Shown here piece after piece: positions 1 to 46,377 of a DNA stretch of 46,377 nt; the first letter of the stretch is position 1; every line of letters starts with the position of its first letter. The notes under the pieces are model-generated. The model was not told the origin of the DNA. It made no database searches and was given only the letters and a program-made list of their open reading frames with translations. Origin of the DNA: Verrucomicrobiota bacterium (lineage in GTDB: Bacteria > Auribacterota > JABMQX01 > JAFGEW01); assembly GCA_016931415.1 (NCBI GenBank), contig JAFGEW010000075.1:1-46377 (forward strand), read 5' to 3'. The position numbers and the translations under genes were made by a program.

Positions 1-216
1 GGCACGATCAAGTGCCCCCAAGGACCGCCACACACGCCGTGAGCCAGGAAACGCCGAAGGTTCAGAAATGAGATGCGTCTGCCCTGAGAGAAGGGGGTGT
101 GGGTCTTGACGCTTCGTGATAGAAGATGGTGAACCTTGGCGCGCGTTTCGCGTCCAACGGTTCGTCGGAAAGCCTGTACAGCAGGCGCCACACTGGGAAA
201 GAGGACACGCCGCACG
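1..216. other. Left-edge stretch without a recognised gene
   Basis: No convincing coding sequence is seen before the GT2 gene. A short leftward reading frame covers part of it but has no family resemblance. The stretch may hold the upstream region of the GT2 gene. A TTGACG at 106-111 looks like a -35 box, but no good -10 follows at the usual distance, so no promoter is called. Confidence 0.4.
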
Positions 217-1716
217 GTGACTCAGTTCGACTACAGCACTCTCGGACCACCCGAGACGCACGGCCTGCTGCATACGCGGCCTGAGGAGAGCGCCTTCCGC
301 ACGATCACGCGCGGCCAAGTCGCCGTGCTGCTGCTCGCGATCGCCGCGTGCATCGCCTATGTCGTCGCCGGTGCATGGACGGCCGGTGCACTCGGCACGC
401 GCACGATCCGGCTGCTCGTGTTCATCAACTTCGTCTTCACCCTATTCTACATCATCCACTCGCTCTACAAACTGCTGCTCATCACCATGTCGGCGCGGTC
501 GGCGCGCGAGATGGTCGTGACCGAGGCCGAAGTCGCCGCGCTCGACGAGGCAACGCTACCCGTCTACACGATCCTCGTGCCGCTGTACCACGAGACCGAG
601 TCGCTCGCGAAGCTCACAAAGGCACTCGAGGAGCTCGACTACCCGGCCGACAAGCTCGACATCAAGCTCCTACTCGAGGAGGACGACGAGATGACGGTGA
701 GCTTCGCCGACACGCTCGACCTGCCCCGGCAGTTCGAGAGAATCATCGTCCCCCACTCGAAGCCCAAGACCAAGCCGAAGGCATGCAACCTCGGCCTTGC
801 CCGCGCGCGCGGCGAGTACCTTGTCATCTTCGACGCCGAGGACCGGCCCGAGCCCGACCAGCTCAAGAAAGCCGTCATCGGCTTCTCGCGCGTGCCCGGC
901 GATGTAATCTGCCTCCAGGCGAAGCTCAACTTCTACAACCGCAACCAGAACATCCTCACGCGGTGGTTCGCCACCGAGTACTCGACCTGGTTCGACCTCT
1001 ACCTGCCGGGGCTGGGCGAGATCGGCTCGCCGATCCCGCTCGGCGGCACGTCGAACCATTTCAAGACGAGCGTGCTGCGCGAGGTCTCCGGATGGGATCC
1101 CTACAACGTCACCGAGGACTGCGACTTGGGCGTGCGCCTCTACCGCCGCCGCTACAAGACCGTCATGCTCGACTCGACGACGTGGGAGGAAGCATGCAGC
1201 CGGCTCGGCTACTGGGTGCGACAGCGTTCGCGTTGGATCAAGGGCTACATCCAGACCTACCTGGTCCATATGCGCCGCCCGTTCCGGCTGCTGCGCCAGC
1301 TCGGACTCAGGAACTTCATCAATTTCCAGTTCGTCATCGGCGGCAACGTATTGCCGTTTCTGCTGAACCCGATCTACTGGCTGCTCGCCGCGCTGTGGTT
1401 CGGCACGCGCGTCGAGATTCTCACCGAGATCTTCCCCACGTCGATCTTCATCATGGGCGCCGTCTGCCTGTTCCTCGGCAACTTCTCGTTCATCTACATC
1501 GGCATGATCGGCGCCTACAAGCGGCGCTACTACGACCTGGTCAAGTACGGCCTCATCATCCTGCCGTACTGGGTGTTCATGAGCGTCGGTGCGTGGAAGG
1601 GCTTCATCCAACTCATGCGCAAGCCGCACTTCTGGGAGAAGACCAAGCATGGCCTCCACTTGCGCGCCGTGGGCGAAGAAGCCCCCGCCGCTCATCCAGC
1701 GGCCGTGCAGGAATGA
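217..1716 (+). CDS. Membrane glycosyltransferase, GT2 family (cellulose-synthase-like)
   Basis: Predicted processive-type inverting glycosyltransferase of the inner membrane. It would transfer sugar from a nucleotide donor to a growing glycan; the substrate is unknown. Two hydrophobic segments come first, then a cytosolic GT-A domain, then about three C-terminal membrane segments. The GT-A domain shows the DXD-like DAED (nt 832-843), TED (around nt 1111-1119) and the acceptor-site motif QRSRW (around nt 1221-1235). That order matches the family. The start is uncertain. GTG at 217 has a GAGGA about 12 nt upstream and gives MTQFDY. A TTG at 136 would add 27 arginine-rich residues. The gene converges on the leftward gene ending at 1725. 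No cyclic-di-GMP PilZ domain or BcsB-like partner is beside it, so a cellulose role is not implied. Family assignment is firm; the product is unknown. Confidence 0.85.
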   Translation: MTQFDYSTLGPPETHGLLHTRPEESAFRTITRGQVAVLLLAIAACIAYVVAGAWTAGALGTRTIRLLVFINFVFTLFYIIHSLYKLLLITMSARSAREMVVTEAEVAALDEATLPVYTILVPLYHETESLAKLTKALEELDYPADKLDIKLLLEEDDEMTVSFADTLDLPRQFERIIVPHSKPKTKPKACNLGLARARGEYLVIFDAEDRPEPDQLKKAVIGFSRVPGDVICLQAKLNFYNRNQNILTRWFATEYSTWFDLYLPGLGEIGSPIPLGGTSNHFKTSVLREVSGWDPYNVTEDCDLGVRLYRRRYKTVMLDSTTWEEACSRLGYWVRQRSRWIKGYIQTYLVHMRRPFRLLRQLGLRNFINFQFVIGGNVLPFLLNPIYWLLAALWFGTRVEILTEIFPTSIFIMGAVCLFLGNFSFIYIGMIGAYKRRYYDLVKYGLIILPYWVFMSVGAWKGFIQLMRKPHFWEKTKHGLHLRAVGEEAPAAHPAAVQE

Positions 1717-1724
1717 ACCGAGTG

Positions 1725-2160
1725 TCAGGCAGGGTCGCCGTCGAACACGTTCCTCTCGCCTCGCAGAGCAGATAGCTCGCCGAAGCTCAATCCCCCGCCG
1801 TCGTCTTGGCGATACGGCAGGAACTCGTCTATGGCCTCGCCTTCAGCATGCTCGAGACGAGCGCAGACAGCATCGGTCTTCTCGCCTGGAGCTGGTGGAA
1901 TGGTCCGGCCATCGAGGCAAACGCCACGCGCTCTGATCTCACCGTGTTCGGCCTGCTCGCGAAGCCCCCCCCCGGCCAGCATGTCGATCAAGTCCTGCGG
2001 GGGCGGATGCTCCTCGCCAGCGTAGGCACCGACATGGACGCTTGTGCCGTTGTGGTGCATCCAAGCACTGAACGCGTAGAACTCACCATGCTTTTTCGAT
2101 CAGCTCGACGGCAATCGACAGCACACGATTCAGCAACTCGTTGAGGTTGGGATGCGCCAC
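1725..2160 (-). pseudogene. Small conserved-looking gene broken by a frameshift
   Basis: A GTG at 2160 opens with MAHPNLNELLNRVLSIAVE and reaches a stop after about 24 codons. Removing one base from the run of five T (plus strand 2092-2096) joins it to a second frame. The joined product reads EKHGEFYAFSAWM, continues through GAYAGEEHPPPQDLIDML and LEHAEGEAIDEFLPYR, and ends at 1725, about 144 residues in all. The fit across the joint is natural, so this is one gene with a one-base insertion or a base-calling error in a homopolymer. A nine-C run at 1965-1973 is a second fragile spot. The product resembles small acidic proteins of unknown function; I do not recognise a catalytic motif. The start overlaps the end of the preceding leftward gene by 31 nt, suggesting translational coupling. 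Confidence 0.6.
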
Positions 2161-2402
2161 GGCTCACTCCGCTCGTACAAGCCCGTACCGCGCGACCACA
2201 GCAGGCTGCCACAGCGCGGACAGACATAGCCTACAGGATCGTGACCCCGAATCGGCGGATAGAGCGAGTTTCTCGTCGAGATCCTTTTACCCAAGCGGGT
2301 GAGGTTGGCGGGTGCATGGAGCATGGCGCGTGCCAAGCCCGCGGCGGGCCACACGTGATCCGCAACGTGAGACAGCTCTCCGCCGATCTGGGCTTGTGGC
2401 AT
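2130..2402 (-). CDS. Small protein with one CxxC knuckle, unknown function
   Basis: This 90-codon frame starts at ATG 2402 (MPQAQIGGELSHVADHVW) and contains YPPIRGHDPVGYVCPRCGS, a single zinc-knuckle-like CPRCG, followed by an aromatic/basic tail. Only one CxxC pair is present, so a bound metal would need dimerisation or another ligand. The residue mix reads more like protein than the alternative frames, but codon bias is weaker than in neighbouring genes and no clear ribosome-binding site is seen. It lies 73 nt after the lipoprotein gene and overlaps the start of the frameshifted gene, so the three may form one leftward transcript. It could also be the tail of a decayed larger gene. Confidence 0.4.
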   Translation of the reverse strand: MPQAQIGGELSHVADHVWPAAGLARAMLHAPANLTRLGKRISTRNSLYPPIRGHDPVGYVCPRCGSLLWSRGTGLYERSEPWRIPTSTSC

Positions 2403-2475
2403 CCATCGCGAAGGTGTCTGCTGCCGAATGAATCGGCAAAGCGTCCTGACGTGCGGGCGACAAGCGGCGGCGCGC

Positions 2476-2985
2476 TCACCGGCTGCGGCGAGCGACGAGG
2501 ATGCCCTCGCGCACCGCACCATCAACGCCGCGCCACTCGGCATACGTGAAGCGGCCGCAGTAACGCGTGCTGAACCGGTCGTGCAGGCGGATGCGCAGCG
2601 TGCGTCCGACGAAGCGGTCGGGCAACGGCGATGGATCGCGCGGACCTTTCGGGCTGCGGAAAATGAGGTAGAGCCGGTCGCCAGGCTCGATGCACCCGCC
2701 GGGTGACAGCACGTTGACGACGCGGAACTGCGCCCGGATGTTCGTCCCGCCCGGCTTGTTCGATTCCTGGAGCAGTTCGGCCAAGTCCTCGACACTGATC
2801 GCGCTGCGCAGGCCCGGGATAAGCTCGGACCGGTCCTCATAGACACCGACGAACTCGACACCTCTCGGACCCGTGTGCGCGGGGATAGCACGCGTGAAGC
2901 CAGAATAGGCCCCACACGACGAGAGCAAGAGACAGCATGCCCACAGCACACCCCAAACCGTGCAGGCCTTCAACGCAAAACGCAA
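2476..2985 (-). CDS. Predicted lipoprotein, unknown function
   Basis: With a TTG start at 2985 (GAGGAG eight nt upstream) the product begins MRFALKACTVWGVLW and has a hydrophobic core ending in the lipobox LLSSC. It would be lipidated by Lgt and cut by LspA, both encoded in this window. The mature part, about 145 residues, has FVGVYEDRSELIPGLRSA and PGDRLYLIFRSP, and appears mixed alpha/beta. No family is recognised. An alternative ATG at 3036, with GAGAGGA just upstream, would add an arginine-rich leader (RRRARRHR) before the same hydrophobic stretch. The gene is divergent from the C26 amidase gene, also a lipoprotein, so their promoters share the 3.04-3.13 kb gap. Confidence 0.65.
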   Translation of the reverse strand: MRFALKACTVWGVLWACCLLLSSCGAYSGFTRAIPAHTGPRGVEFVGVYEDRSELIPGLRSAISVEDLAELLQESNKPGGTNIRAQFRVVNVLSPGGCIEPGDRLYLIFRSPKGPRDPSPLPDRFVGRTLRIRLHDRFSTRYCGRFTYAEWRGVDGAVREGILVARRSR

Positions 2986-3133
2986 CGGGACAGCTCCTCG
3001 ATGTCTCCGGGCTCGCCTTCGATCGCAGCCGATCATCCGGTTCCTCTCGCCGGACGATTGCTCTCGCCACGATCCCACCAAAAAACGTACCATTGTTTCG
3101 CTCGATGACGCGGGTCTGTCAATAGGAGGAATC

Positions 3134-3955
3134 GTGGTTCGCAAGTTCTTCATCGCGTGCCTGCTGACGCTGGGCGTCACGTGCGGCTGTGGCTCGCCGG
3201 ACACGACCTCGACGGTCAACAAAAAGAACTCGGCGCCCGCGCCCCTGATCGGAGTGGCAGTTGCTGCCGATGGCGCGAAGTATGAGCGCTACTGCACAGC
3301 ACTCCGCGAAGCCGGCGGGCGTCCTATCCTGATCCCGCTGATCGAAGATCAGGCCGAGCTGGCGGCGTTCATCGCGCAGCTCGACGGCGTGCTCCTGCCC
3401 GGCGGCGCCGACATCCCCCCCGACATGTACGGCGAGGGGGCAGACCCGAGTTGCACGCTCATCGAGCGCACGCGGGCTGAGTATCTCGTTGAGATGGCCC
3501 GTATCGCCATGGACGGCGACACGGCCGTGCTCGGCATCTGCCTCGGCGCGCAGGTGATGAACGTCGCCCGCGGCGGCACGCTCATCCAGGACATCCCACG
3601 CGAGGTGCCCGACGCGCTCGTGCACCGTGGCGACAAGGCGATGCACGACGTCAACGTCGTCGAGGGCAGCCGCTTGCGCGCCATTACCGGCGCGGCCGTA
3701 CATGTGCCCTCGTCGCACCACCAAGCCGTTGAGGCTGTTGGCCATGGGCTTGTCGTTGCGGCGCGTTCGGCCGACGGCGTCATCGAGGCCATCGAACTGG
3801 CCGACCGGAGTCGGGTCGGCGACCGTTTCGTCGTGGGCGTGCAATGGCACCCCGAGCTCGCACTCGACCAGCCCGGGCAGCGCGCGCTCTTCAGAGCATT
3901 CGTCGAGGCATGTCGGAGGAACTCACCACAGAGCTCCACGGACAGCGCCGGTTGA
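3134..3955 (+). CDS. Lipoprotein-anchored C26-type amidase (glutamine amidotransferase fold)
   Basis: The GTG at 3134 follows AGGAGG with 5-nt spacing. The product (273 aa) opens VVRKFFIACLLTLGVTCGCG, a lipoprotein-like signal with lipobox GVTC. The rest is a class I glutamine amidotransferase-like domain of the peptidase C26 / gamma-glutamyl-GABA hydrolase family. The oxyanion region has LLPGGADIPPDMYG, the nucleophile elbow is GICLGAQ, and the triad His/Glu lies in GVQWHPE. SSHHQAVE is also typical. Family members such as PuuD cleave gamma-glutamyl bonds in the cytosol. Here the signal implies a periplasmic enzyme, perhaps acting on gamma-glutamyl compounds or peptidoglycan-derived peptides. 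Substrate is not predictable from sequence. Fold and catalytic residues are clear; export is inferred. Confidence 0.85.
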   Translation: MVRKFFIACLLTLGVTCGCGSPDTTSTVNKKNSAPAPLIGVAVAADGAKYERYCTALREAGGRPILIPLIEDQAELAAFIAQLDGVLLPGGADIPPDMYGEGADPSCTLIERTRAEYLVEMARIAMDGDTAVLGICLGAQVMNVARGGTLIQDIPREVPDALVHRGDKAMHDVNVVEGSRLRAITGAAVHVPSSHHQAVEAVGHGLVVAARSADGVIEAIELADRSRVGDRFVVGVQWHPELALDQPGQRALFRAFVEACRRNSPQSSTDSAG

Positions 3956-3998
3956 GACTGTCTGATCTGTGGGAGCTGTGCAACTCGGTGGTTCATTC

Positions 3999-4925
3999 AT
4001 GGAAACGACACATCACCTCGTCATCGAGAGAGAACAGGCGGGCGAGCGGCTCGACGTGCTCGTCGCCGGCGCCGTCCCGGAGCTATCGCGCTCGCAGGCC
4101 AAGCGCCTGATCGACGACGGCTTCATCCTCGTTGACGGCGAGGAAGCCAAGCCCGCAGCCAAGGTCCGCGCCGGCGACGAGATCGAAGTGACGATCCCGC
4201 CGCCCACAGCCGCCGAACTGGTCGCCGAGCCGATTCCGCTCGACGTGCTGTTCGAGGACGACTGGCTCATCGCCGTCAACAAGCCGCCGGGCATGGTCGT
4301 CCACCCTGCCGCGGGCAACTGGACCGGCACGCTCGTCAACGCGCTCCTGCACCATTGCCGCCGGCTCAGCGAGAGCGACGAGCCGATGCGGCCTGGCATC
4401 GTTCATCGCCTCGACAAGGACACCTCGGGTGTCATCGTCGCCGCCAAGGACACCGTGACGCACTGGAAGCTGGCCGAGCAATTCGCCGCGCGCGAGATCG
4501 AGAAGGAATACCGCGTGCTCGTCGGCGGCGTGCCGGCTCAGGCGCGCCTCATCGTCACCGCCAACATCGCCCGCCACCCGAGGGACCGCAAGCGCATGCA
4601 CGCCACCGACACCGGCGGCCGCAAGGCCGAGACCGTGCTCGAGCTGATCGAGGCCTTCGACGGCGCCGCCTATCTCCGTGCGTTGCCCAAGACAGGCCGC
4701 ACGCACCAGATCCGCGTCCACTGCGCCCATGTCCACCGTCCCGTGCTCGGCGACACCGTCTACGGCCGCGGCAAGGCCGAGAACCGGCTCGGGATCAAGG
4801 TCGCGCGCCAGATGCTCCATGCCCACCGCCTCGCCTTCATTCACCCGGCCACCGGTCGGCCCCTCGAACTCACTGCCCCGCTGCCGGTGGACTTTGAGGA
4901 GGTGCTGGCAGTCCTGCGCGGATAA
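3999..4925 (+). CDS. rluD: 23S rRNA pseudouridine synthase, RluD/RluA family
   Basis: The 308-aa product has an N-terminal S4 RNA-binding domain (RLDVLVAGAVPELSRSQAK) followed by the RluA-type catalytic domain with HRLDKDTSG; the Asp of HRLD is the family's nucleophile. TGRTHQIRVH and a C-terminal LHAHRLAF block are also characteristic. RluD makes pseudouridines in helix 69 of 23S rRNA; members of this family are hard to separate by sequence, so the target is probable rather than certain. ATG 3999 was chosen because METTHHLVIERE aligns with the usual start of the S4 domain; the ribosome-binding site is weak. It lies 43 nt after the amidase gene and upstream of rpsA. Confidence 0.9.
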   Translation: METTHHLVIEREQAGERLDVLVAGAVPELSRSQAKRLIDDGFILVDGEEAKPAAKVRAGDEIEVTIPPPTAAELVAEPIPLDVLFEDDWLIAVNKPPGMVVHPAAGNWTGTLVNALLHHCRRLSESDEPMRPGIVHRLDKDTSGVIVAAKDTVTHWKLAEQFAAREIEKEYRVLVGGVPAQARLIVTANIARHPRDRKRMHATDTGGRKAETVLELIEAFDGAAYLRALPKTGRTHQIRVHCAHVHRPVLGDTVYGRGKAENRLGIKVARQMLHAHRLAFIHPATGRPLELTAPLPVDFEEVLAVLRG

Positions 4926-5018
4926 GCCCTTCATAGAGAAGAAGTAACCGTTACGGTCCGGAGGCTCCGCATCTCTGCGAGGTCCCCTGTCGGCAAATCG
5001 CCTGCCCCGCCATTTTTC

Positions 5019-5047
5019 TTGCCGCATCTGGTGCGCTGTGCTATATA
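5019..5047 (+). promoter_or_regulatory. Sigma-70-type promoter for rpsA
   Basis: TTGCCG (5019-5024) and TATATA (5042-5047) are separated by 17 nt, with a TG one base before the -10 (extended -10). Transcription would begin near 5054, leaving a leader of about 30 nt. GGAGG at 5071-5075 lies nine nt before the rpsA ATG. Confidence 0.6.
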
Positions 5048-5084
5048 GGAGGACTTTTTTTTCAAGGATTGGAGGCACAACCAA

Positions 5085-7139
5085 ATGTCAAACGGAACGG
5101 GCGACAACGCCCACAACCAGCAACCGCAACCCGTCCCGCAAGCCCCGGCCCAGACTCAGGCGGAGGATTCGGGACCAACGCGCATCGAAGTACCGACCAA
5201 CATGTCGCGCGAGGAGCTCAGCAGCCTCTACGACGGTGCGGTCGCCGAAGTCAAAGAAGGCCGCCTGCTCAAAGGCCGGATCGCCCTCATCGGCCGCGAC
5301 GCAGTCATGGTCGACATCGGCTACAAGTCCGAGGGCATCATCCCAGCCGATGAGTTCGGCCCGGGACTCGACCAGGTCAGGGTGGGCGACGAGATCGACG
5401 TGCTGCTCGAGAAGCTCGAGGATAACGACGGGCTGGTCGCGCTGAGTAAGATCAAGGCCGAGCGCCAGATCCGCTGGGAAGAGACCATGCGCCGCTGCAA
5501 GGAGGGCGAGAAGGTCTCCGGCAAGATCGTGCGCAAGGTGCGTGGCGGCCTCATCGTCGACATCGGCATGGACGCGTTCCTGCCGGCGAGCCAAGTCGAC
5601 ATCAAGCACGTGGCCCACATCGAGGACTACATCGGCCAGACGCTCGAGTTCAAGCTCATCAAGATCAACCCGGAGCGCCGCAACGTGGTCGTGAGCCGTC
5701 GCGAGTTGCTCGAGGAGGAGCGCGCCCGCAACCGCGCCAAGCTGATCGAGGAAATCGAGGAAGGCCAGGTCCGCACCGGCATGGTGAAGAACATCACCGA
5801 CTTCGGCGCGTTCATCGACCTGTTCGGCCTCGACGGCCTCTTGCACATCACTGACATGAGCTGGGGCCGCGTCGGCCACCCAAGCGAGGTGCTCGAGATC
5901 GGCCAGATGGTGCGTGTCAAGGTGCTCCACTTCGACCGCGAGCGCCAGCGCATCGCGCTCGGTCTCAAGCAGCTCGAGCCCAACCCATGGGACAACATCG
6001 AAGAGAAGTACCCGGTCGGCTCGATCGTGCGCGGCCGGATCGTGAGCCTTCAGCCTTACGGCGCCTTCATCGAGCTCGCCAAGGGCGTCGAGGGCCTCAT
6101 CCATATCAGCGAGATGAGCTGGACGCGCCGCATCAGCCACCCGAGCGAAGTGCTCAGCGAGGGCGATATCGTCGAGGCCATGGTGCTCTCGATCAAGCCC
6201 GAGGAACAGAAGATCTCGCTCGGCATCAAGCAGACCGAGTTCAACCCGTGGACGATCGCCGAAGAGAAGTACCCGTCAGGCACGCGCGTCAAGGGCCGCG
6301 TGCGCAACGTGACCAGCTACGGCGCGTTTGTCGAGCTCGAGGAAGGCATCGACGGGCTGATCCACATCTCGGACCTCTCGTGGACGCGCAAGGTCAACCA
6401 CCCCTCCGAGATGCTCAAGAAGGGCGAGGAGATCGAGTGCGTCGTGCTCGGCGTCAACCCGGAAGAGAAGAAGATCACGCTCGGCCTCAAGCAGCTTGAA
6501 GCCGATCCGTGGGACGCCGTGGCGGGCGCGATGCGCATCGGCGACATCGTCGAGGGCACGGTGTCCAAGATCGCCGACTTCGGCGCGTTCGTCTCGCTGC
6601 CCAGCGGGATCGAGTGCCTTGTGCACAAGACCCAGATCTCAGACAAGCCGGTCGACAAGGTCGAGTCCGCCGTGAGCCGCGGCCAGCAGATCACGGCCAA
6701 GGTCGTGCGCATCGACACGCAGGAGCGCAAGATCGCACTCAGCATCCGCGAGTACCTGGCCGACATGCACTACGACGAGGTCCGCGCCGAAGGCCAGCCG
6801 GCCTCCCCCGTGCACGAGCGCCCGGTGAGGGCTCAGGATCTGCCCAGGCCAACGGCGCCAGGTTCTCTGGGCGAACACCTCGACGAGGCGCTCCTCGCCG
6901 CCGGGATCGGCTCATCGAGCCAACCGGTCGCTGAGGACCAAGCGGCCGAGGCACCCGAGACCGAGGTACCCGAAGCCGAGGCACCCCCGGCCGAACCGGC
7001 CGCCGAAGCCCCCGCCAAGAGCGAGGCGCCCGAAGCGGAGGAACCGGTGGCCGAGGAGCCCGCGGCTGAGGAGCCGGCGACTGAGGAGCTGGATGCTGAA
7101 CCGGCCAGCGAGGAGATAAAGTCCGACAATGCCTCGTAA
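5085..7139 (+). CDS. rpsA: 30S ribosomal protein S1
   Basis: The 684-aa protein has six S1 (OB-fold) repeats from about residue 55 to 560. The third to fifth carry the canonical pattern, for example FGAFIDLFGLDGLLHITDMS and YGAFVELEEGIDGLIHISDL. The first two are more diverged, as in bacterial S1 proteins, where they dock S1 on the 30S subunit; the others bind mRNA during initiation. After residue about 570 there is a linker and a tail of roughly 80 residues built of Ala/Glu/Pro repeats such as EEPAAEEPATEE. E. coli S1 is 557 aa, so the extension is large. The start is fixed by GGAGG at 5071 and a promoter at 5019. rpmB follows 35 nt downstream. Confidence 0.95.
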   Translation: MSNGTGDNAHNQQPQPVPQAPAQTQAEDSGPTRIEVPTNMSREELSSLYDGAVAEVKEGRLLKGRIALIGRDAVMVDIGYKSEGIIPADEFGPGLDQVRVGDEIDVLLEKLEDNDGLVALSKIKAERQIRWEETMRRCKEGEKVSGKIVRKVRGGLIVDIGMDAFLPASQVDIKHVAHIEDYIGQTLEFKLIKINPERRNVVVSRRELLEEERARNRAKLIEEIEEGQVRTGMVKNITDFGAFIDLFGLDGLLHITDMSWGRVGHPSEVLEIGQMVRVKVLHFDRERQRIALGLKQLEPNPWDNIEEKYPVGSIVRGRIVSLQPYGAFIELAKGVEGLIHISEMSWTRRISHPSEVLSEGDIVEAMVLSIKPEEQKISLGIKQTEFNPWTIAEEKYPSGTRVKGRVRNVTSYGAFVELEEGIDGLIHISDLSWTRKVNHPSEMLKKGEEIECVVLGVNPEEKKITLGLKQLEADPWDAVAGAMRIGDIVEGTVSKIADFGAFVSLPSGIECLVHKTQISDKPVDKVESAVSRGQQITAKVVRIDTQERKIALSIREYLADMHYDEVRAEGQPASPVHERPVRAQDLPRPTAPGSLGEHLDEALLAAGIGSSSQPVAEDQAAEAPETEVPEAEAPPAEPAAEAPAKSEAPEAEEPVAEEPAAEEPATEELDAEPASEEIKSDNAS

Positions 7140-7174
7140 GGCAGACGCAACACGGCACATCAGGAAAGAGAATC

Positions 7175-7405
7175 ATGTCGCGAATTTGTGAGATATGCGG
7201 CAAGCACCCGTCGGCGGGACGCAAGATCTGCCGCCGCGGTCTGGCCAAGAAGGACGGGGGCATCGGGCTCAAGACGACGGGCGTGACGCGCCGCCGCTTC
7301 CTGCCCAACATTCAGACCGTCAAGGTCAAGGACCCTAACGGTACTGTGCGCCACGCCAAGGTCTGCGCCCAGTGCATCAGCGCCGGAAAGATCGCCAAGG
7401 CGTAG
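7175..7405 (+). CDS. rpmB: 50S ribosomal protein L28, zinc-binding form
   Basis: The 76-aa product begins MSRICEICGKHPSAGRK and ends CAQCISAGKIAKA. The two CxxC pairs mark the C+ (zinc-ribbon) form of L28. The central RRRFLPNIQTVKV is the family core. AGGAAAGAG precedes the ATG at 7175. It probably shares a transcript with rpsA. Confidence 0.95.
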   Translation: MSRICEICGKHPSAGRKICRRGLAKKDGGIGLKTTGVTRRRFLPNIQTVKVKDPNGTVRHAKVCAQCISAGKIAKA

Positions 7406-7450
7406 GGACGCCGTCTGTGGCGCGATTCAGCAAGACGCGAACAGCGGATC

Positions 7451-7482
7451 TCAGCCCACCCCGCCAGGGCGGGGTGGGCTGA
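7451..7482. repeat. Perfect 15-bp palindrome abutting the HAD gene start
   Basis: Two perfectly complementary 15-nt arms (7451-7465 and 7468-7482) flank a 2-nt centre, an extremely GC-rich hairpin. There is no T run after it, so it is not a standard intrinsic terminator for rpmB. It ends 7 nt before the ATG of the HAD gene, and the only Shine-Dalgarno-like G run for that gene lies in its right arm. Confidence 0.8.
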
Positions 7483-7489
7483 CGCCGCG

Positions 7490-8137
7490 ATGGAGTTGCT
7501 GTTCGATCTTGACGGGACCCTGACCAATCCTGCCGCCGGGATCACCCGCTCCCTGGAACATGCGCTTGTCACGCTTGGACATGGCGTGTCGCCCGGCGAC
7601 GATCTGAAGAGGTTTATCGGACCGCCTCTTCGCGAAGCATTCGCCGAGCTGCTCTCGACAGACGACGAAGCCACACTCAGTCTCGCCATCCGGCACTATC
7701 GCGACCGGTACACCGAAGCAGGGATCTACGAGAATGACCTCTACCCGGACGTGCCGAGCGGACTCGCCTCACTTCGCGAGTTGGGCCACCGACTCTGGAT
7801 CGCCACCTCGAAACCGCAGGTCTATGCCCAGAGAATTGCCGAACACTTCGGCATCAGCCGGTGGTTTGAGAACGTGTACGGATCGGAGCTGTCCGGCAGG
7901 AATGCGGACAAGGCCGAGCTCATCGGCCACCTGCTCAAGACGGAGAAGCTTCGGCCCACGGACGCTTGGATGATCGGTGATCGGATCCACGACGTCGTCG
8001 GCGCTCAGCGGAACGGCGTGCGCACGATCGCGGTGCTGTGGGGATACGGATCCGAGGCGGAGCTCCGCGCTGCGCGGCCTGACGCGATGGTCCGTTCGAT
8101 GGCTGAATTGTGCAGGGAGATCAGAGGCAGGCACTGA
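7490..8137 (+). CDS. HAD-family phosphatase, phosphoglycolate-phosphatase-like
   Basis: The 215-aa product is a HAD hydrolase with an alpha-helical cap. Motif I is LFDLDGTLTN (nucleophile and acid/base Asp), motif II is IATSKP, and the motif III/IV region is MIGDRIHDVVGAQRNGVR. The layout matches Gph-like enzymes, which dephosphorylate phosphoglycolate or small phosphosugars; specificity is not readable. The start is forced because motif I begins four residues after Met. The usual ribosome-binding position is taken up by a perfect palindrome (7451-7482), so translation may be weak or regulated. The gene converges with recJ; the stop codons are about 28 nt apart. Confidence 0.85.
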   Translation: MELLFDLDGTLTNPAAGITRSLEHALVTLGHGVSPGDDLKRFIGPPLREAFAELLSTDDEATLSLAIRHYRDRYTEAGIYENDLYPDVPSGLASLRELGHRLWIATSKPQVYAQRIAEHFGISRWFENVYGSELSGRNADKAELIGHLLKTEKLRPTDAWMIGDRIHDVVGAQRNGVRTIAVLWGYGSEAELRAARPDAMVRSMAELCREIRGRH

Positions 8138-8165
8138 TTCCGTGGGACATAGTGACCGTCCCCGT

Positions 8166-9908
8166 TCATCCGTTGGAGGCGAACTTGATGTCGCGGATGA
8201 GGAGTTGGACGGTCTCTTCGCCGCGGAAGTAGTTGAGCCGCGGGATGTAGGCGATATCGTAGCGTGCCTCGCTGTTCCGGAGCTGCGGCAGCAGCTCGCC
8301 CATCGAGAAGCCAATCCCTTCGACGACGCTGTCCTTGCTCTCGAACCAGAGCTTGAGGTGGTTGGACCCGACGAGCTTGGGCGACCACTTGAGGAAGACG
8401 CCGCGCGAGGCAAACACCGGCTGCGGATTGCCGTGCCCGAAGGGCTCGAGCACCTGGAGCTGGCGCACGAAGTTGAGCCGCATCTCGTCGAGGGCGACCT
8501 CCACCTCGATGCTCAGCGACGGCAGGAACTGCTCCTCATCCGGGTATCGGCGGCGAATGACCTCTTCGAACAGCGCCGTGAACGCTTCGATGTTCTCGGG
8601 CAGGATCTGGAAGCCGGCGGCAAGCCGGTGCCCACCGTAGCTCTCCAACAGGTCCTCGCACTCGCGCAGGGTGTCGAGCAGCGCAATGTCGCCCACGCTG
8701 CGCGCCGAGCCTTTGCCGATGCTGCCGTCAACCGAGATGATCGCCGTCGGGCGATGGTAGGTCTTGGCGATGCGCGAGGCGACGATGGGCACCACGCCCA
8801 GATGCCAGCGGTCGCTGGCGAGCACGATGGTGCGCGAGCCGTCGAGGTCGACCGTTCCGTCCACAGCCGCCTCGACCTCGGCCAGGATCTCCTGCTCGAT
8901 GGTCTGGCGCCGGCGGTTGTTCTGCTCGATCAAGGTGGCGAGGTTGAACGCCTCCTTCTCGTCCTCGCTGCACAGCAGTTCGACGCCTGAACGCGCGTCG
9001 CCGAGCCGGCCCATGGCGTTGAGCCGCGGCGCAAGCCGGTAGGCCACGTCGTAGCTCGTGATCTCCTCGTTGACGTTGCTCACCGCCTTGAGCTCCTGCA
9101 GGCCGATGCGCTGGCTCCGGCTGAGCTGGCGCAGACCGTGCTTGACCAGGATCCGGTTCTCGTCCAGCAGCGTCACCGTGTCGGCCACGGTGCCGAGCGC
9201 GACGAGATCGAGCTTGTTCTTCAGGTTGACGTTGGCGCGCTCGAGCACGCCGCGCTCGACGGCGCGGCTGATGAGCCCGTGGACCAGCTTGAAGGTGACG
9301 CCGACGCCGGCGAGGTCTTTGAACGGATACGTGGTGTCGGCTCGCTTCGGGTTGATCACCGCGAGACAGTCGGGGAGCACATCGCCCGGCTCGTGGTGGT
9401 CGGTGACGATCACGTCCATGCCGAGCGAGCGCGCGTAGGCGATCTCGCCGATCGAGTTGATGCCGCAGTCGACCGTGATGATGAGCCGCGCGTTGCTCTC
9501 GCGGCACCGGTCGATGCCCTCATTCGAGATGCCGTAGCCCTCCGTGATCCGGTTCGGCAGATAGTAGCCGTGGCTGACCTGCATCGTCGTGAACAGGCTC
9601 GACAGCAGGGCCACGCTCGTGATCCCGTCCACGTCGTAGTCGCCGTAGACCATGATGTGCTCGCGGCGCGCCACGGCCTGGAGCACGCGCTCGACGGCGT
9701 TCTCCATGTCATTCAGCAGGAAGGGATCGTAGAGGTCGCTCAGCCGGCCGTGTAGGAACGTATCGATCGCCGCGTGGTCGCCGAAGCCCCGGTTGGCCAC
9801 GATGCGGGCGATGATCGGATGAATGTCAAACGCGGCGGCGACCTCGTCAACGAGCGACTGGTCGGTCTGGACAAACTGCCAGGTCTTATCGGTGCGTTGA
9901 CGCCCCAT
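8166..9908 (-). CDS. recJ: Single-strand-specific 5'-3' exonuclease RecJ
   Basis: The 580-aa product carries the DHH phosphoesterase motifs: YGDYDVDGITS (about residues 88-98), TVDCGINS (146-152) and VTDHHEPGD (168-176). It also has the DHHA1-domain pattern and the RLAPRLNAMGR loop that binds Mn2+ and DNA. Length matches RecJ (about 577 in E. coli). RecJ degrades 5' single strands in recombination and mismatch repair. It is the last gene of the leftward queA-tgt-yajC-secDF-lipoprotein-recJ run, 23 nt after the lipoprotein gene. ATG 9908 gives MGRQRTDKTWQF. Confidence 0.95.
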   Translation of the reverse strand: MGRQRTDKTWQFVQTDQSLVDEVAAAFDIHPIIARIVANRGFGDHAAIDTFLHGRLSDLYDPFLLNDMENAVERVLQAVARREHIMVYGDYDVDGITSVALLSSLFTTMQVSHGYYLPNRITEGYGISNEGIDRCRESNARLIITVDCGINSIGEIAYARSLGMDVIVTDHHEPGDVLPDCLAVINPKRADTTYPFKDLAGVGVTFKLVHGLISRAVERGVLERANVNLKNKLDLVALGTVADTVTLLDENRILVKHGLRQLSRSQRIGLQELKAVSNVNEEITSYDVAYRLAPRLNAMGRLGDARSGVELLCSEDEKEAFNLATLIEQNNRRRQTIEQEILAEVEAAVDGTVDLDGSRTIVLASDRWHLGVVPIVASRIAKTYHRPTAIISVDGSIGKGSARSVGDIALLDTLRECEDLLESYGGHRLAAGFQILPENIEAFTALFEEVIRRRYPDEEQFLPSLSIEVEVALDEMRLNFVRQLQVLEPFGHGNPQPVFASRGVFLKWSPKLVGSNHLKLWFESKDSVVEGIGFSMGELLPQLRNSEARYDIAYIPRLNYFRGEETVQLLIRDIKFASNG

Positions 9909-9931
9909 GCGCTCCCATTCCGGCCCTGCCG

Positions 9932-10726
9932 TTAGTTGCCGAAGTACTGCGCGAACTCGTTGCGCTTGTCGTCGGCCTGCCTGAGCATCTTGGTGAACTG
10001 CGACTTGTTGTCCTTGACGTACCAGTCCAGCGCGCTCCAGTAGGCGACGAGCACCTGGATGTACTGCTGCGGGGTGCGCCGGCTCAGTTTCGACAGCTCG
10101 ACCTGGGCCTGGGCGGCCCAGCGTTTGGCGTCGCTGGTGACATTGAGGCGAACGAGCAGCGACAGGTCGTCATAGCCTTCCGCGTCCTTGCCTCCCCAGA
10201 ACGCCTTCTCCAGTTGGCCGTCGCGGCCCTGCACGCGCTTGTATGGCACCGACAGGACGCGGCGCATCGCCTCGTCGGCCTCCTCGATGGTAAACGGCCG
10301 CGTGTCCTGATCGTCGCCGACGACAATGACCTCGTTCTCCTGCTGGCGCTGCCCGACGTAGCGCATCTGGTCGAGGCGCACCCAGCCATAGAACTCGCCC
10401 CCGTCAGCATTGTAGTAGCGGACCCCGTACCAGCCTGGGACCTGATCGACCAGCAGCACGTTCGCACCGAAGTTGAGCTGGCCAATCACCAGCTCCTTCG
10501 TGCTTGGGCCGGCGTACACCTTGACCTTCTCGCCCTCGCCCTCACCCTTGGTCGCCCGCACCCATTCCTGGATCTGCTTCCGTGGATCGTAGCGCTTCAT
10601 GAGCGGCACGCGCGCCGCCGATGACCTGCGCGCGGTCGAGGTCTTCTGCGTGCCCGTGTCACGGCAACTCGAAAACAGCCCAGCCAGGCACACCGCGAGC
10701 CCAATGACAAGTACTCGACGCACCAT
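9932..10726 (-). CDS. Predicted lipoprotein with an SH3-like domain
   Basis: The 264-aa product starts MVRRVLVIGLAVCLAGLFSS followed by Cys, a clear lipoprotein signal (lipobox LFSSC). GAGGAGGT lies seven nt before the ATG at 10726. Residues about 60-120 (VKVYAGPSTKELVIGQL, then WYGVRYYNADGGEFYGWVRL) resemble a bacterial SH3 domain, which often binds peptidoglycan. The C-terminal third is helical and rich in charged and aromatic residues. Function is unknown. Placement between secDF and recJ suggests co-transcription rather than a related role. The longer frame upstream is a shadow of secDF. Confidence 0.75.
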   Translation of the reverse strand: MVRRVLVIGLAVCLAGLFSSCRDTGTQKTSTARRSSAARVPLMKRYDPRKQIQEWVRATKGEGEGEKVKVYAGPSTKELVIGQLNFGANVLLVDQVPGWYGVRYYNADGGEFYGWVRLDQMRYVGQRQQENEVIVVGDDQDTRPFTIEEADEAMRRVLSVPYKRVQGRDGQLEKAFWGGKDAEGYDDLSLLVRLNVTSDAKRWAAQAQVELSKLSRRTPQQYIQVLVAYWSALDWYVKDNKSQFTKMLRQADDKRNEFAQYFGN

Positions 10727-10806
10727 AGCCGTACCTCCTCGTGCAGGGAGTGTGGTCCCCGCTATGTGCGCTCTACCCATCATTATACCGTCCGTCGGCC
10801 CGGCGT

Positions 10807-13503
10807 TCAAGCCTCCGCCTTCTTGTGCATGAAGACCAGGATCGGCGTCGCGATGTAGATAGTCGAATAGGTGCCCGCAATGATGCCGATGAGCATGGCG
10901 AACGAGAAATCGTTGATCGCCTGGCCGCCGAGCATGAAGAGCGCAATCACCACGAGCAGCGTGGTTAGCGAGGTCAGCACGGTGCGGCTCAACGTCTGGT
11001 TGATGCTCGTGTTGACGATCGTGCGGAAGTCGAGCCGCTTCATGATCTTGAGGTCCTCGCGGATCCGGTCGAAGATCACAATCGTGTCGTTGAGCGAGTA
11101 GCCGACGATGGTCAGGAACGCCGCGATTGTCGGCGTGTCGATCTGACGCCGCGTCAGCACGAAGAACCCGGCAAAGAATCCGAGCGCGATAAGCACGTCG
11201 TGGAGCAGCGCCACGATGGCGCCCACGGCGAAGCGGAACTCGAACCGCCACGAGACGTAGATGAGGATACCGACCAGCGCGAGCACGAAAGCCACCGCCG
11301 TCTGGCCCGCGAGGTCCTTGGAAACCGATGCCGAGATGCTCTCGACGCTCCGGTCGGCCAGTTCCACGCCCATCAGCTCTTCGATCCGATCCGGCAGGTT
11401 CTGCAGGTCCGCGTTCTCGTCCATCGTCTCCTTTATCTGGGCGATGGTCTTAGTCACCTTCCCGCCCTCGACATCGAAGGCCTGGACGCGTGCATCGAAA
11501 CCGAGCGTCTTGAGCGCCGTACGGACATCGCCGACCTGGACCTCGTTCTCGCCGAAGTCGAGCCGGAGCACCGTGCCGCCCCGGAAGTCGGTGCCCCAGT
11601 TCTCACTGAATCGGGCGCCGAACCCGATCAGGCCGATGAGAACCACGGCGGCCGAACCGACAATGGCCACGTTACGCCACTTGAGGAAGTCGAAGCTGGG
11701 CCGGCTGAAGAACTGGAACATCTTCACCGTCTCGACCGACTTGCGCAGCAGCAGCACGTCAAACAGCACGCGAGTCACCACGATCGCCGAGAACACCGAG
11801 GTGCAGATGCCGAGGCTCAGCGTCACGGCGAACCCGCGCACGGGGCCTGTGCCGAGGAAGAACAGCACGGCGGCCGTAATGAGCGTGGTGATGTTCGCGT
11901 CGAGAATCGTCCGCAGCGCCTTGTGATAGCCGGCTTCGACCGCCGCCTTGACCTTCTTGGCCGCCGCGAGTTCCTCGCGGATGCGCTCGAAAACCAGCAC
12001 GTTGGCGTCGACGGCCATACCGATGGTCAGGATGATGCCCGCGATGCCCGGCAACGTCAGCGTCGCGCCCGCCGCCGCGAGCGCGCCCAGCAGCAGCACG
12101 AGGTTGATCGCCAGCGCCACGACTGAGAACAGCCCCGCGAGCCGGTAGTAGATGCCCATGAAAAGCGCGACGCAGATCAGACCGATCACGGCGGCGCGCC
12201 AGCCCATCCGGATCGAGTCGGCACCCAGCGAAGGGCCAACCTGCGTGTTGCGCACGATCCTGATCTCGGCCGGAAGCGACCCCGTGCGCAGCTTGAGCGC
12301 CAGGTCGTCGGCCTCGTCGTAGTTCTTCGACCCGGTGATAACGCCCGAATCCGTCAGCGTCTGGGCGATGTGCGGTGCGCTGATGACCTTGTCGTCGAGC
12401 AGAATGGCCAGCCGCCAGCCCTTCCCACCGCGGTTGTTCTCCGACTTGGCGCTGTACTTCTTGGTGCTGTCCGTGAAGCGGGCGATCGCGTCGGAATCCC
12501 CAATCCGGAATGCCACAACAGGCTGGTTGTAGCCGCCCATCGTCGTGTGGCAGTCCTTGCCGACCAGATCGTCGCCCGTAAGCACGGCCGGATCCTGGAG
12601 CAGCAGCGGGATGCGCGTCGTACGGCCCGTGTCGGGCTCGGTGTCCTCGTACACGCGCAGGATGGTGCGCTCCGGAATCCCGCGCTCGGCGGCCTCCGCA
12701 TCGAAAAGCTTCGGACGGATAAGGTTGCCGTCCTCGTCTTTGACGGGCACCCGCTGCGTCGGATCCTCCGGGTCGACGACGCGCTCGATGCCGTCGTAGA
12801 TGGCGAGCAGCTTGTCGCGGCTCCACGCCTTCTGGTCGAGCATCTCCTCCTCGACAAGCGCCCACTTCATCACCGCGCGCTCGGTGATGAGCCGCTCGGC
12901 GCGCGCAAGGTCCGTGGCACCCGGGAGCTGGACGATAATGCGCGAGTCGCCCTCTTTCTGAAGCAGCGGCTCGGCAACACCGAACTGGTCAATGCGCTGA
13001 CGGAGCTTCTCATACACGAGGTCACGCGCATCCGGCTCGGTCTCGAGCACCATGTAGATGCCGCCCTGCAGGTCCAGGCCGAGCCGCAGAATCTTGCCCT
13101 CGTCGCCATACCACCAGCGGTACAGGTCGCGGCTGGTGTTGCGTCCCAGGCTCGCTGTGCGCGGCGTGCGCGCACGCAGCTCGAGGTCGAGCATCGCGCG
13201 GCGCTGCTCGACCGGCTTGAGGGCTTGGTAGGCGGGGTCCGCCTCGAGCTCGCGGCGCTTGGCCTCGAGGGCCTTCTGGCGCTGGGCGCGCTCCTGTTCG
13301 ATGCCCTCGCGCTGCTTGGGCTGCTTGCGCGAGTAGGCCAGGTCGTCCTCGAGCTCCTTGTCCCACTCGTAGTAGAGCAGGTTCAGCTCGCTCTTCTGCT
13401 CGGGGCTCAGCGTGGCCCAGCGAATGGTGGGCCACACGAGCGCAAGCGCGAACAGCGTGACCACGATCACGAGCACGATGCGCCAGCGCAGGCTCGAACT
13501 CAT
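10807..13503 (-). CDS. secDF: Fused protein translocase subunit SecDF
   Basis: One 898-aa chain holds SecD (about 1-600) and SecF (about 610-898). SecD has an N-terminal membrane helix, GLDLQGGIYMVLE at about 142, a periplasmic region, and a membrane block with GIILTIGMAVDANVLVFERI. SecF has NWGTDFRGGTVLRLDF and IVGYSLNDTIVIFDRIRE. SecDF uses proton motive force to pull exported proteins through SecYEG. Between the first helix and GLDLQGG lies a charged helical insert of about 100 residues (about 32-135) that is longer than in E. coli SecD. yajC lies 72 nt upstream, as in most bacteria. Confidence 0.95.
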   Translation of the reverse strand: MSSSLRWRIVLVIVVTLFALALVWPTIRWATLSPEQKSELNLLYYEWDKELEDDLAYSRKQPKQREGIEQERAQRQKALEAKRRELEADPAYQALKPVEQRRAMLDLELRARTPRTASLGRNTSRDLYRWWYGDEGKILRLGLDLQGGIYMVLETEPDARDLVYEKLRQRIDQFGVAEPLLQKEGDSRIIVQLPGATDLARAERLITERAVMKWALVEEEMLDQKAWSRDKLLAIYDGIERVVDPEDPTQRVPVKDEDGNLIRPKLFDAEAAERGIPERTILRVYEDTEPDTGRTTRIPLLLQDPAVLTGDDLVGKDCHTTMGGYNQPVVAFRIGDSDAIARFTDSTKKYSAKSENNRGGKGWRLAILLDDKVISAPHIAQTLTDSGVITGSKNYDEADDLALKLRTGSLPAEIRIVRNTQVGPSLGADSIRMGWRAAVIGLICVALFMGIYYRLAGLFSVVALAINLVLLLGALAAAGATLTLPGIAGIILTIGMAVDANVLVFERIREELAAAKKVKAAVEAGYHKALRTILDANITTLITAAVLFFLGTGPVRGFAVTLSLGICTSVFSAIVVTRVLFDVLLLRKSVETVKMFQFFSRPSFDFLKWRNVAIVGSAAVVLIGLIGFGARFSENWGTDFRGGTVLRLDFGENEVQVGDVRTALKTLGFDARVQAFDVEGGKVTKTIAQIKETMDENADLQNLPDRIEELMGVELADRSVESISASVSKDLAGQTAVAFVLALVGILIYVSWRFEFRFAVGAIVALLHDVLIALGFFAGFFVLTRRQIDTPTIAAFLTIVGYSLNDTIVIFDRIREDLKIMKRLDFRTIVNTSINQTLSRTVLTSLTTLLVVIALFMLGGQAINDFSFAMLIGIIAGTYSTIYIATPILVFMHKKAEA

Positions 13504-13575
13504 CGAAGCGTCCTCCTGAACAATCCCGTGTCTATCGCGAAGGGCGTTGCGCGCTTGCCGCGCGACGACCCCAAC

Positions 13576-13914
13576 CTACTCGCTCTCCTGCAGGACGTTC
13601 TCGCTCTCGTCCTTGCGTTCCTTGACCTGGGCGACACTCGCCTTGCTGAACTCGATCTTGACTCCCTCGGCCACCTTGACCAGCACGGTGGTCTCCTTGA
13701 CCTGCTCGATACGGCCGTGGACACCGCCGATCGTGACCACCTTGTCGCCGCGGCGCAGCGAGTCGATCATCGTGGCCTGCTCACGTTTCTGCCGCTGCTG
13801 CGGCCGGATGATGAGCAGATAGAAGAACCCGAAGATCGCGGCGATCATGACAATCATGCTCGGCCAGCCGCCCCCGGAGCGGTCAGCTTGGGCAAGGAAC
13901 TGATTCCAGATCAT
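13576..13914 (-). CDS. yajC: Preprotein translocase subunit YajC
   Basis: The 112-aa product has one membrane helix (IVMIAAIFGFFYLLIIRP) followed by the family signature RPQQRQKREQ and GDKVVTIGGVHGRI. It sits six nt downstream of the tgt stop and just before secDF, the conserved order tgt-yajC-secDF. YajC binds SecDF at the inner membrane. Confidence 0.95.
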   Translation of the reverse strand: MIWNQFLAQADRSGGGWPSMIVMIAAIFGFFYLLIIRPQQRQKREQATMIDSLRRGDKVVTIGGVHGRIEQVKETTVLVKVAEGVKIEFSKASVAQVKERKDESENVLQESE

Positions 13915-13920
13915 TGCGTA

Positions 13921-15072
13921 CTACTCCTCCCCTGTGTCGGCGCCACCCGATTCATAACGGGCCAGGAACGCGTCGGCGAACGCTCCGAACGCGCCCTGGC
14001 GGATGGCGTCGCGCATGCGGGCCATCAGCCGGCAGTAGAATGTCACGTTGTGCAGGCTGATGAGCCGCAGTCCGAGTATTTCGTTTACATGTACGCAGTG
14101 CCGCAGGAACGCGCGTGAAAAGCCCCTCGGGCTTCCTGCGCCCGCGCAGGCCTCACACGGGCAATCGGCCTCGATCGGCGCCGGGTCCCCCCGGTACCGC
14201 GCGCCGCGCAGCCGCAGCACGCCGCCGGCCGCGAATGCCTGGCCATTGCGCCCGTTGCGCGTCGGCATCACGCAATCGAACATATCCACACCGCGTGCGA
14301 CGGCCCGCACGAGGTCGGCCGGTGTCCCGACGCCCATCAGGTAGCGCGGCCTATCGGACGGCAACAGCGCTGCCGTGAAGCCCGCCATCTCGAGCATCTG
14401 CTCGATCGGCTCGCCCACGCTCAGACCGCCAATCGCATAGCCGTCAAAACCGACGTCTCTAAGCGCCCGCGTGCAGCGTTCCCGAAGCCCCTCGTAGACC
14501 GAGCCCTGGACGATGCCGAAGAGTGCTTCCGGGGCCCCGTGATGCCTCTGCACAGAGCGGCACCGAGCCGCCCATTCTATGGATCGGTCCACCGCCTGAC
14601 AAGCAATATCATGGTCTACCGGATACGGGACGCATTCATCCAGGACCATGGCAATATCCGACCCCAGGTCGCGCTGGATGCGCACCGTCTCCTCCGGGCT
14701 CAGGAAGCATAGCGACCCGTCCACCGGGGACTGGAACTCGACCCCCTCGTCGGTCACCTTGCGCCGCTCGGCCAGACTGAACACTTGGTAGCCCCCGCTG
14801 TCGGTCAGGATCGGACCCGGCCACCCCATGAACGTGTGCAGGCCGCCCAGACCGTGCACCACGCCCGTGCCCGGCCGCTGGTTCAGATGGTAGGTGTTCG
14901 AGAGGATGATCTGCGCGTCGGCCGCCAACAAGTCTCTGGGCGAGAGTGACTTGACAGCGCCATACGTGCCGACCGGCATGAACGCCGGCGTCTCGAATTG
15001 ACCGTGGGCAGTCGTCACGCGCCCGAGTCGCGCGCCCGAGGCGGGGTCGGCGGCGATCAGCTCGAACTTCAC
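13921..15072 (-). CDS. tgt: tRNA-guanine transglycosylase
   Basis: The 383-aa enzyme exchanges guanine-34 for preQ1 in tRNAs with GUN anticodons. It has LTDSGGYQVFSL with a catalytic Asp, GGLSVGE in the substrate pocket, and GVDMFDCVMPTRNGRNGQAF with the nucleophile Asp. The zinc site is CPCEACAG plus a His in ISLHNVTFY. The start is GTG 15072, overlapping the queA TGA by four nt, so translation is probably coupled. Confidence 0.95.
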   Translation of the reverse strand: MKFELIAADPASGARLGRVTTAHGQFETPAFMPVGTYGAVKSLSPRDLLAADAQIILSNTYHLNQRPGTGVVHGLGGLHTFMGWPGPILTDSGGYQVFSLAERRKVTDEGVEFQSPVDGSLCFLSPEETVRIQRDLGSDIAMVLDECVPYPVDHDIACQAVDRSIEWAARCRSVQRHHGAPEALFGIVQGSVYEGLRERCTRALRDVGFDGYAIGGLSVGEPIEQMLEMAGFTAALLPSDRPRYLMGVGTPADLVRAVARGVDMFDCVMPTRNGRNGQAFAAGGVLRLRGARYRGDPAPIEADCPCEACAGAGSPRGFSRAFLRHCVHVNEILGLRLISLHNVTFYCRLMARMRDAIRQGAFGAFADAFLARYESGGADTGEE

Positions 15073-16148
15073 TGTTCCGCCTTCCCGCCCCCTCGACCTG
15101 CCTCCGGGGAGGCATTGAGGATGAGCATGGCGTCGCCATAGCTGTAGAAACGGTAACCCTCGCGCACGGCTTCTTCATACGCGTAGAGCACTAGGTCGCG
15201 CCCGGCGATCGCGCAAACGAGCATAAGTAACGTCGAGCGCGGTAAGTGGAAGTTTGTCAACAGGTTGTGCACAACTCGAAACCGATAGCCCGGCGTGATA
15301 AACAGGTCGGTTTCGCCCTCGCCCGGCCGGACGGTGCCGTCATCTCGCGCGCAGGTCTCGAGCACGCGCGCCGCCGTGGTGCCCACGGCGAAGACCCGCC
15401 GCCCTGCCTTGACGGTTTCGTTGACCGCTTTGGCCGCGGCCGGCGGCAGCTTGTAGACCTCGGGATGCATGTGGTGCTGGGCAACGTTCTCGACCTTGAG
15501 CGGCTGGAAGGTGCCGAGTCCGACGTGCAGCGTGAGCCGCACAATGCGCACGCCGCGCGCGCCGATCTGCTCGAGCACGCGCTCGGTAAAATGCAGCCCG
15601 GCCGTCGGAGCGGCCACCGAGCCGCGCTCACGGGCATAGACGGTCTGATAGCGGTCGCGGTCCATGAGCGGCTCGTCGGGCCGGCGGATATACGGTGGCA
15701 GGGGCGTGTGGCCGATCCGGTCCAGGTGCGCCTTGATGTCGTCGTCGAGGGCGAACCGCACCGTGCGGGTGCCGTCGGGCCGGGCGTCGACGATGTCGGC
15801 CGCAATCGCCCCGTCGTTGAGCAGCACGCGCCGGCCGGGATCGAGCTTGCGGCCCGGCTTGGCGAGACACTCCCACAGGTTCGGCCCAACCTCGCGCAGC
15901 AACAGCAACTCGACCTCTCGCTCGACCCCTTCGACCCGGCCGAAGAGGCGCGCCGGGATGACACGCGAATCGTTGATCACCAGCGCGTCGCCCGGTTTGA
16001 GGTGGTGCGGCAGGTCCATGAACGACCCGTGCCCCAGCGTGCGGCGCCGGCAGTCGAGCACAAGGAGGCGCGACTGGTCGCGCTCGAGGAGCGGGTACTG
16101 CGCGATCAGGTCCTCGGGCAGCTCGTAGTCAAACTCGTCAACACGCAT
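15069..16148 (-). CDS. queA: S-adenosylmethionine:tRNA ribosyltransferase-isomerase
   Basis: The 359-aa product adds the cyclopentene-diol ring during queuosine synthesis, the step after Tgt. It begins MRVDEFDYELPEDLIAQYP, the typical start, with LLVLDCRRRTLGHG and LVINDSRVIPARL. GSVAAPTAGLHFTE and TNFHLPRSTLLMLV are hallmark blocks. ATG 16148 was chosen by this alignment; the ribosome-binding site is weak. A 23-residue upstream extension is possible but lacks family support. It is the first gene of the leftward operon, so its promoter should lie in the 16.15-16.3 kb spacer. Confidence 0.95.
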   Translation of the reverse strand: MRVDEFDYELPEDLIAQYPLLERDQSRLLVLDCRRRTLGHGSFMDLPHHLKPGDALVINDSRVIPARLFGRVEGVEREVELLLLREVGPNLWECLAKPGRKLDPGRRVLLNDGAIAADIVDARPDGTRTVRFALDDDIKAHLDRIGHTPLPPYIRRPDEPLMDRDRYQTVYARERGSVAAPTAGLHFTERVLEQIGARGVRIVRLTLHVGLGTFQPLKVENVAQHHMHPEVYKLPPAAAKAVNETVKAGRRVFAVGTTAARVLETCARDDGTVRPGEGETDLFITPGYRFRVVHNLLTNFHLPRSTLLMLVCAIAGRDLVLYAYEEAVREGYRFYSYGDAMLILNASPEAGRGGGKAEQ

Positions 16149-16260
16149 CGTGGTCCACACCGAAAACCGGTCGCCGATGCCCTCTGATCGGGCAAGGGGT
16201 CGACACAGGACAGTCACTCCGACCGGTACGGTTTGTCACTCCCATACCCAGGTAACACGG

Positions 16261-16280
16261 CCACCGGCTTCAGCCGGTGG
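16261..16280. repeat. REP-like palindrome A
   Basis: CCACCGGCT and AGCCGGTGG form a perfect 9-bp stem with a 2-nt centre (TC). Its stem shares CCGG cores with palindrome C 140 bp away. Confidence 0.7.
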
Positions 16281-16377
16281 TTAGAGACCCTCTCGCTCAT
16301 TCAGGAACCGAGTTCAGTCGGCTTCTCGACATAGGCCCAGGCATGGGTGCTGACTGGCCAGAGCCGTCAGTCGACAA

Positions 16378-16394
16378 GCCCGCTCGAAGCGGGC
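16378..16394. repeat. REP-like palindrome B
   Basis: GCCCGCT and AGCGGGC form a 7-bp stem around CGA. A similar CCCGCTC-centred palindrome lies inside the glycosyltransferase gene at 39917-39934. Confidence 0.6.
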
Positions 16395-16421
16395 CCAACG
16401 GGGTATCCCTCCCCTCGCTCA

Positions 16422-16441
16422 CCGCCGGCCAAAGCCGGTGG
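16422..16441. repeat. REP-like palindrome C
   Basis: CCGCCGGC and GCCGGTGG pair over 8 bp with one G-U wobble and a CAAA loop. It is nearly the same stem as palindrome A, which suggests a repeated element. Confidence 0.6.
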
Positions 16442-16617
16442 CACAACCTCCTCACAGACCGAATCGCCGTGTACCGACACGAGCTGCACAAAGCCCCTGG
16501 AGGCTGTTTGCGTACCTGCACACTACCAACGGCGTTGCGCGGGGGCAAGCTGAAATGCTAGGTTGCGCCCGGATCTCCCGACGAGAAATGACGCCACGGC
16601 GACGGGAACGCGCGTGT

Positions 16618-19600
16618 ATGGAACCCCGACCCACAGATCTGCTGCTTGAGCATGACGCCCCGCCCGGCACGCCGCTGCCGGCCCCGGTGGCGGCGGTGCT
16701 CGCCCGGTACCGCTTCGCCGAGCCCAAGACCGCGCACCATAACGTGCTCGCGCTCGGCGACGATCCGCTCGCCCGCGACGCGCTCCGCGAGCTGCTCCCC
16801 GCGCTGCTCGAGGCGGTCGCGCGCAACGCCGACCCCGACATGGCGCTCAACAACTTCGAGCGCTACGCCGCAGCCGTCGCCAGCCGGAACGCGTTTTTCT
16901 CGCTGCTCCGGACGAACCCCGCGCTCATCGAGATGCTCGCCGCGGTGTTCGCCACGAGCCAGGTGCTCTCCGATGCGCTCGTGCGCGACCCGGGATGTCT
17001 CGATCTCATCGTCCAGCCCGAGCTACGCGACGCCCCGCGCACGCGCGAGGCACTCGTCGCCGAGCTTCGGCACGGCGTGTTCCTCTTCGACGGCGAGACC
17101 GACCGCATGAACGCGGTGCGGCGCTTCAAGCGGCGCGAGATGCTGCGCCTCGGCGCGCGCGACATCCTTGGCCTGGCCGATCTCGTGACGACGACGCGCG
17201 GACTTTCGGCGCTCGCTGCTGCGTGCGTCGAGGTGGCGCTCGAGGCCGTGCTCCAGAGCACCACGGCGCGGCTCGGCACGCCGATGGGCCACACGAGCGG
17301 CCGGCCCGTTGAGTTCGCCGTGATCGGCATGGGCAAGGCGGGAGCAGGCGAGCTCAACTACAGCTCGGACATCGACGTGATGCTCGTCACGAGCGAAGAC
17401 GGCGTCACCGTGCCGCCCGAGGACCGGCCCGCCGCGCGCGCAGGGCTCGACGCTGAGACGTTCTTCACCAAGGTCGCCGAGCAGCTCATCCGTTATCTCT
17501 CGGCGAATACCGGCGAGGGGCATGTCTTCCGCGTCGATACGCGCCTGCGGCCCGAAGGCGGCATGGGCCCGCTCGTGCGCCCGCTCGCGAGCTACGAGCT
17601 CTACTACACGCAGTGGGGCGCCACATGGGAGCGCCAGGCGCTGATCAAGGCGCGGCCGATGGCGGGCAGCGCGGCGCTCGGCCGGCGCTTCGTCCAGATG
17701 GTGCGGCCGTTCGTCTACCGCCGCCACCTCACACACGGCGACATCGAGGAGGTGCGCCAGATCAAGCGCCGCGCCGACGGCGAGGTTGCCCGCCGCGGCG
17801 AGGTGCTCACCAACGTCAAGCTCGGCCACGGCGGTATCCGTGAGGCCGAGTTCACCGCGCAACTGCTCCAGCTCATGCTCGGCGGCCAGTATCCGCAGCT
17901 CCAGACGCCGGCGACCCTCGAAGCCCTCGGCCTGCTTGGCCAGCTCGGTTTCCTCGACCAGGACGAAGCGAAACGGCTCGCCGACGCCTACCGCTTCCTG
18001 CGCACGGTCGAGCACCGCCTCCAACTCGAGCATGCCGTGCAGACACACACGATACCCACTGAGCCCAAGGCCCTCTACTGCCTCGCCCGGCGCTGCTTCT
18101 TCGACGACGAGGGCGAGGCCGCCACCGTCGCGCGCTTCGAGCGCGAGCTCGCCCGCCACGTCAAGGCGATCGCCGCCACGTATCGCAATCTGCTCAGCGA
18201 GACCCAGGATCGCCTCGCGCCGAAGGCCGCCACCGAACAACTCGAGCATGTCGACGACGCCGCCGTGCTCCTCGATGCCGCCGCTGCACCCGAGGCGGTC
18301 GAAGCCGCCGCACGCCGCACCGGTCTCGACGATGCGGCACGCACTACGCGTCTGCTCCACGCGCTCGCCTACGGCCCGCCTTACAGCCCGCACCACGCCG
18401 GCACAACGCGGGCCTTTCAGTGCATCGCGCCCGACGTGCTCGATCTGCTCTCCGAGGTGCCCGATCCTTACGAAGCGCTCGCCAACCTCGAGACGTTCGT
18501 CGCCGCCTACGGCGCACGCCGTGTGCTCTACGACCTCTTCGCCGCCAACACCGAAACGCTGCGCATGCTGCTGTTGCTCTTCGGCACGAGCCAGTTCCTC
18601 GCCGATATCCTTTGTCGCCAGCCCGAGCTGTTCGACGCCGCCGTGCGCCGCGACGTCATCGAGGTCTCCGCCGTCAACCCCTTCGACGCCGTCTACGAGG
18701 AACTGCCGCTCGAGGCCATGTCGGTTGACGAGGCGCTCCCCTACTTCATCCGCTACCGCAATGAGGAGCTGTTCAAGATCGGCCTGCGAGACGTACTGCG
18801 GCTCGCAGACGTGCGCGAGACGATGCGCGCCATGAGCGAGCTGGCGCGCCGCCTCGTGGCACTTGTCATCGACCGGTGCATAACCGCCTTCCGCGCCAGA
18901 TACGGCACGGCCTGCAACGCCGCCGGCGCCCCAGCGCGCTTTGCCGTTATCGGACTCGGCAAGCTCGGCGGCGACGAGCTCGGCTACGGCTCGGACCTCG
19001 ACGTGCTCTTCGTCTGCGACGGCGAAGGCGGCACCGCCGGCGGCGAGCGCTCGGTCTCGGCGGCGCAGTATTTCGGCGAGCTGGCCGCCGCCGTACTCCG
19101 CACGATGACAATGGCGACACCGCACGGCTCGCTCGCCAAGGTCGACGCACGCATCCGGCCCGAGGGCGAGCAGGGCCCGCTCTGCCCGACGATCGAGGGC
19201 TATGCCAACGCCTACCGCCGCCGCATCCAGCCGTGGGAAAAACAGGCCCTCCTGCGCGCCGCGTACGTGGCCGGCGACCGCTCGCTCGCCGATGAGTTCC
19301 TGAGCATGCGCGATGAGGCGGTGTTCGCCGCACCGCTCACGATCGAGGAGCTCAATGAGATCGCCCGCATCCGCGAGCGCATGGCGGCCGAGCGCGTCGC
19401 GGCCTCCGAGCGCGACCGTGATCTCAAGCTGAGCCATGGCGGCATCGTCGAGATCGAGTTCGCCGCGCAGGTCCTCGCGCTCGCCTGCGGCCGGGCCGAC
19501 CGCTCGCTCGTCGAGCCGAACACGGCACGCCAGCTCGCCGCGCTGCACGAGGCGGGGCGGCTGAACCGCGACGACTACCTGTTCCTCGATTCGACGTATA

Positions 19601-19824
19601 CGTTCTACCGCCTCATCGAGAACGCACTGCGCATCGAGACCAACGTGCCGGCCGACGCCCTGCCCGCCGACGAGGCCGAGCTGCGCCGTCTGCTGCGCGC
19701 GCTCCGGCTGTTCCGCGTCGGACCGGCGGCGTTCCTCGAACGGCTCGCCGCGTACCGCCGCCGCATCCGGGCCCTCTACGAGCGGGCGCTCGACTACGCA
19801 CGGCAGACGGCTGCGCCCGGCTGA
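16618..19824 (+). CDS. glnE: Bifunctional glutamine synthetase adenylyltransferase/adenylyl-removing enzyme
   Basis: The roughly 1068-aa protein has two nucleotidyltransferase halves. The first carries GMGKAGAGELNYSSDIDVML (around nt 17326-17385), the adenylyl-removing half. The second carries GLGKLGGDELGYGSDLDVLF (around nt 18955-19014), the adenylylating half. Both G-GK-G-EL-Y-SD-D motifs are intact, and RIRPEGEQGP and KLSHGGI(V/R)E blocks accompany each. The enzyme tunes glutamine synthetase to nitrogen status through PII. The start is uncertain: ATG 16618 (MEPRPTDLL) or ATG 16588 (MTPRRRERAC). No glnA or glnB is nearby, but gdhA lies two genes downstream, pointing to ammonium assimilation. 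Confidence 0.93.
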   Translation: MEPRPTDLLLEHDAPPGTPLPAPVAAVLARYRFAEPKTAHHNVLALGDDPLARDALRELLPALLEAVARNADPDMALNNFERYAAAVASRNAFFSLLRTNPALIEMLAAVFATSQVLSDALVRDPGCLDLIVQPELRDAPRTREALVAELRHGVFLFDGETDRMNAVRRFKRREMLRLGARDILGLADLVTTTRGLSALAAACVEVALEAVLQSTTARLGTPMGHTSGRPVEFAVIGMGKAGAGELNYSSDIDVMLVTSEDGVTVPPEDRPAARAGLDAETFFTKVAEQLIRYLSANTGEGHVFRVDTRLRPEGGMGPLVRPLASYELYYTQWGATWERQALIKARPMAGSAALGRRFVQMVRPFVYRRHLTHGDIEEVRQIKRRADGEVARRGEVLTNVKLGHGGIREAEFTAQLLQLMLGGQYPQLQTPATLEALGLLGQLGFLDQDEAKRLADAYRFLRTVEHRLQLEHAVQTHTIPTEPKALYCLARRCFFDDEGEAATVARFERELARHVKAIAATYRNLLSETQDRLAPKAATEQLEHVDDAAVLLDAAAAPEAVEAAARRTGLDDAARTTRLLHALAYGPPYSPHHAGTTRAFQCIAPDVLDLLSEVPDPYEALANLETFVAAYGARRVLYDLFAANTETLRMLLLLFGTSQFLADILCRQPELFDAAVRRDVIEVSAVNPFDAVYEELPLEAMSVDEALPYFIRYRNEELFKIGLRDVLRLADVRETMRAMSELARRLVALVIDRCITAFRARYGTACNAAGAPARFAVIGLGKLGGDELGYGSDLDVLFVCDGEGGTAGGERSVSAAQYFGELAAAVLRTMTMATPHGSLAKVDARIRPEGEQGPLCPTIEGYANAYRRRIQPWEKQALLRAAYVAGDRSLADEFLSMRDEAVFAAPLTIEELNEIARIRERMAAERVAASERDRDLKLSHGGIVEIEFAAQVLALACGRADRSLVEPNTARQLAALHEAGRLNRDDYLFLDSTYTFYRLIENALRIETNVPADALPADEAELRRLLRALRLFRVGPAAFLERLAAYRRRIRALYERALDYARQTAAPG

Positions 19825-19907
19825 CCCCAGCACTAACCCTTGCATTGAGGCCGTTGTGGTGCTACAAGCATTCCCTTCAGTTCACCGAGGAGACCTCACT
19901 CGACCGC

Positions 19908-20696
19908 ATGAACGAAGACGAACTCGAGCGGACACTCGACGAGATACTCGCTCCGTTTGACCTGAGCAACCCGACCCAGCGCCGCGACGCGCTCGAGGCC
20001 TGCCTGCGCTACGCCGAGGAGGAGCTCGGCGCCGACCCCGCGTGCAACCTGTTCCTCGAGCTCGCCTCCGAACGCCTCGGCCAGGACGAACCCGCCCATT
20101 TCGACTGGGTCCACAACGTGGTGCCGCCCGACGAGAACTCGTTCATCCACTGCGACTACGACGACGAGTACGGGCTCCAGGTCTCGGCCAACGCGCCCGG
20201 CCTGCAGTTCCTGATCGAGACGCTCCAGACGCTGCTCGACAGCCAGAGCGAGGCCGACCACACGCACCTGTACTTCCAGGAGCCCCCGCTGACGCTGAGC
20301 TCGCAGCCGGTGGCGATCTTCAAAGATCCCGACGAGTGGTTCATGGAGCGCAACGAGGAATACGTGGAGCCGGGCGAGCCCAAGCCGCGCCCATTCGGGG
20401 CCGCCGACGTCGTGGCACTCCAGGCGCTGACGTATCCGCCCGAGGAGATCGCGATCTCGCGCGGGACGCTCTATCGCGTCTATGCGTGGAAGCCCTATGC
20501 GGGCGAGGAGGTGGCCCGCAAGGACTACCCAGGCCCGCCCGAGCGCTTCATCCTGTTCACGATCAACGACGACCGCGGCGAGCGCGTGCAGATCGCCTGC
20601 CACCTCGACGACATCGATCTGCACTACTTCACCATGGGCCACCTGCTCACCCTGCTGCCGGGCCGGCGCCGCGGCGGCGCCGCCGAGCAGGAATGA
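19908..20696 (+). CDS. Unknown acidic protein between glnE and gdhA
   Basis: The 262-aa product is strongly acidic and soluble, with no signal peptide. It opens MNEDELERTLDEILAPFDLS. The middle (GLQVSANAPGLQFLIETLQ, then HTHLYFQEPPLTLSSQPVAI) weakly recalls small beta-rich domains seen in immunity-like proteins; this is only an impression. The C-terminal part has ERFILFTINDDRGERVQIAC. ATG 19908 was chosen because the codons before it look non-coding; a GAGGAG is about 15 nt upstream. It sits 83 nt after glnE and 34 nt before gdhA on the same strand, so it is probably co-expressed with them. Function is unknown. Confidence 0.8.
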   Translation: MNEDELERTLDEILAPFDLSNPTQRRDALEACLRYAEEELGADPACNLFLELASERLGQDEPAHFDWVHNVVPPDENSFIHCDYDDEYGLQVSANAPGLQFLIETLQTLLDSQSEADHTHLYFQEPPLTLSSQPVAIFKDPDEWFMERNEEYVEPGEPKPRPFGAADVVALQALTYPPEEIAISRGTLYRVYAWKPYAGEEVARKDYPGPPERFILFTINDDRGERVQIACHLDDIDLHYFTMGHLLTLLPGRRRGGAAEQE

Positions 20697-20730
20697 CCCC
20701 AACTCAATTACCCTGCAACGGAGGGCGCAG

Positions 20731-21984
20731 ATGCACACCTACACGGGCCCAACCTACGAGATGGCCATCAAGCAGTTCGACATCGCCGCCGACTACCTGA
20801 ACCTGAACCAGGAGGCACGCGAACGCGTCCGCGTGCCCAAACGCGCCATGATCGTGAGCGTGCCGACGCGCATGGATGATGGCCGGGTTGTCATGTTCGC
20901 CGGCTTCCGCGTCCAACACAACCTGTCGCTCGGCCCGTGCAAGGGCGGACTGCGCTACAGCCCGGACGTAGACCTGGGGGAGGTGGCCGCGCTGGCGATG
21001 TGGATGTCGTGGAAGTGCGCGCTCGTCGGCCTGCCCTACGGCGGCGCCAAGGGCGGTATCTGCTGCGATCCCTCGACGATGAGTCGCGGCGAGGTCGAAC
21101 GCATGACGCGCCGCTTCACCCAGGAGATCGTGCCCATGATCGGCCCCGAGATCGACATCATGGCGCCCGACATGGGCACCAACGAGCAGACGATGGCCTG
21201 GATCATGGACACCTACAGCATGCAGGTCGGCCACACCGTGCCCGGCATCGTCACCGGCAAGCCGGTCACCATCGGCGGCTCGCTCGGCCGAGTAGAGGCC
21301 ACGGGTCGCGGCGTGTTCTACTGCGTCCAGGAAGCGCTCCAACTGCTCGACATCCCGATCGAGGGGCTGCGCATTGCCGTGCAGGGCTTCGGCAACGTCG
21401 GCGGCACGTGCGCTGCGCTCTTCCACGCCGCCGGCGCCAAGGTCATCGCGGTGAGCGATGTCCGTAGCGGCGTCGTCCACCACGATGGGCTCGATGTCTA
21501 TGAGCTGCGCCGCCACGTCGAGAAGACCGGAGTCGTCGCCGGCTTCGACCAAGCCGACCCGATCTCGAACGAGGAGCTGCTCACGCTCGAGTGCGACGTG
21601 CTCGTCCCGGCCGCCATCGAGCGCCAGATCACCGAGGCCAACGCCGGCAAGCTGCGCTGCCGCATCCTGGCCGAGGGCGCCAACGGCCCGACCACGCCTG
21701 AGGCCGACGCCATCATCAACGAGAACGGCATCTTCATCATCCCCGACGTGCTCTGCAACGCCGGCGGCGTGATCGTCTCGTACTTCGAGTGGGTGCAGGA
21801 CCTGCAGAACTACTTCTGGACCGAGAGCGAGGTCAACTCGCGCCTGCGCGACATCATCACGCGCGCCTTCCAGGCCGTCTACCAGCTCCACACGCGCGAG
21901 CACATCTCGATGCGGCTGGCGGCCCTGGCTGTCGGCGTACGCAAGGTGGCCGAAGCCAAGACCCTGCGCGGCCTCTTTCCATGA
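20731..21984 (+). CDS. gdhA: Glutamate dehydrogenase (Glu/Leu/Phe/Val dehydrogenase family)
   Basis: The 417-aa enzyme interconverts glutamate and 2-oxoglutarate plus ammonium. GPCKGGLRYSPDV and PYGGAKGGI hold the substrate-binding and catalytic lysines, and APDMGTNEQTMAWIMD the catalytic Asp. The C-terminal Rossmann domain has VQGFGNVGGTCAALF. The length and NQEARERVRVPKR region match the hexameric small GDH group that includes NAD-dependent forms; cofactor choice is not certain. GGAGGG lies before ATG 20731. Its position after glnE suggests shared control by nitrogen supply. Confidence 0.95.
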   Translation: MHTYTGPTYEMAIKQFDIAADYLNLNQEARERVRVPKRAMIVSVPTRMDDGRVVMFAGFRVQHNLSLGPCKGGLRYSPDVDLGEVAALAMWMSWKCALVGLPYGGAKGGICCDPSTMSRGEVERMTRRFTQEIVPMIGPEIDIMAPDMGTNEQTMAWIMDTYSMQVGHTVPGIVTGKPVTIGGSLGRVEATGRGVFYCVQEALQLLDIPIEGLRIAVQGFGNVGGTCAALFHAAGAKVIAVSDVRSGVVHHDGLDVYELRRHVEKTGVVAGFDQADPISNEELLTLECDVLVPAAIERQITEANAGKLRCRILAEGANGPTTPEADAIINENGIFIIPDVLCNAGGVIVSYFEWVQDLQNYFWTESEVNSRLRDIITRAFQAVYQLHTREHISMRLAALAVGVRKVAEAKTLRGLFP

Positions 21985-22073
21985 GCGATGTGGGCGCACA
22001 CGAACGTGCTGGCATGTGATATGCTCCCGGCGTTTCCTTTCCCGTAATGCGCGCAGACGGCACAAAGGCACCC

Positions 22074-24635
22074 ATGGCACCCAAGCGACGGGCCAACAAC
22101 CGATACGTCATCATCCACGGCCACTTCTACCAGCCGCCCCGCGAGAATCCGTGGATCGAGGCCATCGAGCGCCAGCCCGGCGCCGCCCCCCACCACGACT
22201 GGAACGAGGTTGTCACCTGGGAGTGCTACCTGCCCAATATGGTCTCGCGCGTGATCAACGGCTCGGGCAAGATCGTTGACCTCGTCAACAACTACCGGCA
22301 CATCAGCTTCAACTTCGGCCCGACGCTGCTCGCCTGGCTCGAGCACGCCTTCCCCGACGTCTACAGCGCCCTCCTCGAGGCCGACCGCCTCAGCGCCGCC
22401 GCGAACGGCGGCCACGGCAACGCCATGGCCCAAGCGTACAACCACATGATCCTGCCGCTGGCCAACGAGCGCGACCGCCGCACCCAGATCCTCTGGGGCG
22501 TCGAGGACTTCCGCCGCCGCTTCGGCCGCGATCCCGAGGGGATGTGGCTGCCCGAGACCGCCGTCAACAACGCCACGCTGGCCGCGCTCGTCGCCTCCGG
22601 CATCAAGTTCATCGTCCTGGCCCCTGGCCAGGCGTGGCGCTACCGGCCCGTCGGCGCGCGCGATTGGCACAACGTGGCCGACGGCTCGATCGATCCGCGC
22701 CAGGCCTACCGCCTCGTCATTGAAGGCGAGAAGGGGAACGAGCCAAAGCTCGAAGGCGAACTCGCGGCGTTCTTCTACGACGGCGGGCTCGCCCACAGCA
22801 TCGCCTTCGACCGCCTGCTCATGAACTCGGCGCAACTGGCCGACCGCATCGAGCTCGCCTTCGGCGCCCCGATGCTCGCGCCGGCGCGGCTTGTCAACGT
22901 CGCCACCGACGGGGAGACCTACGGCCATCACCGCCGTTTCAGCGACATGGCACTCGCCCACGTGGCGAAGTACGAGCTGCCCAAGCGCGAGATCACACTG
23001 ACCAACTACGCGGCGTTCCTCGCCCAGTTCCCACCGCAGTTCGAGGTCGAGCTCAAGCCCGGCCGCGATGGCCAGGGCACTTCGTGGAGCTGCGTTCACG
23101 GCGTCGACCGCTGGCAGGCCGACTGCGGCTGCTGGACGGGCAGCACCGGCGGCCAGCAAAAGTGGCGCGCCCCGATGCGCAAGGCCTTCGACCAACTCCG
23201 CGACGAGGCCGCCGCGCTCTTCGAGCTCGAGGGCCGCCGCCTGCTCAAGGATCCCTGGGCCGCGCGCGACGATTACATACACCTGATCCTTGACCGGGGC
23301 GAGCCCAGCGTTGCCGCCTTCATGGGCCGCCACCTCGCCGTGGCCGACGAGCAGGAGGCGCGCGTTCAAGCGCTCAAGTGGCTCGAAAGCCAGCGCCAAG
23401 CCATGCTCATGTACACGAGCTGCGGCTGGTTCTTCGACGAGATCTCGCGCCCCGAGCCCGTGCAGGTCATGCTCTACGCCTGCCGCGCCGCGCAACTGGT
23501 GCGCTCGCTCACCGGCCGCGACCTCGAGCCCAAGCTCGTCGAGGCGCTCGCCCAAGCGCCCGGCAACCTGAAGCTGTACCCGACGGGGAAGGACGTCTAC
23601 GAGAAACTCGTCAAACCTTCGGCGCTCAATTGGGAACGGCTCGTGGCCCACCACGCCATCACCGTCGGTCTCGGCGCCGACGGGGCCGGCCCCGACCGCC
23701 TCTACCACTACGCCGTCGAGCACCTTGACGAGCGCCGCTTCGGCGCCGAGGGCGCCCTGTTTGTCGCCGCGCGCGTGCGGCTCACCAGCGGCGTTACCCG
23801 CGAGACGCAGCAAGCCATGTACCTGCTCGTACACCTCGGCGAGGACCGCGTGCGCTGCTACGTCACGCTCGACGGCAGCGAGGCGATCTACGCCAAGGTT
23901 GTCGCCCGGCTTGAGGCCGACGCGGCGCGCTACCTCGAGATCGGCATCCAGTCGCTCGCCCGGCCCCTGTTCCCCGGCGAGGCGCTGACGCTCTCTGACC
24001 TGCTCTACGACGAGCGCGAACGCCTCATCCACGACCTGTTGCAGGACCGCCTCGGCGCGGCCGCATGGCAGTTGCTCGACCTGTTCCGCGACAACATGGG
24101 CCTGCTCAAACGCTACCACGACGTGGGATGGAAAGTGCCCGACGTGCTGCGCGTCTCAAGCGAGTACGCCCTCGGCGAGGCGCTTGCCGACCGCTTCAAG
24201 GAGCACGGCCAACACCTCAACCGCGAGCGCGTGCGCGACCTGGTGGATATGATTGCGCTCGCCCGCGACCTCGATTTTGCCCCCCAGCTCGAACGCGCCA
24301 CGCTCGTCTTCGAGCAGATCGTCCTTGGCCGCGTGCGCACACTCTGCGACACCGTCAACCTCGACACCGTGCGCGCCCTGCACCACATCCTCGAGCTCGA
24401 GCGCGAGCTCACCCTCGGCGCCCGCCTCTACCGCGCCCAGAACGAGTTCTTCAACCTCATCAAGTGCCAAGTCCCCTGGTTCAACGGCGCCGCCCAGGAC
24501 GCCGCCGGCACCGCCCCGAGCCATCCCGGCAACGGCCGTCAGGACAGCGAAGAGATCCGCCGCCTCCTCACAGAGACCGCCGACCACCTCAACTTCGACC
24601 TCACCGCCATCCGACAAAGCGCCGCGCAGCAGTAG
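22074..24635 (+). CDS. Glycoside hydrolase family 57 protein with DUF3536 C-terminus
   Basis: The 853-aa product (ATG 22074 with AAAGG upstream; ATG 22047 is an alternative) begins with the GH57 signature VIIHGHFYQPPRENPW. The putative nucleophile is the Glu of MWLPETAVN and the acid/base Asp lies in VATDGETYGHH. The C-terminal half (for example LTLGARLYRAQNEFFNLIKC) matches DUF3536. GH57 includes alpha-amylases, 4-alpha-glucanotransferases and branching enzymes that act on glycogen-like glucans by a retaining mechanism. There is no signal peptide, so it should act on intracellular polymer. It is the last gene of the glnE-unknown-gdhA run, 89 nt after gdhA. The exact reaction is unknown. Confidence 0.85.
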   Translation: MAPKRRANNRYVIIHGHFYQPPRENPWIEAIERQPGAAPHHDWNEVVTWECYLPNMVSRVINGSGKIVDLVNNYRHISFNFGPTLLAWLEHAFPDVYSALLEADRLSAAANGGHGNAMAQAYNHMILPLANERDRRTQILWGVEDFRRRFGRDPEGMWLPETAVNNATLAALVASGIKFIVLAPGQAWRYRPVGARDWHNVADGSIDPRQAYRLVIEGEKGNEPKLEGELAAFFYDGGLAHSIAFDRLLMNSAQLADRIELAFGAPMLAPARLVNVATDGETYGHHRRFSDMALAHVAKYELPKREITLTNYAAFLAQFPPQFEVELKPGRDGQGTSWSCVHGVDRWQADCGCWTGSTGGQQKWRAPMRKAFDQLRDEAAALFELEGRRLLKDPWAARDDYIHLILDRGEPSVAAFMGRHLAVADEQEARVQALKWLESQRQAMLMYTSCGWFFDEISRPEPVQVMLYACRAAQLVRSLTGRDLEPKLVEALAQAPGNLKLYPTGKDVYEKLVKPSALNWERLVAHHAITVGLGADGAGPDRLYHYAVEHLDERRFGAEGALFVAARVRLTSGVTRETQQAMYLLVHLGEDRVRCYVTLDGSEAIYAKVVARLEADAARYLEIGIQSLARPLFPGEALTLSDLLYDERERLIHDLLQDRLGAAAWQLLDLFRDNMGLLKRYHDVGWKVPDVLRVSSEYALGEALADRFKEHGQHLNRERVRDLVDMIALARDLDFAPQLERATLVFEQIVLGRVRTLCDTVNLDTVRALHHILELERELTLGARLYRAQNEFFNLIKCQVPWFNGAAQDAAGTAPSHPGNGRQDSEEIRRLLTETADHLNFDLTAIRQSAAQQ

Positions 24636-24719
24636 GACCCGATTTCCGCAATCACGTTCGCCGGTAGATCCAAGGATAGAACGGGGCCGCAGCAAGCCCA
24701 ACCTGCTCTCCGGTCCGCC

Positions 24720-25064
24720 TCACCGTTCTACGCGGCGAGCGTCCTCGTCCATCCCTCGTACAAGCTCCGGCTTATACTCCAACGGTATTGCAGGGTTCTT
24801 GAGTATCTGAACCCAAGAAGCTTCACCAACGCCGGCAGTTGCCCCGATCAGACGCTGGTGCGCACACCCTGCTGCATCTTCACCCATCTTTTCCAGGTCT
24901 GGTCGAGTCTTCGCGTGGCATACGTCCGCTTCGCAAAACTGCCTTTCATCCCGTAGTCGATGAGAATCATCGACGGATGGCCTACCCATCTCACGAGAAC
25001 CGGTTCTCCCAACACAGCCAATCATGAATAATACCGCGCAAAACACCGCACACGCCGCAGCCAA
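24720..25064 (-). CDS. Small predicted lipoprotein
   Basis: The 114-aa frame opens MAAACAVFCAVLFMIGCVG from a TTG at 25064, a plausible lipoprotein signal with lipobox FMIGC. No other in-frame start exists between it and the upstream stop. The remainder is charged and contains four further cysteines but no known motif; it ends PELVRGMDEDARRVER. Codon bias is weaker than in neighbouring genes. It may be a real small surface protein or a decayed gene. Confidence 0.45.
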   Translation of the reverse strand: MAAACAVFCAVLFMIGCVGRTGSREMGRPSVDDSHRLRDERQFCEADVCHAKTRPDLEKMGEDAAGCAHQRLIGATAGVGEASWVQILKNPAIPLEYKPELVRGMDEDARRVER

Positions 25065-25215
25065 TCGGATGGAGAACCTGTCACCAGCCCTTTCTTATGC
25101 AGACGCTCGCACCGCGCTACAGAGCAAATGGGAACTGCCCCTGTTTTTCCTGCTCAAGCGCAGTAAGTAGCCGCGGACAACCAAGGGCAATCCTGCCAAG
25201 CGGGTCCGCAGACTC

Positions 25216-25256
25216 AAAGCCCTTCCGAGGAGCCGAAGCCCTCGGGAGGGCTTTTT
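25216..25256 (+). terminator. Intrinsic terminator, rightward
   Basis: A 15-bp stem (25216-25230 with 25240-25254, one G-U wobble) and 9-nt loop is followed by the end of a T run (25252-25256) and CTT. The nearest rightward gene ends about 580 bp upstream, so it may end a long GH57 transcript or a small RNA. Confidence 0.75.
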
Positions 25257-25345
25257 CTTCGTCGACCTCACTGCCTTCCGCCGACGCGACGCGCAGCAGT
25301 CAGGCCGGCAGATCCTCTCCTCGACGACAGGACCAAGAAAGGGGG

Positions 25346-25380
25346 AAGGCCCGCGTCGATGGGGGGACGACGCGGGCCTT
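25346..25380 (-). terminator. Strong hairpin, possible terminator of the receiver-like gene
   Basis: Perfect 13-bp arms (25346-25358 and 25368-25380) flank a 9-nt loop. It begins 108 nt downstream of the receiver-like gene's stop. In the leftward direction it is followed by C5 then T3, not a full U tract, so factor-independent termination is only likely. Confidence 0.5.
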
Positions 25381-25488
25381 GGGGGGGTATCGCGTGTGTC
25401 AAAGTGGGCTGTTGCTGCATGGGGGTCTTCCTAAACGGCCGTGCGTGTAGACGGCCTTGTGTGGGCTTTGCTCTTTTCCTGTTCGGCC

Positions 25489-25944
25489 TCAGCCGGCCAT
25501 TCTCAGTGTGCCTCCCTTGATGCCGAGTGAGCGCAGCATCTCGCGGTTGGCTTTCTCCTCCCAGGCGGTGCGGATCTGGATTCCCAGCCGGTGCTCGTGT
25601 ACGGGCCTTTGGACGTAGTCGGCGGCGCCCAGGTTCCGGGCGCGGGCAACAATCTCGTCGCCGGCGGCCTTGCCGATGAGGAACACGAGCGTGCCGGGCC
25701 GGTTGTACCGGATCGCCCGGAGCACGTCGAATCCCCCGACAACGGGCATCTCGACCTCGGCGACCACGACGTCGAACCGCTGGGATTCGACCCTGGCCAT
25801 CGTGTCGGTCCACTCAGCCGAGGCCTCGACCAGGAACCTGCACGCCTCAAGTGCCCGGACCACGGAGGCCCGGGTCTCAGGGTCGCTCACCGCGACCAAC
25901 GCCCGAGGCGCCTGCAATTTGCGAGCCGTACGCCGCTTGAACAC
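25489..25944 (-). CDS. Degenerate response-regulator receiver domain protein
   Basis: The 151-aa product is a lone receiver (REC) fold after a basic leader (MFKRRTARKLQAPR). Aligning by eye with CheY, the usual DD pair is SD (VAVSDPETR). The phospho-acceptor Asp is replaced by Glu (FDVVVAEVEMP). The switch Thr region reads FLIGKAA, and the conserved Lys is Arg (YVQRPVHE). It is therefore unlikely to be phosphorylated normally and may mimic the active state or act as a docking module. No histidine kinase is nearby. It is on the same strand as the HTH-ATPase gene and about 115 nt from the small cysteine-rich protein gene. Confidence 0.8.
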   Translation of the reverse strand: MFKRRTARKLQAPRALVAVSDPETRASVVRALEACRFLVEASAEWTDTMARVESQRFDVVVAEVEMPVVGGFDVLRAIRYNRPGTLVFLIGKAAGDEIVARARNLGAADYVQRPVHEHRLGIQIRTAWEEKANREMLRSLGIKGGTLRMAG

Positions 25945-26059
25945 CGTTCTCCGCCTCCCGAGGCCTTGCCCCAGATCGGGGACGCCCTCTAGAGGATGTA
26001 CTCATGACGACGATTTGAACGGGCGTCGTCCTCGGTCCGGCGGATTCAGTTGCCAAGCA

Positions 26060-26419
26060 TCAACGCACGATCTCGTCTCGAGATCGCCAGAAGGGGCACT
26101 GAGCAAAGCCCGGATTGCAGCAGTAGCCCACGATATGGTCTTCATCAACAGTCAGGGACGAGTCGAACCGGCAGCGGTTAACGATCCGTGCGCGACGATT
26201 GCCGACGATATCGCGCCGGATCGTCACGTACTCCTGATTGTCCGGCCGGGCTGATGGATCCGGCCGGCAAACAAAGCACGAAGCCAAAAGCTGTTGCCGC
26301 CGCGTGAGGTTGAGCGGGGCAAGCCTTTCGAGCAGACGAGCCTTGGCTTCGAGCCGCTCGGCCTCGCTGACCTCAACCGGCTCGGTTGCGCCTGTAACAT
26401 GTGCATGAGCATCGTACAC
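26060..26419 (-). CDS. Small cysteine-rich protein, unknown
   Basis: The 119-aa product starts at GTG 26419 (AAGGG about nine nt upstream). It has a helical acidic N-terminal half (VEVSEAERLEAKARLLERL) followed by a compact cysteine-rich half. CFVC, a lone Cys in VNRCRFD, and YCCNPGFAQCPFW together give six cysteines, enough for a metal site. There is no signal peptide or membrane segment. No family is recognised. Zinc or iron-sulfur binding is inferred from the spacing only. Confidence 0.6.
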   Translation of the reverse strand: MYDAHAHVTGATEPVEVSEAERLEAKARLLERLAPLNLTRRQQLLASCFVCRPDPSARPDNQEYVTIRRDIVGNRRARIVNRCRFDSSLTVDEDHIVGYCCNPGFAQCPFWRSRDEIVR

Positions 26420-26549
26420 CGACCCATACCCTTATCGCTGGTTGTGCCATTGCATTACACAACTCCCGTGCCAGCAGTTGGCCTATAGATGTAACACGCG
26501 TCATGGCAATAAGATGTGGCATTGCGCCAACCCACGGAAAACGGTGGAG

Positions 26550-26566
26550 TGCGTGAACTTCACGCA
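26550..26566. promoter_or_regulatory. 17-bp palindrome, operator-like
   Basis: TGCGTGAA and TTCACGCA flank a single central C, a near-perfect dyad in the gap between the ATPase gene and the cysteine-rich gene. It has the form of a dimeric repressor site; no T run follows, so it is not a terminator. Confidence 0.4.
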
Positions 26567-26619
26567 GAACGGCGTGATACGGACCGCGTGTTGCTTCGCT
26601 GTGTGTTCGCCCTGGTCCG

Positions 26620-28179
26620 TCAGCCGGTCTCCAGCGGCAGCACGCGGAGCACCTCGTCGAGCGACGTTTTCCCCTCGGCCGCCTTGCGGACGCCGTCGGC
26701 GGCCAGGGTCGTCATCCCCTGGCCGACGGCGATCGCACGCATCTCGTCGGCCGACGCACCACGCCGCAGCGCCTGGCCGATCTCAGGCGTGACTTCGAGC
26801 AGCTCGGCGATGATGCTGCGGCCGCGGTAGCCGAGCTGGTTGCACTTGGCGCAGCCGGTCGGTCTGCGGAACCCTCTGGGAAGGGAGTCCCAGCTGACTC
26901 CCCCGACGCGGCACAGCTCGACGGCTCGTGCGACGTGCTCGGCGGGGACCTCGGCCTTCTTGCTGCAGTCCGGGCAGAGCAGGCGGACGAGGCGCTGCGA
27001 CGTGGCCAATCGGGTGGCGTCGCCGACCACGAAGGGAGGGCATCCCATCTCGACCATGCGGACGAGGGCCCGGACCGCGTCGTCGGCGTGGAGCGTGGTG
27101 AGCACCAGGTGGCCGGTGATGGCCGCCTGCAGGGCAAGGTTGGCGGTCTCCTCATCGAGCAGCTCGCCGATCATGATCACATCGGGGTCCGAGCGCAGCA
27201 CGGCGCGCACGGCGCGCTGGTACGTCACGCCCTCGGAGGGGTTGACCTGCGTCTGGACCATCCAGGGGAAGACGAGTTCGACGGGATCCTCGACCGTCAT
27301 GGTCTTGACCGTGGGCCCGGCCACGTGGTTGAGGCACGCGTAGAGATTGGTCGTCTTGCCGCAGCCGGCTGGGCCGGTCACAAGGATGAGGCCACGCGGG
27401 CCTTGCAGCGCGCGCAGCAGCCTGGCCCTGTCGGCAGGAGCGTAGTCGATCCGGTCGAGCAAGATCACCGCGCCTGCCAAGGTAAGCAAGCGCGCCGTCA
27501 GGCTCTCGCCGCGCACGGAGGGTACGAAGCACACGAAGACGTCTACCGGCTCGCCGCCGGACTCGAACTTCATGCGCCCCATCTGGGGCCGGTGGCTCTC
27601 GTGCGGATCGCACGCGACGTGCCGCTTCCATTGCTCGATGACGGCCGGCAGGAGACGGATGTCGAACTCGAGGCCGGCGAGCAGCACGCCGTCGACGCGG
27701 TATCGGATCACGGCCGCCCGTGCCGTGCCGTCATCGCCGAGGTGCGGGTGGATATGGATGTCGCTGGCGCGCAACCCGAAGCCGAGCCGGACGCACTGCG
27801 CCACGGCCTGCTGGATGTCGGTTTCGTCGGGGAGCGAGACGGTCTTGGCACCGATCTGGTCGGCGCGCTTGGCGAGCTCGCGCACCAGCGGCCTGATGTC
27901 GGCTCGCAGCTCGATGCGGGGCTCCTCGCCCTTGAGAAAACGCCCGATCTCGGCGCGCTCGAACCGCCACTGACGGCCGACCTTGAGCCCCTTGATCTTG
28001 CCCGTGCGCAGCCAGCGGTAGAAGGTCGGCCTGGTGGTCTTGAGCAGGTCCATCGCCTCGTTGGCATCGAGGAGGTCGGTCGGCGGCGGGCTGCTCTTTG
28101 CGGCCTCCTGCGTTGGCCGCTGCTCTGCTTCCTTGGTCGTGCGCTGTGCGGCCTTCCTGCGGGTTCTCCTGGTCGCCAT
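26620..28179 (-). CDS. GspE/PilB-type secretion ATPase with N-terminal excisionase-like HTH
   Basis: The 519-aa product (ATG 28179; AGGAG five nt upstream) has three parts. Residues 1-35 are basic and Gln/Thr rich. Residues about 36-84 (DANEAMDLLKTTRPTFYRWL, then GKIKGLKVGRQWRFERAEI) are a MerR/excisionase-like HTH. Residues about 100-519 are a type II/IV secretion ATPase: Walker A GPAGCGKTT (269-277), Walker B DPDVIMIGE (331-339), His box TTLHADD (361-367) and a zinc site CPDC (402-405) with CAKC (443-446). Such ATPases drive pilus or type II secretion assembly at the inner membrane. The usual N-terminal MshEN/N1 domain is replaced by the HTH. No pilin, PilC/GspF or secretin is nearby, so it is an orphan. 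Confidence 0.88.
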   Translation of the reverse strand: MATRRTRRKAAQRTTKEAEQRPTQEAAKSSPPPTDLLDANEAMDLLKTTRPTFYRWLRTGKIKGLKVGRQWRFERAEIGRFLKGEEPRIELRADIRPLVRELAKRADQIGAKTVSLPDETDIQQAVAQCVRLGFGLRASDIHIHPHLGDDGTARAAVIRYRVDGVLLAGLEFDIRLLPAVIEQWKRHVACDPHESHRPQMGRMKFESGGEPVDVFVCFVPSVRGESLTARLLTLAGAVILLDRIDYAPADRARLLRALQGPRGLILVTGPAGCGKTTNLYACLNHVAGPTVKTMTVEDPVELVFPWMVQTQVNPSEGVTYQRAVRAVLRSDPDVIMIGELLDEETANLALQAAITGHLVLTTLHADDAVRALVRMVEMGCPPFVVGDATRLATSQRLVRLLCPDCSKKAEVPAEHVARAVELCRVGGVSWDSLPRGFRRPTGCAKCNQLGYRGRSIIAELLEVTPEIGQALRRGASADEMRAIAVGQGMTTLAADGVRKAAEGKTSLDEVLRVLPLETG

Positions 28180-28225
28180 TGTTCTCCTGCCTCCCTTGGT
28201 GCGGGTTGGACCATTAGCAGCTACT

Positions 28226-28277
28226 ACGGTTATGATGCGTAGTTCATCTATCACTAGATAATATAACGGCTATGATG
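28226..28277. promoter_or_regulatory. Direct repeat pair, candidate operator
   Basis: Two 12-nt copies differing at one base (ACGG-T/C-TATGATG at 28226-28237 and 28266-28277) are spaced 40 bp, near four helical turns. One falls between the -35 and -10 boxes of the ATPase promoter and the other just past the predicted start site. Confidence 0.5.
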
Positions 28278-28289
28278 TATAACGGTCAA
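28260..28289 (-). promoter_or_regulatory. Sigma-70-type promoter for the HTH-ATPase gene
   Basis: On the minus strand TTGACC (28284-28289) and TATATT (28260-28265) are 18 nt apart, in a locally AT-rich patch. The start site would be near 28253 with a leader of about 75 nt. Confidence 0.6.
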
Positions 28290-28652
28290 GGACAAATCTC
28301 AGAAAAAACACGCCGGCTGCCCCACCACGACGAGACGCGGCTCTGAGGGGGTACGGCGCAGCGTGAGCGGCCGCCGTGGGCGGTGGGGGCAGGCTTGGCC
28401 GTGTCTCCGGCATCGTCGAGGATGGGGGCGGGCCTCGAGCCGCCTCGCCCTGCGCAGACCCGCCGCAGGCGGGGGCCACCGGCCTCGGGGGCGTTGGAGG
28501 AAGCTGTACGCAAGACCTTCGGGCTATGTATGGGTATTCTGCTGTCCGGGAACCCAGGGCGGCGCATTTCTCCTGTCGGAGCAATGCTTGCCCTGGGCTG
28601 GCCTATCGAGTCGCTTCGGGGCAGACCTCAGGGGCCGGACGCGCGGGGCACC

Positions 28653-28740
28653 TTGATGGTGCGCTGACTGAAGCTCCGTGAGGTTTCCCTGGGACGTGGC
28701 GCTTTGACGTTGATGGCGGCTGGAACTCGGTGAGGCTTCC
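28653..28740. repeat. Imperfect direct repeat pair
   Basis: Copies at 28653-28688 and 28710-28740 both begin TTGATGG and end in a similar 21-nt block (GTGAGG-T/C-TTCC at its right end). Their ends are about 52 bp apart, as in a decayed tandem duplication. Confidence 0.45.
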
Positions 28741-28820
28741 TTGATGTGCGGCGCTTCGTCGTCTGGGACCGTCGTCTCTCGATCTTCTTCGACGCGGCTC
28801 CAGGTTCGGGGTCGTTGCGC

Positions 28821-28836
28821 GGTGGCCCGGGCCACC
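28821..28836. repeat. 16-bp perfect palindrome downstream of lgt
   Basis: GGTGGCCCGGGCCACC is its own complement, 14 nt past the lgt stop. It could fold as a cruciform or a tight RNA hairpin at the 3' end of the ileS-lgt transcript. There is no T run. Confidence 0.55.
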
Positions 28837-28849
28837 CGTTCCGGGGGCG

Positions 28850-29704
28850 TCACGGCGAGAGCTGCGTCCGTCTGTGGCGACGCTGGAGCACGATCCAGAG
28901 CACGATGCCGCCGAGCGCGAGCAGGAACCCGGCCATCTGCCAGGTGGTGAAAACGCCGAAGACGTTGGGCGCGTTGTCGGCGCGCATGAACTCGATGAGG
29001 CCGCGCGTGACGCCGTACCAGATCAGGAAGATGCAGAAGAGCTGGCCGTTGAATCTGCGGTGCCTGAACAGCAGGCTGAGTGCGACGAACAGCACGAAGG
29101 CGTTGAGCGACGAGATAAGCTGCGTCGGGTAGATGGTCACCGGCCACCCGTGCTCGGCGAACCAGTGCTCGGCCGGGAGAGAGCCCATCGGGAACGTCTG
29201 CGCAAGCGGGAACGACGGGCTGCACACCTTGCCGAAGCAGCAGCCGTTGAGGTAGCAGCCGATGCGGGCAAAGGCGATGCCGACCGCGATCGACGGGATC
29301 GAGATGTCGGCCACCTTCCACAGGCTCACGCCCGGCTCGCGCCGGAGCCGTACGACGAGGAAGGCAATACCCAGCGGGATGCCGAGCGCCAGGGCTCCGA
29401 AGAAGCTGAGCCCGCCGCTCGGGAAGTTGACGAACTGGCGAAACGCGGTCCAAAGGCCCTTGCCCGCCATGGCCGCCCAGTCATCAAAGGCGAAGTAGAA
29501 CAGCCGCGCGCCGAGGAGGCCGCTGATGATGACCACGAGCGCGAGGTCGAGGATCACGGTCGGATTGACCCCGTTTCGGCGCGCGCGCACGCAGGCGATG
29601 TAGATGCCAAGCAGCGCGCCGATCGCCACCATGGTGCCGTAGGAGGCGATCTCGAGCGGCGCGAGGCCGAACGGCAGCGGGACCTCGAACAGGGTCCTGT
29701 GCAT
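28850..29704 (-). CDS. lgt: Prolipoprotein diacylglyceryl transferase
   Basis: The 284-aa, multi-span inner-membrane enzyme transfers diacylglycerol from phosphatidylglycerol to the lipobox cysteine, the first step of lipoprotein maturation. It has the conserved ARIGCYLNGCC block and SGLLGARLFYF. YPTQLISSLNAF and the C-terminal GVTRGLIEFMRADN are also typical. lspA, which acts next, ends three nt upstream, so the two are co-translated neighbours. Confidence 0.95.
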   Translation of the reverse strand: MHRTLFEVPLPFGLAPLEIASYGTMVAIGALLGIYIACVRARRNGVNPTVILDLALVVIISGLLGARLFYFAFDDWAAMAGKGLWTAFRQFVNFPSGGLSFFGALALGIPLGIAFLVVRLRREPGVSLWKVADISIPSIAVGIAFARIGCYLNGCCFGKVCSPSFPLAQTFPMGSLPAEHWFAEHGWPVTIYPTQLISSLNAFVLFVALSLLFRHRRFNGQLFCIFLIWYGVTRGLIEFMRADNAPNVFGVFTTWQMAGFLLALGGIVLWIVLQRRHRRTQLSP

Positions 29705-29707
29705 GAC

Positions 29708-30313
29708 CTAGGCCTCCTCGGTGCTCGATGTGGGGGTATCGGCGCGGTCGGCCGATGACGCGCTGCCGCTGCTCGAAAACACCCGATGCGCGGGATGCTT
29801 ATGCACGGGCAACGTTGCCAGCCCGATCAGCAGCAGGACGATGCCTGCGACGATGCATACGTCGGCCACGTTGAAGGCTGGCCAGGTAAACAGCCACAGG
29901 TGCAGCTCAATGAAGTCACGCACCTTGCCGAAGGCAATTCGGTCGACGAGGTTGCCAAGCGCGCCGCCGTAGATGAGCCCTAAGGCGATGGCGCCGGTGA
30001 CCAGGTGCGTCTCGACAAAGTGCCGAAAAAGCCAAGCGAGCACGACGATGGTCACCACCGTGGTGATCGCCAGGAGCACGGCGCTGTAGGGCAGCGAGCC
30101 GAAGATGCCGAACGCCGCGCCCGGGTTCCAGGCCTTGCTGAACACGACGACGCCGCCGAGCAGCTCGTGACGCACCGTGGGATCATCGCTGACGGCTTGG
30201 AAGATCAGCACCTTCGACACCTGGTCGATCGTGGCGGCGCACAACGCCACCAGCCCGAGCAACAGGATGCGGTTCAGGCGGGGAGCGGCCTTCTCCTGGG
30301 GCACTTCAGGCAC
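29708..30313 (-). CDS. lspA: Lipoprotein signal peptidase (signal peptidase II)
   Basis: The 201-aa protein has four predicted membrane helices and the two catalytic aspartates in GNLVDRIAFGKVRDF and FNVADV. AWNPGAAFGIF is the conserved NxGxAF block. It cleaves the signal before the lipid-modified Cys. The C-terminus extends about 30 residues past the last helix with a Ser/Asp-rich tail. The start is GTG 30313 with a weak ribosome-binding site. It follows the DksA-type gene by 28 nt. Confidence 0.95.
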   Translation of the reverse strand: MPEVPQEKAAPRLNRILLLGLVALCAATIDQVSKVLIFQAVSDDPTVRHELLGGVVVFSKAWNPGAAFGIFGSLPYSAVLLAITTVVTIVVLAWLFRHFVETHLVTGAIALGLIYGGALGNLVDRIAFGKVRDFIELHLWLFTWPAFNVADVCIVAGIVLLLIGLATLPVHKHPAHRVFSSSGSASSADRADTPTSSTEEA

Positions 30314-30341
30314 AGGCGAAACAGACCTGGGCGGGCCGGGA

Positions 30342-30722
30342 TCAGCGTCCGCCGTGGGCCTCCTCCTTCTCCTTACAGCTTATGCACTTTGCGGCGAACG
30401 GCAGCGCCTTGATCCGGGCCTCCTTGATGCGGCCGCCGCAGACCTCGCAGATGCCGTAGGTGCCCTCGTCGATACGCTTGAGCGCCTCTTCGATGCGATA
30501 GAGCACTTGCTGCTCGTTCGAGACCAGGCCAAGGGCCAGCTCGCGCTGGAAGTTGTCGGTGCCGACGTCGGCCATATGCATCGAGTACCCGGATAGGTCG
30601 CCCGAGGAGTCGCGTTGCGAGCTGCTCAACGTGTCCTCGCTCAGGTTGTTGATCTGGTTGAGGACTTTCTCCTTCTCAGCCAACAAGACCTTCCGGTATC
30701 TCTCTCTCGTCCGTTTGTCCAT
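30342..30722 (-). CDS. TraR/DksA-family zinc finger protein
   Basis: The 126-aa product has an N-terminal coiled coil and a C-terminal C4 zinc finger (CEVC at 92-95, CISC at 113-116). MHMADVGTDNFQRE and the loop between CGG and LPFA fit the family. Members bind RNA polymerase's secondary channel and tune rRNA and stress promoters; short proteins like this often have uncertain regulatory roles. It sits between ileS and lspA, a common order. GGGAGG precedes the ATG by about 11 nt. Confidence 0.9.
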   Translation of the reverse strand: MDKRTRERYRKVLLAEKEKVLNQINNLSEDTLSSSQRDSSGDLSGYSMHMADVGTDNFQRELALGLVSNEQQVLYRIEEALKRIDEGTYGICEVCGGRIKEARIKALPFAAKCISCKEKEEAHGGR

Positions 30723-30750
30723 CGTCCGATTGCCTCCCAGTTCCAGCGCC

Positions 30751-33597
30751 CTACAGTCCCAGCTTTTCCAGCACCGCCAGGCAGCGTGTACACACCCGGG
30801 GATGCTGCGCCGATCCGCTGAGGGCGTCGTAGTATTTCCAGCAGCGGTCGCACTTGGCTCCGCTCGTACGCTCGACCCGTACCCACAGCTCGTCGCCCAC
30901 TGGCTCGCCGAGCCCGGAGGTTGCGTAAGCCGTTTCGCCCGCCGTGATGCGGGTCACCTTGATCTTCGATACGATACACAACGCCGCGAGGTCCTCGAAG
31001 CTCTCGAGGAACACGGCGAGCTCGTCGTTCGTCGTGAGCAGCTCGACTTCGGCCTCGAGCGAGTTGCCAATCACCTTGCGGGCGCGCAGTTCTTCGAGCC
31101 GTTTCATGATCGCGGGCCGGATCGCGTCGAACCGGTCCCACTGAGCTTCAAGAACGCGCTCGCGCCACCTCGGGTTCCCTGTGGGCCAGGGCTCGAGGTG
31201 AACGCTGCCCGCCCCGCCGGAGGCGAGGTCGGCCCCAGGCTTGAGTGCCCGCCATGCCTCCTCGGCCGTGAACGCCAGCACGGGGGCGAGCATGAGGATG
31301 AGCGTCTCGGCCACGTGCTGCAGGGCCGTCTGCGCCGAGCGCCGCTCAGGCGATTCGGCCGCGCTTACGTAGAGCCGGTCCTTGAGCACGTCGAGGTAGA
31401 ACGAGCTCAGCTCGACGACGCAGAACGTATAGATCCGCCGGAACACGCGGTAGAACTCGAACCGCTCGTAGGCCTTCGTCACCTCGTCGAGCAACTGCTG
31501 GAGCTTGGCGAGCGCCCAGCGGTCGATCTCGCTCAGGTCGCCCAGCGGCACGGCGTGGCGCGCCGGGTCGAAGTCGTGCAGGTTGCCGAGCAAGAACCGC
31601 AGCGTGTTACGCACCTTGCGGTACGAGTCGGCCGTCTGCTCGATCACGTGCGGACCGACCATGACGTCGCCGGTGTAATCGACGCTGGCGACCCAGAGCC
31701 GGATGATGTCGGCGCCGAGCGTCTTCATCACCTCGGTCGGCGAGGTGATGTTGCCTTTGGACTTCGATTCCTTCTCGCCCGCCTCGTCGAGCGTCCAGCC
31801 GTGCGTCAGCACGGTGTCGAACGGCGCGCGCCCCGTAAGCGCCACGCTCGTCAGCAGCGAGGTCTGGAACCAGCCGCGGTGCTGGTCGCTGCCCTCGAGG
31901 TAGAGCTCGCACGGGAACTTGAGCTCAGGGCGTTGACCCATGACGGTCTGATGCGTCAAGCCCGAGTCGAACCAGACGTCGAGAATGTCCTCCTCCTTGC
32001 GCAGGTCCTCGGGCTCGGCGCCGTCGGGCAGCACAACGCCTTCGGGGAGCAGATCCTTCACCTCGCGTTCGGTCCAGACGACGATGCCGCGCTCGCGCAC
32101 CAAGGCCACCAGGTGGTCGAGGATCTCGCGTGTGAGCACACGCGCACCGGTGCGCGTGTCGATGAAGATCGGCACCGGCACACCCCAGAGCCGCTGGCGG
32201 CTCAGGCACCAGTCCGGACGCCCCTCGACCATCGAGCCGATCCGCTTGATGCCGTAGGCGGGGATCCACTCGGTTTTCTCGATCGCCTCGAGCGCACGCT
32301 TGCGCAGGTCGTTGTGCTCGACGTTGAGGAAATACTGTGGCGTGGCACGGAAGATCACGGGTCGCTTGCACCGCCAGCAGTGCGGGTACGAGTGCGCATA
32401 CTCGCTCGCGGCCAGCAGGCGGCCGTTGGTCGCGAGATGCTCGATGATCGGCTTGTTGGCCGCCCAGACCGACTGGCCGCCGAACAGCGGCAGGTCGGCG
32501 ACAAACCGGCCCTGCTCGTCAACAGGCGAGAGCACCTCGAGCTTGCTGCGCCGGCCCATAATGAAGTCCTCGTGGCCGTGGCCGGGCGCGGTGTGAATGA
32601 TGCCCGAACCGGTGTCGAGCATGACGTACTCGCTGCCGAGGATCACACGCGAGTCGCGCTCGTAGAACGGGTGGCGCGCCGTCAGGCCGTCCATGCGGCC
32701 GCCCTTGACGCGGCCGACGATCTGGGGCGCCTGCCATCCGAGCTCGGTCTTGAGTCTCGGCAACGCGCTCTCAGCGACGATGAGCGTCTCGCCCGCCGCC
32801 TTGACGGCGACGTAATCGAGCCCTTCGCCGACGGCCAGCCCCACGTTGGCCGGCAGCGTCCACGGAGTCGTGGTCCAGATCAGCACATCGCACGCTTCTT
32901 GCCCGGCAACGCCGAACAGCTTGGCCAGTTCGGCGTTCGCGCGGAACTTGACGTAGATTGACGGCGAGGTCTTGTCACCGTACTCGACTTCCGCCTCGGC
33001 CAGCGCCGTCTCGCACGACGTGCACCAGTGCGTCGGCTTCAGCCCGTGGTAGACGTAGCCTTCGAGGTAGAGCCGGCCGAAGCACTCGATCTCGCGCGCC
33101 TCGACCTCCGGCTGCATGGTCATGTACGGCCGATCCCAGGTCCCGAGCACGCCGAGCCGCCGAAACTCCTCGGTCTGCACGCCGATCCACTCCTGGGCGA
33201 ACTCGCGCGCCATGCGGTGGAACTCGACGCGGTCCACGTCGTGCTTGGACTTGCCCAATTGCTTGAACAACGCGTGCTCGATGGGCAGTCCGTGGCAGTC
33301 GAAGCCGGGCACGTAGGGGCTGCGGTAGCCGCACATCGACTTGTACTTGACAACAAAATCCTTGAGCACCTTGTTGAGCGTGGTGCCCATGTGGATGTGG
33401 CCGTTGGCGTACGGTGGGCCGTCGTGCAGTAGGAACCACTCGCCGTTCCTGTTCCGCTCCTGGATACGCTCGTACAGGCCGATCTCGTCCCAATGCGCGA
33501 GGATCTCAGGCTCGCGCTCGGGCAGGCCGGCGCGCATCGGGAAGTCCGTGCGCGGCGTATTGACCGTGTCCTTGTAGGAAACCTTCTTGGTCGGCAT
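30751..33597 (-). CDS. ileS: Isoleucyl-tRNA synthetase
   Basis: The 948-aa class I synthetase has PPYANGHIHMG (HIGH-type motif at residues 67-71), the editing domain (TTPWTLPANVGLAVGEG), an anticodon-binding domain and a C-terminal zinc ribbon (CDRCW and CTRC). It is the bacterial type with the zinc tail. The KMSKS-type loop reads KESKS (nt 31759-31773), that is, Met to Glu. A sigma-70-type promoter lies at 33758-33786. The start is ATG 33597, embedded in the last unit of a short tandem repeat. ileS-dksA-lspA-lgt forms one leftward run with gaps of 28, 28 and 3 nt. Confidence 0.95.
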   Translation of the reverse strand: MPTKKVSYKDTVNTPRTDFPMRAGLPEREPEILAHWDEIGLYERIQERNRNGEWFLLHDGPPYANGHIHMGTTLNKVLKDFVVKYKSMCGYRSPYVPGFDCHGLPIEHALFKQLGKSKHDVDRVEFHRMAREFAQEWIGVQTEEFRRLGVLGTWDRPYMTMQPEVEAREIECFGRLYLEGYVYHGLKPTHWCTSCETALAEAEVEYGDKTSPSIYVKFRANAELAKLFGVAGQEACDVLIWTTTPWTLPANVGLAVGEGLDYVAVKAAGETLIVAESALPRLKTELGWQAPQIVGRVKGGRMDGLTARHPFYERDSRVILGSEYVMLDTGSGIIHTAPGHGHEDFIMGRRSKLEVLSPVDEQGRFVADLPLFGGQSVWAANKPIIEHLATNGRLLAASEYAHSYPHCWRCKRPVIFRATPQYFLNVEHNDLRKRALEAIEKTEWIPAYGIKRIGSMVEGRPDWCLSRQRLWGVPVPIFIDTRTGARVLTREILDHLVALVRERGIVVWTEREVKDLLPEGVVLPDGAEPEDLRKEEDILDVWFDSGLTHQTVMGQRPELKFPCELYLEGSDQHRGWFQTSLLTSVALTGRAPFDTVLTHGWTLDEAGEKESKSKGNITSPTEVMKTLGADIIRLWVASVDYTGDVMVGPHVIEQTADSYRKVRNTLRFLLGNLHDFDPARHAVPLGDLSEIDRWALAKLQQLLDEVTKAYERFEFYRVFRRIYTFCVVELSSFYLDVLKDRLYVSAAESPERRSAQTALQHVAETLILMLAPVLAFTAEEAWRALKPGADLASGGAGSVHLEPWPTGNPRWRERVLEAQWDRFDAIRPAIMKRLEELRARKVIGNSLEAEVELLTTNDELAVFLESFEDLAALCIVSKIKVTRITAGETAYATSGLGEPVGDELWVRVERTSGAKCDRCWKYYDALSGSAQHPRVCTRCLAVLEKLGL

Positions 33598-33601
33598 TCT
33601 T

Positions 33602-33629
33602 ATGCCCGCATTCCTATGCCCGCATTCCT
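33602..33629. repeat. Tandem 14-bp repeat in the ileS leader
   Basis: ATGCCCGCATTCCT occurs twice back to back, and a partial third copy overlaps the ileS start. On the minus strand each copy reads AGGAATGCGGGCAT, so each carries a Shine-Dalgarno-like AGGA and an ATG. Confidence 0.7.
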
Positions 33630-33757
33630 CTGTCCGACATACTCATGGCTTCGCCACATTTCACGCCTCGGGGCAGGCCAGTCAAGCACCGGCCGTGCGA
33701 AGGACCCCCCGCAGCAGGTTGACAAGCCGGGGTCGGCAGGAGCCCCGGAAACGGTAA

Positions 33758-33786
33758 TTGATACGTTCCGTAACCCGTCGTGTCAA
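33758..33786 (-). promoter_or_regulatory. Sigma-70-type promoter for ileS
   Basis: On the minus strand TTGACA (33781-33786) and TATCAA (33758-33763) are exactly 17 nt apart. The start would be near 33751, giving a leader of about 150 nt before ileS. Confidence 0.65.
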
Positions 33787-33853
33787 GCGCAATGTCGGCG
33801 GGCAAAGGGCCCTCAGGGCGTCGGAGGAGATGCCGGATAGCAGGCTGGAGCGC

Positions 33854-34954
33854 TCAGGCGCCCCGGCGGGAGTACACGGCTTGCCGGAGCACACGCTGCA
33901 GGCAGCGGCCGATGGGGGTACATGTATAGCAGTCACGAACAAGCGTCGCCGCGGCCCCACCGATCCGGCGGCGGCGGGCCTGATCGTTGGCCAGCCCCAG
34001 CAGGGCCTCGGCGAGTGCGGCGGGATCGGCCGGAGGCACAAGAAGCATATGCTCGCCGTCCCGGAAAAACTCGCGGATGGCGGGCGAGTCGCGCGTGACC
34101 ACGGGCAGACCGGTGAGCGCGGCCTGGTAAACCTTGTGCGGCACCACGCGCGCCGCCTTGGGGGTGGCTCCGAAGATGCCCAGGCCGATGTCGCAGCTCC
34201 GGGCGAAACGCGCCAGATCGGCCGGCTCCATCGGTGGGATCAGCCGCACGTTGGACAGGCCGAGGTCCCGGACCAAGGCTACGGCCCGACCGTATGTCTG
34301 CCCACGTCCGACGATCTCGAACCGGAGCGGCTGGTCGCGCAATCGCGCGGCGGCGCCCAGGATCGTCTCGACACCGTGCAGGGGAATGAAGGTGCCCCAG
34401 AACCCCGCGACGCAGAGGCCTTCGGAGCGCGGGGGCTGGGCGGCGGGGCTGAAAAGCCGTTCGTCCGCACCAACCGGGACGATCTCGAACCGCGTATGTC
34501 GCACAGGAAAGATGCGGCGGTAATAGCCGGCATGGGCGGCTGTGTCGGCCAGGACGACGTCGGCCATCCGCAAGGCGGCGCCCTCGATGAGACGGAACGC
34601 GTGCGCCCTGAGCGAGCCGACGCGGACGGTGGCGCGGTCATGGACGCCCGCGTCGTATTTGGAGAAGAAGATGTCGAACACCACGGGCGTTCGCCGGGGC
34701 AAGCCCAGGAGACGGGCAAGCCAGACAATCTCGGGGTTGAGTTCGGCGACGATGAACGCGTCGAAGCGCTTGCGCCCAAGGCCAAGGAAGCGCGCCAGGA
34801 GCGCCGCCGGGCGCAGGACGATGGGCGTCTCGAGCGGCACGCGGCACTCGACAACCTCAACCCCCGCCTGCTCCAGGCCGGCGCGCAGGATGGCGTTGCG
34901 GGCGTAAACCGGATCGTACGCGCCCAAGTAGCAGACGCGGAGCCCGCGGCTCAT
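33854..34954 (-). CDS. Glycosyltransferase, GT4/GT1-like
   Basis: The 366-aa product has two Rossmann-like halves of the GT-B fold. The first begins RGLRVCYLGAYDPVYARN. The second has FWGTFIPLHGVETIL, RFEIVGRGQ and a donor-binding tail VYQAALTGLPVVTRDSPAIREF, which lacks the classic EX7E glutamates. It should transfer a sugar from a nucleotide donor to a lipid-linked glycan at the inner face of the membrane. ATG 34954 was chosen over an upstream ATG at 34984 because it matches the family start. It is divergent from the rightward GT-Wzx-GT genes. Confidence 0.85.
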   Translation of the reverse strand: MSRGLRVCYLGAYDPVYARNAILRAGLEQAGVEVVECRVPLETPIVLRPAALLARFLGLGRKRFDAFIVAELNPEIVWLARLLGLPRRTPVVFDIFFSKYDAGVHDRATVRVGSLRAHAFRLIEGAALRMADVVLADTAAHAGYYRRIFPVRHTRFEIVPVGADERLFSPAAQPPRSEGLCVAGFWGTFIPLHGVETILGAAARLRDQPLRFEIVGRGQTYGRAVALVRDLGLSNVRLIPPMEPADLARFARSCDIGLGIFGATPKAARVVPHKVYQAALTGLPVVTRDSPAIREFFRDGEHMLLVPPADPAALAEALLGLANDQARRRRIGGAAATLVRDCYTCTPIGRCLQRVLRQAVYSRRGA

Positions 34955-35173
34955 CAGGCCACCTGCGAGGACGGGGCCGCACATCCGGACGGTGTCCGTC
35001 GGCGGGCGGCTGGTGCGATGCGTGCAGCGGGCCAGACCGGGCGCTGCGACGATGCAGAACGGCGTATGGGCACAGGTACCTAGCTCATCCAGTCTGGGCC
35101 GAAGCTATCCGCCGGGACTGCGGGATGCAACACGTTTCGCCGGCCGGGCGGCGCATGGCCGGCCCTGCTGTGC

Positions 35174-35179
35174 TATAGT
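35174..35179 (+). promoter_or_regulatory. Extended -10 element before the glycan operon
   Basis: TATAGT at 35174-35179 is preceded by TG at the extended position; no TTGACA-like box lies 17 nt upstream. GGGAGAA follows seven nt before the ATG at 35210. Confidence 0.45.
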
Positions 35180-35209
35180 GGCGCAGGCCGGCGGCACCGG
35201 GAGAACGCG

Positions 35210-36331
35210 ATGAGAGTCTGCTTCCTCTGCGACGACCTGACATGGAACACGGGCACGGGGACATACGCCGTGGAACTGATCGTGCGGCTACGCCGACTGG
35301 GCATCACGAGCACGGTCCTTTGCACGGCCGGGCGGCCGGCCGAAGCGCCGGAGGGACTTGATCCGAAGCCCGTGTTGACCTCGTGGTCGAACGGCTATCG
35401 CAAGCCGCTGCGGACGTGGCGCGACACGCGTTGCGTGCGTCGCCTCGCCGGCGGCGCTGACCATAGCGACCCCGTGGACGTGATTCATGCCGTGGTTGAG
35501 CCATATGCGCCGCTGGCCGAGCAACTGCGAGCCAGAGGGCGGCCGACGGTCATCACGGCGCACGGCACATATGGTGTCGCCCCGTTTCACCATTGGTATC
35601 AGCGAAGGTTCTACTCGCGTGCGTTCCGCCGCGCAGCCGCCGTCGTGTGTGTAAGCGACTACACGGCCCGCGCCGTCCGGGAGCAGGTGCGAGCCGCAAC
35701 GCGCGTCATCTACTCGGGGGTCTCAATTGAGCGCTTCGACGGCGCTCCCGGTCCACGGGAGAACGACCCGCTCGTCGTGTGTGTTGGGGCAATCAAGCCG
35801 CGCAAAGGCCAGGACGTGCTCGTTCGCGCGTTCGCCCAAGTGCGACAGGCTGTACCGCGCGCTCGCCTTGTGCTCATCGGCTCTGTGCACAGCGGGGCCT
35901 ACGCGCAGCGCCTCCGCGAGTTGGTCAGCCAGCTCGGACTGGGCGAGGCGGTCTCGTTCGAGGAGCAGGTCAGCGCTGCCGACCTGCTGCACTGGTACCG
36001 GCGCGCGTGGGTGTTCGCCCTGACGCCCGTCAACGTCGGCGCGCACTTCGAGGGGTTTGGGCTTGTCTACATCGAGGCCGGCGCGTGCGGCGTGCCTTCG
36101 GTCGCCACGCGCGGCAATGGCGCCGAGGAGGCCGTTCTCGATGGCGAGACCGGCTTGGTCGTCGCCCAGCACGATGTGGCGACGACCGCGAGGGCGATCG
36201 CTCGACTCCTGACAGACGACGCGCTTCGTGATCGCATGGGACGGGCGGCGCGCCGGCGCGCTGAGATGCTCACGTGGGAGCGTACAGCCGAGCGGTACGC
36301 GGCACTCTACGAGGAGGCGCTTCGGCGATGA
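35210..36331 (+). CDS. Glycosyltransferase, GT4 family
   Basis: The 373-aa product starts MRVCFLCDDLTWNTGTGTYA, with the glycine loop typical of GT4 enzymes. The donor half has VGAIKPRKGQDVLVRAFAQV and FEGFGLVYIEAGACGVPSVA (EX7E motif). It would retain anomeric configuration while adding a sugar to the growing glycan. It is the first gene of a rightward trio; its TGA overlaps the flippase ATG at 36328, so translation is coupled. An extended -10 (35174) precedes it. Confidence 0.9.
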   Translation: MRVCFLCDDLTWNTGTGTYAVELIVRLRRLGITSTVLCTAGRPAEAPEGLDPKPVLTSWSNGYRKPLRTWRDTRCVRRLAGGADHSDPVDVIHAVVEPYAPLAEQLRARGRPTVITAHGTYGVAPFHHWYQRRFYSRAFRRAAAVVCVSDYTARAVREQVRAATRVIYSGVSIERFDGAPGPRENDPLVVCVGAIKPRKGQDVLVRAFAQVRQAVPRARLVLIGSVHSGAYAQRLRELVSQLGLGEAVSFEEQVSAADLLHWYRRAWVFALTPVNVGAHFEGFGLVYIEAGACGVPSVATRGNGAEEAVLDGETGLVVAQHDVATTARAIARLLTDDALRDRMGRAARRRAEMLTWERTAERYAALYEEALRR

Positions 36332-37689
36332 AGCAGCGCCTCGAACGGCTTGCGGCGGGCCGCTTCGCCCGCGACACGGTCACCACGCAGGTGGGCCTGG
36401 GGGTTTCCGCCGCGTGCGGGCTTGTGACGGCGTATCTGCTCTGGCACGGGCTGGGCAAGGAGCTCTACGGGCGCTACGCGCTGGTCTTCGCGCTCTACGC
36501 GCTCGTCAACATCATCGGCGACCTCGGCATCGGGCGCGCGTCCGTCAGCCTGCTCGGCGAAGCCCACGGCGCCGGTGACGAGCGCGCGGTCAACGATCAT
36601 GCGGGCTATGTGCTGAAGATGACGCTGCTGCTCGGCCTGAGCGTCACGCTGGTGGGCGTGCTGGCGGCGCCGTTGCTGGCCTGGCTCGTCTACGGCAAAC
36701 CGGCGGTTGGCCCGCCGGCCCGCCTGCTGTTTCTCGCGGCCCTGGCCGGCACGGGACACGCGTTCGTCTCGACGCTGCTGGCCGGGTTGCGCCGGATGAT
36801 GACACTCGCCGTTCTCGACACCGGTTTCGCGGTGGCCCGGCTCGGCGCGATCGGTGTTGCGTTGGCCCTTGGGTGGGGGCTCTGGGGTGTTGTCGGTGCG
36901 CACGTGGCGGCAACGCTGACTATGTCCGTCGTGTCTCTCGCTGTCTATGAGCATGCGGCGCGCGCCGGAGAGGCGTTGCCCGGTCTCCGCCAGTTGGTAC
37001 ACCAAGCCGTCCACGCACCGTGGCGGCGGACGTTCGCCCTTGGCGCGCTCGTCAGCATCGACCGGCAACTCGTCAAGCTCATCGAGGTAGCGCCTGTGGT
37101 CGTGCTGGGGCGGCTCGTCCGCTCCGACGCGCCCGCAGGCTACTTCAACTTGGCGCGCAACGTCATGCGCGGTCTCGGGCTTGCGTTCAACGGCTTGGCG
37201 AAGAACCTGTTGCCGTTTTTCAGCGAACTCAAAGGCAGACGTCAGTTCAAGCGCCTGTGGCGCGATTACCGTCAGGCCGTTGTCGCGAGCGGACTGGTCG
37301 CGTGCGGCGTGGCTGCCGTGTCCGTGCCGCTGTTGCCCGTCGCGCTGCGGCTGTTTCGCGGCGGACAGGCCGAGCTGACGCCGGTCGCCACCGTGTTGCT
37401 TGCGAAGTTCGTCGTCGACGGTTTCTCGATCGGGCTTGGCGCCTTCAACCTTGTGACGGGCCGTGTTTGGTGGGCGGCACGCCTCAAGCTCGTGCTGTTG
37501 CCGTTCGGTGCCGGGGCCGTGGTCGGCGGCGCGTTGCTGGGCCAGGCGCACGCGGCTGATCCGCTCGAGGGCGCCGCGTTCGGCGCAGCCGCCGGCTATG
37601 CGGCTTGGTGGATCGTGCTGTCGCTCTGGCAGCTTGGCGTATCGTTCCGTGTCCTGCACCGGCTGGCCTCCGAGGAGGCCGACCCGTGA
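36328..37689 (+). CDS. Wzx-type polysaccharide flippase
   Basis: The 453-aa protein is almost entirely hydrophobic, with about 12 membrane segments, and shows the MOP/MVF-like pattern: LWHGLGKELYGRYALVFALY near the start and VVVLGRLVRSDAPAGYFNLA in the middle. Such proteins move undecaprenyl-linked glycan units to the periplasmic side. It overlaps both neighbours by 4 nt (ATGA at 36328, GTGA at 37686), a typical coupled operon. No Wzy polymerase or Wzz is seen within the window. Confidence 0.8.
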   Translation: MKQRLERLAAGRFARDTVTTQVGLGVSAACGLVTAYLLWHGLGKELYGRYALVFALYALVNIIGDLGIGRASVSLLGEAHGAGDERAVNDHAGYVLKMTLLLGLSVTLVGVLAAPLLAWLVYGKPAVGPPARLLFLAALAGTGHAFVSTLLAGLRRMMTLAVLDTGFAVARLGAIGVALALGWGLWGVVGAHVAATLTMSVVSLAVYEHAARAGEALPGLRQLVHQAVHAPWRRTFALGALVSIDRQLVKLIEVAPVVVLGRLVRSDAPAGYFNLARNVMRGLGLAFNGLAKNLLPFFSELKGRRQFKRLWRDYRQAVVASGLVACGVAAVSVPLLPVALRLFRGGQAELTPVATVLLAKFVVDGFSIGLGAFNLVTGRVWWAARLKLVLLPFGAGAVVGGALLGQAHAADPLEGAAFGAAAGYAAWWIVLSLWQLGVSFRVLHRLASEEADP

Positions 37690-38921
37690 AGATCCTCGTG
37701 ATATCAGACCGCTTTCCGCCGTGGAGTTCGCGCGGCGCCGAGCGGATTGCAGGCCAGCTCGCGGATGAGTACGCGCGTGCCGGACATGAGGTTGTCGTCG
37801 TTCACGGCGATCCGCTTGAGTTAGCCCCGCCTGACAACCGTCTCGGCGAGTGGCGCGCGCACTGGGTCGATGCCTCGGGCGGTCCGCGATGGCGCGGGAG
37901 GCGCGGCATCCGCAATCCGCGCGCGCTTCGACAACTCGAGCAGATTGTGGCCCACGAGCGGCCCGATGTAGCGCACGCCCACAACCTGCACGAGGTGTTC
38001 TCGTTCGCGGCGCTTGAGGTGCTTGCACGCGCCGGCGTGCCGACCGTGCTGACGCTGCACGACTGCATGAGCTTCCATCAGGGCAAGTTCACGGAGATCG
38101 CCCACCAGCCCGACTGGCAAACCAATGACGCGGCATTACGTGTGACGGCGTGGGATCTCCTGCGCGCGTTCCGCGTCCGGTTCGTGCCGGGGCGGCGCCG
38201 TCGTATCCGGGCCGTGTTGGAGCAAAGCGGCGCTCGCATCGTGGCGGTGAGCCATCTGCTGCGTCGAGCGCTGCACGCCAACGGCGTGCCCTGCCACGGT
38301 GTGATCCACAACGGCGTATGGCACGAGGCGTTTCGTGCCGAGCCCGAGGCGGTCGAGGCGCTTCGACGCCGGGTCGGATTGACCGGGCGGCGGGTCATGG
38401 CCACGTTCGGCCGGCTGACGCGCGAGAAGGGCTCGGCGCAACTGCTCGGCGCTCTGCAGCTTGTGTGTCGCGAGGTGGGCGAGGCGGTTCTGTTTGCCGT
38501 CGGGACGCCGGCTGAACAGCTTGCTGAGCGCACCTCGCTGGCGATCGGTTCCGAGACACTGGCCGGGCGCGAGCTTGCAGCGGCCTACGCGCTGGCCGAC
38601 GTTGTCGCCGTTCCGTCGATCTACCTGGATCCGTTCCCCACCGTCGCGCTCGAAGCGATGGCGGCGGGCAAGCCGGTGGTGGTGTCGTGCTATGCCGGCA
38701 GCAGCGAGGTGATCGAATCGGGGCAGACGGGCCTCGTCGTCGATCCGTTCGACGTGCCGGCAATGGCCGGCCATCTGCGGCGGTTGTTGACGAACAAGGA
38801 AGAGGCGGAACGAATCGGCGCGGCGGCGCAACGGATGGCAAGCGAACGGTTCACGATCAAGCGCTGCGCCGGCGAGTATCTCGCGTTGCTGGCCCAGGTG
38901 GGCGAGTCACGCGGCGGTTGA
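37686..38921 (+). CDS. Glycosyltransferase, GT4 family
   Basis: The 411-aa product begins VKILVISDRFPPWSSRGAER from GTG 37686. The C-terminal half has TFGRLTREKGSAQLLGALQL and PFPTVALEAMAAGKPVVVS, where the first Glu of the usual EX7E pair is replaced by Pro/Thr context but ALEAMAAGKPVV is intact. It is the last gene of the rightward trio. Its final 15 nt overlap the last 15 nt of the leftward gene at 38907-40073, so the two operons collide end to end. Confidence 0.9.
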   Translation: MKILVISDRFPPWSSRGAERIAGQLADEYARAGHEVVVVHGDPLELAPPDNRLGEWRAHWVDASGGPRWRGRRGIRNPRALRQLEQIVAHERPDVAHAHNLHEVFSFAALEVLARAGVPTVLTLHDCMSFHQGKFTEIAHQPDWQTNDAALRVTAWDLLRAFRVRFVPGRRRRIRAVLEQSGARIVAVSHLLRRALHANGVPCHGVIHNGVWHEAFRAEPEAVEALRRRVGLTGRRVMATFGRLTREKGSAQLLGALQLVCREVGEAVLFAVGTPAEQLAERTSLAIGSETLAGRELAAAYALADVVAVPSIYLDPFPTVALEAMAAGKPVVVSCYAGSSEVIESGQTGLVVDPFDVPAMAGHLRRLLTNKEEAERIGAAAQRMASERFTIKRCAGEYLALLAQVGESRGG

Positions 38922-40073
38922 CTCAAGGAACCTGAGAAGACGCTCGGCGCGCGCGTCCCATGTGTAGGCCGCGCCCCGCTGGAGCGCCGCACGACTCAGG
39001 GCGCGGCGAAGCGCCGGCTCGCACGCGAGACGCCGCATGGCGACCGCGAGCGCACCGGAGTCCTGCAGCGGCACGAGAACAGCGCACGTGTCATCGAGGA
39101 CTTCGCGCAGGTTGGGCAGGTCGGGGGCGATCATGGGCAGCCCGGCGCCAAGATACTCGAAGAGCTTCAGCGGCGACATGGCACGCGCGTAGGCCGGATC
39201 ATCCGGGAATGACAGCAGCGCCGCATCGCACGCGGCGAGCAACGACCCCACCTCGACCGGCGCCAGAAGCCCTAGCGGCCGAACGCCGGCAAGCGGCGCA
39301 CCCACGGCCCCCTCATCGACCCCGGCCAGAACGAGCGTTGCCCCCTCGATAGCCGCAAGCTGGAAGGCCGCCACGAGGTGGCGCACGCCTTTTGCCGCGC
39401 CAATCGTGGCGACGCTGCCCGCATAGCAGATGGCAAACCCATCCCCGGGCAGCCCGTAGCGCGCTCGTATCGCCCCGCGGTCAGGTGCGGATCCGAAGAA
39501 CGCCGGGTCATGGCCGTCATGCGCCATGCCGATGGCGTCGGGTGAGCTGTGGAGGGCGAGCGCGACATCGCCACGCAGCGTGTCCGAGATCGCAACAAAG
39601 CGGCAGCCCCACCAGCGGCACACGCGCAACAGTGCGCGCCGCATCCGGCCGCGCGGCGGCAGGTGCAGTTCGAGGACGACGCGGCCTCCGAAGGCGGTGG
39701 CAAAGGCCAGCGCCACGAACGGACTGCGCGTGTAGTAGAAGTCAACGCGGCGCCGCGATAAGGCCCGCACCAGCGCCACGACGGCGAAAAGCGCACTCTG
39801 CACATCGAACAGCAGACGCATGAGCCACTGAGGCGCCCATCGGCCGAGGGGCAAGAAGTCGGGCACGCGAAGGCGAACGAGGCGAACACCGTCCGGCTCA
39901 GGTGACATGCGTGTGGCCCCGCTCAAGCGCGGGGTGACAAGCTCGACCTGCTCGAGCCGGCGAGCCAGCGCCTCGCACGTCTTGGCGATCTGAATGCTGT
40001 GGGCGCGCGACCCCGGGATACGGGCGACCGCGATGTAGCTCAGACGCCGCACTATCGCCCGGCGTATCGTCAT
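38907..40073 (-). CDS. Glycosyltransferase, GT4 family
   Basis: The 388-aa product shows the GT4 N-terminal half (YIAVARIPGSRAHSIQIAKT) and a donor half with YAGSVATIGAAKGVRHLVAA and LKLFEYLGAGLPMIAPDLPN. Positions 39917-39934 hold a palindrome resembling the intergenic ones; it encodes part of TPRLSGATRMS, in an early loop between strands. ATG 40073 overlaps the upstream gene's TGA by four nt. It ends the leftward operon. Confidence 0.9.
   Translation of the reverse strand: MTIRRAIVRRLSYIAVARIPGSRAHSIQIAKTCEALARRLEQVELVTPRLSGATRMSPEPDGVRLVRLRVPDFLPLGRWAPQWLMRLLFDVQSALFAVVALVRALSRRRVDFYYTRSPFVALAFATAFGGRVVLELHLPPRGRMRRALLRVCRWWGCRFVAISDTLRGDVALALHSSPDAIGMAHDGHDPAFFGSAPDRGAIRARYGLPGDGFAICYAGSVATIGAAKGVRHLVAAFQLAAIEGATLVLAGVDEGAVGAPLAGVRPLGLLAPVEVGSLLAACDAALLSFPDDPAYARAMSPLKLFEYLGAGLPMIAPDLPNLREVLDDTCAVLVPLQDSGALAVAMRRLACEPALRRALSRAALQRGAAYTWDARAERLLRFLESTAA
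39917..39934. repeat. REP-like palindrome inside a glycosyltransferase gene
   Basis: CCCCGC and GCGGGG form a 6-bp stem around TCAAGC. It shares CCCGCTC with palindrome B at 16378. The reading frame stays open across it. Confidence 0.45.
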
Positions 40074-41143
40074 GGTCTCCGCTCCACGGCCGCACCCATC
40101 GTTGCGACGAGGCGATCCATCATTCGATCGAGGCCGTGGTCGCGCACGATGATCTCACGCATCTTGCCGCTGATCCGCTCGCGTTCCGCCGACGGAAGCG
40201 CGGCGAGCCGCTCGATAAGCCCTTCGAGCGCACCGGAGCGCGCTTCGTGCCGCACCATGAGCTCGGCATACGGCCCGAGCAACGGGATGAACGAGTCGTT
40301 GCGCGTCAGCACAAGGCAGCCGCACGCCATCGCTTCGAGCGTCGCCTTGTCGAGCGAGTGCTTCTCGGTCATGTTGGCCATGACGTCGGCTTGCTGGTAG
40401 ATGCCTACGATGTCGCGGTGGGCCACGGGCGCCTCGATCTGCACAACATCGCTGAGGCCCTTGTGCTCGCGCTGCCAGCGCAGCATGGCCAGAGTGGCCT
40501 CGTCCTCGGCGTTCATCGTTGGCCCGATGATCCGGCACCGGACCGGGAGATGCGGGAAGCGTTCGCGGAAACGCTCGAGCGCGCCGAGGAGCGCATCGAG
40601 GCACTTCGATCGCGTGATCCGCCCGACGCTGCAGAGCGTCAGCCCCTCGCCGCGCCGCGGCTCCGGAGGCGGCACGAACCGTCCGGTGTCGATGCCGTGC
40701 CCAACCACGTCGAGCCGCCGACCCGACAGCGGATAGCTCTCGCGCGAGCACGAGAACGTGCGGGCACACAACCGGTCGGCGAGCTTCAGCATGCGCGTCA
40801 CGCGGCTGTGGGCGTACCAGAGAAACGTCGGCGCAAACGGCCACGGCGCCGCGGCAGCGACCGCGTAGCTCGGGCACATGTGGGCGAGGACGACATCAAG
40901 TGCGCCGGCGCGCTTGAGCCCGCGAAGCACGGAGCGGACCCGCCAATACCGCGCGAGCCGGCCCGGCGGCAACACACTGACGTGCACGTTCCCCTCGAGC
41001 GCCGCCCTGCCGCGCGCAAGGCAGACCACCTCGACCTTCGCGACCCGCCTAGCGAGCGCGTTGACCCAGCCGACAGTGAATCCGAGGACCGGGTCATCCT
41101 CGTCGAGCCTCTGCGTGATGAACGCGCCGGACAACGTGCGCAT
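40070..41143 (-). CDS. Glycosyltransferase, GT4 family
   Basis: The 357-aa product begins MRTLSGAFITQRLDEDDPVL. The donor half has CSVGRITRSKCLDALLGALE and EKHSLDKATLEAMACGCLVL, an EX7E-type motif. The longer upstream frame to 41383 reads through the gene behind it and is not protein-like, so ATG 41143 is the start. It is one of four consecutive leftward GT4 genes and overlaps the next by four nt. Confidence 0.88.
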   Translation of the reverse strand: MRTLSGAFITQRLDEDDPVLGFTVGWVNALARRVAKVEVVCLARGRAALEGNVHVSVLPPGRLARYWRVRSVLRGLKRAGALDVVLAHMCPSYAVAAAAPWPFAPTFLWYAHSRVTRMLKLADRLCARTFSCSRESYPLSGRRLDVVGHGIDTGRFVPPPEPRRGEGLTLCSVGRITRSKCLDALLGALERFRERFPHLPVRCRIIGPTMNAEDEATLAMLRWQREHKGLSDVVQIEAPVAHRDIVGIYQQADVMANMTEKHSLDKATLEAMACGCLVLTRNDSFIPLLGPYAELMVRHEARSGALEGLIERLAALPSAERERISGKMREIIVRDHGLDRMMDRLVATMGAAVERRP

Positions 41144-41159
41144 GCGTGGTGTCCCCTCT

Positions 41160-42353
41160 TTACGGGTTTCCGGCTCCGCCACGCCGCTCGAGTGCTGTGG
41201 TCCACAACGCACGCGTCTTCGCCAACACTTCCCCACGGTTGAACGCGGCGAGCGCGTGCTCGCGTCCGCGGTCGCCAAAGCCGCGTCGCTCCTCATGCTC
41301 GAGCAGATAGAGGATCCGCTCCGCCACGGCGAGCTCGTCGCCGATTGGCACGATGAAGCCGGATTCGCCGTCCACGATGGCATCCCGCGCGCCCGCGAAG
41401 TCGGTCGCTACGATCGGCTTGCCCGCAGCGGCCGCCTCGACGAGCACCATGCAGGTGCCCTCGTAGATCGACGTGATGGCGAACACGTCGCACCCGCCGT
41501 AATAGGCGCCGAGCTCGTCGTGATCAACCCGGCCGGTGAAGGCGACGTGCTTGGCGATGCCGAGCGTCTGCGCGAGCCGTTCGAGCTTCGCGCGCTCGGT
41601 CCCGTCCCCGACGACCAGCAAGAGGGTGTCACGGATGCGCTCGACGACGATGGCCATCGCCCGCAGCAGCGTCGCTACGTCCTTCTGCCGCTCGAGCCGC
41701 CCGACGAAGAGCACGATGGGCCGCCGCGCGCCGCCCGAGTAGCGGCGCCGAACCATGCGCCCGTCGGCCTCGAGTACTCCCTCCAGATCAACGAGAAACG
41801 GCACGTGGTGGATCTGCGCGGGCACAAGGCCGAGCTGCGGCGCGAGCCGGTCGAGGTTCATCTTCTCGCGCGTGGTCGACACGCGCACAATGTCGGCGTG
41901 GGGCAGCACGCGGTTGGCGACGACTTGCAGCACCCGGTTGCGCAGACGCTCGCGCACGAAATACGGATTGCCGATCATGTCGGCCATGACGTGCACGACG
42001 AGTGCGACGTCGTGCGCGCGCCGAAGCCGCACGCCGAGCCGCCCGACAAGAAACGGATCACGCGCCGAGACGACGTTGATCCTGTGCTTCCGGATCAGCT
42101 CGGAGGCCGTGCGGAACCCCTCGCGCGCAAACGCGAGCCGCGACGCCGAATGCGACGCGTACACGGTGCAGTTGGGCCACAGCCGGCGCTCAGCATAGCG
42201 CGCCGGACCGAGCGTGCGCGTGAGCACGATGTATTCGTCCACGAGCTCGGCCATGGCGGCCTGCCGGCGTTGCTCGGCGTTCAGCAGGCCGCCCGCACGT
42301 GCCTCGAGCAGCGCCGTGCCTGTCGTGATGGAGAGCACCCTGAGTTCGCTCAC
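41160..42353 (-). CDS. Glycosyltransferase, GT4 family
   Basis: The 397-aa product (GTG 42353, overlapping the upstream stop by four nt) begins SELRVLSITTGTALLEARAG. RPIVLFVGRLERQKDVATLL is the nucleotide-binding start of the C-terminal half. ITSIYEGTCMVLVEAAAAGK holds the EX7E glutamates, and GTERAKLERLAQTLGI lies between. It is highly typical of GT4 sugar transferases for capsule or lipid-linked oligosaccharides; donor and acceptor are unknown. Confidence 0.92.
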   Translation of the reverse strand: MSELRVLSITTGTALLEARAGGLLNAEQRRQAAMAELVDEYIVLTRTLGPARYAERRLWPNCTVYASHSASRLAFAREGFRTASELIRKHRINVVSARDPFLVGRLGVRLRRAHDVALVVHVMADMIGNPYFVRERLRNRVLQVVANRVLPHADIVRVSTTREKMNLDRLAPQLGLVPAQIHHVPFLVDLEGVLEADGRMVRRRYSGGARRPIVLFVGRLERQKDVATLLRAMAIVVERIRDTLLLVVGDGTERAKLERLAQTLGIAKHVAFTGRVDHDELGAYYGGCDVFAITSIYEGTCMVLVEAAAAGKPIVATDFAGARDAIVDGESGFIVPIGDELAVAERILYLLEHEERRGFGDRGREHALAAFNRGEVLAKTRALWTTALERRGGAGNP

Positions 42354-43534
42354 GATCGCCGCCTTGCGACTTCCATGAGGAGTTTTTCGGTCCGATCAAG
42401 CGTCGCCGTCCACGGATAGCGCGCCGCCGTCTCGCGGCCGCCCGCGACGAGACGCCGCCGCAGCGCCGCGTCGTCGAGCACGCGCATGAGCGCCTCGCGC
42501 ATCTGCGGCGCGTTGTCCTTGTCGAAAAGCAGCCCGTTGTCCCCATCGCGCACGAGCTCCGGCGTGCCGCATTCGGCTGCGGCCGCCACGGGCGTACCGA
42601 CGGCCATCGCCTCGAGCAACACGTGCGGGTGCCCCTCGTAGCCGGAGTTGAGCACGACACACGAGGCGGCGCGCATCAGCCCGGCGAGCGCGCCGCGCCC
42701 CATGCGCGGCAGAAAGTGCACGCGGTCGACGAGCTTCTGTCGCCCCGCGATCCCCACGAGCGCCTCGAGCTCCGGCCCGTCGCCGACAATGACAAGCGCC
42801 ACGTCGTCGCGCAAGTCCGACAGCAGGCGAATGAGCGTGTCGCACCCCTTCCAGTTCGTGAGCCGCCCCCCGTAGAGCAGGAAGCGCGCCGGCAAGGTAT
42901 GTGCGCGGCGAAGCTCGTCGACGTTGGTTTGTTCGGCCGCGCGCACAAACCACTCGTCAACGCCGTTCGGAATGACGCGTACCGGACGCCCGATGCCCCA
43001 GCCCTCGATGACGGTGCGCAGGAACTCGCTCGGCACCATGACGGCCGCCGCGCACCGGAGCGCCGCGTTGCGCCGCCGCTGCCAACGCGCGATGAGGCCC
43101 GGATGGGGCTTCTCCTGGAACGCGGTGAACGCCTGCGTCGTCAGCCTCTGGTTGCGCGCGCGTTCCCAGGCAAAGTCACCCACGATCTTGACGACCCACG
43201 GCCGCCCCGCCAGGCGGCCCGCAAGCGCTGCGGTCTCGACGAGCCCATTGGCGAACAGCACGTCGGATCGGAATGCCATCCGCAACACCGCGCCGACGGC
43301 GTGCACGCGCCGGAGCCGCGAGCCACGTGCAATGCGGGTCACGCGAAACGGCCATGTGCCCGCCGCGCCGGCAGGTTCGCCTGCCGGCGCGGCGGATTCA
43401 CGCACCGTGTCACTGTAGGTAACGACCTCGACTCGGTGCCCGCGCTCGACGAGGCCCGCGCCGAGCGCGGGAATGAATGTCGCCGGACCGCCGATGTCAG
43501 GGGGGAAGATGCCTGTAACGACTCCAACGCGCAT
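42350..43534 (-). CDS. Glycosyltransferase, GT4 family
   Basis: The 394-aa product starts MRVGVVTGIFPPDIGGPATF, a classic GT4 opening with a glycine-rich donor-side loop. It has LLYGGRLTNWKGCDTLIRLL and LNSGYEGHPHVLLEAMAVGT (EX7E). It follows rmlD by 15 nt in a tight leftward operon, so it probably acts on a dTDP-sugar or an intermediate built with one; this is inferred from the neighbours only. Confidence 0.92.
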   Translation of the reverse strand: MRVGVVTGIFPPDIGGPATFIPALGAGLVERGHRVEVVTYSDTVRESAAPAGEPAGAAGTWPFRVTRIARGSRLRRVHAVGAVLRMAFRSDVLFANGLVETAALAGRLAGRPWVVKIVGDFAWERARNQRLTTQAFTAFQEKPHPGLIARWQRRRNAALRCAAAVMVPSEFLRTVIEGWGIGRPVRVIPNGVDEWFVRAAEQTNVDELRRAHTLPARFLLYGGRLTNWKGCDTLIRLLSDLRDDVALVIVGDGPELEALVGIAGRQKLVDRVHFLPRMGRGALAGLMRAASCVVLNSGYEGHPHVLLEAMAVGTPVAAAAECGTPELVRDGDNGLLFDKDNAPQMREALMRVLDDAALRRRLVAGGRETAARYPWTATLDRTEKLLMEVARRRS

Positions 43535-43549
43535 GGCCAGGCCCCCGTT

Positions 43550-44443
43550 CTACCGTCGTGTCGCCGCGGCGAGCGCGGCGCACTCGGCATCGGCCTGCAG
43601 GTAATCATCGAGCGCGTCCTCCCACGTGCGCACGGTGGCGCCCGTGAGAAGGCGGTACTTGTCTTTCGAAACCTCGATCTTCGCCGGCCGGGGCGCCACC
43701 CACGGCAGTGTCTTTGAGGAGATCGCGGTAAGCCGTCGCACGTCGAGCCCAAGCCGCTCGAAAACGTGCCGCGTCATGTCGTAGCGCGAGCAGAGCCCCT
43801 CGTTGGTGAACTGCACGATGCCCGACGCACCCGCTTCGAGCAGTTGCCCGATCGCCTCGGCGATGTCGAACGAATACGTCGGGCTGCCAAGCTGGTCGCC
43901 AATCACGCCGACGGTCTCCATGCGCTGGGCGCGCCGCAGGATGGCGCGCACGAAGCTCTTGTCGTTGAAGCCGAACACCCAGGCGACTCGCACGACGAGG
44001 AACTCGGGCGATACCTCGAGCACGGCGCGCTCGCCGGCCACTTTGCTCTCGCTGTAGACCGACAGCGGAGCGGGCGTATCGTCCTCCGTGTACGGCGCCG
44101 GCTTCGTCCCGTCGAAGACGTAATCGGTGCTAATGTGGACCAAGTGCACGCCGAGCCCGCGGCACGCCTCGGCAAGCCGGCGCGGCCCATCAGCGTTGGT
44201 GAGGAATGCCTCGTCGCGGTGCGTCTCGCAGAAATCGAGCGAGGCCCGCGCGGCGCAATTGACGACGACACGTGCCCCCTGTGCCTCGATCGCTCGCCGG
44301 CACGCGGTCGGGTCGATCACATCGAGTTCCGAGTGTCGCAGCCCGACGAGCGCCCGTCCGCGCCAGGCGCGCACGAGGTCGCCGCCGAGCAACCCGCCCG
44401 CGCCGGTGATGAGGACTTTCCTGTTGCCCGTCGCCGCGTTCAT
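43550..44443 (-). CDS. rmlD: dTDP-4-dehydrorhamnose reductase (RmlD/RfbD family)
   Basis: The 297-aa short-chain dehydrogenase has the NAD(P) motif GAGGLLGGDLVRAW, NCAARASLDFCE, HISTDYVFDGTKPAPY and the catalytic YSESK. It makes the last reduction to dTDP-L-rhamnose or a related deoxysugar. It ends near the downstream glycosyltransferase start and begins 18 nt after rmlA. Confidence 0.9.
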   Translation of the reverse strand: MNAATGNRKVLITGAGGLLGGDLVRAWRGRALVGLRHSELDVIDPTACRRAIEAQGARVVVNCAARASLDFCETHRDEAFLTNADGPRRLAEACRGLGVHLVHISTDYVFDGTKPAPYTEDDTPAPLSVYSESKVAGERAVLEVSPEFLVVRVAWVFGFNDKSFVRAILRRAQRMETVGVIGDQLGSPTYSFDIAEAIGQLLEAGASGIVQFTNEGLCSRYDMTRHVFERLGLDVRRLTAISSKTLPWVAPRPAKIEVSKDKYRLLTGATVRTWEDALDDYLQADAECAALAAATRR

Positions 44444-44461
44444 CCGAGTGCCACCGCGCGA

Positions 44462-45196
44462 TTACGCCGACCGCTTACCCGCCTGGCCCGCAACGATGTT
44501 CGACGTGCTGAGCAGCGCGTCGCACGACTCGCCGGCGTCAGCCCACCAGCCGTCAAGGAAGCTGAACGACATGTCGCCCGAGGCGATGTAGGCGTTGTTG
44601 ACGTCGGTGATCTCGAGCTCGCCGCGGCCCGACGGCTTGAGCGTTTTGATGATCTCGAACACGCGCGCGTCGTACATGTAGATGCCGATCACCGCGTAGT
44701 TCGTCCTCGGATCCTTCGGCTTCTCGACAACGCGCACGACCCGGTCCCCGTCGATCTCGGCGACGCCGAACTCGCGCGGGTTCTCGACCTCCTTGAGCAG
44801 AATGCGCGCGCCCGTGCGCTGCGCGGCGAACGCCTCGACATGGGGCCGAAGGCTCTTCTCGACGATGTTGTCGCCGAGCATAACGACGAGGCGGCCCTCG
44901 TCGGCGAAGTGCTCGCACAGGCCGAGCGCCTCGGCGATGCCGCCCTCGCCCTGCTGGTAGGTGTAGTGCAGCTCCTTGAGGCCGAAGGCACGGCCGTTGC
45001 CGAGCAGCCGGAGAAAGTCGCCGGCGTTGCGCCCGCCGGTGACGATCATGATGTCATCGAGCCCCGCCTCAACGAGCGTCTCGATCGGATAGTAGATCAT
45101 CGGCTTGTTGTAGACGGGCAGCAGGTGCTTGTTTGTAATGTCGGTCAGCGGACTGAGCCGCGTGCCCAACCCGCCGGCAAGGATAATGCCCTTCAT
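44462..45196 (-). CDS. rmlA: Glucose-1-phosphate thymidylyltransferase, short RmlA form
   Basis: The 244-aa product begins MKGIILAGGLGTRLSPLTD and continues KHLLPVYNKPMIYYP, the nucleotidyltransferase signature for dTDP-glucose formation. VVMLGDNI supplies a metal-binding Asp and EVENPREFGVAEID and VEKPKDP are conserved. It is about 50 residues shorter than E. coli RmlA, lacking the C-terminal allosteric region, a form seen in some lineages. The start at 45196 follows the epimerase stop by one base. The 269-codon frame upstream is a read-through of the epimerase region. Confidence 0.88.
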   Translation of the reverse strand: MKGIILAGGLGTRLSPLTDITNKHLLPVYNKPMIYYPIETLVEAGLDDIMIVTGGRNAGDFLRLLGNGRAFGLKELHYTYQQGEGGIAEALGLCEHFADEGRLVVMLGDNIVEKSLRPHVEAFAAQRTGARILLKEVENPREFGVAEIDGDRVVRVVEKPKDPRTNYAVIGIYMYDARVFEIIKTLKPSGRGELEITDVNNAYIASGDMSFSFLDGWWADAGESCDALLSTSNIVAGQAGKRSA

Positions 45197-45197
45197 C

Positions 45198-45653
45198 TCA
45201 GCCGTCCTTCTGCGCCCAGTCGTACGGAATGTCGTTGTCGTGCGGGTCGAGCCGGTACTCGTCGGGTTCATCGCGATTGTACGGTTCCGTCACCGTGTTG
45301 ATGATGATGGCTTCGCGCCCGCCAATGCCTTTCATGCCGTGCTGGACGCCTTGGGGGATCTGCACGAGGATCGGATTGTGCTCGCCGACGAAGAATTCGT
45401 TGACCTCCCCGCGCGTCGGCGAGACGGTACGGCCGTCGTAGAGCACGATCTTGGCCATGCCCGACACGACGGCCATGCTGTCGGTCTGCTTGCGATGCGA
45501 ATGCCACGCCTTGACCACTCCCGGCCCGACGGTCGTCATGTAGACTTGACCGAACTTGATGAACTCGGGATCGTCGGCGCGCAGAATCTCCATGAGCCGC
45601 CCGCGCTCGTCACATATGACGCATAGTTTCTTGACCTTGACGCCGTCAATCAT
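45198..45653 (-). CDS. rmlC: dTDP-4-dehydrorhamnose 3,5-epimerase family protein
   Basis: The 151-aa cupin-fold product begins MIDGVKVKKLCVICDERG. PGVVKAWHSHRKQTDSMAVV contains the histidine of the active-site base, and PQGVQHGMKGIGG is the family loop. It inverts carbons 3 and 5 of the 4-keto-sugar between RmlB and RmlD. It is shorter than E. coli RmlC (about 185 aa), so the substrate could be a related 4-keto sugar. AGGAGG precedes ATG 45653. It lies between the UPF0104 gene and rmlA; rmlB itself is not in the window. Confidence 0.85.
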   Translation of the reverse strand: MIDGVKVKKLCVICDERGRLMEILRADDPEFIKFGQVYMTTVGPGVVKAWHSHRKQTDSMAVVSGMAKIVLYDGRTVSPTRGEVNEFFVGEHNPILVQIPQGVQHGMKGIGGREAIIINTVTEPYNRDEPDEYRLDPHDNDIPYDWAQKDG

Positions 45654-46377
45654 TGGCAGGGACCTCCTGGGGTTGAACACAGCCCGCGCCGTCAACGTCG
45701 CGCTCGATCACGTCGACGGTTTCCTCGATGGGCTGGTGGGGTATCTCCTCGCGGTGTGTGAGGAAGTAGATCAGCCCCGGGATCCCCCAGAGCAGGTAAG
45801 CGATGCGGATCAGGATCGCCAAGGCGAGTGCAGGGCCCTTGAGCGCCGGATCGCCATGGCCGAAGAAAATGATGCACGCCCCCTCGAGCGTGCCGATGTT
45901 GCCCACGGGCGAGACCGGGATCGACGCCACGAAATTCGTCAGCGAGAGCAGGAGCATGTATTCGGGAAACGTGTACGGCAGTCCGACCGCCGAGCCGAAC
46001 AGGCAGGCTTCGAGCGCCGTCGTCACGTGCACGACGAGCGACAAGAGCAGCGAGAAGACGATCTCCCACGGCCGCGTGCGGTAGAAGTGGAACGCATCGT
46101 AGACGCGCGTGACCCGGTCGCGATACGGCAACCGCACGTACAGACGCATCACGAACGGCAGCTTCTTGAGCAACCGCTTGTTGAACAACAACACCACAAT
46201 GAGCGCCGAGACGGCCAGCGCGATGAGGGAGTAAACCCAGTACGGCCGGTACTCGGGGCTCTGGTGCAGATTGACCATGACGGAAATGAGCAGCACGCCG
46301 ATCAGGCCGATGATGCCGAGAAAGCGGTCGAGAAACACGGTCGAAACCGCCTCGGCGCGGCGCCCGACGGCCGTCGA
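45646..46377 (-). CDS. UPF0104/lysylphosphatidylglycerol-synthase-type membrane protein, partial
   Basis: The frame runs off the right edge; 243 residues of the C-terminal part are present. It starts inside STAVGRRAEAVSTVFLDRF and has several membrane helices, with NFVASIPVSPVGNIGTLEGA, the conserved block of the family (PF03706). Members occur in polysaccharide and lipid flipping or lipid-modification loci; the role here is unknown. The C-terminal tail is acidic and cytosolic. Its stop overlaps the RmlC start region by eight nt. Confidence 0.8.
   Translation of the reverse strand, partial: STAVGRRAEAVSTVFLDRFLGIIGLIGVLLISVMVNLHQSPEYRPYWVYSLIALAVSALIVVLLFNKRLLKKLPFVMRLYVRLPYRDRVTRVYDAFHFYRTRPWEIVFSLLLSLVVHVTTALEACLFGSAVGLPYTFPEYMLLLSLTNFVASIPVSPVGNIGTLEGACIIFFGHGDPALKGPALALAILIRIAYLLWGIPGLIYFLTHREEIPHQPIEETVDVIERDVDGAGCVQPQEVPAND

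Follow-up and report, generated by a model that had tools for sequence, protein, structure and literature searches.

HTH_17-T2SSE fusion proteins as a probable family of self-regulating DNA-binding proteins with a PilB/GspE-type core

The minus-strand gene at 26620–28179 of the window (the whole analysed stretch of 46,377 nucleotides) encodes P0002, a protein of 519 residues that joins an N-terminal MerR/excisionase-like winged helix-turn-helix (HTH) to a secretion ATPase core. Co-linear HTH_17-T2SSE fusions were found as 21 genes in 20 genomes, from the window, Planctomycetota and Riflebacteria. On sequence evidence, the P0002 family probably consists of self-regulating DNA-binding proteins in which the place of the effector domain is taken by a PilB/GspE-type core. 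The architecture, the single clade and the operator of the family appear to be undescribed; both parts of the protein are known. The architecture was not found in the literature searched, which was the open-licence part of PubMed Central and is thus weak evidence. The initial annotation did not know it as a standard architecture, which holds for that literature, but its recurrence in 20 genomes makes it a family rather than an isolated curiosity.

The fusion gene and its locus

The HTH_17 domain of P0002 (nt 27931–28074, minus strand, residues 36–83) matches the Pfam profile with E=4e-12 and 46.7 bits against a cut-off of 27, contrary to the concern that the HTH might fail a profile search. 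The conserved TxYR and KxGxQWRF, residues of the recognition helix and the wing, are also present, placing it in the HTH_17 family, and the NCBIfam model 'excise' gives 38.8 bits with a cut-off of 28.8. The T2SSE core (nt 26644–27807, minus strand, residues 125–512; E=9.5e-92 in Pfam) comprises N2D, the C-terminal ATPase and the four-Cys motif. It contains Walker A GPAGCGKTT, the Asp box VEDPVE, the Walker B Glu (IGE), the His box TGHLVLTTLH and two CxxC pairs, and the profile match together with the first four of these motifs assigns it to the T2SSE/PilB-GspE cores. The ATPase motifs had been described as intact; P0002 has Walker A, the Glu of Walker B, the His box and the zinc CxxC pairs, but in its GEIRD motif the usual Arg is Leu. 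The Pfam scan gave no T2SSE_N/MshEN (N1) match, in agreement with the proposal that an HTH at about residues 36–84 stands in place of the usual N-terminal domain. P0002 stays under the NCBIfam equivalog cut-offs for GspE (336 bits versus 630) and PilB (320 versus 676), and exhibits 34–42% identity to ordinary PilB-type proteins.

The AlphaFold model used, built on a 14-sequence alignment (pLDDT 77; a model with 7 sequences was poor, pLDDT 54), places a PilB-like core beside a winged HTH. The HTH is predicted to contain helices at residues 39–46 and 50–59, strands at 65–67 and 70–74 that form a two-stranded wing, and a helix at 75–82. The best Foldseek match of P0002 is PilF (5oiu, E=5.5e-41), and the nearest solved sequence to the HTH is BldC (6ama), a weak match (E=0.08).

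The ATG at nt 28179 is preceded by a strong Shine-Dalgarno region, GGGAGGCAGGAG (nt 28184–28195, minus strand), and further upstream by a sigma70-like promoter, TTGACC-N18-TATATT (nt 28260–28289, minus strand). Two promoter-like sites were observed in the upstream region, against 0.2 expected. The HTH codons evolve as protein-coding sequence, with mismatch of 0.28, 0.19 and 0.55 at codon positions 1, 2 and 3, and this protein-level constraint indicates that the HTH is made. A start after residue 90, which would omit the HTH, is therefore contradicted by the upstream ATG with its Shine-Dalgarno region and promoter, and by the constrained codons.

The neighbours of P0002 in the window are lgt, lspA, a dksA-like gene, ileS, glycosyltransferases, SecDF, yajC, tgt, queA and glnE. 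Pfam identified no pilus, pilin, secretin or GspF/PilC gene among the 30 predicted window genes, as the initial annotation had said of pilus and secretin genes. A prophage or mobile-element excisionase, small and beside an integrase, does not fit a protein of 519 residues with housekeeping neighbours. As to a defence system, the HTH alone matches mad1, weakly, and this identity was also rejected. Downstream of P0002 lie a 119-residue Cys-containing open reading frame (nt 26060–26419, minus strand), which has no match in Pfam, PHROGs or PADLOC and is absent from related fusion loci, and an orphan single-domain response-regulator receiver (nt 25489–25944, minus strand), which the other fusion loci do not have.

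The P0002 genome contains 12 other T2SSE-family matches, one of them under the family cut-off. One locus (L003:1450–4098, minus strand, G000:C77) encodes an 882-residue Ser/Thr kinase-MshEN-T2SSE fusion (Pkinase E=4e-54, T2SSE E=1.5e-142), another PilB-type ATPase carrying an extra N-terminal regulatory domain. A second (L006:958–3123, plus strand, G000:C124) encodes a 721-residue fusion of MshEN, T2SSE and a response-regulator receiver.

Distribution of the family and constraint on its domains

The initial annotation had suggested searches for the HTH_17 and T2SSE pair across genomes. No full-length relative of P0002 was found in 43 other genomes of the window's phylum, and P0002 as a query for related loci across genome contigs gave no match. 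A query of the HTH, the linker and N2D retrieved co-linear relatives in Riflebacteria. A DNA pattern for the motif PVEL-x-x-PW yielded six fusions from Planctomycetota and Riflebacteria, and a profile search of 392 sampled genomes (Planctomycetota, the phylum of G424, Phycisphaerae bacterium) yielded 16 fusion genes in 15 genomes. Twenty relatives align with P0002 over the full length, and all 21 proteins are about 480–545 residues long.

The PVEL-x-x-PW motif is not specific to the fusions, since seven ordinary planctomycete PilBs also carry it. Pro-Trp follows the Asp box (PVE-x-x-x-PW) in the ordinary PilBs L119, L120, L124, L125, L129, L131 and L132; most PilB-type proteins examined have Gly at the Trp position. 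The PVEL-x-x-PW motif occurred in 0 viral contigs, and a phage origin of the fusion was set aside.

In a maximum-likelihood tree of the 21 fusions and 81 ordinary PilB-type proteins, the fusions form one clade with support 97/99, recovered in 98% of the trees of a bootstrap that had not fully settled. Several independent fusions were rejected on this tree. P0002 is placed within the Planctomycetota-type members and the window ileS groups with its own phylum; thus horizontal acquisition of the fusion gene by the window genome is plausible. Contamination of the contig was judged unlikely, since the closest matches to ileS lie in its own phylum (up to 52% identity, versus up to 47% in Planctomycetota).

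Comparison of the 21 loci, also suggested at the outset, found no gene neighbours common to the whole family. A functional operon was rejected because gltX and other neighbours are common to only one clade of four genomes. Upstream of a Riflebacteria fusion (L095:7768–9638, plus strand) lie a protein with cNMP-binding and HATPase_c domains and an RsbW-like HATPase_c_2 protein.

Among the parts of the 21 fusions, conservation is highest in the HTH, with a mean pairwise identity of 60% (72% in its core) versus 42% for T2SSE. Residues T52, R55, G60, K66, G68, W71, R72 and F73 do not vary in any of the 21 members, nor do the four Cys of the metal motif, C402, C405, C443 and C446. At least one of K275, E297, E339 and H357 is lost in 7 of the 21 fusions versus none of the 81 ordinary PilB-type proteins (Fisher p=6e-6, a value not corrected for relatedness). 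The substitutions differ between members: L153 (the gene of L118) has E339A, L161 and L166 have E339Q, L163 has K275R plus E339H, L158 has H357Q, L167 has H357I and L164 has E297Q. Because of these losses and the conserved HTH, DNA binding appears to be more constrained than ATP hydrolysis across the family. This is consistent with a DNA-binding protein in which the ring fold is retained and hydrolysis can be dispensed with in some lineages. P0002 itself may still hydrolyse ATP, seeing that the Walker A Lys, the Walker B Glu and the His box are kept.

A putative operator in the gene's own promoter

Upstream of the fusion gene, directly after a TTGAC box, the family has the consensus TATCATA-N5-TATGATA-N3-TATGATA, with half-sites starting at 0, 12 and 22. 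A -10-like hexamer lies 17 nt past the TTGAC box in several members, indicating that the half-sites overlie the promoter. When 14 genes were aligned on this putative operator, the half-sites were 74% identical, compared with 35% for the spacers and 28% for the flank upstream. Conservation of the promoter itself could explain some of the half-site identity; the spacing and the near-uniqueness of the site (see below) argue against this.

Upstream sequence sufficed for this test in 17 non-Riflebacteria members, of which 15 have the putative operator over a sigma70-type promoter and 14 beat all 300 shuffles with the 29-base consensus. In L163 it is present at one mismatch, outside the stretch scored against shuffles. 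L165 is borderline, its promoter-anchored score equalling the shuffle maximum; a match with one mismatch lies upstream of that gene (G678:C298:6389–6415) in a register missed by the promoter-anchored alignment. The site is absent from the low-GC member L169 and from the three Riflebacteria members. With the exception of these four and of L165, the fusion genes carry a conserved and specific site in their own promoter, as is expected of an autoregulated factor.

The window copy, CATCATA-gccgt-TATATTA-tct-AGTGATA (nt 28249–28277, minus strand), is divergent. It has 16 of 21 matches to the consensus versus a maximum of 14 in 300 shuffles, and is among the weaker operators counted, with three mismatches to the 17-base core. 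The site of L160, a Planctomycetota member, matches at all 21 of 21 positions. A further direct-repeat copy (D3, 92% identity), CATCATAACCGT of CATCATAGCCGT, lies at nt 28226–28237 of the minus strand.

The 20 gene-bearing genomes were scanned with the 17-base core at up to three mismatches, a scan that chance matches swamp in AT-rich genomes. In 10 of the 12 high-GC gene-bearing genomes besides the window's, the best match lies upstream of the fusion gene, with zero to two mismatches. G749 has no core match upstream of its fusion gene, where the site is divergent, and the divergent site at the fusion gene of G702 scores below one lying within another gene. The window genome (4.06 Mb) has only two core matches at three or fewer mismatches, both with three; one is the window operator and the other falls inside a predicted coding sequence. 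In 70 genomes with no detected fusion, no exact site was found and a one-mismatch site occurred in only two. That scan also covered 10 gene-bearing genomes, of which 8 have a site of zero or one mismatch, always at the fusion gene.

A second operator-like AT-rich site, a three-mismatch pair, lies between divergent genes in one genome (G596:C1:2295768–2295794; L208:1501–1527), one of the genes starting MTWSDEQFAKYRKDGYLFVRGLL. No other intergenic site was seen that might be an additional target.

Proposed regulation and comparison with known systems

In the mechanism that we propose, the N-terminal MerR/excisionase-type HTH would bind the putative operator of three half-sites across the -35 and -10 of its own promoter. 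Binding would occlude the promoter and so repress it; activation is less likely. The PilB/GspE-type core would most likely form a ring or multimer, whereby several HTHs would grip the repeated half-sites cooperatively, and would also act as the switch of DNA binding, either through its nucleotide state or through its docking at a pilus or secretion platform. We infer the binding of the putative operator by P0002, its repressive effect, the ATPase ring as sensor and the signal sensed. The initial suggestion that the protein could sense assembly state and bind DNA receives strong indirect support from sequence, through the site in the gene's own promoter, the conservation of the HTH and the catalytic decay in relatives. 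Against self-regulation, few targets were detected besides the own promoter; a regulator with only itself as target would therefore need a second activity.

In another explanation, the fusion is an assembly or secretion ATPase that acts in trans, or a subunit of mixed PilB rings. The HTH would then serve only to adjust the protein's own level, leaving the operator once the protein is engaged at the membrane. The zinc Cys invariant in 21 of 21 members, the Walker A, Walker B, Asp and His boxes kept in P0002, and the 12 other T2SSE-family matches in its genome are consistent with an autogenously controlled motor, and the gene-level putative operator fits autogenous control. Yet the fusion lacks the N1 domain, by which assembly ATPases are believed to attach to the stator (PMC11656802), 7 of the 21 members have lost catalytic residues, the HTH is more conserved than the motor, and neither pilus genes near P0002 in the window nor family-wide neighbours were found. 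We regard this explanation as unlikely.

Alternatively, the HTH may anchor the motor ring at one chromosomal site, with a role in segregation, anchoring or DNA transport. A near-unique cluster of half-sites beside the gene would suit a tether, and the MerR-like protein RacA has an architectural role in DNA binding (discussed in PMC5859096). The initial annotation had also named a motor tethered to DNA; it is less favoured because the putative site lies within the gene's own promoter, in fixed register with sigma70-type elements like an operator. Most genomes have only three half-sites, in two the site at the gene is not the best genome match, and no partner genes are shared nearby, all of which make a tether quite improbable. 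A chance or decaying fusion, in which a piece of an excisionase precedes a relict PilB paralogue and the HTH is passive, would account for the patchy distribution (15 of 392 sampled Planctomycetota genomes) and the decaying catalytic residues of some members. It is hardly reconcilable with long intact open reading frames in 20 genomes, a single clade, the HTH invariants, the protein-level constraint on the HTH codons and the co-occurring putative operator, and we give it very little credence.

Self-regulation by a DNA-binding protein with a PilB/GspE-type core thus remains the preferred reading, and if true, what was an assembly motor now serves as a switch that binds DNA. This would give MerR/excisionase-like regulators a new type of effector domain, and would provide a route by which a pilus-type ATPase could convey its nucleotide or assembly state to DNA, an open question for Myxococcus PilB signalling. 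More tentatively, the family could represent a regulator class with a hexameric pilus/secretion ATPase core as its sensing and oligomerising domain, in which ATP level or platform occupancy would be read directly on DNA via a cooperative operator of multiple half-sites. Databases may list the fusion proteins as secretion ATPases, a label that would conceal their likely function.

The fusions share N2D, the C-terminal ATPase core and the tetra-Cys motif with PilB/GspE (T2SSE, PF00437). They differ in having a winged HTH in place of N1/MshEN, an orphan locus and relaxed catalytic residues, and in forming a clade apart from the ordinary ATPases sampled. In Myxococcus xanthus, the nucleotide state of PilB signals to exopolysaccharide production (PMC11656802); that PilB is a working pilus motor without a DNA-binding domain, unlike the fusion, and the same PilB review makes no mention of DNA binding. 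BldC is a stand-alone HTH of 68 residues that binds AT-containing direct repeats cooperatively (PMC5859096). The fusions resemble BldC and other MerR-like or excisionase proteins in the HTH family and in the AT-containing multi-repeat site, but add a secretion-type ATPase core, and in their putative site inverted half-sites occur together with direct ones. Euo of Chlamydiae, in the PVC superphylum, is an excisionase-like winged HTH that serves as a transcription factor on multiple boxes (PMC4989314), a role similar to that proposed for the fusion HTH. Euo has tandem winged HTHs and more than 100 target promoters, whereas the fusion has one HTH, an ATPase core and few detectable targets other than its own promoter.
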